Assembly (NCBI GenBank): GCA_013372975.1
Contig: JABXIS010000006.1
Span: 1 to 64,000 of the forward strand
Source: Alphaproteobacteria bacterium
Lineage (GTDB): Bacteria > Pseudomonadota > Alphaproteobacteria > Sphingomonadales > Kordiimonadaceae
Length of the DNA: 64,000 nucleotides
Direction: 5' to 3'
Below, piece by piece: positions 1-64,000 of the stretch (positions within the stretch are counted from its first letter, which is position 1; every line of letters begins with the position of its first letter). The position numbers were made by a program, and so were the translations under genes. The notes under the pieces were generated by a model. The model was given only the letters and a program-made list of their open reading frames with translations. It was not told where the DNA came from and did no database searches.

Positions 1-37
1 AGAAGTCAGCTGCTCTATCCAGTTGAGCTACGGGACC
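1..37 (-). tRNA. tRNA-Arg (UCU), partial, 5' half
   Basis: The minus strand reads a tRNA 5' half: acceptor GGTCCCG, D-arm GCTC...GAGC, then GCTGA-CTTCT up to the window edge. With U33 in place, the last three bases (TCT) are the anticodon, which reads arginine AGA codons. The anticodon 3' stem, variable loop, T-arm and acceptor 3' strand lie outside the window. Confidence 0.85.
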
Positions 38-52
38 GCAATCTAGTAAATA

Positions 53-331
53 TTATTTGAAGTTGTCAGCATACGCTTGAATGTGGCGCTTCTTCTTGTG
101 AACAGCTTTCACTTCATACGGCAGGCCATTGCGAGACGCATATGCCTCTGCACTTTCCTGAGAATCAAACTTCATACGTATCTGACCGCGCATGTCAGCG
201 GACCCGGTCCAGCCCATCAAGGGATCAACCTTTTTCGCAAGCTCTGGTTCAAACTCCAGAACCCATTGGCGTGTATTGGCCGTGCCTGACTGCATGGCGT
301 GTTTCGCAGGTTGGTAGATACGTGCCTTCAT
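53..331 (-). CDS. ETC complex I NDUFS4-like accessory subunit
   Basis: A 92-residue protein of the 'ETC complex I subunit' family (the NDUFS4/18-kDa relative). It is expected at the matrix-arm side of NADH:ubiquinone oxidoreductase on the cytoplasmic face of the membrane. Seen: the N-terminal ARIYQPAK stretch, QSGTANTRQWVLEFEP, and a C-terminal SAEAYASRNGLPYEV segment, all typical of the family; full length for a bacterial member. A TTG two codons upstream is open, but the ATG at 331 follows GGGG at good spacing and is preferred. This subunit is characteristic of Alphaproteobacteria and mitochondria. It stands alone here, between two tRNA genes, away from the nuo operon. Confidence 0.9.
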   Translation of the reverse strand: MKARIYQPAKHAMQSGTANTRQWVLEFEPELAKKVDPLMGWTGSADMRGQIRMKFDSQESAEAYASRNGLPYEVKAVHKKKRHIQAYADNFK

Positions 332-474
332 GTTCAAACCCCATGATTTCTAACTCGCCGCACCAGCCACATGCCTTGATACACAGGACATACGCCGTTC
401 AGCGGTGCGCACCCTATATCAAACGTCGGCGAAAGGAAACAAGGAAATAGAGTATCGCGCCCTACCATTTCCAC

Positions 475-515
475 AAGAAAAAAGAGGCCTCGCCGATCAG
501 GGCGGAGGCCTCTTT
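475..515 (-). terminator. Rho-independent terminator after tRNA-Pro
   Basis: An 11-bp perfect stem (AAAGAGGCCTC / GAGGCCTCTTT) plus inner GCC/GGC pairs, followed on the minus strand by a T-rich run (TTTTTTCTTG). It lies directly downstream of the minus-strand tRNA-Pro. Confidence 0.85.
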
Positions 516-542
516 CTTTAATCCTCCTGGTAAGGGGATAAA

Positions 543-619
543 TGGTCGGGGAGACAAGATTCGAACTTGCGACCCCCTGTACCCAAAACAGGTGCGCTAC
601 CAGGCTGCGCCACTCCCCG
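543..619 (-). tRNA. tRNA-Pro (UGG)
   Basis: Complete 77-nt tRNA including an encoded CCA end. Acceptor CGGGGAG pairs with CTCCCCG, the anticodon loop is TTTTGGG giving anticodon TGG, and the T-arm contains GGTTCGAATC-type bases (AGTTCGAATCT). It reads CCA/CCN proline codons. A strong terminator follows on the same strand. Confidence 0.97.
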
Positions 620-698
620 ACGCCCGCGCTTTCTAATGTTACCGGATTTTGAATGCAAGTGGAAAATTCAAAAATGTTGGAAAATCTTGCCACCCCTG

Positions 699-1130
699 TC
701 AGGAATGCAATTTTCGCCGGTAACGCGCGACGTTCGATGGCTTGGAACCATCTGGTAACAGTACGGTTTGGGTGATTTCCATCACCGCCCCCTCTTCCAT
801 CAGGAAGCGAGCCGCCACCATCAATTCCCGCCCTTTATAAAAACCGCGACTTGTCAACTCCTGCGCAGTGGGCACCTCCACCACCATGGAATCGACAAGG
901 TCCTGTCCGTCAAATGGATGAGGTTCGCCGTCTGGAATGCCCGTGAAATTATAGGAATGGCTTTTGCCCTCGGCGTCCGTCCATTCAATCACAAACAGGA
1001 TGCCGTGTTTGCCGTCACTGATTTTATAGCCGCCAGCTGCAGGCGCTTCACCCTGCCCAAAGTCAGATGCGGCAATATCCAACTCCCAGTCCCCCAGAAA
1101 TCCCTCATATATTTTTTCGGTAGTCATCAT
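699..1130 (-). CDS. Hypothetical protein, 143 aa
   Basis: I do not recognise a named family. The protein begins [14 protein letters not shown], a pattern seen at the start of small lipocalin-like proteins (a GxW near the N-terminus), followed by many alternating hydrophobic residues suggesting a beta-barrel or beta-sandwich. There is no signal peptide or membrane segment. It ends in basic residues (RYRRKLHS). It lies 59 bases after the PaaI-type thioesterase on the same strand and may be the last gene of the cold-shock/DUF192/thioesterase operon. ATG 1130 is preceded only by a weak AAAGAG, and the second ATG is equally possible. A lipid- or ligand-binding role would be guesswork. Confidence 0.7.
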
Positions 1131-1189
1131 GCTCTTTCAGTCGTGATCTTGAGCTGAAGCCCCTACCACGACAAGCATGGAAAAGCCAG

Positions 1190-1651
1190 CTAACGCGGCC
1201 GGATTGTCTTGAAAACGCCACTTGCGGCAGCGATTTCCTTGCCTTCCGACATGATGATGCCTGTGACCGCCACAAGCCCGTCCTCCATGCCGGAGACCGA
1301 TGCGCTCCCCTCCACCCACTGGCCCTTGAACGCCGGGCCTAGAAAATCGGTTGTCAGCCGCACTGTCACAAAGGGTGGCTCGGCCACATCAAACACCGCG
1401 GTTGCCAGCAAGATATCGGCAAATGTCATGATCATGCCACCATGGCAGGCACCGCCCGCATTGATATGCCGGTCGGCCACACGAAAGCCGCGCACTTTGC
1501 CAGCTTCGGTCTGTTTTTCGAAGATGGGGCCATTTTCCCAGCCAAACGGGCTGTTGGAAAGGATCGGTTCAAAACCATCGGGTGGGCTTGCTTCCGCCAC
1601 CATCTCGGGTGTTGCTTTACGGGGTCCGAAGCTGTTTATCAGCCGGGTCAT
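1190..1651 (-). CDS. PaaI-family hotdog-fold acyl-CoA thioesterase
   Basis: A 153-residue single hotdog domain. The segment GGACHGGMIMTFADILLATA carries the HGG motif and the Asp in the following helix typical of PaaI/YbgC-type thioesterases, which hydrolyse acyl- or aryl-CoA thioesters in the cytosol. The C-terminal SEGKEIAAASGVFK strand is also family-like. Its start codon overlaps the stop of the DUF192 gene by four bases (ATGA), so the two are translationally coupled. The true substrate cannot be told from sequence. Confidence 0.88.
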   Translation of the reverse strand: MTRLINSFGPRKATPEMVAEASPPDGFEPILSNSPFGWENGPIFEKQTEAGKVRGFRVADRHINAGGACHGGMIMTFADILLATAVFDVAEPPFVTVRLTTDFLGPAFKGQWVEGSASVSGMEDGLVAVTGIIMSEGKEIAAASGVFKTIRPR

Positions 1652-2118
1652 TCCTTGGCTGTCCCCAAGAGAGAATGGCGCACCAGATCACCCGCCTTGA
1701 TGCCCAGTTCAGCCGCACGGCCACCGGGAATTTCAAGCACCGCTGAGGCCCTGCCTGTCGATGACCGGGATGTGAGCGTCTCTGGCTCGGCACTTTCAAC
1801 GATATTGGCGATCGTGCCGTTACGGCGGATAAAAATGATATCAAGCGGGATATAGGTGTTTTTCATCCAGAAAGACCGACGGTCGGCATCGGGAAAGACA
1901 AACAGCATGCCCTTATTGGGGCCAAGTTCACGGCGGAACATCAAGCCTTGGGCCCTGGCCTCAGGAGTTAGCGCCAATTCCACCCCGAAATGATGTTCGG
2001 TACCATCTGCGGTTTCCACAGTCAGGCTGCCCACATCTGCCACAGCCCGCATGGCCGCAAATACACAAAGAAAAAGCGACAGGAAAAAGCCAGCAAAAGC
2101 CCTATCCTGTCGCTTCAT
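1648..2118 (-). CDS. DUF192 family exported protein
   Basis: A 156-residue protein with an N-terminal signal peptide (MKRQDRAF then FFLSLFLCVFAAMRAVA). The DUF192 fold follows: HHFGVELALTPEARAQGLM, then GMLFVFPDADRRSFWMKNT, and an ILEIPGG-like strand near the end. DUF192 proteins are small periplasmic or surface proteins of unknown molecular function. The ATG at 2118 is chosen because AAGGAAG precedes it and it opens the signal peptide; the upstream in-frame extension has neither. It sits between the cold-shock gene and the thioesterase, overlapping the latter by four bases. Confidence 0.88.
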   Translation of the reverse strand: MKRQDRAFAGFFLSLFLCVFAAMRAVADVGSLTVETADGTEHHFGVELALTPEARAQGLMFRRELGPNKGMLFVFPDADRRSFWMKNTYIPLDIIFIRRNGTIANIVESAEPETLTSRSSTGRASAVLEIPGGRAAELGIKAGDLVRHSLLGTAKE

Positions 2119-2155
2119 GTTTCTTCCTTTCGCCTGCCCGGCGAAACGCGCGTGC

Positions 2156-2707
2156 TTACGCATCACCCGGCAAAGCAATTTGGGCCACAAGTGGGCCCCG
2201 CTCACCGGTACCGATCCGCACCCGCACTTCCTGACTAGGTTCAAGATCGGTCAAACCAGCGCGGCGCAGGGTTTCGATATGAACGAAAATATCCTGCGTT
2301 CCTTCACCACGGGATACAAAACCATATCCCTTGGTGCGGTTGAACCATTTCACCACAACGTCTTCGAAGTCCGGATTAACATCGATCTCCATACCCGGAT
2401 GAGAGAAAGAAGACCGTCCCAGGTCCTCAGGCGCAACAGCAGTTGAAAGGTCCAGAGACTGAACCTCCGTGGCCTGACGGCCTTTGTCGCGCACCACCGC
2501 TTGGCAGATAACAGTGGTTCCCTCAGGAACCGAGCGGCGCCCTACATCACGAAGTACAGAAAAGTGCAGAAGCACATCGCCGTCATTATCGTCGGGCACG
2601 ATAAACCCGTACCCTTTGACGGCGTCAAACCATTTGACCCTGCCAGTAACTTCCTGGCTAATTTCATCGGGCCGTTCCTCAGAACAGATCGCACTACGGC
2701 CGTCCAT
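2156..2707 (-). CDS. Double cold-shock-domain protein (CspD-like)
   Basis: A 183-residue protein with two cold-shock OB-folds. Domain 1 (about 20-90) has [17 protein letters not shown] with the RNP-like KGYGFI and an LLHFSVL strand. Domain 2 (about 112-178) has [15 protein letters not shown] and DIFVHIE. Tandem CSD proteins are common in Alphaproteobacteria and bind single-stranded RNA or DNA, usually in stationary phase or cold. AAGGGGGG lies a suitable distance before the ATG. It is the first gene of a minus-strand operon with DUF192 and thioesterase genes. Confidence 0.92.
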
Positions 2708-2774
2708 ACCATTCCCCCCTTAGGAATACCCTGCACAGGCACTAAAGATTAGCTATGTGCTGAATGCTAGTCAT

Positions 2775-2814
2775 AAAAAACGGCGCCCGCAACACTTTTG
2801 TCGCAGGCGCCGCT
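2775..2814 (-). terminator. Rho-independent terminator after nhaB
   Basis: On the minus strand, GCGGCGCC-T-GCGACA pairs with TGTTGC-G-GGCGCCGT and is followed by TTTTTT. It lies about 30 bases past the nhaB stop. Confidence 0.9.
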
Positions 2815-2843
2815 TGGCAACTTATTGTTTGGCTGGCAATTTT

Positions 2844-4433
2844 TTAGTGATGGCCACCCGCTGGAGCCTCACCAACCTTCTCGGAATGATGCTCGATATA
2901 GTGCCCCTCATACAACTTATCCGTCATTGGCTCGAGGAAATTTGCAACCCCGATGTAGCCAACGAGGGACATCACGATGGTGTATGGCAGCGCCATTTTC
3001 ACCATGGTCATGTACGACAGCCGGATCAACGGCGCGAGCGCGCTGGTAAGCAGGAACAGGAAGGCTGCCTGCCCGTTTGGCGTTGCAACAGACGGAATGT
3101 TCGTGCCCGTGTTGATTGCCACAGCCATCAGGTCGAATGTGTCGCGGGTGATCACGTCATTGGCCAGGGCTTTCGCCATCTCGCTGACGTAAACCGTTGC
3201 CACAAATACGTTATCTGAAATCGCCGACAGGGCACCGTTCGCGATATAAAGCGCGGTGATCTGGCCATGACCATCAAGGCCGAGGACGAAATTTGTCACC
3301 GGCGCAAACAGGCCATTGTCTGCAATCACACCGACGATCGCAAAGAACACAACGAGGAGAGCCGTAAACGGCAGCGCTTCTTCAAACGCGTGGCCGATCT
3401 GATGCTCTTCAGTCACACCGGTGAAAGCAGACGCCAGTACGATCACCGACAGACCGATGATGCCAACAGCCGCAAAGTGGAACAGAAGCGCCACAATCAG
3501 CCACAGGCCGACGATGCCCTGAACAACAAGCGATGCGTTATCGCGGGCAGTACGGCGCTCACTGGTGTAAGCGTCATAATCAGCGATCACATTCATCACT
3601 TTTTCAGGAATTTTGGCGCCGTAACCCATGATGCCAGTCATCTCAAGGACAACGCATGTCGCAAGACCGGCGATCAGCACAGGCAGCGTTACTGGCAGCA
3701 TACGGAAGAAGAACTCAACAAATTGCCAGTTGGCTTGTGTGCCAATCAGGATGTTCTGTGGCTCGCCTACCAGTGTCATCACACCACCAAGTGCGGTACC
3801 CACGGCCGCGTGCATCATAAGGCTACGCAGGAATGCGCGGAAACCTTCAAGGTCATCGGCATTCAGCTTGTCGAGCTCACCATCGTGCATATGGTCATGA
3901 TCATGATGGAATTCCTTGCCCGACGCCACTTTGTGGTAGATGGAATAAAAACCAACGGAGATGGCAATAACAACTGCTGTCACCGTCAAGGCATCAAGGA
4001 AAGCCGACAGGAAAGCGGCCATGAAGCAGAAGATCAATGACAACATCACCTTGTTGCGCACTTTCACCAGGATCTTGGTGAACACAAACAACAGCATGTT
4101 CTTCATGAAGTAGATACCAGCAACCATGAACACCAGAAGCAGGATCACTTCAAGGTTGGCCGTGATCTCATGCTCAAGGGTTTTGGGCGATGTCATGCCA
4201 ATGGCAACCGCCTCAAATGCCAAAAGCCCACCCGGCTGCAGTGGATAGCACTTAAGCGCCATCGCAAGGGTGAAGATAAACTCCAGCACCAGAGCCCAGC
4301 CTGCCACATAGGGGCTGACAAAATAGAATAATATTGGGTTGATGATCAGAAACGCCAGAATGGTCAATTTGTACCATTCGGCAGAGTTACCCAGGAAGTT
4401 CCTCCCCGCTGGGTTCGCGAAAAGCGACGCCAT
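2844..4433 (-). CDS. nhaB: Na+/H+ antiporter NhaB
   Basis: A 529-residue polytopic inner-membrane antiporter exchanging cytoplasmic Na+ (or Li+) for protons. It matches my memory of E. coli NhaB almost from end to end: RNFLG.S..WYKL near the N-terminus, [54 protein letters not shown], and [19 protein letters not shown]. The ATG at 4433 is chosen because AGAGGGA precedes it and it aligns with the family start. A His-rich cytoplasmic loop (residues about 176-183) and a His-rich C-terminus are unusual. It is monocistronic with its own terminator and divergent from xdhC. With nhaA at 32 kb it points to life in salty water. Confidence 0.96.
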
Positions 4434-4630
4434 ATTTAATCCCTCTTTACTGTTCCGCCTGTCCCACAGGCAATCAATATAGGGCAAGCTTTTACTGTGC
4501 ACCCTGCCCCAAAGCAAGCCAAACCGGGTGGTAATACCGCCAACGTAGGCCAAAGGTTGACCTTGCACCCACCTCCCCCGGTGGTTACCGTTAATAAGAC
4601 GATCATAACCGATTTTACGGCAAAATAATT

Positions 4631-5572
4631 ATGGAAAAAATTTTCGCATCCTTGGCCAAATGGCATCAGGAGGGCATGAAAACGGCGCTGGCTGTGGTGA
4701 CCCGGACATGGGGATCGGCGCCGCGCGGTGTCGGCAGCCTGATGGCAATTGCAAAAGACGGCCGTTTTGAAGGGTCTGTATCTGGTGGCTGTGTTGAAGG
4801 AACGGTCATTGCCGAGGCCCTCGCACTTATTGAAGCCGGCGGTACAAAATGCCTGAGTTTCACTGTCGCCTCGGAGCAAGCATGGGAAGTCGGGCTGGCC
4901 TGCGGCGGCCAGATCGATATTCAAGTGGTTGCCCTTGGCGGCGCAGTAGACAAGCAGGCGAACTCGATCATTGCCGCAATCACCAATCGCCAATGCGGTC
5001 GAATTGCGTTCTCTCTTGTGCAGGGAACTTTCAATTTTCTTGAAGAAAAACAAATAGATATAATACAAATTTCAGAGGAGATACTGTCTCTGAAACTGGA
5101 GCCAAAGTGTAGGCTTGTCCTCATTGGCGCCGTGCATATTGCGCAGTATCTGGCGCCGATGGCCATAGAAACAGGCTTTGACGTAACAGTTATCGACCCC
5201 CGCGCAACCTTCACCGAAAGCCGGGATTTTGGTGCCGCCACCATAGTAGAAGATTGGCCCGATGAGGTGTTTGCCCGGCAGGCCGCAGATGATCATACCG
5301 CTATTGTGACCCTCACCCATGATCCCAAGATTGATGATGCGGCCCTCGCCCCGGCCCTCAAAAGCAGTGCTTTCTATATTGGATGTCTGGGTAGCAAGAA
5401 AACCCATGCAGCACGGCTTTCCCGCCTGCAGGATGCGGGTTTTGGTGCAGAATCACTTGGCCGCATCCATGGCCCTGTTGGGCTCAATATTGGTGCAAAG
5501 AACCCGGCAGAAATCGCAGTGTCTATTCTCGCGGAAATTATACAGGTCCAAAGGCACACAGATGCGATATGA
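4631..5572 (+). CDS. xdhC: XdhC/CoxI family molybdenum-enzyme maturation protein
   Basis: A 313-residue protein. The N-terminal XdhC_CoxI domain shows AVVTRTWGSAPRGVGSLMAI and GSVSGGCVEG. The C-terminal Rossmann-like XdhC_C domain (about 155-290) begins LVLIGAVHIAQYLAPMA, with GCLGSKKTHAARL and HGPVGLNIGAKNPAEIAVS. The family binds Mo cofactor, promotes its sulfuration and inserts it into xanthine dehydrogenase-type enzymes. It overlaps the next gene by 11 bases and so is co-translated with it. No xdh/cox structural subunits occur in this window; the client enzyme must be elsewhere. Confidence 0.93.
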   Translation: MEKIFASLAKWHQEGMKTALAVVTRTWGSAPRGVGSLMAIAKDGRFEGSVSGGCVEGTVIAEALALIEAGGTKCLSFTVASEQAWEVGLACGGQIDIQVVALGGAVDKQANSIIAAITNRQCGRIAFSLVQGTFNFLEEKQIDIIQISEEILSLKLEPKCRLVLIGAVHIAQYLAPMAIETGFDVTVIDPRATFTESRDFGAATIVEDWPDEVFARQAADDHTAIVTLTHDPKIDDAALAPALKSSAFYIGCLGSKKTHAARLSRLQDAGFGAESLGRIHGPVGLNIGAKNPAEIAVSILAEIIQVQRHTDAI

Positions 5573-7154
5573 AACAATCTCAGCCACAGATGCCTTGGGT
5601 TGGCGCCTGGCACATAGTGTGAAAGTTGCCGGCAAGCGCCTCCCAAAAGGCAAGGAACTATCTGAAGCCGATATCAAACAGCTCAAAGCCGCCAGCATAC
5701 CCTCGTTACATGCCTTCAAACTGGAGGAAGGCGATATTCCAGAAGATTCCGCTGCCGAATCGGTGGCACTCCATGTAATGGGCACCGGCCTCAAACTCGG
5801 AATCGCAACCCGCGGGCGATGTAACCTGCATGCAACCGCTGCCGGACTGCTTCTTGCTGATGATAGCGTCCATGCACTGAATAGTGCAGGCGAATCAATA
5901 ACGCTTGCCACGCTCCCGCATCTGACCCCCGTCGCGGCGGGGCAATTGGTGGCCACCGCCAAGATCATCCCTTATGCCGTTGGCGAGCAGGAACTGAAAG
6001 CAGCGCTTCAGGCGCCACAAAGCTTGTCGGTAGCGCCTTTCAAGGCCTTCACAGCCAGCCTTATTACGACAGGTGCGACGCTCGCTGAAAAACCCAGGAA
6101 GCTTACAGAAGCTCGTCTTTCAGCCCTTCAGGGCACCATCAGCCGACACAAAAGCTGTGGCCATACGGTTTCGGAACTGGCGGCTTGCCTGACTGCGGAA
6201 GCTGACCAGGACACTAACATCATCCTGATCCTTGGCCTGTCTGCGATCAGTGACCGGCGCGATATCGTGCCTGCCGCACTGGAAGCCGCTGGGGGGCAGA
6301 TCATTTCGCTCGGCATGCCGGTTGATCCCGGCAACCTACTGATGCTTGGCATATTGAACGGCAAGACCGTACTTGGCCTTCCCGGCTGCGCACGCTCCCC
6401 CGCCCTCAATGGTCTTGATTGGGTGCTGGAGCGTTTCGCGGCCGGCTTACCGGTTGACCGCAAGGCAATCGCAAATATGGGGATCGGCGGTCTTCTCAAG
6501 GAAACCCCGAACCGCCCTGAACCGCGTGCGCCACTTCACACCAAAGAAATGCCGCTCGTTCAGCCCGTTATTCTTGCTGCTGGCCGTTCCACGCGTGCAG
6601 GGCACGCCAATAAGCTTCTATCGTCCATGAATGGCAAAGCCGTTATCAGGAATACGGTAGCGCCCTGGATTGAGGAAGAGTGCCTAACCCCATTGGTCAT
6701 CACAGGGCATGAGCAATCTGCCTTGGCAAAGGCGCTGTCCGGCCTGAACGTGGAGATCCTCCACAACCCGGAGTATGCGACCGGCATGGCCTCCAGCCTC
6801 CGTCTTGGCATCAAGAGTGTTCCGGAAGGCGCTGTATTCGCCTGCATTGCGCTGGGAGACATGCCATTTGTAAAGCCTTCAACTTTCAAGGCTTTGAGCG
6901 AAACCGCCAACCGGCTGTCCGAATACAAAATTTTTATACCAACCTTTAATGGCAAACGCGGCAATCCGGTTCTTTGGCAACGCGATATGTTCGGTGAACT
7001 TGCCGACATCGAAGGAGACAAAGGCGGCCGCGGCCTTATCCATTTGCACGAAGAGCTGGTCTGTGAGGTTCCGGTAGACGATCCCGGCATATTGATTGAT
7101 CTGGACACCCCGGAAGCCATGGCCCAGTTCGGGATCGAACCAGTATCCTCTTGA
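5562..7154 (+). CDS. Fused molybdopterin-binding / MocA-like cytidylyltransferase
   Basis: A 530-residue two-domain protein. Residues 1 to about 320 resemble the MoeA/MoaB-like molybdopterin-binding domain (GWRLAHSVKVAGKRLPKG at the start, DTNIILILGLSAISDRRDIVP in the middle). Residues about 335-525 form an NTP-transferase of the MobA/MocA type: PVILAAGRSTRAG with a downstream Lys, CIALGDMPFV, GNPVLW, and ILIDLDTPE. It probably attaches a nucleotide (CMP) to Mo-molybdopterin for xanthine-dehydrogenase-type enzymes. The ATG at 5562, overlapping the end of xdhC, is preferred over a far-upstream start that would run through xdhC in another frame. Confidence 0.87.
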   Translation: MRYETISATDALGWRLAHSVKVAGKRLPKGKELSEADIKQLKAASIPSLHAFKLEEGDIPEDSAAESVALHVMGTGLKLGIATRGRCNLHATAAGLLLADDSVHALNSAGESITLATLPHLTPVAAGQLVATAKIIPYAVGEQELKAALQAPQSLSVAPFKAFTASLITTGATLAEKPRKLTEARLSALQGTISRHKSCGHTVSELAACLTAEADQDTNIILILGLSAISDRRDIVPAALEAAGGQIISLGMPVDPGNLLMLGILNGKTVLGLPGCARSPALNGLDWVLERFAAGLPVDRKAIANMGIGGLLKETPNRPEPRAPLHTKEMPLVQPVILAAGRSTRAGHANKLLSSMNGKAVIRNTVAPWIEEECLTPLVITGHEQSALAKALSGLNVEILHNPEYATGMASSLRLGIKSVPEGAVFACIALGDMPFVKPSTFKALSETANRLSEYKIFIPTFNGKRGNPVLWQRDMFGELADIEGDKGGRGLIHLHEELVCEVPVDDPGILIDLDTPEAMAQFGIEPVSS

Positions 7155-7157
7155 GCG

Positions 7158-7754
7158 TCAGGGCAGCATCGCCATCAGTTCGTCTTCGCTGGCTTCCAAC
7201 ATATCTTTCACCAGGCTATAGGAAAACCCTGCCCGCATCATGGCCGCCTTTTCCTTTTCGAGCTTGTCTTCCGTATTGCGATCAGCCCTGCGGAAGGCAC
7301 CAAAGCGCCTGCGGCGAACATAGGCTGCGGCTGCCTGCCGATCGGCATCTTCGTCTGCTTCGGCATCAAACTCGCGGAGAGCTGCAGTGGCAATGGCTTC
7401 CGGCACGCCTTTGTAGCGCAGATCCTGTGTGATCATACGCGTAGGCTTGCCTCGCCTTACTAACATCTCCACGCGCTGGCGGGCGTAGGCTGCATCATCC
7501 ACATAGCCATAGCGCACGCATTTCGCCACCACAGTATCAATCCAGCCACGCTGCTCATCTGTTGGTGGGGCGTTTTCCATAGTCCTGCGCTTGATCTTGC
7601 GTTCAAGCACAGCGCGCAGATTGGCTTCTGTGCTGGAAAACCGGCCAAGATAGTGAAGCGCCGCGCGCTCCAAATAGGCTTCACTTACCTTCTTTGGGCC
7701 CCTGGGCGCCCTGCCCCCTCTGGCCTTAGGCGTATCCGCCCGGTCGATTTTCAT
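7158..7754 (-). CDS. recX: RecX family regulatory protein
   Basis: A 198-residue basic, helical protein. Seen: YLERAALHYLGRFSSTEANLRAVL, then WIDTVVAKCVRYGYVDDAAYARQ, and three-helix repeats ending FRRADRNTEDKLEKEKAAMMRAGFS-type sequence. RecX proteins cap RecA filaments and limit SOS and recombination. Here the gene is not next to recA; instead its ATG overlaps the end of an aminotransferase gene by four bases, so expression is coupled to that gene. It converges with the Mo-cofactor operon, with three bases between stops. Confidence 0.9.
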   Translation of the reverse strand: MKIDRADTPKARGGRAPRGPKKVSEAYLERAALHYLGRFSSTEANLRAVLERKIKRRTMENAPPTDEQRGWIDTVVAKCVRYGYVDDAAYARQRVEMLVRRGKPTRMITQDLRYKGVPEAIATAALREFDAEADEDADRQAAAAYVRRRRFGAFRRADRNTEDKLEKEKAAMMRAGFSYSLVKDMLEASEDELMAMLP

Positions 7755-8953
7755 GTCTTCAGAGCCTCAACTGCACTCAGGAAACGGTCGATTTCATCGT
7801 CAGCATTATAATAGTGCGGCGAAACCCGCACAGTGGTTGCGATCCCGCGGGCATCAAGGTCAAGCCGAGTGTGGACCACGCTGGCAACTTGAACATTGAT
7901 GCCCTGTTGTGCGAGACGCACCTTAACTTCCATGGCATCCAAACCTTCTTTGTTGAAAGTGATGATTGCCGCAGGCGCATTTTGAGGACATGTGGGAATA
8001 ACCCCCGGAATACTATAGAGACGAGACCTGAGATTATTTGCGATGGCCTGGGTCCGTTTATAGCATCTTTCAGGTCCAATAGCTTGCAGGTACCGAACTG
8101 CGGCGCCAAAGCCCAGTTGGTTCACCACACTCCGTTCCCAATCCTCGAACACACCGGCGTCAGTGCGAAGCTTGTAATCATAGTCCCCTACCCATTCAGC
8201 AGCCTGATTGGACAGGAAAACCGGGTCCAGCTCGGACAAGATTTCCTTTTTTACATACAAATAACCCACTCCGCGCGGACCGCGCAGAAACTTGCGGGAT
8301 GTTCCCGTAAGCATGTCACACCCAATATCGTCGACATTCACAGGCATTTGCCCAACGGCCTGACAGGCATCGAGCAAATAAAGCACGCCCCTTTCTCGCG
8401 TAATGCGGCCTATTTCGTGGACAGGATTGAGCTGGCCGCTTGAGGACGGCACCTGTGCGACAGCAACAACACGGGTTCGGCTATCTATCAGGCTTGCCAG
8501 ATGATCTAAGTCCAGTTCACCGTCCGGTCCGGCACGAGCCACCCGGATCTCCACACCATGGCGCCTGGCCTGCTGCAGGAAGGATACAAAGTTGCTGCAA
8601 TATTCATTGAAGGCCGTGACCAGATTGTCCCCGTCCTGAAAAGGGATGCTATAAAACGCCTTGGCCCAGGCTTCGACAGCACTTCCTGTGAGTGCCATTT
8701 CATCTCTTTGGGCCCCAAGCAGCGCCGCAATCGCACCGTAAGCCCCTTCAAGCGCCTCAAACTGTTGCGCTTGGGCCACATATCCACCGTGATATATTTC
8801 CTGTGCAAGATGCTGCTCAAGCGCATTGATCACAGGCCCTGGCATTAGCGCGGAACCGCAGTTATCCAAATGCAAACTGGTGTTTACACCGGGGGTTTCT
8901 TCCCGCACCTTATCAAGCAATTCCTTGGAAAACTCAGATGACAGCACTGTCAT
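7751..8953 (-). CDS. Class V aminotransferase (cysteine desulfurase/IPN-epimerase-like)
   Basis: A 400-residue PLP enzyme of fold type I, class V. Seen: LHLDNCGSALMP near the N-terminus, VAVAQVPSSSGQLNPV, LLDACQAVGQMPV (Asp-Ala-x-Gln binding the PLP pyridine) and MLTGTSRKFLRGPRGVGYLYV with the Schiff-base Lys. The TSRK-FLRGPRG pattern is closer to isopenicillin-N-epimerase-like or ergothioneine EgtE-like members than to IscS/SufS, and no IscS-type C-terminal active-site Cys loop is evident. GAGG precedes the ATG. It overlaps recX. The substrate is unknown. Confidence 0.82.
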   Translation of the reverse strand: MTVLSSEFSKELLDKVREETPGVNTSLHLDNCGSALMPGPVINALEQHLAQEIYHGGYVAQAQQFEALEGAYGAIAALLGAQRDEMALTGSAVEAWAKAFYSIPFQDGDNLVTAFNEYCSNFVSFLQQARRHGVEIRVARAGPDGELDLDHLASLIDSRTRVVAVAQVPSSSGQLNPVHEIGRITRERGVLYLLDACQAVGQMPVNVDDIGCDMLTGTSRKFLRGPRGVGYLYVKKEILSELDPVFLSNQAAEWVGDYDYKLRTDAGVFEDWERSVVNQLGFGAAVRYLQAIGPERCYKRTQAIANNLRSRLYSIPGVIPTCPQNAPAAIITFNKEGLDAMEVKVRLAQQGINVQVASVVHTRLDLDARGIATTVRVSPHYYNADDEIDRFLSAVEALKT

Positions 8954-9156
8954 TTTTTGGCCTCAATCTTCTTATAATCCGCCCTACCGTGTGCTCCTGT
9001 AACCAGAATTAACTTGCGCCGCCGGTTCGCAGACTGTAATTCAGCCGTAATATTCAGGCACACAGCTGTTCCGAAGTGAACAGGTTTTGTCAGGTCAAAA
9101 GCAAGCGTTATTTTGGCCTAGGCATTTGTGTGCCAAGTATGTAGTTTGTATAAAGT

Positions 9157-9170
9157 TTCGGCGTGCCGAA
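9157..9170. promoter_or_regulatory. Inverted repeat upstream of the sphingolipid operon
   Basis: TTCGGC-GT-GCCGAA, a perfect 6-bp inverted repeat, lies about 55 bases before the start of the acyl-AMP ligase gene in the 271-base divergent region. It could be an operator or a small mRNA hairpin. No clear -35/-10 pair was identified next to it. Confidence 0.35.
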
Positions 9171-9224
9171 GGCTTTGTATTGTGGTTTTGTAAAGTCCGG
9201 CCAAGGTTTAAACTTGGGGCAAAT

Positions 9225-10976
9225 ATGGTTGAAGCCGACGTAATGAATGCAGTGACACCAACGCAGGATCCGACGCTGGAACGGCGTTATTCGGATTTTG
9301 ACACGCTCGTTGAGGCAATCGAGTACGCCGCTAAAGGCCTTCGCGGGCCGAACTTTTTCAATGCGCGTGGCGATCTTGTTGAATCTCTCCCATGGCGAGA
9401 AGTTCGCGACCGGGCTGAAGTCATCGGCCGCAAACTTGTGGGCATGGGCTTTGAAAAGGGCGACCGCATTGCCCTGATTGCTGAAACCAGCGCTGACTTT
9501 GTCTGTTTCTTTGTAGGGTGCCAATACGCCAGCGTGCTGCCTGTACCCCTGCCCCTGCCAACTTCTTTCGGTGGCAAGGACGGCTATGTCTCCCAGCTTC
9601 AGGCACAAATGCAAAGCTGTGACGCCAATGGCCTGATGGCACCAGGCTTCATGAATGAAATTGTGGCCGAAGCGACCGAAGGTATGGAACTACGGTTCAA
9701 AGGCAGCTATCAGGATTATCTTGATGCCGCGAAGGATGGTGACCTTCGCCTGCCAACAACCGATGATCTTGCTTACCTGCAATATAGCTCCGGCAGCACC
9801 CGCTTCCCGCATGGTGTAGCTGTAACCCACCGTTCACTTCTTTCCAACACCCACGGCATGGGTTTCCATGGTGTAAGACTGGAAGAAGATGATCGCTGCT
9901 GCAGCTGGCTGCCATTCTATCATGACATGGGCCTCGTGGGCACGCTTCTGACCACACTTACCTGTCAGGTTTCGGTTGATTTTATCCCGACAGAAGAATT
10001 TGCCCGCCGCCCACTTTCCTGGTTGCGAGTACTGAGCACCAACAAGGGCACGATTACATATAGCCCAACCTTCGGTTTTGATATCTGCTCCCGCCGCGCT
10101 GCACTGCGGTCGAGCGCGCTTGAAGGGCTTGACCTTTCCAGCGTTCGTGTTGCCGGTTGCGGCGCCGAGATGATCCGCCCCGAAGTAATGCGTGAGTTTT
10201 ACAACACCTTCAAATCAATTGGTTTCAAGATGGGGGCTTTCCTGCCGTCCTACGGCCTTGCGGAATGTACGCTTGGCGTAAGCTTTGGCACCGTTGGCAA
10301 GGGCATTGAGATCGATCTGATTGAAGAATCAATCCTTACAGGCGACAAGCATGTGCTTGTGAATGGCTCCGACAGCCAGCCTCGCATGCGCGAAGTGGTA
10401 AACTGCGGCAAGCCATTGCCTGAATATGAAATTGAAATCCGCGGTGAAGATGGCCAGGACCAGCCTGAGCGTTCTGTTGGCCGTGTCTTCCTGCGTGGCG
10501 TATCGGTGATGCGCGAATATTTCAATGACCCGGAAACAACGCGCGCCGTTCTCAGCCCAGAAGGCTGGCTCGACACGGGCGACATGGGTTACATGAAAGA
10601 CGGCTGCATCTATATCGTTGGCCGCGCCAAAGATATGATTATTGTTAACGGTCGAAATCATTGGCCGCAGGACATCGAATGGGCAGCAGAGCAGCTTCCG
10701 GGCGTTAAAACCGGTGATGTTGCAGCCATTTCCGTACCTGGCGAAAATGCCGAAGAAGTGCCGATGATATTGGCTCAGTGCCGCCATTCCGAAACGGCGG
10801 ATCGCCTGAAATTCATTGAGGACCTCAAGAAACACATCCAGAAATCGACAGGCATCAACTGCATGATCGAACTGGTACCGCCACGGTCCCTGCCGCGCAC
10901 TTCATCTGGCAAACTGAGCCGTGTGAAAGCCCGCAACGAATATCTCGCAGGCAACCTTCAAGCTCTCGCCAGTTAA
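9225..10976 (+). CDS. aasR: Fatty acyl-AMP ligase / acyl-ACP synthetase of sphingolipid pathway
   Basis: A 583-residue ANL-superfamily adenylating enzyme. It activates a fatty acid with ATP and, by context, loads it on the dedicated acyl carrier protein encoded downstream. Seen: the P-loop YLQYSSGSTRFPHGVAVTH, the SWLPFYHDMGLVG segment typical of fatty acyl-AMP ligases, LPSYGLAECTLGVSFG (A5), GWLDTGDMGY (A7), RAKDMIIVNGRNHWPQDIE (A8) and PRTSSGKLSR with the catalytic Lys. Family members run 570-600 residues. ATG 9225 is chosen after TTGGGG; ATG 9243 is possible. Only two bases separate it from the reductase gene. The symbol follows the Caulobacter equivalent as I recall it. Confidence 0.88.
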   Translation: MVEADVMNAVTPTQDPTLERRYSDFDTLVEAIEYAAKGLRGPNFFNARGDLVESLPWREVRDRAEVIGRKLVGMGFEKGDRIALIAETSADFVCFFVGCQYASVLPVPLPLPTSFGGKDGYVSQLQAQMQSCDANGLMAPGFMNEIVAEATEGMELRFKGSYQDYLDAAKDGDLRLPTTDDLAYLQYSSGSTRFPHGVAVTHRSLLSNTHGMGFHGVRLEEDDRCCSWLPFYHDMGLVGTLLTTLTCQVSVDFIPTEEFARRPLSWLRVLSTNKGTITYSPTFGFDICSRRAALRSSALEGLDLSSVRVAGCGAEMIRPEVMREFYNTFKSIGFKMGAFLPSYGLAECTLGVSFGTVGKGIEIDLIEESILTGDKHVLVNGSDSQPRMREVVNCGKPLPEYEIEIRGEDGQDQPERSVGRVFLRGVSVMREYFNDPETTRAVLSPEGWLDTGDMGYMKDGCIYIVGRAKDMIIVNGRNHWPQDIEWAAEQLPGVKTGDVAAISVPGENAEEVPMILAQCRHSETADRLKFIEDLKKHIQKSTGINCMIELVPPRSLPRTSSGKLSRVKARNEYLAGNLQALAS

Positions 10977-10978
10977 AG

Positions 10979-11935
10979 ATGACAGAAGAAATCGCCTCTC
11001 AAGGTGCCAAAGGAACGGTCGCTCTTACGGGTGCGACCGGCTTTCTTGGTGGCCATGCAGTCGATAGCTATCTGGACGCTGGCTATAGCGTGCGCGCGCT
11101 CACCCGCCGTGAACAGCCTGCCCGTGATGGCGTCACCTGGATCAGGGGTGATCTGGATGACCGTGCCGCGATGGACGAATTGTGCGCGGGCGCACAGATT
11201 TTGGTGCATATCGCAGGCCTTACCAAGGCCCTTAACCGCGATATCTTTTTCGACGTGAATGTGGGCGGCACGCGCAAACTGTTTGATGCGGCGGCAGAAG
11301 CCGACATCAAGCATGTGGTCTATGTGTCCTCCATGGCGGCGCGTGAGCCTCTCTTGTCGCACTATGGGGCCAGCAAGCGCGCGTCAGAATTGGTGCTCAC
11401 GGCCCGCAACTGGCCTTTCACATGGACGATCGTTCGCCCACCCGCAATTTACGGCCCAGGTGACAAGGAAATCCTGAAGCTTCTAAAAGCACTCAAATTC
11501 CGCCTGTTGCCAGCGCCCGGCAGTAGCCGAAACCGATTTGCCATGATTCATGGCCGGGATATGGCAGATGCACTCGTTGCGCTGTCTGACGGAAAGTTCA
11601 AAAGCGCAGTATTGGAGGTTGATGACGGTAAATCCGGTGGCTATACAATTGCCGAGGTTGCCGAAGCCATCTCCGCCCCCGGCCAGAAACAGCCCTTTAT
11701 CCTGCCAATCCCATTTGCTGTTCTTGGTTCCATCGGCTTCCTGAACGGTATCATCGCCAGGCTGATCAACCGCCCGGCCATGCTGACCATGTCCACCGCT
11801 CGCTATCTTTGTCATAATGATTGGACAGTCAGAAATGCCCGTCGCCCGCACATGACTAATTGGTCGCCCAAATTTGACCTTAAAGCAGGTTTAAAGGACA
11901 CGATCGACTGGTATCGTAAAAACGGGCTTTTATGA
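10979..11935 (+). CDS. cerR: NAD(P)-dependent extended SDR, CerR-like
   Basis: A 318-residue extended short-chain dehydrogenase. Seen: the Rossmann motif GATGFLGG (18-25), VHIAGLTKA, VVYVSSMAA, the catalytic pair Tyr129 and Lys133 (YGASK), and VRPPAIYGPG. In Caulobacter the homologous gene beside spt encodes CerR, which reduces the 3-keto group during ceramide formation. I assign this role by context; the fold alone could be any epimerase/dehydratase. It starts two bases after the stop of the acyl-AMP ligase, so the two are coupled. A 69-base gap with a small hairpin separates it from the ACP gene. Confidence 0.85.
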   Translation: MTEEIASQGAKGTVALTGATGFLGGHAVDSYLDAGYSVRALTRREQPARDGVTWIRGDLDDRAAMDELCAGAQILVHIAGLTKALNRDIFFDVNVGGTRKLFDAAAEADIKHVVYVSSMAAREPLLSHYGASKRASELVLTARNWPFTWTIVRPPAIYGPGDKEILKLLKALKFRLLPAPGSSRNRFAMIHGRDMADALVALSDGKFKSAVLEVDDGKSGGYTIAEVAEAISAPGQKQPFILPIPFAVLGSIGFLNGIIARLINRPAMLTMSTARYLCHNDWTVRNARRPHMTNWSPKFDLKAGLKDTIDWYRKNGLL

Positions 11936-11941
11936 TCGCGC

Positions 11942-11961
11942 GCGTCCAGATATAAGGACGC
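11942..11961 (+). other. Small hairpin between cerR and acp
   Basis: GCGTCC-agatataa-GGACGC forms a 6-bp stem in the only sizeable gap of the four-gene operon. There is no T-run after it, so it is not a standard terminator. It may stabilise or process the mRNA so that ACP is made in excess. Confidence 0.3.
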
Positions 11962-12004
11962 TATAGCAATCCCGCATGTTTTAAGATTTGGATAGGCATG
12001 AACC

Positions 12005-12250
12005 ATGGCTAAAGCGGAAACCATTGAGAAGATTTACGAGCTCATCGAGCCTTTGAACAAAAAAGGCATTGAGCTGGGCCCAGACGTAACTTTCGCGTCA
12101 GACCTTGAGCTTGATTCCCTGACGGTCATGGACCTTGTGGCTGAAATTGAAGACGAATTCGATATCGTACTGCCCCTGAACCTGCTTCCGGACCTTGAAA
12201 CAATTGTTCATGTTGCCGATGCCGTAGATAAAATCGTAGACGAAGGCTGA
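12005..12250 (+). CDS. acpR: Acyl carrier protein, sphingolipid-dedicated
   Basis: An 81-residue acidic, four-helix acyl carrier protein. LELDSLTVMDLVAEIEDEF holds the DSL motif with Ser38 as the phosphopantetheine attachment site. It differs from housekeeping AcpP (usually GADSLDTVEL) and lies between cerR and spt, not with fab genes. It probably presents the long acyl chain to serine palmitoyltransferase. In Caulobacter a specialised ACP sits at the same place. The spt start codon follows its stop after six bases. Confidence 0.92.
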   Translation: MAKAETIEKIYELIEPLNKKGIELGPDVTFASDLELDSLTVMDLVAEIEDEFDIVLPLNLLPDLETIVHVADAVDKIVDEG

Positions 12251-12256
12251 TCATCC

Positions 12257-13462
12257 GTGGACCTGCTAGACAAATTCGACGCCGTTGCCAACCTGAAGGC
12301 ATCCCTGCCCTTCAAGGAAGCTGATCCTTTCACTGTTGTGATGGAAGAAATCATCTCGGAAACCGAAGCCGTGATCAATGGCAGACGGACAATTCTGGCG
12401 GGCACCAACAATTACATGGGCATGACGTTTCATGACGAAGCCGTCCAGGCGGCCAAGCAGGCACTGGATGATTTCGGCACCGGAACAACAGGAAGCCGGT
12501 CCCTGAACGGCACCTACGCCAGCCATAAGAAGCTCGAAGAAACCATCGCCGATTTTTACGGCATGAAACATTGCATGGTCTTTTCCACGGGCTATCAGGC
12601 CAACCTGGGCATGATTTCTGCCCTTGGCGGCAAAGACGATTACATCATCATCGATGCCGACAGCCATGCTTCCATCTATGACGGTTGTTCCATGAGCAAC
12701 GCCACCATCGTGCGCTTCAAGCATAACGACGTAGACAATATGGAACGCCGCCTGAGGCGCCTGCCGGAAGACGCAGGCAAGCTGGTGGTGATTGAAGGCA
12801 TTTATTCGATGCTGGGTGACGCTGCACCAGTGAAAGAGCTGCTGGAAGTGGCCAAGAAATATGGCTGCATGACATTGGTAGACGAAGCCCATTCCATGGG
12901 TTTCTGCGGCGAAAACGGCCGCGGTGTCGCCGAAGAACTGGGTGTTGAGCATCTGGTGGACTTTTACGTGGGCACCTTCTCCAAGTCTGTTGGCACGGTT
13001 GGCGGCTTTGCAGTGTCCAATCACCCGAAATTCGATGTGCTGCGCTTTGTGAGCCGCCCTTACATCTTTACCGCCAGCCCGCCGCCAAGCGTTGTGGCCA
13101 GCGCGACGAAGGCCATTGAAGCCATCAAGCATGGCGGCAACCGCCGCGCCCACCTGTGGGAAAATGCGCGCCGCCTGCACGCGGGCCTCAAAAAGGCTGG
13201 CTTCAACCTGTGCACCGACAAGGCGGAAAGCCCTATCATCGCTGTGCATCTGCCTGACGCCATGATCAGCACCAAATTCTGGGAGCAACTGATCATGGAA
13301 GGTGTATATGTGAATATGGCCGCGCCGCCCGCCACACCCGCAGGTATGTTCCTGATGCGCGTGAGCGTGTGCGCACAGCACAGCACCGAACAGATTGACG
13401 AGATCATCAAGCGCTTCAGAACCACAGCCGAAAAAGTAGGCCTTGAGCTGAAGCCTGAATAA
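12257..13462 (+). CDS. spt: Serine palmitoyltransferase (alpha-oxoamine synthase)
   Basis: A 401-residue PLP enzyme condensing L-serine with a fatty acyl thioester to give a 3-keto sphingoid base. Seen: NNYMGM (substrate region), DFGTGTTGSRSLNGT, FSTGYQANLGMIS, DADSHASIYDG (His138 stacks on PLP), LVDEAHSMG (Asp209), and GTFSKSVGTVGGF with Schiff-base Lys243. These are shared by the whole family (ALA synthase, KBL, BioF). The adjacent ACP, acyl-AMP ligase and CerR-like genes make SPT by far the best choice. The start codon is GTG, with GAAGG ten bases upstream. A strong terminator follows. Confidence 0.92.
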   Translation: MDLLDKFDAVANLKASLPFKEADPFTVVMEEIISETEAVINGRRTILAGTNNYMGMTFHDEAVQAAKQALDDFGTGTTGSRSLNGTYASHKKLEETIADFYGMKHCMVFSTGYQANLGMISALGGKDDYIIIDADSHASIYDGCSMSNATIVRFKHNDVDNMERRLRRLPEDAGKLVVIEGIYSMLGDAAPVKELLEVAKKYGCMTLVDEAHSMGFCGENGRGVAEELGVEHLVDFYVGTFSKSVGTVGGFAVSNHPKFDVLRFVSRPYIFTASPPPSVVASATKAIEAIKHGGNRRAHLWENARRLHAGLKKAGFNLCTDKAESPIIAVHLPDAMISTKFWEQLIMEGVYVNMAAPPATPAGMFLMRVSVCAQHSTEQIDEIIKRFRTTAEKVGLELKPE

Positions 13463-13480
13463 GACTTTCTCGACCAACGG

Positions 13481-13510
13481 AAAAGGCGGCCAATGAGCCG
13501 CCTTTTTCTT
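13481..13510 (+). terminator. Rho-independent terminator after spt (possibly bidirectional)
   Basis: AAAAGGCGGC-caatga-GCCGCCTTTT with T-rich flanks on both strands, between the convergent spt and nucleotidyltransferase genes. Confidence 0.9.
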
Positions 13511-13531
13511 ATTCATTCAAAATTCGAAACC

Positions 13532-14476
13532 TTACTTGAAAGCGCCCTTGCGCTTGAGGCCCCAGAACAGGGAAATCCCTGACAAGACCGGATGCCGGCG
13601 CATGCGATCGGTGATTTCCACCTCAACGCCCGAATGACGCTTGATCTTCCATGCCAGATAATCAATGCCGCCATCGAATGTCATGGATGCCTTCACAAGG
13701 CGAAGGAAACTTACGAACTTACCGTTCCAGCGGCGCGCCCACCACTTGAGGCGCGGCACCAGCCGCTCCGTCCGGGGTGGCTGCTTGATCGGCGGGATCG
13801 GTCCCGGATCCACATCCATGGCTTCTTCCGCTAGCGCCGTCAGCGCGTCATAACGGTCCTGGTCCAGAAGATAAATCTCCAGCCCTTTGCCCTTGCGCTC
13901 TGACCTAAGTTCCGCCGCATAGGTTTGTTCAAACGCTTCCACCCAAAGGTCCCGCGACATAGTGGCGCCGGGGATCAGCTCCAGAAGGTTACCAAGCATG
14001 GTCTTGATCGCTTGCGCCACATCACCGGCGATTGACTGTTTGGTCATGTCATCACGGGGATGGAGCAGGATACAAGGCTGGCAGAACCGTGCCCAAACTG
14101 ACACATTCAGGCATTCCGGCCGCACCCGGAAAGCGAAATCATCACGCGACAGCACAGCATATTTGGACCGCACCGTCATCCCGTTCACTTCAATCTCGTG
14201 ATAGAAAACATTGGGCGGCAAAATCTGGTTGGCAACTGCCAGCCAGCGTTTTTCATAGGCTTCCTTATAGCTGTCTACGATCACATAGAAATCGAGAATT
14301 TTTTCCTCAATCTCACCCGTGCGCAGGCAGGAGCCATAAAAGAGAACACCTGAGACACAATCGCCAAAACGCTCACCAATGGCCTTGGCAGCCACCAGCA
14401 CAGCATCTGGCACCGGACGTTTCCATTCGTCCAGAATAAAGGTCGTCAATTCCTTGTCAGCGTTCGTGGTCATCAT
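13532..14476 (-). CDS. Tam41/pol-beta-like nucleotidyltransferase of sphingolipid locus
   Basis: A 314-residue soluble protein with a nucleotidyltransferase core. VLFYGSCLRTG gives the GS motif, followed after about 15 residues by ILDFYVIVDSY, where one Asp of the usual DxD is kept. This pattern resembles the CDP-diacylglycerol synthase Tam41 family more than antibiotic nucleotidyltransferases. The C-terminus is basic (KWWARRWNGKFVSFLRLVKAS; RRHPVLSG), suiting membrane contact. It starts five bases after the lipid-kinase stop, so the two are one operon. In Caulobacter a gene at this position (CpgC, as I recall) is needed for the ceramide phosphoglycerate head group. The exact reaction is unknown. 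Confidence 0.75.
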   Translation of the reverse strand: MMTTNADKELTTFILDEWKRPVPDAVLVAAKAIGERFGDCVSGVLFYGSCLRTGEIEEKILDFYVIVDSYKEAYEKRWLAVANQILPPNVFYHEIEVNGMTVRSKYAVLSRDDFAFRVRPECLNVSVWARFCQPCILLHPRDDMTKQSIAGDVAQAIKTMLGNLLELIPGATMSRDLWVEAFEQTYAAELRSERKGKGLEIYLLDQDRYDALTALAEEAMDVDPGPIPPIKQPPRTERLVPRLKWWARRWNGKFVSFLRLVKASMTFDGGIDYLAWKIKRHSGVEVEITDRMRRHPVLSGISLFWGLKRKGAFK

Positions 14477-14481
14477 AGTCC

Positions 14482-15492
14482 CTATTTTAGCGACACAAAT
14501 GTTAAAGACCTGTTGCCCTTGAGAACAATTTCTTTCCCAGGAACAGGATAATATATTTCACCGTCCAGTGTAACAGGATCCGTACCGCCAATACGAACTT
14601 CATCAGAGCGGCGGGTGTGGGTTCCCTGAATGAATTTTTTACCAAAGGTGGTGTTCAGAAGCCCTTTGATCGCGCGGAATACATTCCCGCCCCCGGCCTC
14701 AATCGCGGAAAACTTCAGGCCACCTTTGCCTTCTTGCCCATAGGGCCGCATGCGAAGGAGCAAACGATCCAGCGTGGTGCACATAACGGCCGCGAATTCA
14801 CCATTCAGGCGCGCGCTTCCCGGCACAATCACCGACATCGGATCAGACACCATCAAGCGTTTGTCTTTGCCAATACCAAAGGCAGAAAGCAGCAGCTTGA
14901 AGATAGCCACAAAATGCGCAAGTCCGTTGGGGAGCCCCATCTCATAGGCGTGCTCGCGGCACCACTCGATGCCTTTCACAACGCCCGCTGTACCGAAAAA
15001 TGTACCCACTTGCGGGGTTTTGCCATCACCCAGATCCATTTCGATCAGGTGCATACGTACCAGACTATCAGGCACCCCGCCCTCTTTCGCCAAACCAATA
15101 AGCCGGCGCAGCACTTTTTCAGGCTTGCCTTTGAAACCAAGGTCCGCCGCTGTCATGTTCGTTTTCCCGCCCGGCAGGAAAGCAATGGGCGGGATAACAT
15201 CAAATGGATTGCGATAGAGGAGTGCCGCAAGCACGGCTCCGATAGTGCCGTCACCACCGTTCACGATCAACATTGCCGGATTGGCTTTGGCAAACAGAGC
15301 CAAGGCTTCATCAATCGTCTCAATGCCGTTCAGCTCGAAATGCACCACATTGGCACTTTCATCGACCACTTTGCGAATAGTATCGATCCGCGAAGCATTT
15401 GTTGTGCTTAGCGGGTTGGAGATTATCGCGATAAGCGGCACGGTGGCACCAGACTGCACGCTGTTGGTATCCAGTTGCATTGTCAAACTCAT
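14482..15492 (-). CDS. cpgB: Diacylglycerol-kinase-family lipid kinase, probable ceramide kinase
   Basis: A 336-residue lipid kinase of the DAGK catalytic family. Seen: PLIAIISNPLSTTNASRI at the N-terminus and LIVNGGDGTIGAVLAALL with the nucleotide-binding GGDGT; a YegS-like beta-sandwich follows (VTLDGEIYYPVPGKEIVLKG near the end). By position between spt and the sphingolipid permeases, and by the Caulobacter parallel (CpgB, described as a bacterial ceramide kinase), it probably phosphorylates ceramide. Diacylglycerol remains an alternative. The ATG at 15492 is preferred over an upstream GTG; its ribosome site is weak. It is coupled to the following nucleotidyltransferase. Confidence 0.82.
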   Translation of the reverse strand: MSLTMQLDTNSVQSGATVPLIAIISNPLSTTNASRIDTIRKVVDESANVVHFELNGIETIDEALALFAKANPAMLIVNGGDGTIGAVLAALLYRNPFDVIPPIAFLPGGKTNMTAADLGFKGKPEKVLRRLIGLAKEGGVPDSLVRMHLIEMDLGDGKTPQVGTFFGTAGVVKGIEWCREHAYEMGLPNGLAHFVAIFKLLLSAFGIGKDKRLMVSDPMSVIVPGSARLNGEFAAVMCTTLDRLLLRMRPYGQEGKGGLKFSAIEAGGGNVFRAIKGLLNTTFGKKFIQGTHTRRSDEVRIGGTDPVTLDGEIYYPVPGKEIVLKGNRSLTFVSLK

Positions 15493-15634
15493 GTAACAAA
15501 ACACGCCTACTATATGTAAGTATGGCGTGGCGTTCGTTCAATATTTGCCGCTTTCATACAGGGAAAAGTACCAAAGCGCAAACCGCGCCTTCTCTGGGCG
15601 CAATATGTCGCAGTTAATTTTGGAAAACGACCTG

Positions 15635-16192
15635 TTAGCGGCGGCGCAATTGGCGGCGTTTTTTCATCTGCTCTTCATCTGCCCCGAAAATATATTTCAG
15701 GTCCACACTCATATCGAGCACACCAGCAGGCGCATCAAAAACAACTTCATCCGCATCTGGCGGGGACAGGTTCAATTTCGGATTATTGGAAAAACCAAAA
15801 CCTTCCGAAAAGAAATCCGCTTTGCCGTTTTCGTTCCGGTCATGCATCACAACAAGGGTATAGCGGCCCGGATTAGGCATAGGCACACAAATCTGTTGCC
15901 CGTCACCTTCGGTTTTCACGTCAACCCGGACCAGCTTCTTGCCCTTTTCCAGAAAGTCGTCTTTGCTGGGACCATAAATCTGCACCCGCACATTGCCTTC
16001 TTCGTCTTTGAAACCAGAAACTGATACACGCACATAAGATCTGCCAGAAGCTGGCGCTTCACAAAGCTGCGGGTCATGGTCAACGGTCGCGTCCTGGCCT
16101 TTTGCGGCCATTGCCGGAACGCTTGCACAAAAACCAGCCAGCAGGCCGGTAGCCACCAATTTACTCAGAACGCTTGGGCGCATGTTGCTCAT
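15635..16192 (-). CDS. DUF2141 family periplasmic protein
   Basis: A 185-residue exported protein. The signal peptide (about residues 1-30) ends ASVPAMAAKG. The DUF2141 beta-sandwich contains VRVSVSGFKDEEGNVRVQIYG, GRYTLVVMHDRNENGKADFF and GFGFSNNP, a set typical of the family. The D-x-N-x-N-G-K stretch resembles a Ca2+-binding loop. ATG 16192 follows GGAGAAG and opens the signal peptide. It lies 142 bases upstream of the kinase on the same strand and divergent from the LptF-like gene. The function of DUF2141 is unknown; here it may handle or bind sphingolipid in the periplasm. The C-terminal tail is strongly basic (KKRRQLRRR). Confidence 0.85.
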   Translation of the reverse strand: MSNMRPSVLSKLVATGLLAGFCASVPAMAAKGQDATVDHDPQLCEAPASGRSYVRVSVSGFKDEEGNVRVQIYGPSKDDFLEKGKKLVRVDVKTEGDGQQICVPMPNPGRYTLVVMHDRNENGKADFFSEGFGFSNNPKLNLSPPDADEVVFDAPAGVLDMSVDLKYIFGADEEQMKKRRQLRRR

Positions 16193-16361
16193 AAACTTCT
16201 CCGGGCATCGCCTTCTCCAAAGCAAATGGAGGTCGATGGTGGCAAAAATATGTCCCATATGACGACAAATTGGTTATAACTCAACAAGCTTTTGCCTTCT
16301 TTCAGGTTTCTATGGGGGAAAGTCCCTTGCATCTCGGCCTCAACAGGTGTAGCGCCAACAC

Positions 16362-17552
16362 ATGTTCACACGCATAGACAGATATGTTCTTCGCCAGATT
16401 CTTGGCCCCTTGTTCACAACATTGGGCATCGCCGCCCTGTTGTTGATCCTAGAGCGCATGCTCAGGCTGTTTGACTTTGTGGTCAACCAGGGTGGCCCGG
16501 TTGAAGTAGTATTCCAAATGCTGGCCAATCAGGTGCCGCACTATATGGGACTTGCCCTGCCAATTGGCTTGATGCTTGGAACGCTACTGGCGTTCCGGAA
16601 AATATCTCTATCAAGCGAATATGACGCTATTACGTCATCTGGCATGGGTCTGAGCCGGCTGGTGAAACCGGTGCTTGCACTGTCACTTTTGCTGGTGCTC
16701 ATAAATACCGTACTTGTGGGCTGGATACAGCCCTATGGTCGTTATGCCTATCGCAGCCTTGTTTTTGATCTGCGGAGCGGCGCCCTGGGCGCGAGCATAC
16801 GGGTGGGTGAATTTGTCGATATTGGCGACAATATTACACTGATGATTGAAGAATCCCGCAATCAGGGCGCAGAGCTTCTTGGCATCTTCATGGAACGCCG
16901 CAGCGATGGACGCAGCCTTGCCGTCAGCGCCGAACGCGGCGGTTTCTTTGCCACAGACGATGAAAACACCATTCTTCTGCGCCTTTATAACGGCGTGCTG
17001 GTTGACCTCAACGAGGGCCAGAACAAGCCGCGCGTGCTCACCTTTGACCAACAGGACCTGACGGTAAAACTCCCTGCCAAGGAAGCTTTCAGACGACGCG
17101 GCGGTGAAGAGCTGGAGATGACGCTTCCGGAATTATGGACGGAAAAGGACAATCCGCTTCATGATGCCACAGACCGTGCCGCATACACAGGCAACTTCCA
17201 TTGGCGGGTGATGCATTCGATCACCTTCCTTGTGTTGCCCTTCCTTGCCATTCCGCTGGGGCTTACCAACAAACGAACCGGCAAGGGCACAGGCATAGTC
17301 GTGGGGCTCGCGCTGTTGATTGTTTATAACGAGCTGATGGAAGCGATGGAAACTGCCGTGAATAACGGCGCTTCGCCATATGGTACCATCTGGCTGTTGT
17401 TCTCGCTCTTTACACTACTCAGCCTATCATTATTCCATATCGCAGCGCATAAGGTTGGCGGTGAACCGCTCGCCTGGGTCGATAAAAGCTGGGCCTTCAT
17501 CAGCGGGCCAATCAAGCGGCTTTCCAAGAAAATCATGGGAGTGGTTGACTGA
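16362..17552 (+). CDS. LptF/YjgP-family permease, sphingolipid locus paralogue
   Basis: A 396-residue LptF/LptG-family membrane protein. MFTRIDRYVLRQILGPLF opens the first membrane helix; two more helices follow (YMGLALPIGLMLGTLLAF and LVLINTVL). A periplasmic beta-jellyroll spans about residues 125-260, and three C-terminal helices follow (FLVLPFLAIPLGL...). In LPS export LptF and LptG sit with LptB2 and extract LPS from the inner membrane. This copy is not beside lptD/surA/pdxA/ksgA, the usual alphaproteobacterial neighbourhood, but within a ceramide gene set. It overlaps the LptG-like gene by one base (TGATG). Whether it is the only LptF of the genome cannot be seen. Confidence 0.85.
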   Translation: MFTRIDRYVLRQILGPLFTTLGIAALLLILERMLRLFDFVVNQGGPVEVVFQMLANQVPHYMGLALPIGLMLGTLLAFRKISLSSEYDAITSSGMGLSRLVKPVLALSLLLVLINTVLVGWIQPYGRYAYRSLVFDLRSGALGASIRVGEFVDIGDNITLMIEESRNQGAELLGIFMERRSDGRSLAVSAERGGFFATDDENTILLRLYNGVLVDLNEGQNKPRVLTFDQQDLTVKLPAKEAFRRRGGEELEMTLPELWTEKDNPLHDATDRAAYTGNFHWRVMHSITFLVLPFLAIPLGLTNKRTGKGTGIVVGLALLIVYNELMEAMETAVNNGASPYGTIWLLFSLFTLLSLSLFHIAAHKVGGEPLAWVDKSWAFISGPIKRLSKKIMGVVD

Positions 17553-18721
17553 TGAATATCGCCCGCACCCTTCGTCGTTTGCTTATTCCGTCACGCACCT
17601 TGGCGCGTTATATGGTGCGCATGCATCTGGGGCGTTTTTTCGGTATCCTGATCGGCCTGACAGCCGTTCTCCAGATGCTGGACCTTCTGGCTACCGCCGA
17701 TGAGATCATGGCCGCCGATGGCGCGAGCTGGGTATCGATTGTTTCCTATGTCAGCATGCGGGCACCCCAACTGATCAGCCAATTTGTACCCTTCACCGCG
17801 CTTCTGGCGACACTTTTGACACTTGCAACCCTGAATCAGAATTCGGAAGTGGTTGTGATGAAGGCCAGCGGCCTTTCTGCCCACCGCATCCTGCTACCAC
17901 TGGGCATCGCCTCCTTTATCATCGCCGCAGGGCATTTCATTTTCAATGAAACCGTCCTCGTGAAGGCCAACGCCGATCTGGAATATTGGCAGGACAACGA
18001 TTACGCCGTTGATCTGCCACCCTCACCCGGCACCACTGGCCGTGTTTGGCTCAAGGAAAATGGCACCATTGTTCTCGTTGAAGCCGTGAGCCAGATCAGG
18101 AACCGTGTCGTTTTGGATAAAGTGTCACTGTTCGAGCGTGATCCTGCAGGCAAACTGACTGCCATGGCGAAAGCGGATTTCGCCTGGTACCAGAACGGCA
18201 GGTGGACCCTGCATGATGTGCGCCGGTTTGATGCCCAAAGCCACCAGATGACAGTCGCGTCGTCCGAGCCATGGAACATCACTACACGGCCCGAGCGTTT
18301 TCAGGCGCTAACCGTACAGCCGGACCATGTTTCTTTCCTGAAGCTTTGGGATTCGATGAAACAGCTTGAACGTGATGGCCTGCCCACGGGCCGCCTGATG
18401 GCCAGCTTCCTTCAGAAGGTGGCGGGGCCCGCTTCTTCCCTTCTGATGCCGCTTCTGGCTGCTGTGGCTGCCTTTGGTGTGCACCGGGCAGGCAACCTGG
18501 TACTCCGGATCGTATTTGGCATGGCGCTTGGCTTCAGCTTCTTTGTGGCTGACAACTTCATGCTGGCCATGGGCGAATTTGGCGTGGCACCACCGTTCCT
18601 TGCGGCGTGGGCCCCGTTCTTCCTGTTCCTGGTGCTTGGCTATGCGGTCATCTTCCATACGGAAGAAGGCACCAAGCCAATAACGACACCCAAGGCCGGA
18701 AAGCCTGCAAGCCGTGACTAA
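17552..18721 (+). CDS. LptG/YjgQ-family permease, sphingolipid locus paralogue
   Basis: A 389-residue partner of the preceding LptF-like protein. LARYMVRMHLGRFFGILIGL forms helix 1; MRAPQLISQFVPFTALLATLLTL resembles the conserved LptG helix 2-3 region; a periplasmic jellyroll occupies about 140-255; C-terminal helices include KVAGPASSLLMPLLAAVAAFG and a final LFLVLGYAVIF. Together the two would form the membrane half of an ABC-type lipid extractor; no LptB-like ATPase is in the window, so they would share the housekeeping one. Its end overlaps the flippase gene by eight bases. The coupling of five genes suggests one operon from lptF-like to ceramide synthase. Confidence 0.85.
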   Translation: MNIARTLRRLLIPSRTLARYMVRMHLGRFFGILIGLTAVLQMLDLLATADEIMAADGASWVSIVSYVSMRAPQLISQFVPFTALLATLLTLATLNQNSEVVVMKASGLSAHRILLPLGIASFIIAAGHFIFNETVLVKANADLEYWQDNDYAVDLPPSPGTTGRVWLKENGTIVLVEAVSQIRNRVVLDKVSLFERDPAGKLTAMAKADFAWYQNGRWTLHDVRRFDAQSHQMTVASSEPWNITTRPERFQALTVQPDHVSFLKLWDSMKQLERDGLPTGRLMASFLQKVAGPASSLLMPLLAAVAAFGVHRAGNLVLRIVFGMALGFSFFVADNFMLAMGEFGVAPPFLAAWAPFFLFLVLGYAVIFHTEEGTKPITTPKAGKPASRD

Positions 18722-20288
18722 CCCTGAGAATAACAATTCTGAAAACAACACACCCGATTTCGCTGAAACCAGCGAAAACCTTGCGCGCGTGGCGGGCGGG
18801 GCCGGCTTTGCCTTCCTCGGCCAGATGGGTGCCTTGGTGGAAGCCGTGTCGGTTATTGCTTTCACATGGTTTTATGGTGCCGCCACCTTCGGGCTTTTTG
18901 CTGTTTTATGGTCCTATGTGAAGGTATCCACTGCTGTTTCTGACGCAGCCATGACCACGGCCCTTCAGCGGTTTGTGCCCAAAACCGATGAGGCGGGGGC
19001 CGATATGGTCACAGGTTATGCCCTCAAGTTCAGCACCATCCTCGCCACGCTGTTTGCAGCCGTAGCCTGGTATTATGCCCCTGAACTGGCGGGCTTCTTC
19101 AACGCGGCCGAAACCGATGCCGGACAGCTTGTTACCGTGATCCGCATCTATGTGTGGGTGCTGCCGTTCTGGACGATTGTGGAAGTGGCCACCGCTGCCG
19201 TAAGGGCGCGCCGTACCTTCGGCCCTGAAATCCGCGTGCGCATCTTCTATGAACAAGGCCTGCGGCTTGTGGCCGCTGTGGGTTTCGCGCTCGCGGGATT
19301 CATGACTTACGGGCTGTTCCTGTCTCATCTCGTTAGCGTGATCCTGTCAGCTGGCCTCGCACTTCGGCTTGTGGCCAAATATTATAATTTCGGCGCCATG
19401 ATGCACGCGCCGCTGACCGGCCCGATGGCACGGGAAGTGTTCCATTATGGCTGGTCACTGGTGCCCGCCAACCTGATCAAGAAACTGTTCAGTGAATTCC
19501 CGGTGATGTTCCTCAACTTCATGCTGCCGGGTGCGGCGGGCGCGTCTGCGGGCGGCTATTATGCCGTGGCGCGCAAGATCGCCAGTGCGCTGCAGGCCGT
19601 GCGCACCACATTCGAATATGTGATCGCGCCCCTCGCATCAGAAAAACATGGGGACGGTGACCACGGCGCCCTCAAGGACATGTATGCTTACTCCACGCGG
19701 CTGTCGATCACCATCGCGCTCCCGTTCGGGGCGGCGCTCATTCTCGCCCGACATGATATTCTTGCCGTGATGAAGCCAGAGTTTCAGGCTGCCGCGATCG
19801 CGATCGCGGTTCTGTGCGCTGGCCGCATTATCGAGGCCGCCACCGGCCCTTCGAGTGCCCTTATCGAAATGCTGGGCCACCGCCTGTTGCCCGCCATTAA
19901 TGGCATCGCGGGCTTGGCCACGCTTCTGATCCTTGGGAATATGCTGATCCCTGAGTATGGCGTTACGGGCGCGGCCTTTGCCGCCGCCGCAGGCATCAAC
20001 GCCACCGCCATCCTGGCTTTCATCCAGACATTGGTGATCTATGGCCTGTGGCCATACGACAGGTTCGCCTTCAAGCCCGTGTGCGTGTCGCTCCTGACGT
20101 CGGCGATCATGTTCGCGCTGATCCCTTACAGCAAGGACTGGGCAGCCCCCATTGGCATTATCGCCTCTGTGGGGGGGCTTTTGCTGGCCATGGCCATGCT
20201 GATCCGCTATGGCCTCAGTCATTCTGATGCCGTGGCGCTTGGCAGGTTCGGCAAGCTCAAGAAAATCAAGAAACTGGCGGAAGACTGA
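18714..20288 (+). CDS. MOP-superfamily polysaccharide/lipid flippase
   Basis: A 524-residue multi-pass membrane protein with about 12-14 hydrophobic segments, of the Wzx/MurJ/MATE-like (polysaccharide_synt) type. Features include AGGAGFAFLGQMGALVEAVS at helix 1 and GGYYAVARKIASALQAVRTTFEYVIAPL mid-protein. It probably flips a lipid or lipid-linked glycan across the inner membrane. The start is GTG, overlapping the LptG-like gene by eight bases, and the stop overlaps csaA by one. In this setting a glycosylated or plain sphingolipid is the attractive cargo, but no glycosyltransferase is present in the cluster. The soluble first 30 residues are Asn/Glu-rich. Confidence 0.82.
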   Translation: MTNPENNNSENNTPDFAETSENLARVAGGAGFAFLGQMGALVEAVSVIAFTWFYGAATFGLFAVLWSYVKVSTAVSDAAMTTALQRFVPKTDEAGADMVTGYALKFSTILATLFAAVAWYYAPELAGFFNAAETDAGQLVTVIRIYVWVLPFWTIVEVATAAVRARRTFGPEIRVRIFYEQGLRLVAAVGFALAGFMTYGLFLSHLVSVILSAGLALRLVAKYYNFGAMMHAPLTGPMAREVFHYGWSLVPANLIKKLFSEFPVMFLNFMLPGAAGASAGGYYAVARKIASALQAVRTTFEYVIAPLASEKHGDGDHGALKDMYAYSTRLSITIALPFGAALILARHDILAVMKPEFQAAAIAIAVLCAGRIIEAATGPSSALIEMLGHRLLPAINGIAGLATLLILGNMLIPEYGVTGAAFAAAAGINATAILAFIQTLVIYGLWPYDRFAFKPVCVSLLTSAIMFALIPYSKDWAAPIGIIASVGGLLLAMAMLIRYGLSHSDAVALGRFGKLKKIKKLAED

Positions 20289-20641
20289 TGGCGACTGAAG
20301 CGGGCTCAGAAATCAGCTTTGATGACTTTTTGCGCGTAGATATCCGCGCGGGCACGATCCTGTCTGCCACCGACAATGTAAGGGCGCGCAAACCCGCCTA
20401 TGTGCTTGAGGTGGATTTCGGCCCTGATTTTGGCATCAAGACAACCTCGGCCCAGATCACAGAGGAACACTCGAAGGAAAGCCTTGTCGGCATGCAGGTG
20501 CTGGCTGTGGTGAATTTCCCCATGAAACGTGTGGCGGGTGTGAAATCAGAGGTGCTGACGCTCGCGACCATGGAAGAAGATGGCCGCACCGTGCTGATCA
20601 CGCCATCAAAGCCTGTACCAGACGGCACCCGCTTGCTTTAA
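20288..20641 (+). CDS. csaA: CsaA-type tRNA-binding OB-fold protein
   Basis: A 117-residue protein of the CsaA/YtpR/Trbp111 family. Seen: ISFDDFLRVDIRAGTI at the start, KPAYVLEVDFGPDFGIKTTSAQI, VLAVVNFP and the closing VLITPSKPVPDGTRL. CsaA is a homodimeric tRNA-binding, chaperone-like protein linked to secretion in Bacillus. Full length. It overlaps the flippase gene by one base (TGATG) and lies 53 bases before the ceramide synthase. Why a tRNA-binding protein belongs to a lipid operon is unclear. Confidence 0.92.
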   Translation: MATEAGSEISFDDFLRVDIRAGTILSATDNVRARKPAYVLEVDFGPDFGIKTTSAQITEEHSKESLVGMQVLAVVNFPMKRVAGVKSEVLTLATMEEDGRTVLITPSKPVPDGTRLL

Positions 20642-20694
20642 CACCCAGTGTGGCTTAAGTCAGAACACAGTCAATATTTTCGGGGAGGACGCGC

Positions 20695-21831
20695 GTGAGC
20701 GACGTGACCATCAAAGAAATCAAGGATGTTAAGGGTCTGAAGGACTTCGTAAACACCACCCGGCAGGTGTATGCGAATGACCCCAACTGGATCCAGCCCC
20801 TGATGATGGAACGGATGGACGCCATCCGCCGCGACAAGAACCCCTATTACGAGCATGCCGAGGTGGCGCACTGGGTGGCCTATGCGGGCGGCAAGTCTGT
20901 TGGCCGCATCACCGCGCAGGTGGACAGCCTCGCGCAGGAAAAGTGGGGCCCGAACCTTGGCCATTTCGGCTTCTTTGAAGCCACCACTGATGAGGTTGCC
21001 GGGAAGCTGCTCACTACCGCTGAAGAATGGCTTAAGGCGCGCGGCATGAAGCGTATGCAGGGGCCATGGTCCCTCAATACCGCCGAAGAGGTGGGCACGC
21101 TGATCAAAGGGTTTGATACCCCGCCCGTGTTCATGATGCCGCACGGCAGGCCTGAGTATGATGGCTGGCTGAAGGCCCACGGCCTTGATAAAGCCAAGGA
21201 TATGCATGCTTTCCGGCTTGATCTTCTGAAACCAGCGCCTGAACGCGCCCTCAGGATCGTGAAGATGGCGGAAAAGAACAAGAAGGTGACCATGCGCGAG
21301 ATCGATATGAAGCGTTTCGACGAGGAAGTCGCCACGGTTCTGGATATCTATAACGAGGCATGGTCGGAAAACTGGGGGTATGTGCCCTTCACCAAACATG
21401 AGGTGGAGCACGGCGCCAAGGCGCTCAAACCCGTGGTGAAACCCTATCGTACCATGATCTGCGAATATGAAGGTGAGCCTGTGGCCTTCATGCTGACAAT
21501 CCCTGATGTGAACCACAAAATCCGCGATCTGGACGGCAAGCTGTTCCCGTTTGGCTGGGCCAAGGTGGCCTGGCGCATGATGAACGGCCGTGAAGATCGC
21601 TGCCGTGTGCCGCTGATGGGTGTCAGAAAAAAGTTCCAGAAAGGCCCCTTGGGCGCTGCCATGGCCATGTGGATGATCCAGGTATCGCAGCGGAACGTGA
21701 TGGACCGCGGGGCATACTTCGGTGAACTGGGCTGGATTCTTGAGGACAACGACGGGATGATCAGCATCCTCGAGGAAATCGGCTGCGAGATTTACAAGAC
21801 CTACCGGGTGTATGAGAAGAAGATTGGGTAA
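20695..21831 (+). CDS. cerS: GNAT-fold acyltransferase, probable bacterial ceramide synthase
   Basis: A 378-residue soluble protein of a large GNAT-like family. Features: FVNTTRQVYANDPNWIQPL near the N-terminus, the RMQGPWSLNTAEEVGTLI segment, PPVFMMPHGRPEY, NEAWSENWGYVPFT, and the C-terminal FGELGWILEDNDGMISILE. This arrangement is what I recall for the bacterial ceramide synthase of Caulobacter, which N-acylates the sphingoid base and is unrelated to eukaryotic CerS. The same family includes many uncharacterised acetyltransferase-like proteins; the locus makes ceramide synthase the best call. GTG start with GGGGAGG upstream. It ends the sphingolipid island. Confidence 0.82.
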   Translation: MSDVTIKEIKDVKGLKDFVNTTRQVYANDPNWIQPLMMERMDAIRRDKNPYYEHAEVAHWVAYAGGKSVGRITAQVDSLAQEKWGPNLGHFGFFEATTDEVAGKLLTTAEEWLKARGMKRMQGPWSLNTAEEVGTLIKGFDTPPVFMMPHGRPEYDGWLKAHGLDKAKDMHAFRLDLLKPAPERALRIVKMAEKNKKVTMREIDMKRFDEEVATVLDIYNEAWSENWGYVPFTKHEVEHGAKALKPVVKPYRTMICEYEGEPVAFMLTIPDVNHKIRDLDGKLFPFGWAKVAWRMMNGREDRCRVPLMGVRKKFQKGPLGAAMAMWMIQVSQRNVMDRGAYFGELGWILEDNDGMISILEEIGCEIYKTYRVYEKKIG

Positions 21832-22398
21832 ATGGGGCAAACTTTCCTGGACCAATTCTCCCCCCAAGAAGCATACGCTTTCTTAATTTTGGGACGTCTC
21901 AATCGTTCGGCAATTATGGAAACTGCAAACACTTGGCTCGATGCAGGCATTTTCGTCGAGGGGCTTGGTGCAACTTGGTATGATGACGAAGCCCCTTATG
22001 AGGAACTTGTAAAAGACTTCAAAGCTGCATTAACGCAATTGGGAGCCTTGCCATTCAGCCAAAAAGAAGCTGCGTTTTATCTCTGCTTTCAATCACTCTG
22101 CAGAGGCTTGAGAGGGGAAACTACGCTTGGACTAGCCACGTTATTTGTCTTAGATTTATACTGCGAGATGGGAAGAGAAGACGATGTTTATGGAGCCGCA
22201 TTAGATGCTGCGGACCTACTCGCTGCGTACATCGAATATGAAGATTCTACTTTTTCCTCACCGCAACAAGAAGGGCCTTGCCTTAATCGATTGAAAAAAG
22301 CAGCTATGGCTTGGACAGAGCGCCACCCTGATGGCGCAGTCACCCCGGTCATTCCCGCTCCAAAAAGCTTCTGGCAAAGATTTGGCCCGTCAGACTAG
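21832..22398 (+). CDS. Hypothetical protein, 188 aa, AT-rich
   Basis: No family recognised. The ATG is directly attached to the ceramide-synthase stop codon (TAA-ATG), so it may be the last cistron of that operon. The protein is acidic, helical and cytosolic: SPQEAYAFLILGRLNRSAI, LPFSQKEAAFYLCFQSLCRGL and a final FWQRFGPSD. Codon use is visibly more A/T-rich than the upstream genes (many tta, att, gaa, aaa codons), hinting at a separate origin. Confidence 0.7.
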   Translation: MGQTFLDQFSPQEAYAFLILGRLNRSAIMETANTWLDAGIFVEGLGATWYDDEAPYEELVKDFKAALTQLGALPFSQKEAAFYLCFQSLCRGLRGETTLGLATLFVLDLYCEMGREDDVYGAALDAADLLAAYIEYEDSTFSSPQQEGPCLNRLKKAAMAWTERHPDGAVTPVIPAPKSFWQRFGPSD

Positions 22399-22430
22399 AA
22401 CACCTCTGCACACAGGCATGCTGACTTTCC

Positions 22431-22898
22431 CTACCCTATCGCCTTGATCAAGTTGATCGTCTCGGCCTCGTAGCCCTGCTTTTCGTAAAAGTGCCGCCCT
22501 TGCGCGTTGTTCCAGAATACCTCCAGATGCAAGAGGCGCCAGCCCTGGGCTTTCGTCCAGTCTTCCGCCGCGGCCATCAAGGCCTGCCCCACACCAAGGC
22601 CCTGCGCGCCTTCCTTCACCGCCAACAAGGGCATGGTCGCGCCCGCCTCGCCTGACACCTCATCCTCGCGCCCCCGCACATGCACGAAGCCCAAAAGCTC
22701 GTCACCACGCGCGGCCACATAGGTGGCGTTTGGCACGTCTGTGTCGGCCATCATGGCGTCGATATAATCATCCTGAAATTTTTGCACCACATCGTCCGTG
22801 TGCCACGACAGGCCCGCCTTCGCCGCCAGCGTGGGCGACAGGGAGCGGATAAATGGCAGGTCGGCTTCATTTGCCAAACGGATGGTCAGCGTGGACAT
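22431..22898 (-). CDS. GNAT family N-acetyltransferase
   Basis: A 155-residue single GNAT domain. TIRLANEADLPFIRSL opens the fold; MPLLAVKEGAQGLGVGQALMAAAEDW holds the acetyl-CoA pyrophosphate loop (Q-x-x-G-x-G/A-like QGLGVG); LHLEVFWNNAQGRHFYEKQGYE is the typical C-terminal N-A-x-x-F-Y-x-x-x-G-(F/Y) motif. It acetylates an unknown small molecule or protein. The ATG at 22898 follows GGGAAG and is preferred over an upstream in-frame start. It faces the preceding hypothetical gene tail to tail. Confidence 0.9.
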   Translation of the reverse strand: MSTLTIRLANEADLPFIRSLSPTLAAKAGLSWHTDDVVQKFQDDYIDAMMADTDVPNATYVAARGDELLGFVHVRGREDEVSGEAGATMPLLAVKEGAQGLGVGQALMAAAEDWTKAQGWRLLHLEVFWNNAQGRHFYEKQGYEAETINLIKAIG

Positions 22899-22975
22899 GA
22901 TTTTCTTCCCGGAAATATGCAAAAGGGCCTCGGGTGATGCCCTATCCGCGCAGCCTTTGCAAGGGGTCTACAGCC

Positions 22976-23476
22976 CTAGGCGGCAATCTTAGCTTTCGCG
23001 TTTTCCCAGAACTCACCAGCGATTGCCGCAAGGTCCGCCCCTTTGAAATCAACCAGCCTGGGGTCGATCGTGAACTGATCCTTGCCCCTGACCACAATCA
23101 GCACCGCATTATCGGCCCCGGGGGTGCCACCGTCCATTAACGTTACTTCCCCAATGTCAGTCACATCGCGCCAGTAATGGGGCTTTTCCTTGCCGTCCTC
23201 ATCAAAATAGAACTGGTCTTCTGTGAAGTGCAGGTACGGCATATCAAGATATATGTCGTAGAGAATTTTTGAGGCGCCACCTATGAGAATGATCATAGGG
23301 TAAATGAAATTCAGCCAATTAAACTCTTCTGGAACCGCAGAAGTTTTCCACTGCCAGACTGCCCAGAATACAATAACCACCGCAGACATAAATATACCCA
23401 ACAATAACTTGATATATTTCGCCTTGGTCCGACTGAAAGTCGCGAACATGCGCCCTGCCACATCTTTCTTGATCAT
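22976..23476 (-). CDS. Hypothetical inner-membrane protein, 166 aa
   Basis: No family recognised. Two hydrophobic segments lie near the N-terminus: LLLGIFMSAVVIVFWAVW and FIYPMIILIGGASKILY. They are followed by a soluble region of about 95 residues with regular beta-strands (LHFTEDQFYF, AVLIVVRGKDQFTI), similar in layout to small membrane proteins with a PH-like domain. GGGGGAAT precedes ATG 23476; an upstream in-frame start is less likely. It lies between the GNAT and carboxylase genes with gaps on both sides, so it is probably transcribed alone. Confidence 0.75.
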   Translation of the reverse strand: MIKKDVAGRMFATFSRTKAKYIKLLLGIFMSAVVIVFWAVWQWKTSAVPEEFNWLNFIYPMIILIGGASKILYDIYLDMPYLHFTEDQFYFDEDGKEKPHYWRDVTDIGEVTLMDGGTPGADNAVLIVVRGKDQFTIDPRLVDFKGADLAAIAGEFWENAKAKIAA

Positions 23477-23530
23477 GAAATTCCCCCAATGAATGTGTTG
23501 AGGGAACACTAGATAATTGGTTAGTGGCCG

Positions 23531-25057
23531 TCAACGTCCCAAGGCCATCTTGCCCTGCGCCAGGTTTGCGAATTCACACAGAAGCGGGCGGGTTTCGCGG
23601 GGATCGATCACATCCTCAACCAGAAAGGCCTCTGCCGTGCGGTAAGGGCTTCTGACCTTATCGAGCCGTGTTTTGATCTCCTCCAGTGCCGCCTGCGGGT
23701 CATCGGCCTTTTCAAGCTCGGATTTATAGGCCACCTCGATCCCGCCTTCGAGCGGTAGGCTGCCCCAATCGCCGGACGGCCAGGCAAAACGATACTGGAA
23801 TTTGGTATGGTCGCTCATCGCCGCACCCGCCACACCGTAAGCTTTCCGCACAATCACGCTGGCCCACGGCACGGTCGAGCGGTAGATGCCATTCAAGGCC
23901 TCCACCCCGTGCCGGATGGTGGCGGCTTTCTCAGCCTCCAGCCCGATCATGAAGCCGGGGTTATCAACAAAATGCACTACCGGCAGGGAGAAAGTGTTCG
24001 CAAGCTTCACGAAGCGGTCGATTTTGCGGGCGGCATCGGCGGTCCACGACCCGCCCATAAAGCTTGGATCCGAGGCGATCACCGCCACAGGCCAGCCATC
24101 CAGCCGCGCCAGCGCTGTGATGGCCGATTGCCCCCAGCGCTTGCCAATTTCGAACACGCTCTGGCGGTCCATCACGCTATCCAGAATTTTGCGCATGCTA
24201 TAGGCCGCGCGCCTGTCTTCCGGTACAGCATTCAACAGGCTTTCGTCCCGGCGCTCGACACCATCACGAACGTCGCCCCTTGGCGCAGGCAAACCAGCTG
24301 CAGACGGCAGGTAGGAAAGGAAGCGTCTGGCGGCCTTGAACGCAGCCTCTTCGCTGTCTACCAGATCATCCACCGCACCTGTGCGGGCATGCAACTCCGC
24401 CCCGCCCAGGGCTTCTTTGTCCAGATTTTCGCCAATGGCGGCCACCACGGCGGGCCCGGCGGTGAACATATGCGATAGCCCCTTCACCATCACGCTATAG
24501 TGGCTCGCGACCACACGCGCAGCGCCAAGCCCGGCCACAGACCCCAGCGCCAGCGATACCACCGGCACGCTTTCCAGATTTTTCACCACATGTTCCCAGC
24601 CCGGCAGATAGGGCACATAGGTAAGCCCCATATCTTCGAGCATTTTAACGCTGCCACCGCCGCCGGTGCCATCGATCAAACGAATGAGCGGCAGCTTCCA
24701 TTCATGGGCCATCTGTTCGGCCAGCACCGCCTTGCGCCAGATGGCGGCATCTGCGGCCCCGCCGCGCACCGTGAAATCATCGCCCGCCAGCACCACAGGG
24801 CGGCGGGATATATCGGCCTTGCCGAACAGGAAATTGGCGGGGGTAACATCATCCAGATCGCCATCAACGTTATAGTGGCCCTTGCCTGCCAGCTTGCCGA
24901 TTTCGCGGAAGGAACCGGGGTCAGCCGCTTTGAGAAGCCTTTGGCGCACATCCATCTTGCCGCGCGCGTGCTGGCGCGCCACCTTCTCTTTGCCGCCCAT
25001 CTTCTCGGCCAGCGCCTCGCGCTTTTTCTTTTCAGCTAACTCTTTTTCCCACGCCAT
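23531..25057 (-). CDS. Acyl-CoA carboxylase beta (carboxyltransferase) subunit
   Basis: A 508-residue biotin-dependent carboxyltransferase of the propionyl-/methylcrotonyl-CoA carboxylase type. It moves CO2 from carboxybiotin to an acyl-CoA. The N-terminal half includes DFTVRGGAADAAIWRKAV, IRLIDGTGGGGSVKM and the LGSVAGLGAARVVASHYSVM oxyanion region. The C-terminal half includes PVVHFVDNPGFMIG and RKAYGVAGAAMSDH. No biotin-carboxylase or biotin-carrier gene is adjacent, unlike the usual mcc/pcc operons, so its partner is elsewhere. The acyl-CoA substrate cannot be told by reading. Confidence 0.9.
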   Translation of the reverse strand: MAWEKELAEKKKREALAEKMGGKEKVARQHARGKMDVRQRLLKAADPGSFREIGKLAGKGHYNVDGDLDDVTPANFLFGKADISRRPVVLAGDDFTVRGGAADAAIWRKAVLAEQMAHEWKLPLIRLIDGTGGGGSVKMLEDMGLTYVPYLPGWEHVVKNLESVPVVSLALGSVAGLGAARVVASHYSVMVKGLSHMFTAGPAVVAAIGENLDKEALGGAELHARTGAVDDLVDSEEAAFKAARRFLSYLPSAAGLPAPRGDVRDGVERRDESLLNAVPEDRRAAYSMRKILDSVMDRQSVFEIGKRWGQSAITALARLDGWPVAVIASDPSFMGGSWTADAARKIDRFVKLANTFSLPVVHFVDNPGFMIGLEAEKAATIRHGVEALNGIYRSTVPWASVIVRKAYGVAGAAMSDHTKFQYRFAWPSGDWGSLPLEGGIEVAYKSELEKADDPQAALEEIKTRLDKVRSPYRTAEAFLVEDVIDPRETRPLLCEFANLAQGKMALGR

Positions 25058-25134
25058 GCGGACACGCCCCTTAAAACATTGTTTGACAGGTAAAATAGCG
25101 TGGATGAGGGATAGTCAAACCTACTTCTCGGTCA

Positions 25135-25234
25135 GTCATTCCCGCGTAGGCGGGAATCCAGGACAGGCCTCAATCAATCCTGTGGAAATATAGATTCCCT
25201 TCCCTCGCCGCTTGTGCGGCTCGCCCGGAATGAC
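25135..25234. repeat. 100-bp palindromic intergenic repeat element
   Basis: The element begins GTCATTCC and ends with the exact reverse complement GGAATGAC, 100 bases apart, between the recG stop and the carboxylase start. Inside the left end is a perfect small hairpin (TTCCCGC-gtag-GCGGGAA), inside the right end GCCGC-ttgt-GCGGC. The CATTCCCGCG..GCGGGAATCCAG motif is a dispersed intergenic repeat type known in several proteobacteria. Only one copy is in the window. Confidence 0.75.
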
Positions 25235-25244
25235 ATTCTTTGAT

Positions 25245-27329
25245 TTAACCCGACTGCATCAGGCGCACGCCCTCGTCGCGCTCGAACAGATACAGCAAGT
25301 GCCTCAGCGCCTGCCCGCGCTCTGACCTGAGCTCAGGGTCCTTGTTCACAATCAGGCGGGCATCGTCCCGCGCTAGTTCGATCAGGTCCGCGTGCTCAAG
25401 GAAATCCACCATCTTGAACTCAGGCAGGCCGCTTTGCTTTGTGCCCAAAATTTCGCCGCCACCGCGAAGTTTCAAATCTTCCTCAGCGATCAGGAAGCCA
25501 TCCTCGCTCTCGCGCATGGTCTTGAGCCGCGCCCGTGCCACCTCGCCAATCTCGTTTGAGCGCAAGAGAATACAGCTTGATTTGCCTGCGCCCCGGCCAA
25601 CCCGTCCGCGCAGCTGGTGCAGTTGCGCCAGCCCGAAGCGCTCGGCATGTTCGATCACCATGATGGTAGCCTCCGGCACATTCACGCCCACTTCGATCAC
25701 GGTGGTGGAAACCAGAACCGAAATCTCGCCAGTCTGGAATTTTTCCATCACCGCGTCTTTCTCAGGCCCTTTCATCTTGCCGTGCACCAGCCCCACGCTT
25801 GGCCCCAGCATTTGCTGGAAGGCGCGAAACCGGTCTTCGGCTGCCGCCAGATCAAGCTTTTCACTTTCCTCCACCAATGGGCAAACCCAGTAGGCCCGCT
25901 GGCCTGCCTGAACGGCGCGCGCAATACCGTTTGCCACCTCGCCAATACGGTCAAGCGATACAACGCGCGTATCCACAGGTTGCCTGCCCGGCGGTTTTTC
26001 CTGAATGCGCGATACATCCATATCGCCATAGGCCGTCAGCGTGAGCGTGCGCGGAATCGGTGTGGCTGTCATGCCCAGCACGTCAATGCCCGCTGTGGCC
26101 TTGGCCGCCAGCGCCAGACGCTGCTGCACGCCAAAGCGGTGCTGTTCGTCAATGATCGCGAGGCCAAGGTCGTTGAACGCCACATCATCCTGAATGATGG
26201 CGTGTGTGCCCACCAAAATATCAATCTCCCCCGCTGCAAGCGCTGCCAAAAGCTCCTTCCGCGGTTTGCCCTTGGTGCGGCCGGTCAGCTTGGCAACGCG
26301 AAGGCCTGCTTTTTCAGCCAGCGGCGCGATGGTTTCCAGATGCTGGTTCGCCAGAATTTCCGTGGGCGCCAACATGGCCGCCTGCACCCCAGCCTCCACC
26401 GCCGCCGCCATCACCAGAAGCGCCACGATGGTTTTGCCGCTGCCCACATCACCCTGCATCAGGCGGAGCATCGCGCGCCCGCTTTCAAGGTCGGTGATGA
26501 TCTCTTCAAGCGCCTTTTCCTGATCGCCTGTCAGGCTATAAGGAATGGACCCTATGATGTGTGCCCTTATGTGCCCTTTTCCCCGTAGGGCCCTGCCACG
26601 TTTCTTCTGTGTGCGGTCGCGCACAATGGCAAGCGCAAGCTGGGTTGCGAGCAACTCATCCGCCGCCAGCCGACGCCGCTCCGGGCTCTTGGGCGCCAAT
26701 GTTTCGGGCCCGGAAGGATTATGCAAATGTCTGACTGCACTCAGAAAATCCGGCCAGCCCTCGCGTTTCACCACATCAGGCAGTTGCCATTCCGGCAAAT
26801 CAGGCACTGTATCAAGCGCGGCGCTGATCGCTTTCCGTAAAACCTTGCCTGATAGCCCGGCCGTCAGCGGGTATACAGTTTCCAGAAGCGGTAGCTCGTC
26901 CGCGCTTTCTGGCGGGACCATATAATCCGGATGCGTTATTTGCGCAGACCCTTGAAAATGCTCGATTTTCCCGCTGATCAGCCGGGTTTCTCCCTCAGGC
27001 AACATCTTCCTGAGATAGTCTGCCCGCGCATGAAAAAACACCAGCGTCAGCTCGCCCGTATCGTCGCGGCAGATCACCTTATAGGGTGCCCGTTTGTTAT
27101 GGGCCGGGCGATGTTCCACCACTTCCACTTCAAGGGTTGCAATGGAGCCTGGCGCGGCCTCCTGCACTTTCGGGCGATAGCGACGATCAACCAGCCCGCT
27201 TGGCAGGTGAAACAAAAGGTCGCGGGTGCGCGCGCCCGCAAGCCGCTCAATAGCCTGCCGGTTACGCTTGCCAATGCCCGGCAGGCGTTCAATATCTGCG
27301 AAATAGTCAAACAGCGCTTCGGGCCGCAT
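25245..27329 (-). CDS. recG: ATP-dependent DNA helicase RecG
   Basis: A 694-residue superfamily 2 helicase that remodels stalled forks and Holliday junctions. The N-terminal wedge/OB domain (about 1-230) starts FADIERLPGIGKRNRQAIERL. The helicase core has GDVGSGKTIVALLV (Walker A), DEQHRFGVQQR (DEQH box), TATPIPRTLTL, VCPLVEESEKLDL, and the C-terminal LHQLRGRVGRG. The ATG at 27329 follows GGGGGA and is preferred to an upstream TTG. It is divergent from sdhE with about 140 bases between. Confidence 0.97.
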   Translation of the reverse strand: MRPEALFDYFADIERLPGIGKRNRQAIERLAGARTRDLLFHLPSGLVDRRYRPKVQEAAPGSIATLEVEVVEHRPAHNKRAPYKVICRDDTGELTLVFFHARADYLRKMLPEGETRLISGKIEHFQGSAQITHPDYMVPPESADELPLLETVYPLTAGLSGKVLRKAISAALDTVPDLPEWQLPDVVKREGWPDFLSAVRHLHNPSGPETLAPKSPERRRLAADELLATQLALAIVRDRTQKKRGRALRGKGHIRAHIIGSIPYSLTGDQEKALEEIITDLESGRAMLRLMQGDVGSGKTIVALLVMAAAVEAGVQAAMLAPTEILANQHLETIAPLAEKAGLRVAKLTGRTKGKPRKELLAALAAGEIDILVGTHAIIQDDVAFNDLGLAIIDEQHRFGVQQRLALAAKATAGIDVLGMTATPIPRTLTLTAYGDMDVSRIQEKPPGRQPVDTRVVSLDRIGEVANGIARAVQAGQRAYWVCPLVEESEKLDLAAAEDRFRAFQQMLGPSVGLVHGKMKGPEKDAVMEKFQTGEISVLVSTTVIEVGVNVPEATIMVIEHAERFGLAQLHQLRGRVGRGAGKSSCILLRSNEIGEVARARLKTMRESEDGFLIAEEDLKLRGGGEILGTKQSGLPEFKMVDFLEHADLIELARDDARLIVNKDPELRSERGQALRHLLYLFERDEGVRLMQSG

Positions 27330-27470
27330 AGGGCGGAATTCCCCCAAATTTGATCAAACTTTCCCTTTATCCTTCGGGGACCTTAGCCTATGGTGTGCCG
27401 CCCATCAAACAGACAGATAAAATTCTGTGATGGCAGTTGTGTTTCCGTATGCCCAGAGAAGGTTTTGACC

Positions 27471-27773
27471 ATGAGCGACCTCGAGTATAACCCGCACAAG
27501 GAAATCGGCCTTGAGGACAGGCGGCGGCGCCTACTGTTCCGCGCCTGGCACCGGGGCATCAAGGAACTGGACCTGATTTTCGGCAATTTTGTCGAGGCCC
27601 ACAAAGATGAATTTTCCGCGGAAGATTGCGCCTGGTTTGAGACCTTGTTCGAGGAACAGGATCATGAAATTCTGGGCTGGGTTACCAAAGGTATTGATAT
27701 TCCTGAGAAATTCCAGGGCCCGATGATGGATCGGCTTCAGAAACTGGATTTCATGACGCTTAAGGCCAAATAG
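27471..27773 (+). CDS. sdhE: FAD assembly factor SdhE
   Basis: A 100-residue protein of the SdhE/SDHAF2 family, which aids covalent flavinylation of succinate dehydrogenase. RRRRLLFRAWHRGIKELDLI carries the RG(x)E-type motif needed for flavinylation, followed by CAWFETLFEEQDHEILGWV. ATG 27471 follows AGAGAAGG and gives normal family length; an upstream extension has no ribosome site. The gene lies 18 bases before mfd and likely shares its transcript, an arrangement seen in other Alphaproteobacteria. Confidence 0.94.
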   Translation: MSDLEYNPHKEIGLEDRRRRLLFRAWHRGIKELDLIFGNFVEAHKDEFSAEDCAWFETLFEEQDHEILGWVTKGIDIPEKFQGPMMDRLQKLDFMTLKAK

Positions 27774-27791
27774 CCGGATACAAAGCAAACC

Positions 27792-30700
27792 ATGTCTCTT
27801 GATCAGCTCATAGATGCGGAAATGCCGCTCATCGCCTCGGGTGTTCCCGGCGGCTTTGACGCCATGCTGCTTGCTGATCTGGCGGGCCGCAACGCCAAGC
27901 GCACCATCCTGCATATCGCGTCGGACGATGGTAAACTGGCGGCAATGGCCGCCGCAGTGCGGTTCTTTGCACCAGACCTCGAAATCCTGCTATTCCCGGC
28001 ATGGGATTGCCTACCCTATGATCGCGTCAGCCCGCAAAGCGATATCGTGGCGCGCCGAATGGCGACCTTGTCTGCGCTAAGTGCAGCGCCACAAAAAAAG
28101 CCACGATTGGTGCTGACCACGATCAACGCCGCCCTCCAGCGTATACCAGCCCCTGAAGCCGTAAGCGCCGCCACCTTCCACGCAGAGCCGGGTGATGTGG
28201 TGGACATGGCTGCGCTCACGGACTTTCTGGCCTCAAACGGCTATAACCGGTCCGGGCAAGTGATGGAGCCCGGCGAGTTTGCCGTGCGCGGCGGATTGAT
28301 TGACTTGTTTCCTCCGGGCGAAGAGAGCCCGCTCAGGCTGGATTTCTTTGGTGACGAGCTGGATACCATCCGCACATTTGATCCGCTCGACCAACGCACA
28401 ACAGGCAAGGCCAAACGCCTTCACCTGAAACCTGCATCCGAATTTTCCCTGTCAAAAGAAGGCATTGAACGGTTCAGGCGCAACTACGTGAATACATTTG
28501 GGCCCTCGAAAGGGGATGATCTTCTCTACGAAGCCATCAGCGAGGGCCGCAAGTATCAGGGCGCAGAACACTGGCTGCCCTTCTTCCATGAAAAGATGGC
28601 AACCCTGTTTGATTATCTGTCCGGCCCCGTAATGACATTTGACCATCAGGTGGACGATGCCGCGGGCGAGCGCTTCAAGGCCGTGGAAGACTATTTCAGC
28701 GCCCGGAAGGAAGCGTGGGATATCGCGCGGCGCGAAAAAAGCATCACAACACCGCCCTACAAACCAATCCCGAGTGCACAGCTATATCTAGCCGAAGCGG
28801 AATGGGATGCGGTTCTGGACGATCTGAATTCTATCCGGCTCACCCCTTTCGAGGAGCCCCCAGCCCTGAATGTGGTGAGTTTTGGGGCACGCCAAGGCCG
28901 TGACTTTGGCCCCGAGCGCAACAACCGCGAAATCAATGTTTATGACGCGGTGCGGGATCATGTGAAATCCCTGCGCGCAAGCGAAAAACGGGTGGTGTTC
29001 GCGAGCTACAGCGCCGGTGCCGCTGACCGAATGAAAGGCGTTCTCGAGGACCACGGCCTGATGCCCGTTGGCCTTGCAGGCGGCTGGCAGGATATCAGGC
29101 GCGAGAATAAAACCAGCATCGCTGTGACGGTTCTGCCGTTGGAGCGTGGATTTGAGACAGACGATCTCGCCGTAATTTCCGAACAAGATGTGCTGGGTGA
29201 CCGGCTTGTCCGTAAAGCGCGCCGCAGCAAACGTGCCGACAATTTCCTCAAGGAGGCCAGCGCCCTCGCCCCCGGCGACCTGGTGGTGCACGCCAGCCAC
29301 GGCATTGGTAAATTTGTCGGCCTTGAAACCGTAACGGTTACAGGTGCCGCGCATGACTGCCTGCTTCTTACCTATCTGGGCGGGGACAAGCTCTATGTGC
29401 CCGTAGAGAACATTGAGGTCCTGTCCCGTTTCGGCGGCGAGGATGCCGGTGGCCAGCTGGACAAACTGGGCGGCGTGGCCTGGCAGGCGCGCAAGGCAAA
29501 AGCCAAGGAACGCATCCGCGAAATGGCAGGCGCGCTCATCAAACTGGCAGCCGAGCGCGAACTGAAGGAAGGCACACGGGTCACGACCCCAGAAGGGCTC
29601 TATGACGAGTTCGCAGCCCGTTTCCCGTTTACGGAGACAGACGACCAGCTTCGTGCAATCGAGCAAGTGGCAGCAGATCTTTCTTCCGGCCGCCCTATGG
29701 ACCGTTTGGTATGCGGCGATGTTGGCTTCGGCAAAACCGAAGTTGCCCTAAGGGCCGCCTTCCTTGCCACAATGGCAGGCCTGCAGGTGGCGATTGTGGC
29801 GCCGACGACCCTGCTCGCGCGCCAGCATTACCTGAATTTCACCGAGCGCTTCAAAGGCCTGCCGGTGCGCATAGGCCAGCTTTCGCGGCTCGTGACTGCC
29901 AAAGACCAGAAGCTAACCAAGGATGAAATGCGGGCTGGTACCTGCGATATCGTGATCGGCACCCACGCGCTTCTTTCCAAGGGCATCGAGTTCAATAACC
30001 TTGGCATGGTGATTGTGGATGAAGAGCAGCATTTTGGTGTTGCCCACAAGGAAAAGCTGAAGGAACTGAAGGCTGACGTCCATGTGCTCACGCTGACGGC
30101 AACGCCAATACCGCGTACGCTTCAGATGGCCATGTCTGGCATCCGCGACCTGTCAATCATCGCAACCCCCCCCGTGGACCGTCTTGCTGTACGTACATTT
30201 GTGCTGCCATTTGATCCTGTGGTGGTGCGGGAAGCATTATTGCGCGAGCATTATCGCGGCGGCCAGAGCTTTTATGTGGTACCGAGGATCGCAGACCTTG
30301 AAGAGGCCGCAACCTTCCTCAAGGAACATGTGCCTGAGGTGAAGTTCATCATCGGCCACGGCCAGATGACACCCAAAACTATCGAAGATGTCATGACCGC
30401 CTTTTATGAAGGCCGGTATGATGTGCTTCTCAGTACTACCATCGTTGAAAGTGGCATCGATATCCCCAACGCCAACACCATGGTTGTCCACCGGGCGGAT
30501 ATGTTTGGCCTTGCGCAGCTTTACCAGCTTCGCGGCCGTGTGGGCCGATCAAAAACCCGTGCCTATGCGTACCTGACCACCCCGGCCAACCGTATGCTGA
30601 GTGAAAACGCCGACAAACGCTTGCAGGTTCTGCAGGCCCTCGACACCTTGGGGGCAGGATTCACGATCGCAAGCCACGATATGGATATCCGGGGAGCAGG

Positions 30701-31289
30701 CAACCTGTTGGGTGATGAACAATCCGGCCATATCAAGGAAGTTGGCGTAGAACTTTACCAGAAGATGCTTGAGGAAGCCGTTGCAGAAGCCCGTGCGGGT
30801 GCAGGCGACGAAGACTTTGCCGACACCGACTGGTCCCCACAGATCAACCTGGGTGCCACGGTGATGATACCGGAAAAATATGTGCCTGACCTGACGCAGC
30901 GCATGGCTCTCTATCGCAGACTGGCTGACCTTGAAACACGCGAAGACGTGGATGCTTTCTGCGCCGAACTGATCGATCGGTTCGGGCCGCTCCCATCAGC
31001 GGTGAAACAACTGGCTGCGATCATGATCATCAAAGGGCACTGCAAGCGCGCCGGCATCGACAAATTGGACGCAGGCCCCAAAGGCATGACCATTGGCTTC
31101 AGGAATGACCAGTTTTCGAACCCGGGCGGGCTTGTGGAGTTTATCTCTTCGACCGGTGCTACAGCCAAACTGCGCCCAGACCATAAGCTGACCTACTATG
31201 CCCGCATGGAAAAGATCGGAGCACGCCTCAAGGCGGTGAATGCCGTCGTGAAAAAACTTTCTGCGGTTGCAGCGAAGGCCGCCGCCTAA
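27792..31289 (+). CDS. mfd: Transcription-repair coupling factor Mfd
   Basis: An 1165-residue full-length Mfd, which displaces stalled RNA polymerase and recruits UvrA. Regions in order: UvrB-homology (about 40-340, with FPAWDCLPYDRVSPQ), the RNA-polymerase-interacting CarD-like domain (about 490-570, PGDLVVHASHGIGKFVGLETV), RecG-like translocase with GDVGFGKTEVALRAAFLA, DEEQHFGV, TATPIPRTLQM and LYQLRGRVGRS, and the C-terminal TRCF domain. It follows sdhE in the same orientation. No SOS-type box was seen before it. Confidence 0.98.
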   Translation: MSLDQLIDAEMPLIASGVPGGFDAMLLADLAGRNAKRTILHIASDDGKLAAMAAAVRFFAPDLEILLFPAWDCLPYDRVSPQSDIVARRMATLSALSAAPQKKPRLVLTTINAALQRIPAPEAVSAATFHAEPGDVVDMAALTDFLASNGYNRSGQVMEPGEFAVRGGLIDLFPPGEESPLRLDFFGDELDTIRTFDPLDQRTTGKAKRLHLKPASEFSLSKEGIERFRRNYVNTFGPSKGDDLLYEAISEGRKYQGAEHWLPFFHEKMATLFDYLSGPVMTFDHQVDDAAGERFKAVEDYFSARKEAWDIARREKSITTPPYKPIPSAQLYLAEAEWDAVLDDLNSIRLTPFEEPPALNVVSFGARQGRDFGPERNNREINVYDAVRDHVKSLRASEKRVVFASYSAGAADRMKGVLEDHGLMPVGLAGGWQDIRRENKTSIAVTVLPLERGFETDDLAVISEQDVLGDRLVRKARRSKRADNFLKEASALAPGDLVVHASHGIGKFVGLETVTVTGAAHDCLLLTYLGGDKLYVPVENIEVLSRFGGEDAGGQLDKLGGVAWQARKAKAKERIREMAGALIKLAAERELKEGTRVTTPEGLYDEFAARFPFTETDDQLRAIEQVAADLSSGRPMDRLVCGDVGFGKTEVALRAAFLATMAGLQVAIVAPTTLLARQHYLNFTERFKGLPVRIGQLSRLVTAKDQKLTKDEMRAGTCDIVIGTHALLSKGIEFNNLGMVIVDEEQHFGVAHKEKLKELKADVHVLTLTATPIPRTLQMAMSGIRDLSIIATPPVDRLAVRTFVLPFDPVVVREALLREHYRGGQSFYVVPRIADLEEAATFLKEHVPEVKFIIGHGQMTPKTIEDVMTAFYEGRYDVLLSTTIVESGIDIPNANTMVVHRADMFGLAQLYQLRGRVGRSKTRAYAYLTTPANRMLSENADKRLQVLQALDTLGAGFTIASHDMDIRGAGNLLGDEQSGHIKEVGVELYQKMLEEAVAEARAGAGDEDFADTDWSPQINLGATVMIPEKYVPDLTQRMALYRRLADLETREDVDAFCAELIDRFGPLPSAVKQLAAIMIIKGHCKRAGIDKLDAGPKGMTIGFRNDQFSNPGGLVEFISSTGATAKLRPDHKLTYYARMEKIGARLKAVNAVVKKLSAVAAKAAA

Positions 31290-31381
31290 AGCTACCGGGC
31301 TGTTAACCTTCTTTGGTCAGAATTTATTAAAAGGCATATGGTAAAGTTGAATGGTTCGAGAGTTCCAGAAGGGAATGAACC

Positions 31382-31474
31382 ATGAAGCCAACAACCCACA
31401 ATGTTACAAGCCTGATAGCAGCCTTCAACCTTGTCGCCGTGAGCGCTTTTGTAACTTACCTGTTTATGATCTGA
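31382..31474 (+). CDS. Membrane microprotein, copy 1 (30 aa)
   Basis: A 30-residue open frame preceded by GAAGGGA nine bases before ATG. It starts MKPT, has a short polar stretch, then one predicted membrane helix running to the end (LIAAFNLVAVSAFVTYLFMI). It is clearly paralogous to the 31-residue frame at 31836-31931: both share MKPT, then NLVAVS(A/S)FVTYLF(M/F)I. In the last 18 codons eight differences are silent and four change the residue, which supports selection on the protein. Function unknown. It lies in the 730-base gap between mfd and nhaA; a hairpin with T-run follows downstream. Confidence 0.7.
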   Translation: MKPTTHNVTSLIAAFNLVAVSAFVTYLFMI

Positions 31475-31617
31475 TCGTAAATCGACCGCGATAATAGAAT
31501 AATATAGTGATCGCGCGTTTTGTTTGCGCCAATTCTTCCATGCAGTGCACAGCCCCTCGTCACTGTTACATCGCAATTATATCAAAAGCTTAGCCCTCAG
31601 TTCTCAAGCAGAATATT

Positions 31618-31656
31618 GTCAGCCATCCGCCTTATGCATGGCTGACCTAACATTTT
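31618..31656 (+). terminator. Probable terminator between the two microprotein genes
   Basis: A perfect 9-bp stem GTCAGCCAT / ATGGCTGAC with an 11-base loop, followed by CTAACATTTTTAT. The T-run starts six bases after the stem, which weakens the case. Confidence 0.55.
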
Positions 31657-31835
31657 TATAGCTTGTGGAATGAACCCAAGCACCTATATCCACGTCTATA
31701 AAGGCGCCAACGTAAAACAAAGGCGTTGCTAAAAAGGCGACACAGGGTTTGGGACAAGCTCTCTACCGCCGACACCACGACAGAACAATATTCGGTGAGA
31801 CAGGATAACCGCCACCGACAACGAGGATACCGACG

Positions 31836-31931
31836 ATGAAACCGACAGGCCAACAAGACGTTTCGAATTTCCTAACCGCAATCAATCTGGTTGCTGTTAG
31901 CAGCTTTGTAACCTATCTGTTTTTTATCTAA
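31836..31931 (+). CDS. Membrane microprotein, copy 2 (31 aa)
   Basis: A 31-residue frame with GAGGA before ATG. It begins MKPTGQQ, then a single membrane helix FLTAINLVAVSSFVTYLFFI up to the stop. It is the paralogue of the frame at 31382-31474, separated from it by about 360 bases. It lies 87 bases upstream of nhaA on the same strand and may share its transcript, so a role in regulating or stabilising the antiporter is possible, but the first copy is followed by its own probable terminator. Not matched to any microprotein I know. Confidence 0.7.
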   Translation: MKPTGQQDVSNFLTAINLVAVSSFVTYLFFI

Positions 31932-32018
31932 GCAGAAATCGAACAAACCATACCGATTTGGTATTGTATTTTCCGGAACCGTTCCCAAATGATGGGCGGG
32001 GTCAACCGGAGGATACAC

Positions 32019-33167
32019 ATGACACAGAAATTGTCGGCCGAAGCCATTGGTGGCTTATTGCTTATCGCTGCGGCCGCCTTTGCCATACTTCTCGATAACT
32101 CACCGCTAGCATCTTATTATGACGCGCTCTTGAATGCACAGGGCGTCATTGCTGTGGGCGAATATGGCCTAACCAAACCCATCCTTTTGTGGATCAATGA
32201 AGGTTTGATGGCGATTTTCTTCCTGGTTGTTGGCCTAGAAATCAAACGGGAAGCCGTAACTGGCGAACTTTCTGATATGAAAGCCCTAGCCCTCCCCGGC
32301 CTTGCCGCGGTTGGTGGCATGGTGGTACCTGCGGCGTTCTTCTGGTTTACAAATAGTGGTGATGTTACAGCCATGTCCGGATGGGCGATCCCAACTGCAA
32401 CAGACATTGCCTTCGCAATTGGCCTTCTGGCACTGATGGGCAGTCGAGTCCCTGCTGAGCTGAAACTGTTCCTGCTGACACTGGCCATTCTCGATGATCT
32501 CGGCGCCGTCGTTATCATCGCCGCCTTCTACACCGCGGACCTGTCAGTGCTTTCCCTTAGCATGGCTTTTCTGGGCTGTATCGGGCTCTTCGCACTGAAC
32601 CGCTTCGGTGTAAGAAACACGTCAGCCTATTTGTTCTTAGGCGCCTTGATCTGGATATGTGTACTCAAGTCAGGTGTGCACGCCACCCTCGCTGGCGTAG
32701 CGGTTGGCCTTGCGATCCCCGCAACGCGTGACCATGAAGGGCATTCACCGCTTGAAGACCTGGAACACAATCTGCACACGCCTGTGTCGCTGATGATTTT
32801 GCCTATGTTTGCCTTTGCGAATGCCGGAGTCTCGCTCTCCGGCATGTCACTCAGTTCACTGCTTGAACCCATTAGCCTTGGCATCCTTTCGGGCCTAGCT
32901 GTTGGCAAGCCGATTGGTGTTCTGTTGGGTGCCATGGCTGCTGTCTATATTTTCAAGGCGAAGCTGCCAGGATCTCTTAGCTTCTCCCACATTTGGGGCG
33001 CAGGCCATATGGCTGGCATTGGTTTTACCATGAGCCTGTTTATCGGCAGCCTTGCCTACACCTCAGTGGAAATGCAAGCCGATGTAAGAATCGGCGTATT
33101 GGCTGCCAGTGTTTTGTCAGCGCTCGCAGGCTGGATTGTCTTGAGCATGGCTCGAAAACCCGCCTAA
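32019..33167 (+). CDS. nhaA: Na+/H+ antiporter NhaA
   Basis: A 382-residue, 12-helix antiporter exchanging two protons for one Na+. Seen: INEGLMAIFFLVVGLEIKREA, GWAIPTATDIAFAIGLLAL (the TATDIAF helix-IV crossing), LTLAILDDLGAVVIIA with the two essential Asp residues (LAILDDLGA), and GHMAGIGFTMSLFIGSLA. The ATG at 32019 is chosen over one ten codons upstream because CCGGAGGA precedes it. A hairpin terminator follows. Together with nhaB it gives two distinct Na+ exporters in one window. Confidence 0.97.
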   Translation: MTQKLSAEAIGGLLLIAAAAFAILLDNSPLASYYDALLNAQGVIAVGEYGLTKPILLWINEGLMAIFFLVVGLEIKREAVTGELSDMKALALPGLAAVGGMVVPAAFFWFTNSGDVTAMSGWAIPTATDIAFAIGLLALMGSRVPAELKLFLLTLAILDDLGAVVIIAAFYTADLSVLSLSMAFLGCIGLFALNRFGVRNTSAYLFLGALIWICVLKSGVHATLAGVAVGLAIPATRDHEGHSPLEDLEHNLHTPVSLMILPMFAFANAGVSLSGMSLSSLLEPISLGILSGLAVGKPIGVLLGAMAAVYIFKAKLPGSLSFSHIWGAGHMAGIGFTMSLFIGSLAYTSVEMQADVRIGVLAASVLSALAGWIVLSMARKPA

Positions 33168-33172
33168 TCATA

Positions 33173-33212
33173 CAGAAAAGGCATTTCAGGCTCTCTGGAG
33201 TGCCTTTTCTGA
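33173..33212 (+). terminator. Terminator after nhaA
   Basis: CAGAAAAGGCA pairs perfectly with TGCCTTTTCTG around a 17-base loop, five bases past the nhaA stop. The T-run is inside the 3' arm. Confidence 0.7.
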
Positions 33213-33361
33213 ACAGCCATTAAGCTGGGCGCCCCAATGTGTCATAATGTTTCTCAATTGTGCCATTTGTCGCCCCTTTTGGCGCCTCAAATCCCCTCCA
33301 AATTCCAATCATCGAAGCCGGTCATGGAAGGCTGGCCCTGAACGACGACACGGAGGACATT

Positions 33362-33916
33362 ATGACTTTTCAGAAAACTCTTTTAACTGCAGCAGCTGCA
33401 ACAACCCTGTTCACAGCGGCCGCTGGTGCAGCGGACGACGACCGCAAATTCGACGGTGTATACGGTGGCGTGGAAGCCGGCGTAGACTGGACCAAGCTGG
33501 CTGGTGACGTTAAGCGCGACCGCAGCGTATATTATGGCGGCGTCCTGGGTTTCCGCACCCAGATGGATAATGACATGGTTATTGGCCTTGAAGGCACCTT
33601 TGGGGACAGCGGCTATAACAACCACGCTACCGGCTTCAAAAGCGAATATGAATGGAGTGCCGGCCTTACTCTCGGCCAGGCCTTTGGCGATGACGGCGCG
33701 AACCTGATTTATGGTAAAGCCGCCTATGTAAAAACCCGCTTCAAGCCAACGGGTGAAACTGGCGAAGCCTTCAGTGACGCAGGCTGGCGATTTGGCGGCG
33801 GATATGAGCGTGCCCTTAGTGAAAATCTGAGCTTCCGCCTGGGTGGCGACTACACCACATACGGCAAAGACAAAAATGGCTGGAGCGCCAAAGCAGGCCT
33901 TCTTGCCCGTTTCTAA
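33362..33916 (+). CDS. Outer-membrane beta-barrel protein (opacity/porin family)
   Basis: A 184-residue exported protein. The signal peptide (MTFQKTLLTAAAATTLFTAAAGA) is followed by about eight amphipathic strands: FDGVYGGVEAGVDWTKL, YYGGVLGFRTQMDNDMVIGLEG, EYEWSAGLTLGQAF, WRFGGGYERAL and a final strand ending in Phe (AGLLARF), the outer-membrane assembly signature. The size and layout fit the 8-stranded OmpA-like/Opa family (OMP_b-brl). ATG 33362 follows GGAGG and opens the signal peptide. Ligand or function unknown. It has a 120-base 3' untranslated region with a hairpin and a strong terminator. Confidence 0.88.
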   Translation: MTFQKTLLTAAAATTLFTAAAGAADDDRKFDGVYGGVEAGVDWTKLAGDVKRDRSVYYGGVLGFRTQMDNDMVIGLEGTFGDSGYNNHATGFKSEYEWSAGLTLGQAFGDDGANLIYGKAAYVKTRFKPTGETGEAFSDAGWRFGGGYERALSENLSFRLGGDYTTYGKDKNGWSAKAGLLARF

Positions 33917-33925
33917 CAATCCCTC

Positions 33926-33967
33926 GCGGGCCCTGCACTCCCCCTCAATCCCAACAGCAGGGTCCGC
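33926..33967 (+). other. Stable hairpin in the 3' region of the beta-barrel gene
   Basis: GCGGGCCCTGC pairs with GCAGGGTCCGC (11 bp with one G-U) across a 20-base loop, nine bases past the stop. No T-run follows, so it is not a normal terminator; it may protect the mRNA 3' end. Confidence 0.4.
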
Positions 33968-34040
33968 CCTCCCTCTCCCGGAGAACCTCACAATCCTGGC
34001 TTTCCCAATAGCCTTTTGTCCTGAGAATATGTTTTGAGTG

Positions 34041-34073
34041 CGGAGTGGCCCAATTGGGCCGCTCCGTCTTTTT
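34041..34073 (+). terminator. Rho-independent terminator of the beta-barrel transcript
   Basis: CGGAGTGGCCC-AATT-GGGCCGCTCCG followed by TCTTTTT, directly before the end of the minus-strand DsbA-family gene. Confidence 0.9.
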
Positions 34074-34075
34074 AT

Positions 34076-34705
34076 CTATGTAGCGGCTGCGATCTGGTCC
34101 ATCACGCCAATTAGCGCTTCAGCACCCTGCGCGCCAGAGACCGCATATTTGCCATCAAAAATATACATCGGCACGCCCCGGATTCCTGATTGATGCGCTT
34201 GCCCGACTTCCGCGCGCACCAAATCCTTATCTGTATCGCCTGCAAGAAGGTCAGCCACGAGGCCTAAATCCATGCCTGCCGACCCGGCAATCTCAACCAA
34301 CAGGGCGTGATCACCAATGAACGCACAATCCTCAAAATAGGCCTTCATGATACCATCAGCTACCTCAGCTTGTTTTCCCGGGCTTAACGCCCAGCGAATA
34401 AGCCTGTGAGCGTCCAGACTGTTGCCGATGGTGCAGTCGCTTTCAAAGTCAAACTTGATACCCAAATCGGGTGCCTGGGCAAGCAGATGTTCTCGCATTG
34501 CCGCCAGCTGGGGGCTGTTGCCGAATTTCTTCTCGTAATAGGCCTTTCGGTCAACACCTTCCGTAGGTGTGTCAGGCGCTAACTGGTAGGGTCGGTAGCG
34601 CACTATACTAACGATCCCAGGCCGGGCTTCAAGTGCTTGATCCAACTGGCGTTTTCCCACAAAACACCAAGGGCACACCACATCTATGACAACATCCAGT
34701 TCCAT
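34076..34705 (-). CDS. DsbA-family oxidoreductase (FrnE-like)
   Basis: A 209-residue thioredoxin-fold protein without signal peptide, so cytosolic. MELDVVIDVVCPWCFVGKRQ carries the CPWC active site in the FrnE context (CPWCF-x-G-x). AAYYEKKFGNSP-like and SGIRGVPMYIFDGKYAVSGAQ segments match the family, whose members resemble 2-hydroxychromene-2-carboxylate isomerases and act in polyketide or oxidative-stress chemistry. ATG 34705 is chosen because it places the first strand correctly; a GTG 17 codons upstream is possible. Substrate unknown. Confidence 0.9.
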   Translation of the reverse strand: MELDVVIDVVCPWCFVGKRQLDQALEARPGIVSIVRYRPYQLAPDTPTEGVDRKAYYEKKFGNSPQLAAMREHLLAQAPDLGIKFDFESDCTIGNSLDAHRLIRWALSPGKQAEVADGIMKAYFEDCAFIGDHALLVEIAGSAGMDLGLVADLLAGDTDKDLVRAEVGQAHQSGIRGVPMYIFDGKYAVSGAQGAEALIGVMDQIAAAT

Positions 34706-34844
34706 TACAAATTCCGCTTTTTCGATTCCCCGTAAGCATGAAGGTAGTGCGCTCACAAGTAGTTACAATTGTAGGCATTTATTTACTGGGAATTCAGCCA
34801 TCGCGCAGTATGATACAGCATCTGAAGCCCGGAGACTAAAATTC

Positions 34845-35165
34845 GTGATTAAGGCGCTGAACATTGCAAGTCAGGGGTTACAACAGGCAGAACGCCGTGC
34901 AACTGACTTGGCATCCAAGATTTTGGAGAGCACTGCCTCAAAGGCTTCGTTCACCCTTGACACCGCCGAAGATGCTGGACAGACGCAAACCGTTAAGGCA
35001 TCACCTGCGACCCCCGCGAATGCCGTTGGCTATTCTGACCTTCTGCAACATATGGTGGATCTCAAGGCAGAAGAACATTCATTCAAGGCCAACGCGACCG
35101 TATTCAAGCGCCTTGATGAAACCTATGACGACGCCCTAGGCTCACTATTGAATGAAGAAGGCTGA
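34845..35165 (+). CDS. Miniature flagellar rod/hook-like protein, 106 aa
   Basis: The N-terminal KALNIASQGLQQAERRATDLA resembles the D0 helix of flagellar rod/hook proteins (usually ALxxAxSGLxAAxxRxDxxANNIAN), but the NNIAN signature is lost. The C-terminal DLLQHMVDLKAEEHSFKANATVFKRLDET resembles the closing helix of FlgB/FlgC/FlgE-type proteins (E/DLxxMxxxQxAYxANxKV). The middle is a short Ala/Pro/Thr-rich linker, so the assembly core domain is absent. GTG start with GGAG ten bases upstream. It stands alone, between a DsbA-family gene and moaA, and 7 kb from flgL/flgK. Its export and role are uncertain. Confidence 0.65.
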   Translation: MIKALNIASQGLQQAERRATDLASKILESTASKASFTLDTAEDAGQTQTVKASPATPANAVGYSDLLQHMVDLKAEEHSFKANATVFKRLDETYDDALGSLLNEEG

Positions 35166-35229
35166 AACTAAGCCATCGTTCACAATCAGATGACTTGACC
35201 TTTGCACACTTCCGCACAACATTGGCCTC

Positions 35230-36258
35230 ATGCCAGACACAAGCAAACAAATCTCTGCCCCAAACAAGCTAACCGACACTTTCGGCCGGAAGATCAGCTA
35301 TGTACGCCTGTCAGTAACTGACAGATGTGATCTCAGGTGTACCTATTGCATGGCCGAGGAAATGACCTTCCTTCCCAAGGCTGACGTGTTAACGCTTGAA
35401 GAACTGCATCTGCTTTCCGAAGCCTTCATGGACAGGGGCGTGCGCAGGATCAGGCTCACAGGCGGTGAACCGCTAGTCCGAAAAGGCATTATGTGGTTGA
35501 TAGAAAGGCTAGGCGAGGACGTTGCTCATGGTCGCCTGGACGAAGTTACTCTCACCACGAACGGAACCCAGTTGCCTCATATGGCACATGACTTATATCG
35601 GGCCGGTGTCCGCCGTGTGAATGTATCACTTGATACCCTGGATCCCGTCCTTTTCAGAAGCATCACGCGCCGAGACAGACTTGATCAGGTTCTTGAGGGC
35701 ATCCGAGCGGCAAAGGAAGCGGGCCTTGAAGTTAAGATCAATACCGTTGCGCTTAAAGGCCTGAATGATCTGGAAATACCCACGCTTGTTTCCTGGTGTA
35801 TCGACGAAAAACTAGATCTCACCCTGATCGAGACAATGCCTCTGGGCGAAGTGGAAGAACATAGGGAAGATCGCTATCTTCCATTAACAGCCCTTTTGCC
35901 CAGCCTTACGGAGAAATTCCGGCTAACACCAAGCGCACACAAGACGGGTGGCCCTGCCCGCTACTATAGAATGGGCGAAACCGGAAATCGGCTGGGATTG
36001 ATCACCCCGCTAACCGGCAACTTCTGCGACGGTTGCAACCGGGTACGTGTAACCTGCACAGGACGCATATATATGTGTCTGGGGCAGGACAACCATGTTG
36101 ATTTGCGAACAGCCCTCAGATCAAATGATCCAGACAGCGCATTGGATACCGCGCTAGGCACAGCCATGATCGAAAAACCCAAAGGACATGACTTTGAAAT
36201 GGCGGACGGTCAGATGCGTGGCACAGTCGGCCGCCACATGAGCCAAACAGGTGGTTAA
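35230..36258 (+). CDS. moaA: GTP 3',8-cyclase MoaA
   Basis: A 342-residue radical-SAM enzyme for the first step of molybdenum-cofactor synthesis. VTDRCDLRCTYCMAEE holds the three Cys for the SAM-binding 4Fe-4S cluster; RLTGGEPLVRKG follows; the C-terminal cluster Cys residues are in NFCDGCNRVRVTCTG; the protein ends in Gly-Gly, required in the family. No clear ribosome site precedes ATG 35230, so translation may be leaderless or the start slightly different. It is apart from the xdhC/MocA pair at 5 kb. Confidence 0.96.
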   Translation: MPDTSKQISAPNKLTDTFGRKISYVRLSVTDRCDLRCTYCMAEEMTFLPKADVLTLEELHLLSEAFMDRGVRRIRLTGGEPLVRKGIMWLIERLGEDVAHGRLDEVTLTTNGTQLPHMAHDLYRAGVRRVNVSLDTLDPVLFRSITRRDRLDQVLEGIRAAKEAGLEVKINTVALKGLNDLEIPTLVSWCIDEKLDLTLIETMPLGEVEEHREDRYLPLTALLPSLTEKFRLTPSAHKTGGPARYYRMGETGNRLGLITPLTGNFCDGCNRVRVTCTGRIYMCLGQDNHVDLRTALRSNDPDSALDTALGTAMIEKPKGHDFEMADGQMRGTVGRHMSQTGG

Positions 36259-36351
36259 TGGCATGCAGACAACTTCCTGGTACCGCTGAAATATCCACTC
36301 GCGATTTATCGAATTTTCCCTATACTCGCTGACCAAGAGGGATTTGACTGT

Positions 36352-37110
36352 ATGAAAATAGCGATTATTGCCAGCGAGTTTGGCGAAGCCAGCAAAGCTG
36401 CACAATTATTACGGAACCGATACAAGGCTGTTAGCACAAGCGAAGCAGACGTGATCATTGCGCTTGGCGGTGACGGTTTCATGCTGCAAACCCTGCATGC
36501 CTATATGGGCAAGAATATCCCCATTTTCGGCATGAACAAGGGGACCGTTGGTTTTCTGATGAACGAGTATAACGACGAAGAGCTACTTGATCGCCTTCAG
36601 AAAGCTGACAGCTTTACGCTTCACCCGCTCAGAATGCGCGCCACTCGGTGTGACGGCGAAGTGGTTGAATATCTGGCGATCAATGAAGTGTCCCTGCTGC
36701 GGGAGACACGTCAGGCTGCCAATATCAGGATCGCGATTGATGGCAAGGTAAGGCTCCCGGAGTTGGTTGGTGACGGCGTCCTGGTTGCAACACCGGCTGG
36801 CAGCACGGCTTATAATCTGTCTGCTCATGGGCCGATCATTCCGCTTGGTTCTGACCTTCTGGCCCTGACGCCCCTTTCCGCCTTCCGGCCACGTCGTTGG
36901 CGCGGGGCCTTGTTGCCACATCATGTATGCGTGAGCTTCACGATCAACCAACCACAGAAGAGGCCGGTATCTGCGGTGGCAGATATGCATGAAGTCAGGG
37001 ATGTCCGACATGTAGTTGTGGAAGAAGCCCGCGATGTCTCACTTACCTTATTGTTTGATGCTGAACACACATTGGCCGAGCGCATCTTTACCGAACAGTT
37101 CGCCTACTGA
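36352..37110 (+). CDS. nadK: NAD kinase
   Basis: A 252-residue ATP-NAD kinase that makes NADP. Seen: [17 protein letters not shown] (the GGDG loop), [24 protein letters not shown] (NE-motif binding NAD ribose), and [25 protein letters not shown]. Compact alphaproteobacterial form without N-terminal extension. It lies 93 bases after moaA on the same strand; about 80 bases separate it from the next gene. Confidence 0.96.
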
Positions 37111-37191
37111 GCCTATCGGCTTATCGCTATTTGGGCGACAACGGCCTCAAAAGATTTTAGGCCCACGCTAGGCCAATCAGGGGAGAATATT

Positions 37192-38688
37192 ATGAAAATC
37201 AAGCAATTATTGCAGGGCTTGGCACTGATAGCACTCATCGCTGTTCCAGCCAGCGCAGACGAGAAGAACAGCCACTCAGTAGAAGCACCCCAAGTTTACG
37301 AGACGGAAAAGTCTGGCACTTTCGGCGGAGAGAAAGTCCGCTATAAAACCATCGCCGGTGAGACCCACTTGAAGAACGATAAGGGTGAGGCCACCGCATC
37401 CATCTTCTCCACTACATACCTGCGAACTGACGTGAAAGATGTGGCTGAACGGCCTGTATTCTTCATCTTCAATGGAGGGCCGGGTTCTGCCAGCGTGTGG
37501 CTGCACCTGGGCGTCTATGGCCCCAAGCGCGTCGCCGTGCCGTCCGACGCCAAAGACGATGGGGCAGCTCCTTTCCGTCTGGTAGACAATCCGCTTTCCA
37601 TTCTTGATTTGGCCGACATGGTATTTATCGACCCGGTAGGGACTGGCTATAGCCGTGCAGTTGGCGAAGGCGAAGGAAAAGACTTCTGGGGCATAAAAAA
37701 AGATGCCCAGTCGATCGCCGAATTCATTCGCCTTTGGCTGGTAAAACATAACCGCTGGAATTCACCTAAATACCTCTCCGGCGAAAGCTATGGCACAACT
37801 CGCGCTGCCGCGCTTCTGGATGAACTGCAGGGTGGCTGGACCGATATTGCGGTGAACGGCATCGTGTTTGTGTCTTCCATTCTGGATTTCCAGACTGCAC
37901 GATACCAGCCAGGCAACGACACCCCTTACATTTCTTATCTTCCAACGATGGCGGCCACGGCGTGGTACCACGGCAAGATAGACAAAGCGGGGCGCACACT
38001 TGAGGGCTTTATCGATGAAGTGCGGGCCTTCACCCTTGGGGAATATGCAAGTGCGCTTCTGCTAGGAAACCGTCTGCCTGAAAGCTCCTTCAACACAGTT
38101 GCCGACAAAGTGGCCGCCTATACCGGCCTTCGGACCCAATATGTGAAAAACGCCAACTTGCGTATCAACAACATGCGCTTCATGAAGGAATTATTGCGCG
38201 ATGAGGGGTACGCTGTGGGCCGATTGGATAGCCGCTATAAAGGCCGGGACTATGAAGGCACTGGCGCTACCTTTGACAATGATCCATCTGGCTACGGTAT
38301 TGACGCTGCCTACACCGCAGGCATCAACCACTATATGAAAAATGATCTAGGCGTAGATATCGAGCGCAAATATCAGGTTCTGTCGGGTACACCTGGACGC
38401 CACTGGGCTGAACCACGTGAACGTGGCTATAGCGAAGGCTATCCAAATGTGGCACCACACGTTGGTACCGCCATGCGCGAGAACAGAGATTTCAGAGTGA
38501 TGCTGGCCAGCGGCTATTATGATTTGGCAACGCCCTTCTTCGCTAGCGACAACACATTCAATGCCAACGGCATTGATACAAGCCGTGTAACATTCACATA
38601 CTATGAAGCCGGCCACATGATGTATGTGCACGAACCGTCGCTTGAACAATTTGTGAAAGATGTTAGGGCCTTTCTTGGCCCACGATAA
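37192..38688 (+). CDS. Secreted S10 serine carboxypeptidase-like peptidase
   Basis: A 498-residue exported peptidase. The signal peptide (MKIKQLLQGLALIALIAVPASA) ends at about residue 22. The alpha/beta-hydrolase core has FIFNGGPGSASVWLHLG (oxyanion region), LSGESYGTTRAAALL with the nucleophilic Ser, GYYDLATPFFASDNTF with the catalytic Asp, and YEAGHMMYVHEP with the catalytic His. It should remove C-terminal residues from peptides in the periplasm or outside the cell. Full family length. Confidence 0.92.
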   Translation: MKIKQLLQGLALIALIAVPASADEKNSHSVEAPQVYETEKSGTFGGEKVRYKTIAGETHLKNDKGEATASIFSTTYLRTDVKDVAERPVFFIFNGGPGSASVWLHLGVYGPKRVAVPSDAKDDGAAPFRLVDNPLSILDLADMVFIDPVGTGYSRAVGEGEGKDFWGIKKDAQSIAEFIRLWLVKHNRWNSPKYLSGESYGTTRAAALLDELQGGWTDIAVNGIVFVSSILDFQTARYQPGNDTPYISYLPTMAATAWYHGKIDKAGRTLEGFIDEVRAFTLGEYASALLLGNRLPESSFNTVADKVAAYTGLRTQYVKNANLRINNMRFMKELLRDEGYAVGRLDSRYKGRDYEGTGATFDNDPSGYGIDAAYTAGINHYMKNDLGVDIERKYQVLSGTPGRHWAEPRERGYSEGYPNVAPHVGTAMRENRDFRVMLASGYYDLATPFFASDNTFNANGIDTSRVTFTYYEAGHMMYVHEPSLEQFVKDVRAFLGPR

Positions 38689-38694
38689 ATGCAA

Positions 38695-38734
38695 ATATAA
38701 AATGGGGCGCGGCAAATTCCTGCCTGCGCCCCAT
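38695..38734 (-). terminator. Terminator between convergent S10 peptidase and histidine kinase genes
   Basis: ATGGGGCGC pairs with GCGCCCCAT across a 15-base loop. On the minus strand it is followed by TTTATATTT, so it should end the histidine-kinase transcript. Confidence 0.65.
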
Positions 38735-38759
38735 CTCCCGTCCCTTTAACAGGGTTTTA

Positions 38760-40472
38760 TCAGATGTAATCGGAATCCATATTGCGGCCATCAGAGACAG
38801 GCAGGAGCACGGTGAAGCGACTTCCTGCACCAACAGTGCTTTCCAGAGTAATGTCTCCCTCCATCTTACGAGCGAGCTCACGGCTAATATGCAACCCGAG
38901 CCCGGTTCCTTCCTGGGTGCGGGAATAGATATGCTCGGTAACCTGATGGAACTTCTCGAACACATGCTCTGCGTGCTCTTCTGAAATACCAATACCAGTA
39001 TCCCAAACGGTAATCGCGACCTTGCCCAGGTGTTCTTGCGCTTCAACCTCCAGGCCGATGGCCCCACCTTCGGGTGTAAACTTGATGGCATTTGACAGGA
39101 GATTTACAAGAATCTGCGTTGTTCGGCGATCATCAGCCTTAACGCAAAGATCTGTCACAACATCCAAGCCGGAGACCTCTAGCCTTTTCTGGCGGGCGGC
39201 ATCGATATTCATGTGCACGGCCTTCGTCAGAAGCTGGCCAAGCTCTTGCTCATCAATGTTCAGTGACAGCCCACCACTTTCGATTACCGCGACATCCAGG
39301 ATATCGTTGATCAACCCGAGGAGATGCTGACCTGATTTTCGAATATCGGTCGCGTACCCGACATAGGCAGTGTCGAGGTCGCCAAATGTTTCGCTTTCAA
39401 AAGCTTCAGCAAAGCCGATAATTGCATTCAATGGGGTCCGCAACTCATGGCTCATTGCGGCGAGAAACTCGTTTTTTGCACGCAAAGCAGTTGTTGCCTG
39501 CTCAGTTGCTTCGTCCAGCGCCATATTCTTGCGGGTAAGCTCTTTCAGAAGCGTCTCTAGATTGCGCCTGATATGCTCGGCCTCCGCCGCTTGCACATAG
39601 CGGGCGGTGACATCCATACCAACACCGCGATAACCGCGAAAGTCGCCGCTCTGCCGATCAAAAACAGGCACAGCCGACAGGTGAAATTTCATCTCCCCGC
39701 CAGAGGGCTCTGTAATCACAAAAAGCTGTTCTCTAAAGGGCTTGCGCATACGGATCGCCTGCGCCCCTTCAAATCGCTTCTCCAGATTTTCCTCAAATCG
39801 ACCAAACTGTTCGAACTTGGACCCGATAAACAGGGAAGCGGGCTGACCAACGATGGCAGTAAACCGCTCTGAAAGAGACCTGATCCGCATATCGGCATCA
39901 CATTCAAAAAACCAGTCCGAACTGGCGCGAGCAAAGTCCTGAAAGCGCGCTTGCGTCCGGTTTGCCTCTTCAATTCCCCGCACCTGCACGGTCACGTCTT
40001 CGTATGTCCCGGCGATTGCAATAATTTCACCGCGCTCATTCTTCACCGGCGTGTGGCGACCAAGAAACACGCGGTCGCGCCCCGAAATAGAAACGATTTC
40101 CTCGGCCCGAACAGTCGTTTCACACGCAAGTACGTCATCAATTACCGGTTTCAAGGATGGGACAGCATAACGCCCAAGATATTTGCTTTCTCCCGGCGCC
40201 AGGGTTACATCCCCAAGGGCATTATCCAATGTTTTATAGTGATCATTTAAATGGATAACCGTTCCATCCAGCGCACAAACATAAAACGGCAGGGATTCAT
40301 CTACCAAAATGCGGGAAACAAGCCCAAGCACTTGCTCATTCGCAGCAAAATCATGGTTATCTTCGCGCGAGATGCTGGCACCAAATGCGCTTTCTGCTGA
40401 TTCCGCACCAATGTCCCCACGGCGCCCAGCAAAACTGACGACATTGTCGTCCTTTGGTTTTTCCATTGTCAT
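38760..40472 (-). CDS. PAS-PAS sensor histidine kinase
   Basis: A 570-residue soluble (no membrane helix) hybrid-less histidine kinase. Two PAS domains: about 50-165 (LPFYVCALDGTVIHLNDHY ... IAGTYEDVT) and about 175-295 (SSDWFFECDADMRIRSLSERF ... RGVGMDVTAR). A coiled-coil linker leads to HisKA with the phosphorylated His342 in AAMSHELRTPLNAIIGF. The ATPase domain has ILVNLLSNAIKFTPEGG (N box), VWDTGIGIS (G1) and GTGLGLHIS (G2). ATG 40472 follows GAGGA. It lies 44 bases after the DUF2336 gene and is likely co-transcribed. No response regulator is adjacent. Confidence 0.93.
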   Translation of the reverse strand: MTMEKPKDDNVVSFAGRRGDIGAESAESAFGASISREDNHDFAANEQVLGLVSRILVDESLPFYVCALDGTVIHLNDHYKTLDNALGDVTLAPGESKYLGRYAVPSLKPVIDDVLACETTVRAEEIVSISGRDRVFLGRHTPVKNERGEIIAIAGTYEDVTVQVRGIEEANRTQARFQDFARASSDWFFECDADMRIRSLSERFTAIVGQPASLFIGSKFEQFGRFEENLEKRFEGAQAIRMRKPFREQLFVITEPSGGEMKFHLSAVPVFDRQSGDFRGYRGVGMDVTARYVQAAEAEHIRRNLETLLKELTRKNMALDEATEQATTALRAKNEFLAAMSHELRTPLNAIIGFAEAFESETFGDLDTAYVGYATDIRKSGQHLLGLINDILDVAVIESGGLSLNIDEQELGQLLTKAVHMNIDAARQKRLEVSGLDVVTDLCVKADDRRTTQILVNLLSNAIKFTPEGGAIGLEVEAQEHLGKVAITVWDTGIGISEEHAEHVFEKFHQVTEHIYSRTQEGTGLGLHISRELARKMEGDITLESTVGAGSRFTVLLPVSDGRNMDSDYI

Positions 40473-40516
40473 GACAGGTTCCTCCCCGAGCCCGGCATCT
40501 GCCCCACAGCTTGCCG

Positions 40517-41635
40517 CTACCCTACCCTTTCCAATTCTTCTATGGCTTCCTGATAGGCGCTGTCCCGCTGCCAAACCTGAAGCGCGCCTCGCGCATTGGC
40601 CTCAGAGGTTGCATCAAACAGCGCTAAAATATCCTTGATAACCCCCGGCGACTTGGCATTTCCGCCTTCGCGCGCCTGAACCACAAGCAGATAAATACTT
40701 GTGAACTGGTTCCGATCCACTCCAATCGCTTTGGCCAGAATGGCAAAACTCTCACCGCCCTTGTCTGAGAAAATTCGCCAGGCAGTCCGGAAATTGACAC
40801 CACCAAGCTCTGCAAGGCCCGCCACGAAAACTGCGACCCGCTGCTGACGCAATGCATTCAGGAGAAACTGAACAGACAGTTCCCCGTTTTCCGCCATCCG
40901 GCGCACAAGGCGCTGGGCCCGTACATAGGCGCTCTGTTCCTCGCCCTTATCGACCATCACACTACTGGCAGCCCGTTTCACAGCATGCTCAAAGACAATC
41001 GGATCAACCTGATATTCCTCAAGAATACGCTTCCTAAGAGCGGCTGACACCCACCAATACATTCTGTAGGCCAAGTCGCCCGGCAAATCGGAGCGCTGCA
41101 AAAGCGGCTCCTGAAAGCGATCTACTCTTCGCGATTCAGCCACCAGATATTCCATCGCCCGGCTTGAAAGCTGGCTATCATGGTTATTTAGAAGCGTTTC
41201 CAGAACGTCCTCAGAGCCGTATTCGACAAGCGCATTAGTCACACTCTCGGAAACATCTTCACGCATCGCGATCGCCATCCGATGTTCATCGGTACGCATG
41301 CGAATAATTTCAATAAGGTCAGGGTCTTTGAGGAGCGCACTCTTCTCAAGAAGCGGCCTCGCAATCTCGATATCATCATTTGCAAGCATCTTGGCAATAT
41401 CGGGTAGTTCAACACCTGAGGACGCAAGGGATTGCGACAGTTCTTTCCGAATATCACGCTCAACCTGGCTAACCAATTTGCCCAGGATGTCAGACATCAA
41501 GGCGCGCTCATGCTCGCTCAGGCGGCCGTCATCAGTCAGGAAAAGATCAGTGATATTCTCGACAAGACGCGCTCGTGCATCCGAAGACTTCGTCTTCGCC
41601 AACAAAAGCAGATCCTGAAGCTCCTTACTGACCAC
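40517..41635 (-). CDS. DUF2336 domain protein
   Basis: A 372-residue all-helical protein of the DUF2336 family, found mainly in Alphaproteobacteria. It starts LLLLAKTKSSDARARLVENI; helical HEAT-like repeats follow, e.g. RDIRKELSQSLASSGVELP, LLEKSALLKDPDLIEIIR and YGSEDVLETLLNNHDSQLS. The C-terminal part contains FAILAKAIGVDRNQFTSIYLL. It is probably a cytosolic regulatory or scaffold protein. It is the first gene of an operon with the PAS histidine kinase, a pairing that suggests a signalling role. Molecular function unknown. Confidence 0.88.
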   Translation of the reverse strand: MVSKELQDLLLLAKTKSSDARARLVENITDLFLTDDGRLSEHERALMSDILGKLVSQVERDIRKELSQSLASSGVELPDIAKMLANDDIEIARPLLEKSALLKDPDLIEIIRMRTDEHRMAIAMREDVSESVTNALVEYGSEDVLETLLNNHDSQLSSRAMEYLVAESRRVDRFQEPLLQRSDLPGDLAYRMYWWVSAALRKRILEEYQVDPIVFEHAVKRAASSVMVDKGEEQSAYVRAQRLVRRMAENGELSVQFLLNALRQQRVAVFVAGLAELGGVNFRTAWRIFSDKGGESFAILAKAIGVDRNQFTSIYLLVVQAREGGNAKSPGVIKDILALFDATSEANARGALQVWQRDSAYQEAIEELERVG

Positions 41636-41808
41636 CTATCGTCTCCCGACGCTGAAAAATCTCAAACACAAGAGATCTTGACCCTCAATTGCAGGCAGAA
41701 ACACACCCCTAAGGCGATAAAGGATATAGATTCAGGAATAAGAATCAACACCTTAGAAAATCAACTCATACATCGACAGCCTAATACACGCCCCAAAACA
41801 CTATATAT

Positions 41809-41825
41809 CGAATCATAATGATTCG
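41809..41825. promoter_or_regulatory. 17-bp palindrome CGAATCAT-A-ATGATTCG
   Basis: A perfect palindrome in the DUF2336/histidine-kinase upstream region. On the minus strand a TTGACT lies just upstream and TATATA just downstream, so it would sit between possible -35 and -10 elements (spacing about 21, longer than usual). This is where a repressor would bind. Confidence 0.45.
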
Positions 41826-41880
41826 CAGAGTCAAGATATTGCGATTCGCTTTGTTGATTTTTTTTCGCAAAATATAGTTC

Positions 41881-41898
41881 TGTGACTCCAGAGTCACA
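41881..41898. promoter_or_regulatory. 18-bp palindrome TGTGACTC-CA-GAGTCACA
   Basis: A perfect 8-bp inverted repeat 44 bases past the flavin-reductase stop. It has no adjacent T-run on either strand, so an operator is as likely as a terminator stem. Confidence 0.4.
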
Positions 41899-41942
41899 CA
41901 ACATGGTGCGATAAATTGGGTTATTTCAAAGGAACAGGGAAG

Positions 41943-42437
41943 CTAAAGTGAAGAAATGGTGCCCCAATTCCCGTCGAGATAAAACAAGGGGTCTTTGATA
42001 TTATCAGCGACATGTACTGCTTCAATATTTCCAATGACAATGCCATGACTGCCCGCGTCCAGAATACTCTCGACCGTGCAATCGAACGACACATGAGCAA
42101 AAGGCAAAAGCGGTGCACCCGAAATATCAGTAAACCAGTCTTCTCCCGTAAAACGGTCAGTCTCGGCTTCGCCGGCCATACCCGCAAACCGCATGGCCAA
42201 ATCCTTGTGATCGACGCCAAGAACATTGACACCCATTGCCCGGCCACGGGAGAGTGTATCGAACGTCTGCCCTTGTCGATTAATACAGGCCAGAATACGG
42301 GGAGGCTCCGCCGAAAGCGAAGTCACCGCTGTTGCAGTCAAGCCCGCCCATACATCCCCGTCAGCTGCAGTAATAATGTTTACCGCGCCGCCAAGCCTGC
42401 GCATCCCTTGTTTGAATTCTTCCGCTGAAATTGCCAT
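41943..42437 (-). CDS. Flavin reductase (RutF/HpaC-like)
   Basis: A 164-residue FMN-binding split-barrel protein. Seen: FKQGMRRLGGAVNIITA, WAGLTATAVTSLSAEPPRILACIN (flavin-binding strand region), SRGRAMGVNVLG, and HVSFDCTVESILDAGSHGIVIG with the family's CxV..I..GDH-like segment. Such enzymes supply reduced FMN to two-component monooxygenases, but no monooxygenase is adjacent. ATG 42437 is preferred over an upstream TTG because GGAGAG precedes it. Physiological partner unknown. Confidence 0.9.
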   Translation of the reverse strand: MAISAEEFKQGMRRLGGAVNIITAADGDVWAGLTATAVTSLSAEPPRILACINRQGQTFDTLSRGRAMGVNVLGVDHKDLAMRFAGMAGEAETDRFTGEDWFTDISGAPLLPFAHVSFDCTVESILDAGSHGIVIGNIEAVHVADNIKDPLFYLDGNWGTISSL

Positions 42438-42516
42438 GGCACGTCTCTCCGTTCTGTCGCTCAATCTAGCGACCAGACATCGAATTGCAACGCCAAAGAG
42501 AGCCCCTTGAATCCCG

Positions 42517-43440
42517 CTAGAGGAATTTCAGCAAAGAAAGCTGGGACAAAGAGCTGATCGACCTGTATGAGGCTTCGAGAGCCACCTGATCATTATTCAG
42601 CTTGGTTACCGCTTCCGCGATATCAACGTCTTCAATATCCGCAATGAATTTCTCTAAAAAGACAATTGTGTCCGTGTGCTGCTCATCCACTACTTCCAGG
42701 CGCTCAAATGCAAGTCCGTTGGTTACATGAATCTGACGAACATCATCGATTGCTGTTTCCATGGTCTGCAGCTGAGCCTGCAGAAAATCAAATTGCGTCT
42801 GGGTAAGCTCTCCCTGTAGAGGCCCGCTGCCGCCTTGATCAAACTGATACATATCCAGCAGTTCCTGGAAAATACCTTCACCAAGATCGCTGGCAAGCAA
42901 ACCAAACTCAAGCTCAACACCGTCTGCAATCTTGGCCTCAAACGCGACGCTTCCGTTGTCAAATGCATCGCTCACCGACGCCAAACCATCAAGGTCAACA
43001 AGGCTGTTAACATTCACTGGCTCTGTGCCTGTTTTTGCACCAGAGAACAGATAGGTGCCATCGATATTGGTGTTCAGGGAGTTGCTAACAAACTTGTAGG
43101 TCTGCTCAAGCATCTCTGAGAAACCCTCTGCCTGCCCATTGGCCAGAGTTGTCTGGATCATCTCTTTCATTTTATCCATGGCATCGAGGATACCCTCAAT
43201 CTGCACATCATTGGCATCCAACTTGCCCCGGATGGTATCGATTGTTTGCTGATAGGTTTCCACTCGTGCCTTGAAGGAACGAGAACCAAGAACCGTACCT
43301 GTTTCACCTGCAAGGCCACGATACTCGTCGGTTTTCTTACCGGTGGAAATCTGACGCTGGCCTTCAAACACCTCCTGCTGGTTTTGCATGATAGAACGGA
43401 TCAGGAGCTGCTGTTGCCCAAATGAGGATATGCGTACCAT
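42517..43440 (-). CDS. flgL: Flagellar hook-filament junction protein FlgL
   Basis: A 307-residue hook-associated protein 3. The N-terminal flagellin-like coiled coil (LIRSIMQNQQEVFEGQRQISTGKK) and the C-terminal coiled coil (EAVTKLNNDQVALEASYRSI) that ends LSQLSLLKFL match FlgL. It joins hook and filament outside the cell after export by the flagellar type III system. It lies 11 bases after flgK. No flagellin gene is in the window. Confidence 0.93.
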   Translation of the reverse strand: MVRISSFGQQQLLIRSIMQNQQEVFEGQRQISTGKKTDEYRGLAGETGTVLGSRSFKARVETYQQTIDTIRGKLDANDVQIEGILDAMDKMKEMIQTTLANGQAEGFSEMLEQTYKFVSNSLNTNIDGTYLFSGAKTGTEPVNVNSLVDLDGLASVSDAFDNGSVAFEAKIADGVELEFGLLASDLGEGIFQELLDMYQFDQGGSGPLQGELTQTQFDFLQAQLQTMETAIDDVRQIHVTNGLAFERLEVVDEQHTDTIVFLEKFIADIEDVDIAEAVTKLNNDQVALEASYRSISSLSQLSLLKFL

Positions 43441-43451
43441 CTAGTTTCTCC

Positions 43452-45563
43452 TTACACCACTGACAGCAGGTCGTCGTATAGGTCCTGCACACTGGAAAGA
43501 ATTCGGGCCGCCGCACCATATGCGTTCTGATAAACAATCAGATTGGCCAGTTCTTCATCCATGTTCACACCCGATACGTCAGAGTTACGCTGTTGCACTT
43601 CGTACTGCAGCGCCAGATTATCTTCTTCCAGATCCTGGGCCCGCTTGGCCTGAAGGCCTGCGTTACCAAGAAAACGCGCCACATATTGACCAAGAGTAAC
43701 ATTCGTTGATTTGAGCTCGCCAGCTGTCTCGAAAGCCACTAGCGAAGTCTCCAAATCCTGAAAAGCCAATGCGCCGCGCTGATCACCGTCGGTCAACACC
43801 ACGTCGCCCACGCCACCAGTCGCGTCAAACACTGCCAGCCCTAGCTGATTGGGGTCTTCGAGAATACTCTCTACAACTTCCATATCCCTGGAGGCATTTA
43901 CACGATGAGCATTCCCCAGGCCGAAAGCCTCAGTGAAGCTTATACCGGTACCGCCAAGATCGGTTGTATCGTCATCCACCCGCAATACAATATTTTCATA
44001 GGTTGACGTTTCTTCGTAAGAAAGGCGTCCTTCACTATCCAAGGAGAATGTAAAATAGGCGCCAAGACCCGAAACATTGTTCAGTTCGTCAATCATATCC
44101 TGGAAGGTCGTGCCTGTTGCTGAAACAGAGATCGTTGTCAGCTCGCGGCCTTCAGAATTGAGAACCGTAAAATCAATTGCTTCACCTGCGCCCAGGTTGT
44201 GATCTTCAGTACCATCCAACCCGGTGTCAAAAATACCGGTCCCGGCGGCGGTGACCAGGTCATTCATTCCAAAGAAATGACTGAAACCACGCCCTGCACG
44301 GTCACTTGGCGTACTTTCATCATCAGCAATCACAACACCATATGTGCTGCTTGCCGCAGTAAAGCTCATGACACCATTGGCCAGTGCAAGCGTTCCGTCG
44401 CCGCCAAGCGCAGTATTCACCTGTGATATCAAAGCATCAAAATCTGCAGGAGGCGCACTATCGAAATCCACTGTAGTAGACGCAACCAGCTGATTGGAAT
44501 CGTCGACCACGGCAAAGGTGACGAGGCCAGTGAATCCGGTCTGATGCGCGCCATCAACAAACGTCTCCTTGCCTGTCATGGAATTTGGCGCAGGTACGGC
44601 AGAGAACTGGTTCTGGACTGCGTTAAATTCATCCATAACGCGCGCAGCAAGCTCACCAAGGGAAACGCTTAGATCAACCAGCTGGCTGTCCCGCATCTCC
44701 AACAAGCCCTCTAGTTTGCCGGACCGAATATGGGACGTCATATCATTGGACGAAGAGCTTTGGTTCAGCTCTTCATCAACACGATATATCTGGATAGAAG
44801 GGAAAACTGTATCAGACCCAACAATCCCAGGCGCATCATATTCCAGCTGTGACAAACTTGTGTCCAAGAGTGGGTACCCATCGGAGGTAGCGATGCGAAC
44901 AGCGCCGCTGGAGTCCCGGTCTACCTTGATGTCGATCAACTCGGAAAGATAATTCAATGAAAGAGCAAGCTGCCCTTCAAGGCCGCCTGTTTCCTCGCCC
45001 AACGCCTGCGCCCGGGTCAGAAGAGGATTAAGTTCGTGTATACGCTGAAGCTCGGTATTGACGGCAATGATCGTTTCGGAAATCTGCGTACTTGCCTCAC
45101 CGCGAAGAGACTGCATCTGTTCGTGGTACAGGTTGATCTGGTCTGAGAAACTTTTAAGCTCTGACAGCATTTGCTGACGGCGCAAGACATCGGCGGGGTT
45201 TAGAGCAAGATCCGCCAGGGCCTGATAGACTTGATCCAGCCCGGCAGACAAGGAGCTATCAGCAGCAGGATCCCCAAGGATACCCTGCAAACGGTCATGG
45301 AATTCGCGTTGGACTGTATATTCACTCAGGTTGGAAGTAGAAGTCCGAAGTGCAGATTCCAGAAATTGGTCAACAACCCGCTCAATATCGGTGATCGTCA
45401 CACCGGCCGATTGCCCCTGAAGTACATTTGCAGCTGTCTGAACGCGAACACGTGCATAGCCCTCTGTGTTCACATTGGCGATATTGTTCGACGTAGCCTG
45501 CAGGGCGGCTTGGCTTGTGAACAGGCCTGAGAGCGATGTATTGATAATACCATTAATCGACAT
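43452..45563 (-). CDS. flgK: Flagellar hook-associated protein FlgK
   Basis: A 703-residue hook-associated protein 1. The N-terminal rod/hook domain reads NTSLSGLFTSQAALQATSNNIANVNTEGYAR-type sequence with the NNIANVNTEGY signature. The C-terminal helix GVNMDEELANLIVYQNAYGAAARIL is the classic E-E-L-x-N-L-I-x-Y-Q-x-A-Y motif. The variable middle (about 300-550) is acidic. GGAGGG precedes ATG 45563. It is upstream of flgL in a two-gene operon; no sigma-54 or sigma-28 site was found by eye in the 270 bases before it. Confidence 0.96.
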   Translation of the reverse strand: MSINGIINTSLSGLFTSQAALQATSNNIANVNTEGYARVRVQTAANVLQGQSAGVTITDIERVVDQFLESALRTSTSNLSEYTVQREFHDRLQGILGDPAADSSLSAGLDQVYQALADLALNPADVLRRQQMLSELKSFSDQINLYHEQMQSLRGEASTQISETIIAVNTELQRIHELNPLLTRAQALGEETGGLEGQLALSLNYLSELIDIKVDRDSSGAVRIATSDGYPLLDTSLSQLEYDAPGIVGSDTVFPSIQIYRVDEELNQSSSSNDMTSHIRSGKLEGLLEMRDSQLVDLSVSLGELAARVMDEFNAVQNQFSAVPAPNSMTGKETFVDGAHQTGFTGLVTFAVVDDSNQLVASTTVDFDSAPPADFDALISQVNTALGGDGTLALANGVMSFTAASSTYGVVIADDESTPSDRAGRGFSHFFGMNDLVTAAGTGIFDTGLDGTEDHNLGAGEAIDFTVLNSEGRELTTISVSATGTTFQDMIDELNNVSGLGAYFTFSLDSEGRLSYEETSTYENIVLRVDDDTTDLGGTGISFTEAFGLGNAHRVNASRDMEVVESILEDPNQLGLAVFDATGGVGDVVLTDGDQRGALAFQDLETSLVAFETAGELKSTNVTLGQYVARFLGNAGLQAKRAQDLEEDNLALQYEVQQRNSDVSGVNMDEELANLIVYQNAYGAAARILSSVQDLYDDLLSVV

Positions 45564-45833
45564 TTGCGCCCTCCGACATTATCGAGCCCGAAAGCAGGGC
45601 CTTGCGGGCAATATGTTCCGGCAAGGTACCATGGAGGGCGGCAATTTCGACTAGATAGCCGAGCATCGCTTCAACTTCCACTTGATGGTCACAAGATTTT
45701 TTTACATTTAAAATCATATAGTTAACACACCAACTCTTTGCTTTCCTCAGGGCTACCTCTTTGCAGAGGCATAAATCTTCACCCTAAGATTAGCAAAACG
45801 CGTGCCAACCAATAGATTTACCGTATTCAAGAC

Positions 45834-47462
45834 TTAGGAAAGGAACTGCAGAGCCTCATCCGGGGCCACAGGCTTGCCGTAAAGCCACCCCTGCGCATAA
45901 GTAACCCCGATTTCTTCCAGAAACTGGCGCTGCTCTTCATTTTCAACACATTCACCAACAGTTTCAATGCCGAGCCCGGCGCACATATCCGCAATCGACT
46001 TAAGGAACGATCTGTTTTCCGGGTCTTCCAGACCCTTTCGGATATAGATACCGTCGATTTTCACACAATCTACTTTCAGAACCCTAAGATATTGCAGCCC
46101 GGCCGCTCCAGCGCCAAAATCATCAAGACTGACTTTATGCCCAAAATCCCTGATACGGCGTAAGATACGATTGGTAGTCTCAAGGTCATCAATTTTGCTG
46201 GATTCTGTAAGCTCAAACATCAAGTTGTCTCGGATGTCTCCACAATCCTCCAATATATTGAAGAAATGCCTGAGAAACCCCTGCGACTGAATAGAATGAC
46301 CTGAAATATTAACTGCCGCGGCAATATTGTAGCCAATTCGGCGCATCCTCTTTATCAGCGAAACAACCTTCATGGTCATTGCCAGATCAAACTCATGGAT
46401 GACGCCAATATCTTCCGCGAAGCACATAAATTCAAACGGTGAACCTGCGAAAAAATTCTGGTCAAACCGCGCCAATGCTTCAAAATGATGCAAGGTCCCG
46501 TCAGAGATATTGACGATCGGCTGTAACGCCACATCAAAATGTTCCTGCATAACGATCTTTTTAAACGCACGAAGCTGCCCTTTGACTTTCTCAAGCCGTT
46601 TCTCATATCCGCCGGTCAGTGCCTGTATGGTCTTCGCATTGGACTGCGCAGCAGCTCGTTTCATGGCATACACCGCGGCCTTAACAGCATCGGCCTCTGA
46701 TATTCCATCTGCCCCGGCAACTGTGACATAGTTAGCCTCATCCCGGCCGCGCTTGAAGGCGCCCCTAACGGCGCTTCTTACCTGCCCAGGCTCTGGGCTT
46801 GATGCCTGGGGTCCCTCTATCTCACGAGGTTGTTCCTGCTTGTTTTTTGCAAGCCTCTCTGCCGCGCCTTCAGTTGCAGCGTCCCCCAACAATCGGTGTA
46901 GCGCCCACAAGCTGTTTTCGGCCTGGTCGGAATTTTGGGCATCTTCAAGTCCGGCCAGTTTCATCAACGCGCCAGAAACACCTATGTCCGAGCCTGATGC
47001 ATAATCAGTCAACCGTTGAGCGAGTTTCTGGAAATGTTCTTTCTTGAACTGACGCGGGGATAAACTAGGCGCGCGTTTGTTTTCACCAATGGAAAGCTGG
47101 CCGAGATAGGGATTTAGCGAAATCTGAATAGTGCCTGGCGCAGCACCAGTTGCAGCAACACCATGAAGCTCAATCGCACCTGCTGAACCATCAGCACGCA
47201 ACACCCTTAGCGGAACAGGCCCAACATGCGAAACCTTCTTGAGCTTGTGCCTGACAAGCCGCCAGATGGCAAAATCCTTCGAATGTACAAAGGCAGCAAA
47301 GCTTTGCCCTACCATGTCTGGTGGGGAACACCCGAGGATATTGATCGTTTTCCCTGACGCGTATTCAACAATGTCATCCGGGCCAAGCTCAAGCACAGTC
47401 GACGCCAAAGCTGCATACAGCCCAGCCAATCGCTGCATCTCAGGTGATGCCTTCTCATCCAT
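45834..47462 (-). CDS. EAL-domain cyclic-di-GMP phosphodiesterase
   Basis: A 542-residue cytosolic protein. The N-terminal ~120 residues look PAS-like (LGPDDIVEYASGKTINILG); a low-complexity linker rich in Ala, Gln and Glu spans 120-290; the EAL domain occupies about 305-540. Catalytic features are present: FEAL (328-330), VNISG, ELTESS, SLDDFGAG, VKIDG, GECVE and YAQGWLYGKP, so it is probably an active c-di-GMP phosphodiesterase. No GGDEF domain. ATG 47462 follows GGGGAC; an in-frame start 30 codons upstream is weaker. Near flgK/flgL, it may help control motility. Confidence 0.9.
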   Translation of the reverse strand: MDEKASPEMQRLAGLYAALASTVLELGPDDIVEYASGKTINILGCSPPDMVGQSFAAFVHSKDFAIWRLVRHKLKKVSHVGPVPLRVLRADGSAGAIELHGVAATGAAPGTIQISLNPYLGQLSIGENKRAPSLSPRQFKKEHFQKLAQRLTDYASGSDIGVSGALMKLAGLEDAQNSDQAENSLWALHRLLGDAATEGAAERLAKNKQEQPREIEGPQASSPEPGQVRSAVRGAFKRGRDEANYVTVAGADGISEADAVKAAVYAMKRAAAQSNAKTIQALTGGYEKRLEKVKGQLRAFKKIVMQEHFDVALQPIVNISDGTLHHFEALARFDQNFFAGSPFEFMCFAEDIGVIHEFDLAMTMKVVSLIKRMRRIGYNIAAAVNISGHSIQSQGFLRHFFNILEDCGDIRDNLMFELTESSKIDDLETTNRILRRIRDFGHKVSLDDFGAGAAGLQYLRVLKVDCVKIDGIYIRKGLEDPENRSFLKSIADMCAGLGIETVGECVENEEQRQFLEEIGVTYAQGWLYGKPVAPDEALQFLS

Positions 47463-47619
47463 TGCATTTTGTCCCCAGCAAGAGCATCTCCGTATCATTT
47501 GCCCCGAATAAAAGCTGATCGGGTCCAAACACTGTCCAATGCTCGCAGCCATTATCGCGCCAAGATCCTTAATTTTTGGTCACCACAACTTTTACGCTTT
47601 ATTTGTACCTCCATTTCCC

Positions 47620-47641
47620 TATAATAGAACAAAAGGAGAAC
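47620..47641 (+). promoter_or_regulatory. TATAAT and SOS-type box before S24 gene
   Basis: TATAAT at 47620-47625 is followed by GAAC-N7-GAAC at 47627-47641, the reverse complement of the alphaproteobacterial LexA box GTTCN7GTTC. The box overlaps the expected transcription start and the AAGGAG ribosome site of the next gene. No good -35 was seen. Confidence 0.55.
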
Positions 47642-47645
47642 ATAC

Positions 47646-48158
47646 ATGACAACCCCTCCCTCCCCCGGCACTCAGCGCAGCAAACTTTCGCCCTATTTCG
47701 GCAAAAAAATCGTGCCCTCTGGCGCAGTCCTGCCTCAGTTGACTGACAGGCTGAACACATCACCGATCTTCAGCAACAAGCGGGATCTCCCCGTTCTTGG
47801 ACGAGCGCAGGGAGGCAGCGACGGAAATATGGCTTTAGGAGAAAACGCGATCGACTGGACTTTCAGACCTGCCGACTTGCAAGGTGTACGCGATGCATTT
47901 GCAGTGTATGTCACTGGCGACAGCATGGTGCCGAAATATAAAAACCAGGATCTTGCCTATGTACACCCTAACAAGCGTCCAGTGAAAGGGCGCTTTGTCC
48001 TCGTTGAAACCACCGAGCATAAGGGGTTTATCAAACAATTCGTGAAATGGGAGGGCAATGAACTCGTGCTGCAGCAATTTAACCCAGCAACAGAACTCAG
48101 GCTGCCGCGAGACAACGTTCTGCGCGTCATGATGGTAATCGGCAGCCTGGATGCGTAA
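47646..48158 (+). CDS. S24-family peptidase without DNA-binding domain
   Basis: A 170-residue LexA/UmuD-type serine peptidase domain. VYVTGDSMVPKYKNQDL carries the nucleophilic Ser, and VLVETTEHKGFIKQFVKW has the general-base Lys (FIKQ). DLPVLGRAQGG is where the cleavage loop should lie, but the Ala-Gly or Cys-Gly scissile pair is not obvious. The first 45 residues show no helix-turn-helix, unlike repressors of this family. AAGGAG precedes the ATG. It is divergent from the EAL gene. The SOS-type box suggests DNA-damage control; no umuC is beside it. Confidence 0.85.
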   Translation: MTTPPSPGTQRSKLSPYFGKKIVPSGAVLPQLTDRLNTSPIFSNKRDLPVLGRAQGGSDGNMALGENAIDWTFRPADLQGVRDAFAVYVTGDSMVPKYKNQDLAYVHPNKRPVKGRFVLVETTEHKGFIKQFVKWEGNELVLQQFNPATELRLPRDNVLRVMMVIGSLDA

Positions 48159-48256
48159 AACCACTGCCGCTGCGGGTTCCTTCCAAAAAGCCTGAAAAAG
48201 CTGGTAGCAACCTGGTTGTTGGATCGAAGAGGTACTTGGATTGTACCGACAGTTTA

Positions 48257-48281
48257 GGTGGTCCTGGCAAGCAGGACCACC
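48257..48281. terminator. Hairpin between convergent S24 and EF-hand genes
   Basis: GGTGGTCCT-GGCAAGC-AGGACCACC, a perfect 9-bp stem. No T-run follows on either strand, so termination is only likely. Confidence 0.45.
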
Positions 48282-48290
48282 CGCCTTGTC

Positions 48291-48746
48291 CTAGATTATG
48301 GCTTGCAGCTTCTCAAAATACGAGTTTGTAGCATCGCTATCGCCTTCAGAGACAGCGTCGCTTTCGTCACCTTCCTCGTCACTTTCCAATGTATCGAGCA
48401 GTGACGTCAGCCGATCTCCTGATGACTGCTCCTGCGCCATCAACAGGGATTTCATCGACATCGACCCAAGCATCTGTGATGGCATTTGTGACTTTTTGAA
48501 AGCCATCAACTCTTCCGTGGAAGCCTGGCCATCCGAATTGGTATCTATTTGGGCAAATACCTCTTCAGCACTCCCCTTGGCACCAACACCCGCCGGACGG
48601 CGCGCGTCAATAGTTTCTTTTAACTCGGAAAATTCTTCCAGATTGAGGCTTCCGCTTCCGTCGACGTCAATCTTTGCCATCATTTGCTGCTGCATTTGAC
48701 GCATCGCGGCGAAATCAATGCCACCGCTTACACCACTGATTGTCAT
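48291..48746 (-). CDS. EF-hand calcium-binding protein, no signal peptide
   Basis: A 151-residue acidic protein with two EF-hand loops: DVDGSGSLNLEE (about 27-38) and DTNSDGQASTEE (about 68-79), both with canonical Asp/Asn/Ser ligands and a final Glu. The N-terminus ISGVSGGIDFAAMRQMQQQM is not a signal peptide, so it appears cytosolic or exported by another route. The C-terminal 50 residues are highly acidic (DEEGDESD) and end in YFEKLQAII. AAGGAAA precedes ATG. It may be a calcium sensor; partner unknown. Confidence 0.85.
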   Translation of the reverse strand: MTISGVSGGIDFAAMRQMQQQMMAKIDVDGSGSLNLEEFSELKETIDARRPAGVGAKGSAEEVFAQIDTNSDGQASTEELMAFKKSQMPSQMLGSMSMKSLLMAQEQSSGDRLTSLLDTLESDEEGDESDAVSEGDSDATNSYFEKLQAII

Positions 48747-49037
48747 GGTGTTTCCTTTTCGAAATGAATGCAGGACAATAAATATTGTATTTGCCCTGCT
48801 GTCGCGGCCTGTCTTCTAACTCCCCATAACAGCACATCGACCAAACTCTATAAGCCACCGACTTCTTTCGGCGGCATTCGCTCTAACTCCAATTTCAATC
48901 CGGAATATATCTGTCTTTGTAGTGCCCACACCGTTACCCGGCAAATTGTGCCATGCGCGCAACCCAAGGGCTTGCCCGCACGCTTACACAAGCAAATGGC
49001 GTACCATATTGTTCAGGTTAAAAATAATTTAGGAAAG

Positions 49038-49124
49038 TGGTACCCGCAACCGGACTCGAACCGGTACGACCATACGGTCTCAAGATTTTAAGTCTTGTGT
49101 GTCTACCAATTCCACCATGCGGGC
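49038..49124 (-). tRNA. tRNA-Leu (UAA)
   Basis: An 87-nt class II tRNA with encoded CCA. Acceptor GCCCGCA/TGCGGGT, D-arm ATGGTGGAATTGGTAGACAC, anticodon stem CAAGA and loop CTTAAAA give anticodon TAA; a long variable arm follows. It reads leucine UUA. Confidence 0.97.
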
Positions 49125-49224
49125 ACAGGGGATTGCGTTCCCGTTATTAATCACTCCAGCGCGGCAAAACAACGGCTTATTTCATGGAAGGGAAAGAATT
49201 TTCTGCTTCCCCATCCTTGGCACT

Positions 49225-49989
49225 CTATCCGAGGGAAGCCGGGTCTTCGTTTTCAAAGCCATGAGCCTGGCACATGGCCAATACAGCCTTCATCGCAGCA
49301 TAGATACTGTCTTGATCAGCGCTTCTGATCACAATATTTGCGCCATACCCCTGACCATAAAAAGGATAGCTGCCGATGCTGGTTTCAGGATATTTTTCCT
49401 GAATGCGTCCGAGATCATCTGCCATCTTGCTTTCTGGTGCATGGATTGTGACCGACTGTGTCCAAACCTTGCGCCCGGTGCGCAAGAGCGGCCGGACACC
49501 TTCCAACATTGACTGCATGATCTTGGGCACGCCGGCCATGATAAACACGTTATCGATACGAATGCCTGGTGCGATAGAAACAGGATTGTCTATCAGTTCA
49601 CCGCCTTCGGGCACACGGGTCATGCGTTTGCGTGCGTCGGTGAAATTCTCTTCACCATAATACTCGGCCATGCGGCGATAGGCCTCCGGGTGCACCACCA
49701 CCGGCACACCAAAGGCAACGGCGATGCTGTCCACAGTGATATCGTCATGGGTGGGGCCGATGCCACCTGTAGTAAATACATAATCGAATTTGGATCGAAC
49801 CGCGTTCACGGCATCTGCTATTTCTTCAACCACATCGGGCACAACGCGCACTTCTGAAAGCTGGATACCCACTTCATTCAGCCAAAGCGCCAAATAGGAC
49901 AGATTCGCGTCCTTCGTGCGGCCAGACAGTATTTCGTCGCCGATTATCACCAGCGCCGCTTTAATGTCTGTGCCCGTTTCGGTCGTCAT
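49225..49989 (-). CDS. CinA-like molybdopterin-binding domain protein
   Basis: A 254-residue protein equal to the N-terminal (COG1058) half of CinA: AALVIIGDEILSGRTKDANL, FDYVFTTGGIGPTHDDITVDSIA, and NVFIMAGVPKIMQSML. The C-terminal nicotinamide-nucleotide amidase domain of full-length CinA is absent. This half has been linked to ADP-ribose or molybdopterin-type ligand binding. It is divergent from frmA with 103 bases between. Function in this organism uncertain. Confidence 0.92.
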   Translation of the reverse strand: MTTETGTDIKAALVIIGDEILSGRTKDANLSYLALWLNEVGIQLSEVRVVPDVVEEIADAVNAVRSKFDYVFTTGGIGPTHDDITVDSIAVAFGVPVVVHPEAYRRMAEYYGEENFTDARKRMTRVPEGGELIDNPVSIAPGIRIDNVFIMAGVPKIMQSMLEGVRPLLRTGRKVWTQSVTIHAPESKMADDLGRIQEKYPETSIGSYPFYGQGYGANIVIRSADQDSIYAAMKAVLAMCQAHGFENEDPASLG

Positions 49990-50092
49990 AACTTATTTCC
50001 TGTTGATCCTGTCTTGCGCTTGCACTCTAATCGCCCAAACGGGTTTAGTATATGCCCAACATTGATAAGAATCCTAAATTGAGGGGGACGAC

Positions 50093-51196
50093 ATGAAAAC
50101 ACGTGCGGCTGTAGCATGGGGTGCCGGTAAGCCACTTTCCATCGAAGAAGTAGACCTTGAGGGCCCCAAGGCTGGTGAGGTGCTGGTGGAAATCAAGGCA
50201 ACAGGCGTTTGCCACACTGATGCATTCACCCTTTCTGGTGACGACCCTGAAGGCGCCTTCCCTGCAATTCTCGGCCATGAAGGCGCCGGCGTTGTAGTGG
50301 AAGTGGGCGAAGGCGTGAAAAGCCTGAAACCGGGCGATCATGTGATCCCGCTTTATACGCCTGAGTGTCGCGAGTGTGATTATTGCCTGCACCCCAAAAC
50401 AAATCTGTGCCAAAGCATCCGCGAAACACAGGGCAAAGGCGTGATGCCGGACGGCACCAGCCGCTTCAGTATCGATGGCAAGCCGATCCTGCATTATATG
50501 GGTTGCTCGACTTTCTCGAACCACACAGTGTTGCCTGAAATCGCGCTCGCCAAAGTGCGCAAAGACGCCCCGTTTGACAAAATCTGCTACATCGGCTGCG
50601 GCGTGACCACAGGTGTGGGTGCTGTGGCGTTTGATGCCAAGGTAGAGCCCGGTTCCAACGTGGTCGTGTTTGGCCTTGGTGGCATTGGCCTTAACGTTAT
50701 CCAGGGTGCCCGCATGGTGGGTGCCGACAAGATCATTGGCGTTGACATCAACCCGGCGCGCGAGGCTATGGGGCGCCAGTTTGGCATGACAGATTTCGTG
50801 AACCCCACGGAATGTGACGTGATGGAAGCCATCATGGACCTTACAAACGGTGGCGCGGACTATAGCTTCGAATGCATCGGCAACGTGAACACCATGCGCC
50901 AAGCGCTTGAGTGCTGCCACAAGGGCTGGGGCGAAAGCATCATCATCGGGGTGGCGGGCGCAGGCCAGGAAATCTCAACGCGACCGTTCCAGCTGGTAAC
51001 AGGTCGGGTATGGCGCGGCACGGCATTTGGTGGTGCCCGCGGGCGTACGGATGTGCCCAAGATTGTGGATTGGTACATGGACGGCAAGATCAATATCGAT
51101 GACCTGATCACCCACAAAATGCCACTTGAAGACATCAATGATGCCTTCCACCTGATGCATGAAGGCAAATCCATCCGCAGCGTGGTTGAGTTTTAA
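50093..51196 (+). CDS. frmA: S-(hydroxymethyl)glutathione dehydrogenase
   Basis: A 367-residue class III zinc alcohol dehydrogenase that oxidises the formaldehyde-glutathione adduct with NAD. Seen: [17 protein letters not shown] and GHEGAGVV (catalytic-Zn Cys and His-Glu), [16 protein letters not shown] (the four structural-Zn Cys), [22 protein letters not shown] (NAD-binding), and the class III-specific [19 protein letters not shown]. First gene of the formaldehyde-detoxification operon; its stop overlaps the next start by one base. Confidence 0.97.
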
Positions 51197-51690
51197 TGTC
51201 ATACGGCGGCGCCAATCTGTTCAGGCTCACATGTCTTTCATTGGCATTCGGTTTGGCAGGCTGCGCCGCTACCAACCTCAGTGGAGCACCAAGTGAGCCG
51301 ACACAAGGTCATCACATTCAAGTGCGCTTGAAATCAAGCCCTGAGAGCCCCGAATATCGAGGCTACGATTATATCGTCACTTCAGAAGGTTTCGTCTTCA
51401 AAGATGGTATTGTAACCAAAGGTGGGCAAACTGAGCTGTTTGAAAGCTTGGTCAAGGTTCTGAAAAACCAGAACTTTGAATCAATCTACTCAAACTACAC
51501 AATAGAGTCTGGGGCCTGTGGAACGATCTCATTCCACGGATCCCTATATATGATCAAAGTCAACGCAGGTTCATACACCCATACAGTCCACTGGGACACA
51601 GAGTGCAACGAGTTTAGAGATGAGAAACGTATCGTTTCCATTAAGAACGCCATAGAGCGCCAGTTGTTGCGCGCAGGCCTTGCAAGGTAA
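51196..51690 (+). CDS. Predicted lipoprotein, 164 aa
   Basis: An N-terminal hydrophobic stretch ends in the lipobox LAGC (about 25-28), so the mature protein should be lipid-anchored. The rest contains YDYIVTSEGFVFKDGIVTKGGQ and an ISFHGSLYMIKVNAG strand; it resembles the small DUF6438-like proteins, but I am not certain. The start overlaps the frmA stop (TAATG), and fghA starts six bases after its stop, so it sits inside the frmA-fghA operon. Codon use is visibly more A/T-rich than frmA and fghA, suggesting insertion. Function unknown. Confidence 0.78.
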   Translation: MSYGGANLFRLTCLSLAFGLAGCAATNLSGAPSEPTQGHHIQVRLKSSPESPEYRGYDYIVTSEGFVFKDGIVTKGGQTELFESLVKVLKNQNFESIYSNYTIESGACGTISFHGSLYMIKVNAGSYTHTVHWDTECNEFRDEKRIVSIKNAIERQLLRAGLAR

Positions 51691-51696
51691 TACGTC

Positions 51697-52533
51697 ATGG
51701 AAATCATCAATGAAACCAGCTGCTTTGGCGGCATAACAGGCACATACACACATGCGTCGGAAACATTGGGCTGCGACATGCGGTTCAGTGTTTTTACGCC
51801 ACCGGCAGCCGCACACGGCAAAGTGCCAGTTCTGTGGTATCTTTCAGGCCTGACATGCACAGAAGAGAATGCCACGGTGAAGGCCGGTTTCCAGCGGGTT
51901 GCAGCAGAACTTGGCCTGATGGTGATCTGCCCGGACACCAGCCCACGCGGCGATCACGTACCGGATGATGACGCCTATGATTTCGGAAAGGGTGCGGGCT
52001 TTTATGTGAATGCCACGGAAGAGCCATGGGCGGAAAACTTCCAGATGTATGATTACATCACGAAGGAACTGCCTGATTTTGTCGCTTCAGTGGGCATGAC
52101 AGATATGTCCCGCCAGGGCATCACCGGCCATTCCATGGGCGGGCATGGTGCGCTCACCATTTTCCTGAAAAACCGTGACACCTACAAAAGCGTTTCCGCG
52201 TTTGCGCCGATTGTTGCCCCCATGAATTGCCCGTGGGGGGAAAAGGCGTTAGCTGGATACCTTGGCGCAGACCGCACCAAATGGGCCGACCATGACGCCT
52301 GCGCCCTGTTGGAACGCGACGGCGCGGCAGATGCCAACATTCTCATTGATCAGGGCCTTGCCGACAATTTTCTTGAAGGCCAGCTCAAGCCAGAACTTTT
52401 CGAAGCTGCATGCGAAAAAGTGGGGCAGCAGCTAACCCTCCGCCGCCATGAAGGCTATGACCACAGCTACTTCTTTATCGCCAGCTTTATTGAAGATCAC
52501 CTTCGGCATCACGCATCAATTCTGAGTGCCTAA
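51697..52533 (+). CDS. fghA: S-formylglutathione hydrolase
   Basis: A 278-residue esterase-D-type alpha/beta hydrolase that releases formate and glutathione from S-formylglutathione, the step after FrmA. Seen: VLWYLSGLTCTEENATVKAG (oxyanion loop), SPRGDHVPDD, GHSMGGHGALTIFLK with the nucleophilic Ser, and a C-terminal GYDHSYFFIASFIEDH with the catalytic His. Full length. It is the third gene of the operon. Confidence 0.97.
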   Translation: MEIINETSCFGGITGTYTHASETLGCDMRFSVFTPPAAAHGKVPVLWYLSGLTCTEENATVKAGFQRVAAELGLMVICPDTSPRGDHVPDDDAYDFGKGAGFYVNATEEPWAENFQMYDYITKELPDFVASVGMTDMSRQGITGHSMGGHGALTIFLKNRDTYKSVSAFAPIVAPMNCPWGEKALAGYLGADRTKWADHDACALLERDGAADANILIDQGLADNFLEGQLKPELFEAACEKVGQQLTLRRHEGYDHSYFFIASFIEDHLRHHASILSA

Positions 52534-52551
52534 TTTTTCGGGTCTATAAAA

Positions 52552-53598
52552 ATGAAAACTATCTATTTTCACATCGGCACACCAAAAACAGGCACCACAG
52601 CCCTTCAGGTTTTCCTGGCAAAGAACGAAGACGCACTTGAAAAGCAAGGCGTCAGGTATCTGCCAATAGGGCCCAGGAGGAACCGGCAATCACCCAAGAT
52701 GGATCAAGGCAATGCGCAACCGCTTGCTCGTTCGCTCCTGCCCGCTGGCACACCATACAACTTGCGCCAAAATCAAAAGGCACTGATGGCGGAATTCAAA
52801 TCAGCTCTCGATAACTGCGGCGAACAAATACCAATCATTTCCGGCGAAGCATTTTGCGAGCTGCCCCTGGAAACACTTAAGTCATTGGTACAAAACATGA
52901 ATGCTGCTGGTTTCGAACCTAAAATTCTTGTTTGGGTCAGGGAACATGCTGCCTATCTGGAATCGCGGTACAACCAGTTTGTAAAGAAACGCATGGAGAC
53001 TGACGACTTCGAAACCTTTGTCAAAAAAATGTGCGCTGACCACCCATATCTCGCATATGGCCGCTTCGCTGATCAACTTGCTGAAATGGTGGGATCGGAG
53101 AATGTCTTGGTCCGCGCTTTTGGTGAGCGGGACACCTGTGAGGAATTTGCCGACATCGTGGGCCTCGACATGTCAGAACTCGAGAAACCCCAAAAAGGCA
53201 TTAATGTCAGCCTCAGCCCGGCTAAGACTGAAATTCTTCGGGCACTCAACAATTTGGGCAGGCCCCAAAGCTTCGCCAATGCTCTCATGCAAAATGAGAA
53301 AATTCTCAGCCAGCTGGAGCCATCACAGGCATCTACATTTGTATCCCCGGGCATTCGCGAGAAGTTGGATAATCTATACTCCGAAGACCTTCAGCATCTG
53401 TCCGAAAAGTGGTTTGATGGCAAACCTATTCTTCCGCAGAAGACGAAGCCATATGTGAAACAAGCCGAAGTCCTTGACCAACTTGACCCTCTGGAACTTA
53501 TACAGTTTCTGGGAGGCATATTGGTCCGCAACGAGGAACGTCTGACGACAATCGAACGAACACTGGCCGCCGTCGCGGCAAGGCTTAAAAAGCCATAG
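52552..53598 (+). CDS. Sulfotransferase-like P-loop protein
   Basis: A 348-residue cytosolic protein. The N-terminal KTIYFHIGTPKTGTTALQVFL is the PAPS 5'-phosphosulfate-binding loop pattern (PKTGTT) of bacterial sulfotransferases, with VWVREHAAYLESRYNQFVK as the likely 3'-phosphate region. The C-terminal third is not family-like and ends in a possible coiled coil. The acceptor is unknown; it may sulfate a glycolipid or glycan. The gene lies 18 bases after fghA on the same strand and converges closely with a PAS gene. Its base composition is lower in GC than fghA. Confidence 0.75.
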   Translation: MKTIYFHIGTPKTGTTALQVFLAKNEDALEKQGVRYLPIGPRRNRQSPKMDQGNAQPLARSLLPAGTPYNLRQNQKALMAEFKSALDNCGEQIPIISGEAFCELPLETLKSLVQNMNAAGFEPKILVWVREHAAYLESRYNQFVKKRMETDDFETFVKKMCADHPYLAYGRFADQLAEMVGSENVLVRAFGERDTCEEFADIVGLDMSELEKPQKGINVSLSPAKTEILRALNNLGRPQSFANALMQNEKILSQLEPSQASTFVSPGIREKLDNLYSEDLQHLSEKWFDGKPILPQKTKPYVKQAEVLDQLDPLELIQFLGGILVRNEERLTTIERTLAAVAARLKKP

Positions 53599-53601
53599 TC
53601 C

Positions 53602-54102
53602 TTACAATTTTTCACGCCCAATTACCTGGGACGCACACAAAAGAATGGTGAAGTTATTGTTGTTGTCCTTAAGGGGCAATAACACATTCTCCGTGTGGAT
53701 ATGGGGTTTCCCCATATCTCCAAGATCAAACTGATAAAATACAGGACGCGCACGCCAATAAGCTTGCTTGTAGATTTTGCCGCGCCAGCCCTTGTCAGCG
53801 TCCTGTTCGCTAAGTCTGGCCCCAGTGAAATCCCCGCCGATCATGTCTACAAGCGCGGTTCCAAACAGGCGCATCTGATAATCTGCGCCACCGCCCAGTA
53901 CATCAATCATGTAGATATGCGGCAAAAGCGACTTCATTTCAGCAGGGGAAAGGTCTCGCCTGGCAGGCATATCCCTGCCACCTTTTTTCAGAAGCCATAG
54001 CTCATGAAGTGCTTTGGTAACTTTGGCAGTGGGGGCATCCAGCTCCCGAATGGGCTTACCTTCAACACCGATCTTTTCTTCTGTACCCGAAAACGGAATC
54101 AT
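53602..54102 (-). CDS. PAS_5-type PAS domain protein
   Basis: A 166-residue single-domain protein of the alphaproteobacterial PAS family (PF07310 type). Seen: LHELWLLKKGGRDMPARRDL, PAEMKSLLPHIYMIDVLG, YQMRLFGTALVDMIGGDFTGARLSE and a C-terminal VLLPLKDNNNNFTILLCAS. These are PAS folds with no output domain, and their ligand or partner is unknown. It converges with the sulfotransferase-like gene, with only three bases between stops. No membrane segment. Confidence 0.85.
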   Translation of the reverse strand: MIPFSGTEEKIGVEGKPIRELDAPTAKVTKALHELWLLKKGGRDMPARRDLSPAEMKSLLPHIYMIDVLGGGADYQMRLFGTALVDMIGGDFTGARLSEQDADKGWRGKIYKQAYWRARPVFYQFDLGDMGKPHIHTENVLLPLKDNNNNFTILLCASQVIGREKL

Positions 54103-54201
54103 TGCAGTCCTTTCAACACGTTGTCTGCGAACAATCCCCAGCTCAGCTCAGCCTACCGCTTCCCTCTCTTGCCGTCCAGCTGGAGAGTTGCATCCATTGT
54201 C

Positions 54202-54232
54202 AAAAGAAAAGGCAGGACGAAACGCCCTGCCC
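54202..54232 (-). terminator. Rho-independent terminator after purB
   Basis: On the minus strand GGCAGG-gcgtttcgt-CCTGCC followed by TTTTCTTTTG, 27 bases past the purB stop. Confidence 0.88.
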
Positions 54233-54258
54233 TTCCCACATCACTTTTATGAAATCTT

Positions 54259-55560
54259 CTATTCGCCAAACACGCGCTTGAAGATCGTGTCAACATGCTT
54301 GGTGTGGTAATCCATGTTGAAGAGCTCATCCAGCTCCGCTTCGGATACTTTGCTTGTCACAATCTCGTCGGCTTTCAGAAGGTCCAAAAGCTGCAGCTCA
54401 CCGCGGCTGTCCCACACTTTCATCGCATTGGCCTGCACCAGACGGTACGCGTCTTCGCGGCTTACGCCAGCCTGCGTCAGCTCCAAGAGCACCCGTTGGC
54501 TGTTTGGAAGGCCGCCCATCTTGTTCATGTTGTCGAGCATATTCTCAGGATACACCAGAAGCTGGTCCATCACGTTCGTCAGGCGGGCCAGAGAGAAATC
54601 AAGCGCTACAGTCGCATCCGGGCCGATATAACGCTCAACAGACGAGTGAGAGATATCCCGCTCGTGCCACAGCGCCACATTTTCCATAGCAGGGATCGCC
54701 ATCGCGCGAATGTAGCGCGCCTGGCCCGTCAGGTTTTCGGTCAGGATCGGGTTTTTCTTGTGCGGCATCGCGCTCGAGCCCTTCTGGCCCTTGGAGAAAT
54801 ACTCCTGGGCTTCGAGAACTTCTGTACGCTGCAAGTGTCGCACTTCCACCGCCAGACGCTCGATGCAGCTCGCGATCACACCCAGAACCGCAAAATACAT
54901 GGCGTGACGGTCGCGCGGGATCACTTGTGTGGACACAGGCTCGATCTCAAGCCCCATTTTTTCAGCCACATATTCTTCCACGAACGGGTCAATGTTCGCG
55001 AAGGTACCAACCGCGCCAGAAATCGCACAGGTTGCCACTTCCTTACGGGCATCTTTCATGCGGGCGAGACAGCGGTCAAATTCAGCATACGCTTGCGCCA
55101 TCTTAAGGCCAAAGGTTACTGGCTCAGCATGGATGCCGTGGCTGCGGCCAATACAAACGGTGTATTTATGCTCTTCCGCGCGGCGCTTCAGCACAACAAG
55201 CAGCTTCTCAAGGTCATCGATAATGATGTCTGCGGCTTGCATCAGTTGAACGCTGAGGCAGGTATCCAGAACGTCGGATGAGGTCATGCCCTGGTGAACA
55301 AAACGGGCTTCGTCACCGACATGCTCAGCCAAGTTCGTCAGGAAGGCGATTACATCGTGTTTTACTTCGCGCTCAATCTCGTCAATGCGTGAAACTTCGA
55401 ACTTGCCGCGCTCCCACACAGCCTTGGCTGCGGCCTCTGGAATACGGCCAAGCTTGGCGTTGGCATCACAGGCGTGGGCTTCAATCTCGAACCAGATGCG
55501 GAACCGGTTTTCGGCTTCCCAAATGTCGGTCATCTGCTTGCGGGAATAACGAGGGATCAT
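54259..55560 (-). CDS. purB: Adenylosuccinate lyase
   Basis: A 433-residue fumarase/aspartase-superfamily enzyme that acts twice in purine synthesis (SAICAR to AICAR, and adenylosuccinate to AMP). The signature GSSAMPHKKNPI is present, as are VHQGMTSSDVLDTCLS and GRSHGIHAEPVTFG with the catalytic His. GAGGAG precedes ATG 55560. It is divergent from the amidohydrolase gene and has its own terminator. Confidence 0.98.
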   Translation of the reverse strand: MIPRYSRKQMTDIWEAENRFRIWFEIEAHACDANAKLGRIPEAAAKAVWERGKFEVSRIDEIEREVKHDVIAFLTNLAEHVGDEARFVHQGMTSSDVLDTCLSVQLMQAADIIIDDLEKLLVVLKRRAEEHKYTVCIGRSHGIHAEPVTFGLKMAQAYAEFDRCLARMKDARKEVATCAISGAVGTFANIDPFVEEYVAEKMGLEIEPVSTQVIPRDRHAMYFAVLGVIASCIERLAVEVRHLQRTEVLEAQEYFSKGQKGSSAMPHKKNPILTENLTGQARYIRAMAIPAMENVALWHERDISHSSVERYIGPDATVALDFSLARLTNVMDQLLVYPENMLDNMNKMGGLPNSQRVLLELTQAGVSREDAYRLVQANAMKVWDSRGELQLLDLLKADEIVTSKVSEAELDELFNMDYHTKHVDTIFKRVFGE

Positions 55561-55698
55561 GGGGCGCGCTCCTCACGGAAATGGATAAAAACAAAATCTG
55601 CCGCCCACCTATCAGAAAGCACGCCTGATCGCAAGTTTCCTTGACATATCTGCCTCACGCCCAGAGCATGCCTCCTACGCATCTTGGGGAGGGATAGA

Positions 55699-56991
55699 AT
55701 GCGCTTATTCATTGCCATACTTTGTTCGATTATGTTTGCTACATTCGCGTTAGCCCAAAAGATCCAGATTGAGCACGTCACCATTATTTCGATGGATGGA
55801 AACAAGGTGCATGAGGACGCAACGCTAGCGATTGAAGGCGACCGTATTGTCTATGTCGGCCCAGCCGATAAAGCGCCGCAACTTCATGGCACCCATTCAA
55901 TAATAGACGGTACAGGTAAATTCCTCCTTCCGGGCCTTGTCGAAATGCATGGCCACCTGCCCGCAGCAGGCTGGGACAAGGACCGTACAGAAGAAACCCT
56001 GTTCCTCTATCTCGCGGGCGGTGTGACAACTGTTCGTGGGATGCTGGGCGATCCGGTTCAATTCGACCTGCGTGAAAAAATCACATCCGGCGACATCGCG
56101 GGCCCGACCCTCTACCTGGCGGCACCCAGCCTGAATGGCCGAAGTGTTTCATCGGTTGACGAGGCCATCGCAAAAACCAAACAATATGCGGCTGAGGGCT
56201 GGGACCTGCAGAAGCTGCATGGCGGCCTTGCCCCGGAAGAATATGAGGCTATCGCTACCACCGCGAAGGCACTCAATTACCCGTTTGGCGGCCATGTATC
56301 TGCCGACGTTGGCGTTGAAGCCAGCTTGGACGCCGGGCAGATATCCATTGACCACTTGGATGGTTTCCTGACGTGGCTGGGTGGCGACAAACATGAGTTA
56401 ACCGACGCGGAGCTTCAGAAAGCTGTAGACAGCACAAAGGCATCAAATACCTGGGTGGTTCCCACACAAGCCTTGATGAATATGTTCCTGAGCGGTGGCG
56501 ACCTCGGCGCATTGCTGGCCCGACCAGAAAACCGATATGTTTCGAAGGAAACTGTCGCTGCGTGGCAAGAGCGCGTCGAAGACATCAACAAAGATGCCAA
56601 CCCACTTCTCGCACAGAACCGCCAGAGGCTGATCAAAGCGCTGGTTGACGGCGGCGCCAAGGTGGCCATGGGCAGCGATGCGCCACAAGTGTTCTCGGTG
56701 CCCGGCTTCTCCATCTGGCGGGAGATCGAAACCCTCAAGGACGCAGGCCTCACCAACAATCAAATTTTGGCTTTAGGCACAAGTGCCGCAGGTCTTTACT
56801 TTGCTGACAAAGATAGGTTTGGCGCGATAAAGGTTGGTGCCCGCGCAGACATGATCCTCTTGAACGCTGACCCGCGCGAAAACATCATGAATATTACCAA
56901 ACAGGCTGGGGTTATGACCGGCGGGCGATGGTATAGCCGGCAAATGATCGATAAACGCCTAGAGGACATCTCAAAACGGCATGGCAACTAG
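55699..56991 (+). CDS. Secreted amidohydrolase-family metal hydrolase
   Basis: A 430-residue exported amidohydrolase. The signal peptide (MRLFIAILCSIMFATFALA) ends near residue 19. The composite beta-domain is followed by LLPGLVEMHGHLPAAGW, the HxH metal motif, KLHGGLAPEEYEAIA, FGGHVSADVGVE, ISIDHLDGFLTWL (third His), and VAMGSDAPQVFSVPG with the catalytic Asp. It belongs to the imidazolonepropionase-like/prolidase-like group; substrate unknown. ATG 55699 follows GGGGAGGG. Its end overlaps the CYTH gene on the opposite strand by four bases. Confidence 0.9.
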   Translation: MRLFIAILCSIMFATFALAQKIQIEHVTIISMDGNKVHEDATLAIEGDRIVYVGPADKAPQLHGTHSIIDGTGKFLLPGLVEMHGHLPAAGWDKDRTEETLFLYLAGGVTTVRGMLGDPVQFDLREKITSGDIAGPTLYLAAPSLNGRSVSSVDEAIAKTKQYAAEGWDLQKLHGGLAPEEYEAIATTAKALNYPFGGHVSADVGVEASLDAGQISIDHLDGFLTWLGGDKHELTDAELQKAVDSTKASNTWVVPTQALMNMFLSGGDLGALLARPENRYVSKETVAAWQERVEDINKDANPLLAQNRQRLIKALVDGGAKVAMGSDAPQVFSVPGFSIWREIETLKDAGLTNNQILALGTSAAGLYFADKDRFGAIKVGARADMILLNADPRENIMNITKQAGVMTGGRWYSRQMIDKRLEDISKRHGN

Positions 56992-57473
56992 CCGCCGTTC
57001 AGCAACGCGATAAAATCGCTTCTCCATCTGGAAATGGGGTTTCGGGCCAGGTTTGCATTCTGAAATGCTGGATCACCCGAAACCTCTTTGCCAATCCACG
57101 CAGGACGTTCGAATTGCTCATCTTTCGCCTGTAACTCGATTTCCGCAAGCAAGAGCCCTTCATTAGCGCCCTTGAATTGGTCAATAGACCAGACATGATT
57201 GCCTGACTTCACACTGTGGCGGATTTTTTCCACAGGCGCCTCAAGCGCGCTGTCAATAAGGCCACGGGCCTCTCCATCAGACAATTCTCTTTCGACTTCC
57301 TGACGAACGATTCCCTTGCCAACCTTTGCAGCCAATATAAACCTGCCGCTGGAATGGCGAACACGCAATGAACGCCCCTCGCCACGCATGATATACCATT
57401 GAGAAATTTCTTCGCCGCCCCTCAAATCCACAACGCCCGGGCGCACAAGGAATTTTCGTTCAATCTCAATCAC
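56988..57473 (-). CDS. CYTH domain protein
   Basis: A 161-residue triphosphate-tunnel protein. The N-terminal EIERKFLV is the family hallmark (ExExK); further strands include SLRVRHSSGRFILAAKVGKG and HVWSIDQFKGANEGLLLAEIELQ. CYTH proteins bind triphosphates and hydrolyse inorganic or nucleoside triphosphates in the cytosol. Its start overlaps the end of the NUDIX gene by four bases, so the two are co-translated, which may reflect a shared nucleotide-cleaning role. Confidence 0.92.
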   Translation of the reverse strand: MIEIERKFLVRPGVVDLRGGEEISQWYIMRGEGRSLRVRHSSGRFILAAKVGKGIVRQEVERELSDGEARGLIDSALEAPVEKIRHSVKSGNHVWSIDQFKGANEGLLLAEIELQAKDEQFERPAWIGKEVSGDPAFQNANLARNPISRWRSDFIALLNGG

Positions 57474-57922
57474 GGCTTCAGCTTACCCGCACGCAAGAAA
57501 CAAATATGAATGGCATTGGCGTATCCCGGTGGAACGTCACCAATTTTTGCGATACCTTTAGGCCCCTTGAACTCTGCCCACTTATGCTCGTCGGACAAAC
57601 AAATTTGGATATCTTTGGCCTTTTCCTTCAGCATAGCGGTAAACACCAATACCAGACGATCGCCCAAAGTTGGGTGGTGCTTGACCCAACTGGATACAAA
57701 CTCAAAATTCTTGGCTTTGAGGCCTGCCTCTTCTTTCATTTCGCGCTTCAAGGCCTTGAAAAGGTCCTCTCCTGTTTCCACCTTTCCCCCCGGCAGGTCA
57801 AACAGGCCACTGGATTTGCGCATCACAAGCACTTTGCCATCTTTTGACATCAAGACAACCTTGGCTGAGATGGGCAGATCCTCAAGTTCCTTGCGGGTGG
57901 ATTTTACTTGTTCCCAGTACAT
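57470..57922 (-). CDS. NUDIX hydrolase
   Basis: A 150-residue NUDIX protein. The box GGKVETGEDLFKALKREM-KEEAGL fits GX5EX7REUXEEXGU. It should split a nucleoside-diphosphate-linked substrate using Mg2+. ATG 57922 is chosen (AGGAG upstream); one codon earlier is a TTG. The YANAIHICFLRAGKLKP C-terminus is not diagnostic. Substrate unknown. It is translationally coupled to the CYTH gene. Confidence 0.92.
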   Translation of the reverse strand: MYWEQVKSTRKELEDLPISAKVVLMSKDGKVLVMRKSSGLFDLPGGKVETGEDLFKALKREMKEEAGLKAKNFEFVSSWVKHHPTLGDRLVLVFTAMLKEKAKDIQICLSDEHKWAEFKGPKGIAKIGDVPPGYANAIHICFLRAGKLKP

Positions 57923-57971
57923 CAAAACTCCTAAAGGCGTTTTTCTGGCATATGCCAGTCCCCCAAAATTC

Positions 57972-58658
57972 CTACAATAGCCCTAATTCCTTAAAGCTTG
58001 CTTGGCCTGTTTTTCCAACAATAATGTGGTCATGCACTTTCACACCAACCTTGTCACAAGCCTCGGAAATCTCCTTCGTCATCAGAATATCCGCTCGGCT
58101 GGGGCTCGGGTCTCCTGACGGATGATTGTGCACCAATATAAGGGCACCCGCATCAAGTTCAAGCGCGCGACGAATGACTTCCCGCGGGTATACCGCCGTA
58201 TGGTCAATAGTGCCCTCACTTAAAACCTCGTCGGTTATCAGCTTGTTTTTGCGATCAAGAAACATAAGGCGAAATTGCTCTCTCGCCATATTCCCCATGA
58301 CACCCTGTAAATAATCGCTGACGGCGCTCCAGTTATCTAAAACCGGCTGCGAACGGGCCTGAACGCGGGCAAGATGGAGCGCAGAAGCCTGCACTGACTT
58401 TATCGCCGCCACTGCTGTGTCGCCCAGCCCCGGCATGGCGCCAAGCCTTTCGACATCAGCGCTTAGAACGGCCGCATAGGTTCCAAACCGGGCAATAAGG
58501 TCCTTAGCCAGAGGCTTAACGTCCCGCCGCGGAATTGCCAGAAACAAGATCAGCTCAAGAAGCTCATAATCCGCCAGGGCGTCCGGTCCCCCCTTCAGGA
58601 AACGCTCCCGAAGCCTGGACCTGTGGCCTCTCATATGTTCTTTTGCTGCTTCCCCCAT
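57972..58658 (-). CDS. radC: RadC family JAMM protein
   Basis: A 228-residue protein. An N-terminal helix-hairpin-helix-like region (LADYELLELILFLAIPRRDVKPLAKDLI; GLGDTAVAAIKSV) is followed by the MPN/JAMM domain with LILVHNHPSGDPSPSRADILMT (H-x-H-x10-D) and GLLTD..LSEGTIDHT-type strands. RadC's role is uncertain; it is not needed for DNA repair in E. coli. It lies 11 bases after the map stop on the same strand. Confidence 0.94.
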   Translation of the reverse strand: MGEAAKEHMRGHRSRLRERFLKGGPDALADYELLELILFLAIPRRDVKPLAKDLIARFGTYAAVLSADVERLGAMPGLGDTAVAAIKSVQASALHLARVQARSQPVLDNWSAVSDYLQGVMGNMAREQFRLMFLDRKNKLITDEVLSEGTIDHTAVYPREVIRRALELDAGALILVHNHPSGDPSPSRADILMTKEISEACDKVGVKVHDHIIVGKTGQASFKELGLL

Positions 58659-58669
58659 CCAGCGCTCTT

Positions 58670-59500
58670 CTAACCAATGCCTTCATAGGGCGGGCAGAAC
58701 CACCCCTTAGGGGACTTGGTAAACACTTCATAGCCATCTTCGGTTACCGCCAATGTGTGCTCAAACTGCATCGACAAGGTCTTGTCGCGAGTAACAGCGG
58801 TCCAGCCATCTGCTAACACCTTACAACCCGGCTTCCCAGCGTTCACCATCGGCTCAATAGTGAAAAACATACCTGGCTTCAATTCCGGCCCCGTACCCGG
58901 CTTGCCAAAATGCATCACGCTCGGCTCATCGTGGAAGACACGACCGATCCCGTGACCGCAAAAATCCCTAACCACACTATAGCGGTGGGCCTCCACATGG
59001 GTTTGAATGGCATGACCAATGTCGCCGAGGTAAGCGCCTGGTTTGACTACCTCGATACCCTTCCAAAGGGCTTCGAAAGTGACCTGGCAAAGCCGCTGGG
59101 GCAAAAGCTTGGGTTTACCGACAAAAAACATCCTGCTGGTGTCGCCAAACCAACCGTCAAGAATGACGGTGACATCAATATTGAGGCTGTCGCCGTCACG
59201 CAGCTTCTTGGATCCCGGAATACCATGACAGATCACATGGTTTATGGATGTACAGATAGACTTAGGGAAACCTCGATAGTTTAGCGGCGCAGGTACAGCG
59301 CCGTGATCGACGATAAATTCGTGGCACAAGCGGTCAAGCTCTTCCGTGGTAATGCCAGCTTTCACATGCGGGGTTATATAGTCCAGCGTTTCGGCTGCAA
59401 GCCGGCCAGCTGCACGCATACCCTCAAATGCCTCAGGCCCGTGGATTTTAATGGATCCTGTCCGAGCTTCAGGGGCATTCACCGCATCTACATAATTCAT
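58670..59500 (-). CDS. map: Methionine aminopeptidase, type I
   Basis: A 276-residue enzyme that removes the N-terminal Met of new proteins. Metal ligands are visible in LNIDVTVILDGWFGDTSRMFFVG (two Asp), RDFCGHGIGRVFHDEPSV (His), MFFTIEPMVN (Glu) and MQFEHTLAVT (Glu). ATG 59500 is chosen (GGAAG upstream and normal length); a long upstream extension runs through the end of sfsA. The N-terminal 15 residues are longer than in E. coli Map. It lies 28 bases after sfsA. Confidence 0.96.
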   Translation of the reverse strand: MNYVDAVNAPEARTGSIKIHGPEAFEGMRAAGRLAAETLDYITPHVKAGITTEELDRLCHEFIVDHGAVPAPLNYRGFPKSICTSINHVICHGIPGSKKLRDGDSLNIDVTVILDGWFGDTSRMFFVGKPKLLPQRLCQVTFEALWKGIEVVKPGAYLGDIGHAIQTHVEAHRYSVVRDFCGHGIGRVFHDEPSVMHFGKPGTGPELKPGMFFTIEPMVNAGKPGCKVLADGWTAVTRDKTLSMQFEHTLAVTEDGYEVFTKSPKGWFCPPYEGIG

Positions 59501-59528
59501 TTCAATCTTCCTGTACCATCCAAAGGCC

Positions 59529-60239
59529 CTACAAATGAATGGCCATTGGCTTCCCAACCTCAATGCCATCCAAAGATAGGTCACAAACATAACACAATGT
59601 TTCAACGCCCGCCGCTAGCGCTTTCCTGAGCGTTTTTGCATATGTTGGGTCAATATCCTCTGCCGGCCTAAAAGACAAGCAATCCCCGCGCTGGACAAGA
59701 TATAGCATCACTGCGCGGTGGCCTTCAGCAACCATATCCATCAACTCAAGAAGATGCTTTGTTCCTCGAGCAGTCACTGCATCAGGAAACTGTGCCTCAT
59801 CTCCAACGCGTAACGTAACATTCTTTACCTCAACAAAGCATTTTTCGGCTGCTGACGAATTGGCGGGATCCTCAAGTAAAATATCTATTCGGCTATTCTT
59901 GCCATATTTCACTTCTCGCCGAAGAGAGGCATATCCTGTCAGCTCCGGAATAGAGGCTGCCAAAATCGCTTCTTCAGCCAGCCTATTTGGATGGCTGGTG
60001 TTAATCCCGACAAGGGAGCCATTGCATTCCACCAATTCCCACCGCCAATCCAATTTCGCTTTGGGATTTGTATTTGCAGACAGATAGACAAGGCTTCCAG
60101 GGTCCTTACAGCCCGACATAGAACCTGAGTTGGCGCAGTGGGCAGTGACCACACGCCCGTCTGGCAACTCGACATCTGCTAAAAAACGCTTGTATCGCTT
60201 GATCAAGCGCCCCTCTTGAAGTGTTTGCTGAAATTTCAT
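59529..60239 (-). CDS. sfsA: SfsA family protein
   Basis: A 236-residue protein of the SfsA family. Seen: GRLIKRYKRFLADVELPDGRVVTAHCANSG-type start (RYKRFLADV, TAHCANSGSM), SRIDILLED, CFVEVKNVTL with the PD-(D/E)xK-like core, and FPDAVTARGTKHLLEL. The name refers to sugar-fermentation stimulation in E. coli; the fold suggests nucleic-acid binding or cleavage. First gene of the minus-strand sfsA-map-radC series. Confidence 0.94.
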   Translation of the reverse strand: MKFQQTLQEGRLIKRYKRFLADVELPDGRVVTAHCANSGSMSGCKDPGSLVYLSANTNPKAKLDWRWELVECNGSLVGINTSHPNRLAEEAILAASIPELTGYASLRREVKYGKNSRIDILLEDPANSSAAEKCFVEVKNVTLRVGDEAQFPDAVTARGTKHLLELMDMVAEGHRAVMLYLVQRGDCLSFRPAEDIDPTYAKTLRKALAAGVETLCYVCDLSLDGIEVGKPMAIHL

Positions 60240-60310
60240 GGGGCGACCCTACCGGCTTGCTGCGCAGTTATCAACCACTCCATTTCATTGGCAATTAAAG
60301 CCGCGAAAAG

Positions 60311-60351
60311 TGATGAAAACCTCTGCAAACCCAAAATGGTTGATGAAAACC
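60311..60351 (+). promoter_or_regulatory. Direct repeat TGATGAAAACC, 30-base period
   Basis: TGATGAAAACC occurs at 60311 and 60341, exactly 30 bases apart (about three helical turns), 50-90 bases upstream of the possible promoter. It may be a tandem activator site. Confidence 0.4.
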
Positions 60352-60394
60352 CTATGAAATTGTCAACAATGTGATATCAAATACATCGACAAAG

Positions 60395-60422
60395 TTTGGA
60401 GTAGACCGTCAACAGCTATAAT
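60395..60422 (+). promoter_or_regulatory. Possible promoter of the TonB receptor gene
   Basis: TTTGGA (60395-60400) and TATAAT (60417-60422) with a 16-base spacer. This would give a leader of about 255 bases before ATG 60686. The -35 is a poor match. Confidence 0.4.
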
Positions 60423-60685
60423 CAGGGAGGATGCACGACTACTTTCGCTGGCTTTTGGAAGCTCTTACACATCAGTTGGTTGCCATTCTGCAACACTTTG
60501 CGAAGTTGCGCTGCCGGAGACCACCTGTTTGCATTGAAAAACGTCGAATTTGGTGTGCGTCTGTGCAAACTAAGGCTCTGGACGCATTGATGAAATGAGG
60601 TGCCCAGTTCATTCCCGGCATCCGGCGTTTCCCAAAGTAGCTTATAAAAAGTAGAAGTTGTGTACTTCGAATGAGGAATAACACC

Positions 60686-62887
60686 ATGAAAAACACTTGG
60701 TTCAACAATGGCGCGCGCCTTGTCGCGGGTTGTTCTGTTCTGGCGCTTGCCCAAGGCGCACAAGCGCAGGACGCAAGCAGCGACTTCATGCTCGAAGAAA
60801 TCGTTGTAACAGCGCAGAAACGTGAACAAAGCCTGCGCGACGTGCCAATCTCCATCTCCGCAATTGGCGGCGAGAAACTCAACAACTTTGCAGCTGGCGG
60901 TGAAGACATTCGCTTGCTCTCCAGCCGGGTACCTGGCCTGAATGCCGAGTCCTCAAACGGTCGTGTTGCGCCACGTTTCTACCTTCGCGGTCTGGGCAAC
61001 ACAGACTTTGACCTCGCGGCTTCTCAGCCCGTTTCGATCGTAGTCGACGAAGTTGTGCAAGAAAATGTGATCCTGAAGAGCTTCCCGCTTTTTGATATTG
61101 AGCGTGTAGAAGTATTGCGCGGCCCACAAGGCACGCTGTTCGGTCGCAACACGCCGGCAGGTATCATCAAGTTTGAGACACGCAAACCAACCCAAGAGCC
61201 TGAAGGTTATGTGAATGCCAGCTACGGCACGTATGGCACTGGCTCCATGGAATTTGCCCACGGCGGTGGCATGAGCGATTCACTTTCTGGTCGTTTGTCC
61301 CTCCTTTACACCAAGCGCGACGACTACATCGACAACGAATATCTTGGCGAAAACAACGCACTTGGTGGCTTCGAAGAGATCGCTGGCCGTGCTCAGCTTC
61401 TTTTTGAGCCAACCGATACTTTCAGCGCACTTGCAAACTTCCACTTCCGCTCACTGGAAGGTACTAGCTCTATTTTCCGTGCTAACATCCTTTCTACGGG
61501 TAGCAATGATCTGAACGGTAACTTTGACCGTGACGAAGTTTATTTCGGCGATGACCATGGCAACCCACAGGAATATGATAGCTGGGGTGCGTCTCTCAAG
61601 ATGGTGAAAGACTTCAGCAATGAAATGACACTGACGTCCATCACTGCATATGAAACAACCAATGGCTCAAGCCTTGGTGATATCGACGGTGGCAACCCAG
61701 ACAATGGCCCAGGCTTCATACCGTTTCAGTCCAGCACGCAGGACGGCATCGAAGACCTAGATCAATGGACACAGGAGATTCGCCTGTCGCAACAAGCAAC
61801 AGATGAGCTCTTTTATCAAGTTGGTTTCTTCTACTTCGAAGGTGACTTCACGATCCGTACAACGCCGTTTTTCGTTGAAGACACTCTCGTTACACACGTA
61901 AACCGTACTTGGGCATTCTTCGGTCAACTGGCTTACGACATTACGCCAGACACGACCGTAACCGGCGGCATTCGTTACACAGACGATGACAAAGAACTGG
62001 ACGCAACATTTGCCGTTGGCAATGCGTTCCTGGAAACTGACATCAGCCGCAAGGCCTTTGGCGAGCGCGTTAGCTGGGATCTGGCGATTAACCATGTCCT
62101 GAATGATGATGTTTCCATCTATGCCCGCGCGGCAAGCGGTTTCCGTGCGCCAACCATTCAGGGCCGTGACATTGCATTCTTTGGTGCGCCTTCCAAGGCT
62201 AAAGAAGAAACGATCATGTCCTACGAAGCTGGCTTCAAAGCAACACTCGCTGAAAATCGCCTGCGTTGGAACGGTGCTTTCTTCTATTATGACATCTCAG
62301 ATCTGCAGGTAACTGCGGTTGGTGGCGCAACGAACAGCGTTCGCCTTGAAAGCGTGGAAGAAGTTATCGGCTGGGGCTTTGAAACAGACATCGAATGGTT
62401 GGTTACAGAGAACTTCTCCCTGACCGCCGGCTTGGGCTATGCCAACACCCAGATCAACGACACTGGCCTGCGTGTACCAACATGTGGTTCCGGCCAATGT
62501 ACACCACTTGATCCGCTCGACGATGATGGCTTTGCTCTTGTGGATGGCAACCCACTTCCACAAGCGCCTGACTGGACAATCAACTTCGTGGCCGATTACC
62601 ACAAGATGACCGAAAATGGTGAAATCTTCGCGTTGATCGACTTTGCCCTTCAGGGTGACACTAATCTGCTCCTCTATGATGCAGCAGAATTCAGCACAAG
62701 CGGCACGTTCGAACTTGGCGCACGTATTGGTTACCGTTTCGGTGATGACATGCAGCACGAAGTTGCTGTATTTGGCCGCAACATCACCAATGAAGCCAAC
62801 CTCAAAGGTGTGATTGACTTCAACAACAACACAGGCTTTGTAAACGAACCACGCGTTGTTGGCCTGTCCCTTTCCACTCGCTGGTAG
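60686..62887 (+). CDS. TonB-dependent outer-membrane receptor
   Basis: A 733-residue receptor. The signal peptide ends near ALAQGAQAQ; LEEIVVTAQKREQSLRDVPI is the TonB box and start of the plug, which has IRLLSSRVPGLN and VEVLRGPQGTLFGRNTPAG. The beta-barrel follows and ends in a terminal Trp (VGLSLSTRW). It belongs to the large group of alphaproteobacterial/sphingomonad receptors with unknown, often hydrophobic, substrates. ATG 60686 follows GAGGAA; an ATG five codons earlier is less likely. Its long leader suggests regulation. A terminator follows. The neighbouring SDR and FadB-like genes hint at lipid or steroid-like cargo, but this is guesswork. Confidence 0.95.
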   Translation: MKNTWFNNGARLVAGCSVLALAQGAQAQDASSDFMLEEIVVTAQKREQSLRDVPISISAIGGEKLNNFAAGGEDIRLLSSRVPGLNAESSNGRVAPRFYLRGLGNTDFDLAASQPVSIVVDEVVQENVILKSFPLFDIERVEVLRGPQGTLFGRNTPAGIIKFETRKPTQEPEGYVNASYGTYGTGSMEFAHGGGMSDSLSGRLSLLYTKRDDYIDNEYLGENNALGGFEEIAGRAQLLFEPTDTFSALANFHFRSLEGTSSIFRANILSTGSNDLNGNFDRDEVYFGDDHGNPQEYDSWGASLKMVKDFSNEMTLTSITAYETTNGSSLGDIDGGNPDNGPGFIPFQSSTQDGIEDLDQWTQEIRLSQQATDELFYQVGFFYFEGDFTIRTTPFFVEDTLVTHVNRTWAFFGQLAYDITPDTTVTGGIRYTDDDKELDATFAVGNAFLETDISRKAFGERVSWDLAINHVLNDDVSIYARAASGFRAPTIQGRDIAFFGAPSKAKEETIMSYEAGFKATLAENRLRWNGAFFYYDISDLQVTAVGGATNSVRLESVEEVIGWGFETDIEWLVTENFSLTAGLGYANTQINDTGLRVPTCGSGQCTPLDPLDDDGFALVDGNPLPQAPDWTINFVADYHKMTENGEIFALIDFALQGDTNLLLYDAAEFSTSGTFELGARIGYRFGDDMQHEVAVFGRNITNEANLKGVIDFNNNTGFVNEPRVVGLSLSTRW

Positions 62888-62910
62888 GGCATCAGAATTT
62901 CAGACATGAA

Positions 62911-62937
62911 AACGGGGGCTTTTGCCCCCGTTTTTTG
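62911..62937 (+). terminator. Rho-independent terminator after the TonB receptor
   Basis: ACGGGGGC-TTTT-GCCCCCGT followed by TTTTTTG, about 25 bases past the stop. Confidence 0.95.
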
Positions 62938-62959
62938 TTCCCAATGGAACGGAATAAAT

Positions 62960-63748
62960 TTAAGGCGCAAGCTTTACCGAATGCGCCCCATCCACTGGCA
63001 ATGCAACACCAGTCGTGAAGCTGGATGCAGGGCTTGCCAGCATTAGCATTGCAGGCACAAGCTCCGGAAGCTCACCTGCACGCCCAGCCGGGGTCATCTT
63101 GAGCATCTGCTGACCACGTTCTGTGTTGAGACCCTCTTCGTTGATCTCAGTCACAAAGAAGCCTGGGCACAGGGCATTCACCCGCACGCCATATCGCTGC
63201 CATTCAACCGCCATCGCACGGGTCATCTGCACGACTGCGGCCTTGCTGGTGGCATAGCTCAAATGCTGGTTCGATACGCCGAGCCCGAGGATAGACGCTG
63301 TATTAATAATGCTGCCCTTCAGGCCCGCGCTTACCATATGCTTGGTTGCGGCCTTGCCAACTCGCCACATGCCTTTGAGGTTGGTGTCCAACATATGGTC
63401 CCATTGCTCTTCTGTTTCATCAAGCGCACGCACCATATGCCCCACACCCGCATTGGCACATACGACGGTCGGTGTCCCCAGTTGCTCCTCCGCGTCAGTG
63501 AATGCGGCTTCAACACTGGCGGTATCTTTCACATCCATTGACAGCGCCAGCGTGCGACGCCCTGTTGCGTCGGCAATCTCTTTCGCAAGCGTTTCAATTC
63601 GATCCAGCCGGCGTGCGCAGAGCACAACATCAGCCCCGGCGCGCGCAAGCGCCATGGAAAACTCGGCGCCAATTCCGGAGGATGCACCTGCGACAAGGGC
63701 AACTTGCCCTTCCAGGCTGAAAAGGTTGCTCAGATAGTCATTACTCAT
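62960..63748 (-). CDS. Short-chain dehydrogenase/reductase
   Basis: A 262-residue classical SDR. VALVAGASSGIGAEFSMALARAG holds the NAD(P)-binding TGxxxGxG-like loop (here AGASSGIG), VCANAGVGHM the NAG motif, IINTASILG the Ser, and LSYATSKAAV the Tyr-x-x-x-Lys. ATG 63748 follows GGGAGAG. It starts ten bases after the stop of the FadB/FadJ-like gene on the same strand, so a beta-oxidation-linked reduction is plausible. Substrate unknown. Confidence 0.92.
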   Translation of the reverse strand: MSNDYLSNLFSLEGQVALVAGASSGIGAEFSMALARAGADVVLCARRLDRIETLAKEIADATGRRTLALSMDVKDTASVEAAFTDAEEQLGTPTVVCANAGVGHMVRALDETEEQWDHMLDTNLKGMWRVGKAATKHMVSAGLKGSIINTASILGLGVSNQHLSYATSKAAVVQMTRAMAVEWQRYGVRVNALCPGFFVTEINEEGLNTERGQQMLKMTPAGRAGELPELVPAMLMLASPASSFTTGVALPVDGAHSVKLAP

Positions 63749-63758
63749 TGATCTCTCC

Positions 63759-64000
63759 CTACCCCGCGTTTTCGCGGTCATAATCAGCAAAACTTTTGCC
63801 TGCTTCAGCCAACTCTTTCAGAAGCGGCGCTGGTTGCCACCAACGAGGGCCAAACTTTTCCTGAAATTCCATAATCTTCGCGTAAACGGCATCAAGGCCC
63901 AAACTGTCAGCATAGTGCATCGGTCCACCACGATAACGCGGGTAGCCATAACCATTCACATAAACCACATCGATGTCGCTGGCGCGATAGGCCTTGCCTT
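63759..64000 (-). CDS. 3-hydroxyacyl-CoA dehydrogenase (FadB/FadJ-type), C-terminal end, partial
   Basis: The last 80 or so residues of a beta-oxidation multifunctional enzyme; the 5' part is beyond the window. The frame reads AYRASDIDVVYVNGYGYPRYRGG, then PMHYADSLGL and FGPRWWQPAPLL, the closing segment of the C-terminal 3-hydroxyacyl-CoA dehydrogenase domain in enoyl-CoA hydratase/dehydrogenase fusions. The SDR gene follows within ten bases. Confidence 0.9.
   Translation of the reverse strand, partial: GKAYRASDIDVVYVNGYGYPRYRGGPMHYADSLGLDAVYAKIMEFQEKFGPRWWQPAPLLKELAEAGKSFADYDRENAG

Follow-up and report, generated by a model that had tools for sequence, protein, structure and literature searches.

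A distinct LptF/LptG permease pair in a Kordiimonas-group ceramide gene cluster as a candidate sphingolipid exporter

The LptF- and LptG-like proteins encoded within a ceramide gene cluster of a bacterium of the Kordiimonas genus group are, judging by their sequences, members of a permease family (LptF2/LptG2) distinct from the LPS-type LptF and LptG. We consider it likely that they serve an Lpt bridge whose permease pair has been exchanged, and which would export sphingolipid instead of LPS. The passages of PMC11324152 that bear on this question treat the route by which bacterial sphingolipids travel from inner to outer membrane as unknown. The same passages describe LptC2, LptF2, LptG2 and the flippase CC_1166 in the Caulobacter crescentus sphingolipid cluster, propose that this set moves phosphosphingolipids to the outer membrane, and show that cluster genes have orthologues in, among other species, Sphingomonas wittichii and Zymomonas mobilis. 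The idea of a sphingolipid-specific paralogue is already in print for Caulobacter in that work, and literature searches found no description of an exchange of the permease pair in LPS-free bacteria.

Within the window, i.e. the whole stretch of 64,000 nucleotides that was analysed, lptF (16362..17552), lptG (17552..18721) and a MOP/MatE-like flippase gene (18714..20288) lie on the forward strand, with overlaps of one base and eight bases, respectively. Both these overlaps and the placement of the trio inside a ceramide gene set had been noted earlier, and both are borne out. On one flank are the forward-strand genes for a fatty acyl-AMP ligase whose true start is probably later (9087..10976; NCBIfam NF006624, 792.9 bits, cut-off 600), an NAD-dependent epimerase/reductase family protein that, from its position, is a candidate ceramide-pathway reductase (10979..11935; PF01370, 86.8 bits), and serine palmitoyltransferase (SPT; 12257..13462; NF047599, 608.8 bits, cut-off 500). 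These are followed on the reverse strand by a conserved protein matching no Pfam or NCBIfam family, which adjoins SPT in other genomes too (13532..14476), a lipid kinase that may act on ceramide (14482..15504; PF00781, 52.7 bits), and a DUF2141 protein (15635..16258; PF09912, 81.1 bits). The other flank is occupied by a forward-strand gene for a conserved 378-aa protein (20695..21831), which matches no Pfam family and recurs beside the cluster in other genomes; we take it to be possibly a ceramide synthase. The flippase, a candidate sphingolipid flippase, shows a weak match to MatE (PF01554, 26.1 bits, cut-off 24.9) and matched no family in the NCBIfam profile search.

The LptFG-SPT neighbourhood is found again in further genera and families of this order and also beyond it, in other orders, and is therefore more than a chance arrangement. 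Nevertheless, the bridge could carry another lipid or glycolipid, with the sphingolipid genes adjacent for other reasons. Some Kordiimonas copies, like those of a Parvularculales sister group, are located away from SPT, and solo LptF-like genes adjoin glycosyltransferases, both of which would suit such a cargo. However, SPT is inside the fetched locus in 18 of the 20 LpxC-negative named genomes, across several orders, and we regard a different lipid cargo as unlikely.

Membership of the two proteins in the LptF/LptG fold is supported by several lines of evidence. PF03739 is matched at 219.3 bits by LptF and 230.3 bits by LptG (Pfam cut-off 27.9), and each gene is assigned over cut-off to its own partner by NCBIfam, i.e. 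LptF to TIGR04407 and LptG to TIGR04408. PDB matches of the window proteins are LptF and LptG chains. In the predicted structure of LptF, the one protein modelled (pLDDT 83.4), a stretch of strands (residues 151-236) lies between helices, consistent with membrane helices plus a periplasmic jellyroll, and all 25 PDB matches of the model at E up to 0.001 are LptF or LptG chains. The coupling-helix glutamates known from E. coli (LptF E84, LptG E88; PMC5082905) are kept in the window proteins as LptF E86 and LptG E99, and a glutamate is present there in every aligned LptF and LptG group.

Phylogenetic trees of LptF and of LptG each split the second family from the LPS-type proteins with 100/100 support, and in both the window proteins fall outside the LPS-type clade. 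On these trees, a relocated LPS-type pair at the ceramide cluster was rejected. Forcing the three Kordiimonas-side LptF rows into the LPS-type clade was rejected at a modest level (p-AU 0.034). The gate helices also differ between the families at the level of sequence. Position 30 of LptF is basic in 58/58 second-family members versus 0/24 LPS-type relatives, a comparison for which a gap-free alignment suffices, and this TM1 motif distinguishes the two permease families. In LptG, the basic residues at positions 40-41 are mostly lost in the second family, with an outcome that varies with alignment register, as the HMM and MAFFT alignments of TM1 differ by three residues; a basic residue is absent there from the window LptG in both registers, while some other second-family LptG rows do carry one in the HMM register. 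LptF-LptG fusions, hinted at by long open frames, were dropped as candidates, the two being separate ORFs at the loci read.

The earlier note had taken these genes for second copies; instead, they proved to be the only lptFG pair in the whole genome. The usual alphaproteobacterial site of lptFG is between pepA and lptD, and in the window genome this gap is 144 bp long and gene-free. The gap is likewise empty (144-387 bp) in 15/15 LpxC-negative fragments, as against 2.5-7.6 kb holding lptFG in 10/10 LpxC-positive ones. In the window genome and 30 relatives, neither LpxC nor LpxB was detected over cut-off (0/31 for each), with positive controls detected; the search for lipid A genes comprised the models of these two enzymes. 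A single LpxC match in one genome (G010, the same genome as G171) was left uncounted, being under cut-off at 20.8 bits and spanning model positions 20-88.

With neither LpxC nor LpxB over cut-off in any of the 31 genomes, LPS export looks unlikely. An ordinary LPS permease that merely sits beside ceramide genes, with LPS made by a route the LpxC and LpxB models miss, would account for the NCBIfam naming of both genes as LPS export permeases, for the retention of LptA, LptB, LptC and LptD, and could run through LpxA, LpxD, LpxK and WaaA, besides the two enzymes covered. Yet, besides the missing LpxC and LpxB, the pair's position outside the LPS-type clade (with the modest rejection given above) and the fact that the second family occurs alongside an LPS-type pair in LpxC-positive genomes argue against this explanation, which we consider improbable. 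The earlier proposal of a cargo "instead of or besides" LPS would therefore apply in its first half rather than its second, because no LpxC or LpxB was found. That proposal had also named its own counter-case, a sole pair essential for LPS export: the pair is indeed the sole one, and an essential role in LPS export is unlikely.

The rest of the bridge is encoded elsewhere in the genome. The earlier observation that lptD, surA and an LptB-like ATPase are missing from the vicinity was confirmed by tblastn with the genome's own LptD, SurA, PepA and LptB, none of which matched anywhere in the 64 kb window; contig C36 carries lptD-surA, and the lptC-lptA-lptB genes are found on contig C63. LptC (PF06835) has one match, at the lptA-lptB site, and the same search found no second LptC in this genome. 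That LptA, LptB, LptC and LptD are relics or otherwise used, with LptF2/LptG2 acting on sphingolipid inside the inner membrane only, would agree with the permease genes being unlinked to lptD and lptB, but is highly improbable given that the LptD frame is open over its whole length and that, in a class sample, 16/17 LpxC-negative genomes with LptFG have kept LptD, versus 1/8 of the LpxC-negative ones without LptFG.

In the preferred reading of an Lpt bridge turned over to sphingolipid, the flippase would move a sphingolipid, either ceramide or a phosphorylated derivative of it, across the inner membrane to its outer leaflet, from where LptF2/LptG2 and a dimer of the housekeeping LptB would extract it. 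The lineage would have given up LPS-type lptFG along with lipid A synthesis, leaving the entire bridge to sphingolipid. Gene content, the two permease families, the vacant pepA-lptD site, the kept LptA, LptB, LptC and LptD and the family-specific gate can be read from the sequences; the cargo, its direction, the partners and the sequence of losses are inferred from them. A sphingolipid extractor borrowing the housekeeping LptB, as first suggested in the earlier note, fits all of the indirect evidence, namely the cluster membership, separate clade, different gate, conserved coupling glutamates and remote lptC-lptA-lptB.

Compared with the Caulobacter set in the passages cited, the window likewise has lptF, lptG and a flippase inside a ceramide cluster, a likeness of gene content. 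Unlike Caulobacter, which as a control genome was positive for LpxC and also has an LPS-type pair, the window genome has the second-family pair as its sole pair, lacks detectable LpxC and LpxB, and shows a single LptC match rather than an additional LptC2. It shares with the E. coli LptB2FGC-A-D exporter the fold, the coupling glutamates and LptB, LptC, LptA and LptD, but differs in the ceramide-cluster location and in LpxC and LpxB, neither of which was found. A Sphingomonas that has sphingolipids and no lipid A is described in passages of PMC10964400, which name no transport system. Two Sphingomonadaceae genomes likened to it (G182 and G185) each lack LpxC and carry two LptFG genes and a single LptD; the window genome, by contrast, is of the Kordiimonas group. 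Literature searches found no Kordiimonas lipid measurements among the matches listed: of 6,475 papers matched, none of the ten listed contains the name Kordiimonas.

In 50 named genomes, chosen for carrying the second family and related to one another, all 30 LpxC-positive members have at least four LptFG genes, whereas 18 of the 20 LpxC-negative ones have exactly two; a single LptD is present in 20/20 of the latter. Ten LpxC-positive genomes have related pairs located away from SPT. A strict rule that absence of LpxC entails absence of the LPS-type pair is contradicted by the class sample: 7 of its 17 LpxC-negative, LptFG-positive genomes have, at the lptD site, a pair of the LPS type, and the completeness scores of two of these seven are 99-100%. 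A PepA tree implies at least eight changes of LpxC state, a count that leaves out three such rows; its backbone is poorly supported, and the claim is therefore limited to several independent losses. That the permease exchange was reached several times is the best reading of these data. With somewhat less confidence than for the window genome itself, we think it probable that several alphaproteobacterial lineages independently made the Lpt bridge a dedicated sphingolipid exporter, with lipid A and LPS-type LptFG lost and LptB, LptC, LptA and LptD kept; if so, the cargo of the bridge would depend solely on which gate pair it has. Such lineages are in effect natural deletion experiments, in which lipid A genes and LPS-type permeases are gone and the sphingolipid-linked permeases are kept with the remaining bridge, offering a cargo to test. 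They also serve as a warning that genes named for LPS export can occur in organisms apparently without LPS.

In the Kordiimonas-group lineage the LptF-LptG pair of the window most likely belongs to an Lpt bridge devoted to sphingolipid alone, a reading that supports and sharpens the proposal of the earlier note that the pair is a candidate sphingolipid exporter, and in which we infer both cargo and direction. The lptF (16362-17552) and lptG (17552-18721) genes overlap by 1 base, and lptG overlaps by 8 bases a gene for a weakly MatE-like flippase (18714-20288). As that note had also described, they lie inside a ceramide gene set: the flanking genes encode a fatty acyl-AMP ligase, an epimerase-family reductase, a serine palmitoyltransferase (SPT), a lipid kinase, a DUF2141 protein and two conserved proteins belonging to no family. 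The corresponding locus of Kordiimonas gwangyangensis (L081) stands at 80% in LptF. Pfam and NCBIfam models both identify LptF and LptG as LPS export permeases above cut-offs. The NCBIfam equivalog names at 16362-18721 constitute an annotation trap, since neither LpxC nor LpxB was found in this genome.

PF03739 is matched twice in the genome (3.63 Mb in 96 contigs; completeness 100 and contamination 0.81), each time inside the window; a second pair beside lptD, for which the earlier note had suggested a search, is thus absent, and the window pair is the only one of the genome. Contig C36 carries pepA followed by the single lptD and surA, with no lptFG in between, and contig C63 carries a grouped lptC-lptA-lptB-rpoN. 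The LptB encoded there matches TIGR04406 with 374 bits and displays IFR at the groove site, as assigned by eye; no LptB match occurs across the window, in line with the earlier statement that it encodes no such ATPase. Profile searches of the genome recovered no LpxC, and neither LpxC nor LpxB was above cut-off in any of the 31 genomes comprising it and 30 relatives, the single below-cut-off LpxC match being in G010, which shares its genus with the window genome. Among 14 control genomes LpxC was matched in 4 and LpxB in 6, 4 of these above cut-off. Lipid A synthesis was thus judged by LpxC and LpxB. PF03739 was matched in 30 and LptC in 27 of the same 31 genomes.

The fetched loci fall into two types, namely LPS-type pairs adjoining lptD, mostly between pepA and lptD, and pairs adjoining SPT, the lipid kinase and other cluster genes. 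A FastTree of 106 domains and IQ-TREE analyses of representatives of our choosing (41 LptF and 44 LptG rows) both separate these families, with support of 100/100 for LptF and likewise for LptG, and place both window proteins in the second. Forcing three Kordiimonas-side LptF rows into the LPS-type family was modestly rejected (p-AU 0.034). Also on the second-family side are solo LptF-like genes without LptG in four relatives, G001, G010, G011 and G021 (L043, L045-L048), neighbored by a family-4 glycosyltransferase in L045 and L047 and by DUF2334 in L043; they may represent a third permease, for a lipid or glycolipid. A sister group of pairs lies off the ceramide cluster in L095-L114, L120 and L125, mostly from Parvularculales, and in L042 and L044 from Kordiimonas relatives.

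One scan of genome contigs with the second-family LptF alignment kept 80 loci, and the genomes of 50 were searched; identical places show that four of these recur in the set of 30 relatives and three in our alphaproteobacterial class sample. LpxC was above cut-off in 30 of these 50, all of which have at least four LptFG genes, the remaining copies being LPS-type in the regions fetched, which do not cover every genome. Exactly two LptFG genes are present in 18 of the 20 LpxC-negative genomes; the exceptions, G171 (the same genome as G010; three) and G183 (five), are of the Kordiimonas group, and the tree puts the additional copies of both on the side of the second family. For presence of the LPS-type pair Fisher's p is 2e-14, which is descriptive only because kinship is ignored and the genomes were picked by the second family. 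LptD is single in all 20 LpxC-negative genomes and present, once as two pieces, in all 18 LpxC-positive genomes searched for it. SPT lies within the fetched locus in 18 of the 20 LpxC-negative genomes and in 16 of the 30 with LpxC. Of the 14 LpxC-positive genomes left over, 10 are from the Parvularculales sister group and lack SPT, the lipid kinase and a 314-aa protein alike.

No lptFG adjoins lptD in 21 LpxC-negative second-family fragments carrying that gene. In the 15 that carry pepA as well, the aligned pepA and lptD are separated by an empty 144-387 bp, versus 2.5-7.6 kb containing lptF and lptG in 10/10 LpxC-positive fragments with both genes. Deviating LpxC-positive fragments have lptD with no adjoining lptFG (L187-L189) or with only an LptF detected beside it (L181-L185, L191). 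LpxC loss appears to have been repeated. In both the LptF and LptG trees, rows from genomes lacking LpxC branch within those from genomes that have it: Fodinicurvata, Aquibaculum and a Kiloniellales MAG group with Pelagibius, Dongia and Vineibacter/SYSU D60007 group with SYSU D60014, and the Kordiimonas-Sphingomonas side groups with marine Rhodospirillaceae. A PepA tree, weakly supported in its backbone, requires at least eight changes of LpxC state.

In the class sample of 142 genomes, LpxC is found in 117 and LptFG in 131; the 25 LpxC-negative genomes comprise 17 with LptFG and 8 without. LptD is present in 16 of these 17 versus 1 of the 8 (with G122 read from G197, the same genome); thus, LptD tends to be lost once LPS and LptFG are both gone. 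Family was assigned in 15 of the 17, all but G103 and G109. Eight have the second family only (the window genome, G022, G066, G068, G087, G105, G122 and G160), G087 being on a long branch with no SPT nearby. Seven (G048, G052, G088, G091, G116, G156 and G163) have an LPS-type pair near lptD or pepA, G052 being called from position alone; five of these are 71-95% complete. The other two, G091 (L198) and G163 (L197), are small genomes scoring 100 and 99%, with LPS-type LptFG adjoining lptD and no LpxC, and stand as exceptions. Separately, G095 (5.4 Mb, one contig, completeness 100) yielded no LpxC, LptF/LptG or LptD match; this large alphaproteobacterial genome apparently lacks LPS export altogether.

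PMC11324152 describes a Caulobacter cluster with a second LptC, LptF and LptG and a flippase, suggests that these carry phosphosphingolipids to the outer membrane, and states that this transport is unknown and was left unstudied there. It also shows that genes of the cluster have orthologues in further species, among them Sphingomonas wittichii and Zymomonas mobilis; that figure may therefore implicitly contain a second pair in LPS-free bacteria. The lack of lipid A in Sphingomonas was already known (PMC10964400). In the open literature, which mostly excludes subscription papers and preprints and was judged from titles, the first lines of abstracts and counts of terms, we found no report of LPS-free bacteria with the second-family pair alone and LptB/C/A/D kept.

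The predicted LptF2 model (pLDDT 83.4, pTM 0.68) gave 25 PDB matches at E <=0.001, all to chains of LptF or LptG, although the titles of some are unspecific, at TM-scores by query of just 0.50-0.60. Profile matches to LptF and LptG chains are near full length, each protein matching its own partner best. The coupling glutamates, whose role is described in PMC5082905, are invariant across all groups aligned. The gate comparison with the canonical pair, called for in the earlier note, separates the families at LptF 30 and LptG 40-41 (E. coli positions). A basic residue occupies LptF 30 in 58/58 second-family proteins beside cluster genes, 29/57 unsorted proteins (short loci, sister group and solo genes) and 0/24 LPS-type proteins. 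Basic residues at LptG 40 occur in 1/59 second-family, 0/50 unsorted and 13/17 LPS-type proteins, and at LptG 41 in 4/59, 3/50 and 13/17, respectively. In the E. coli-type structure (PMC6744409), phosphate contacts are made by LptG K40 (4'-phosphate) and LptF R33 (1'-phosphate), and LptG K41 contacts the inner core; R33 is retained in 58/58 second-family and 16/24 LPS-type proteins. The second-family LptF of LpxC-positive genomes likewise has R at position 30 (22/22), and the pattern therefore tracks family and not LPS loss. In the printed rows of the sister group, this position is Q instead of R.
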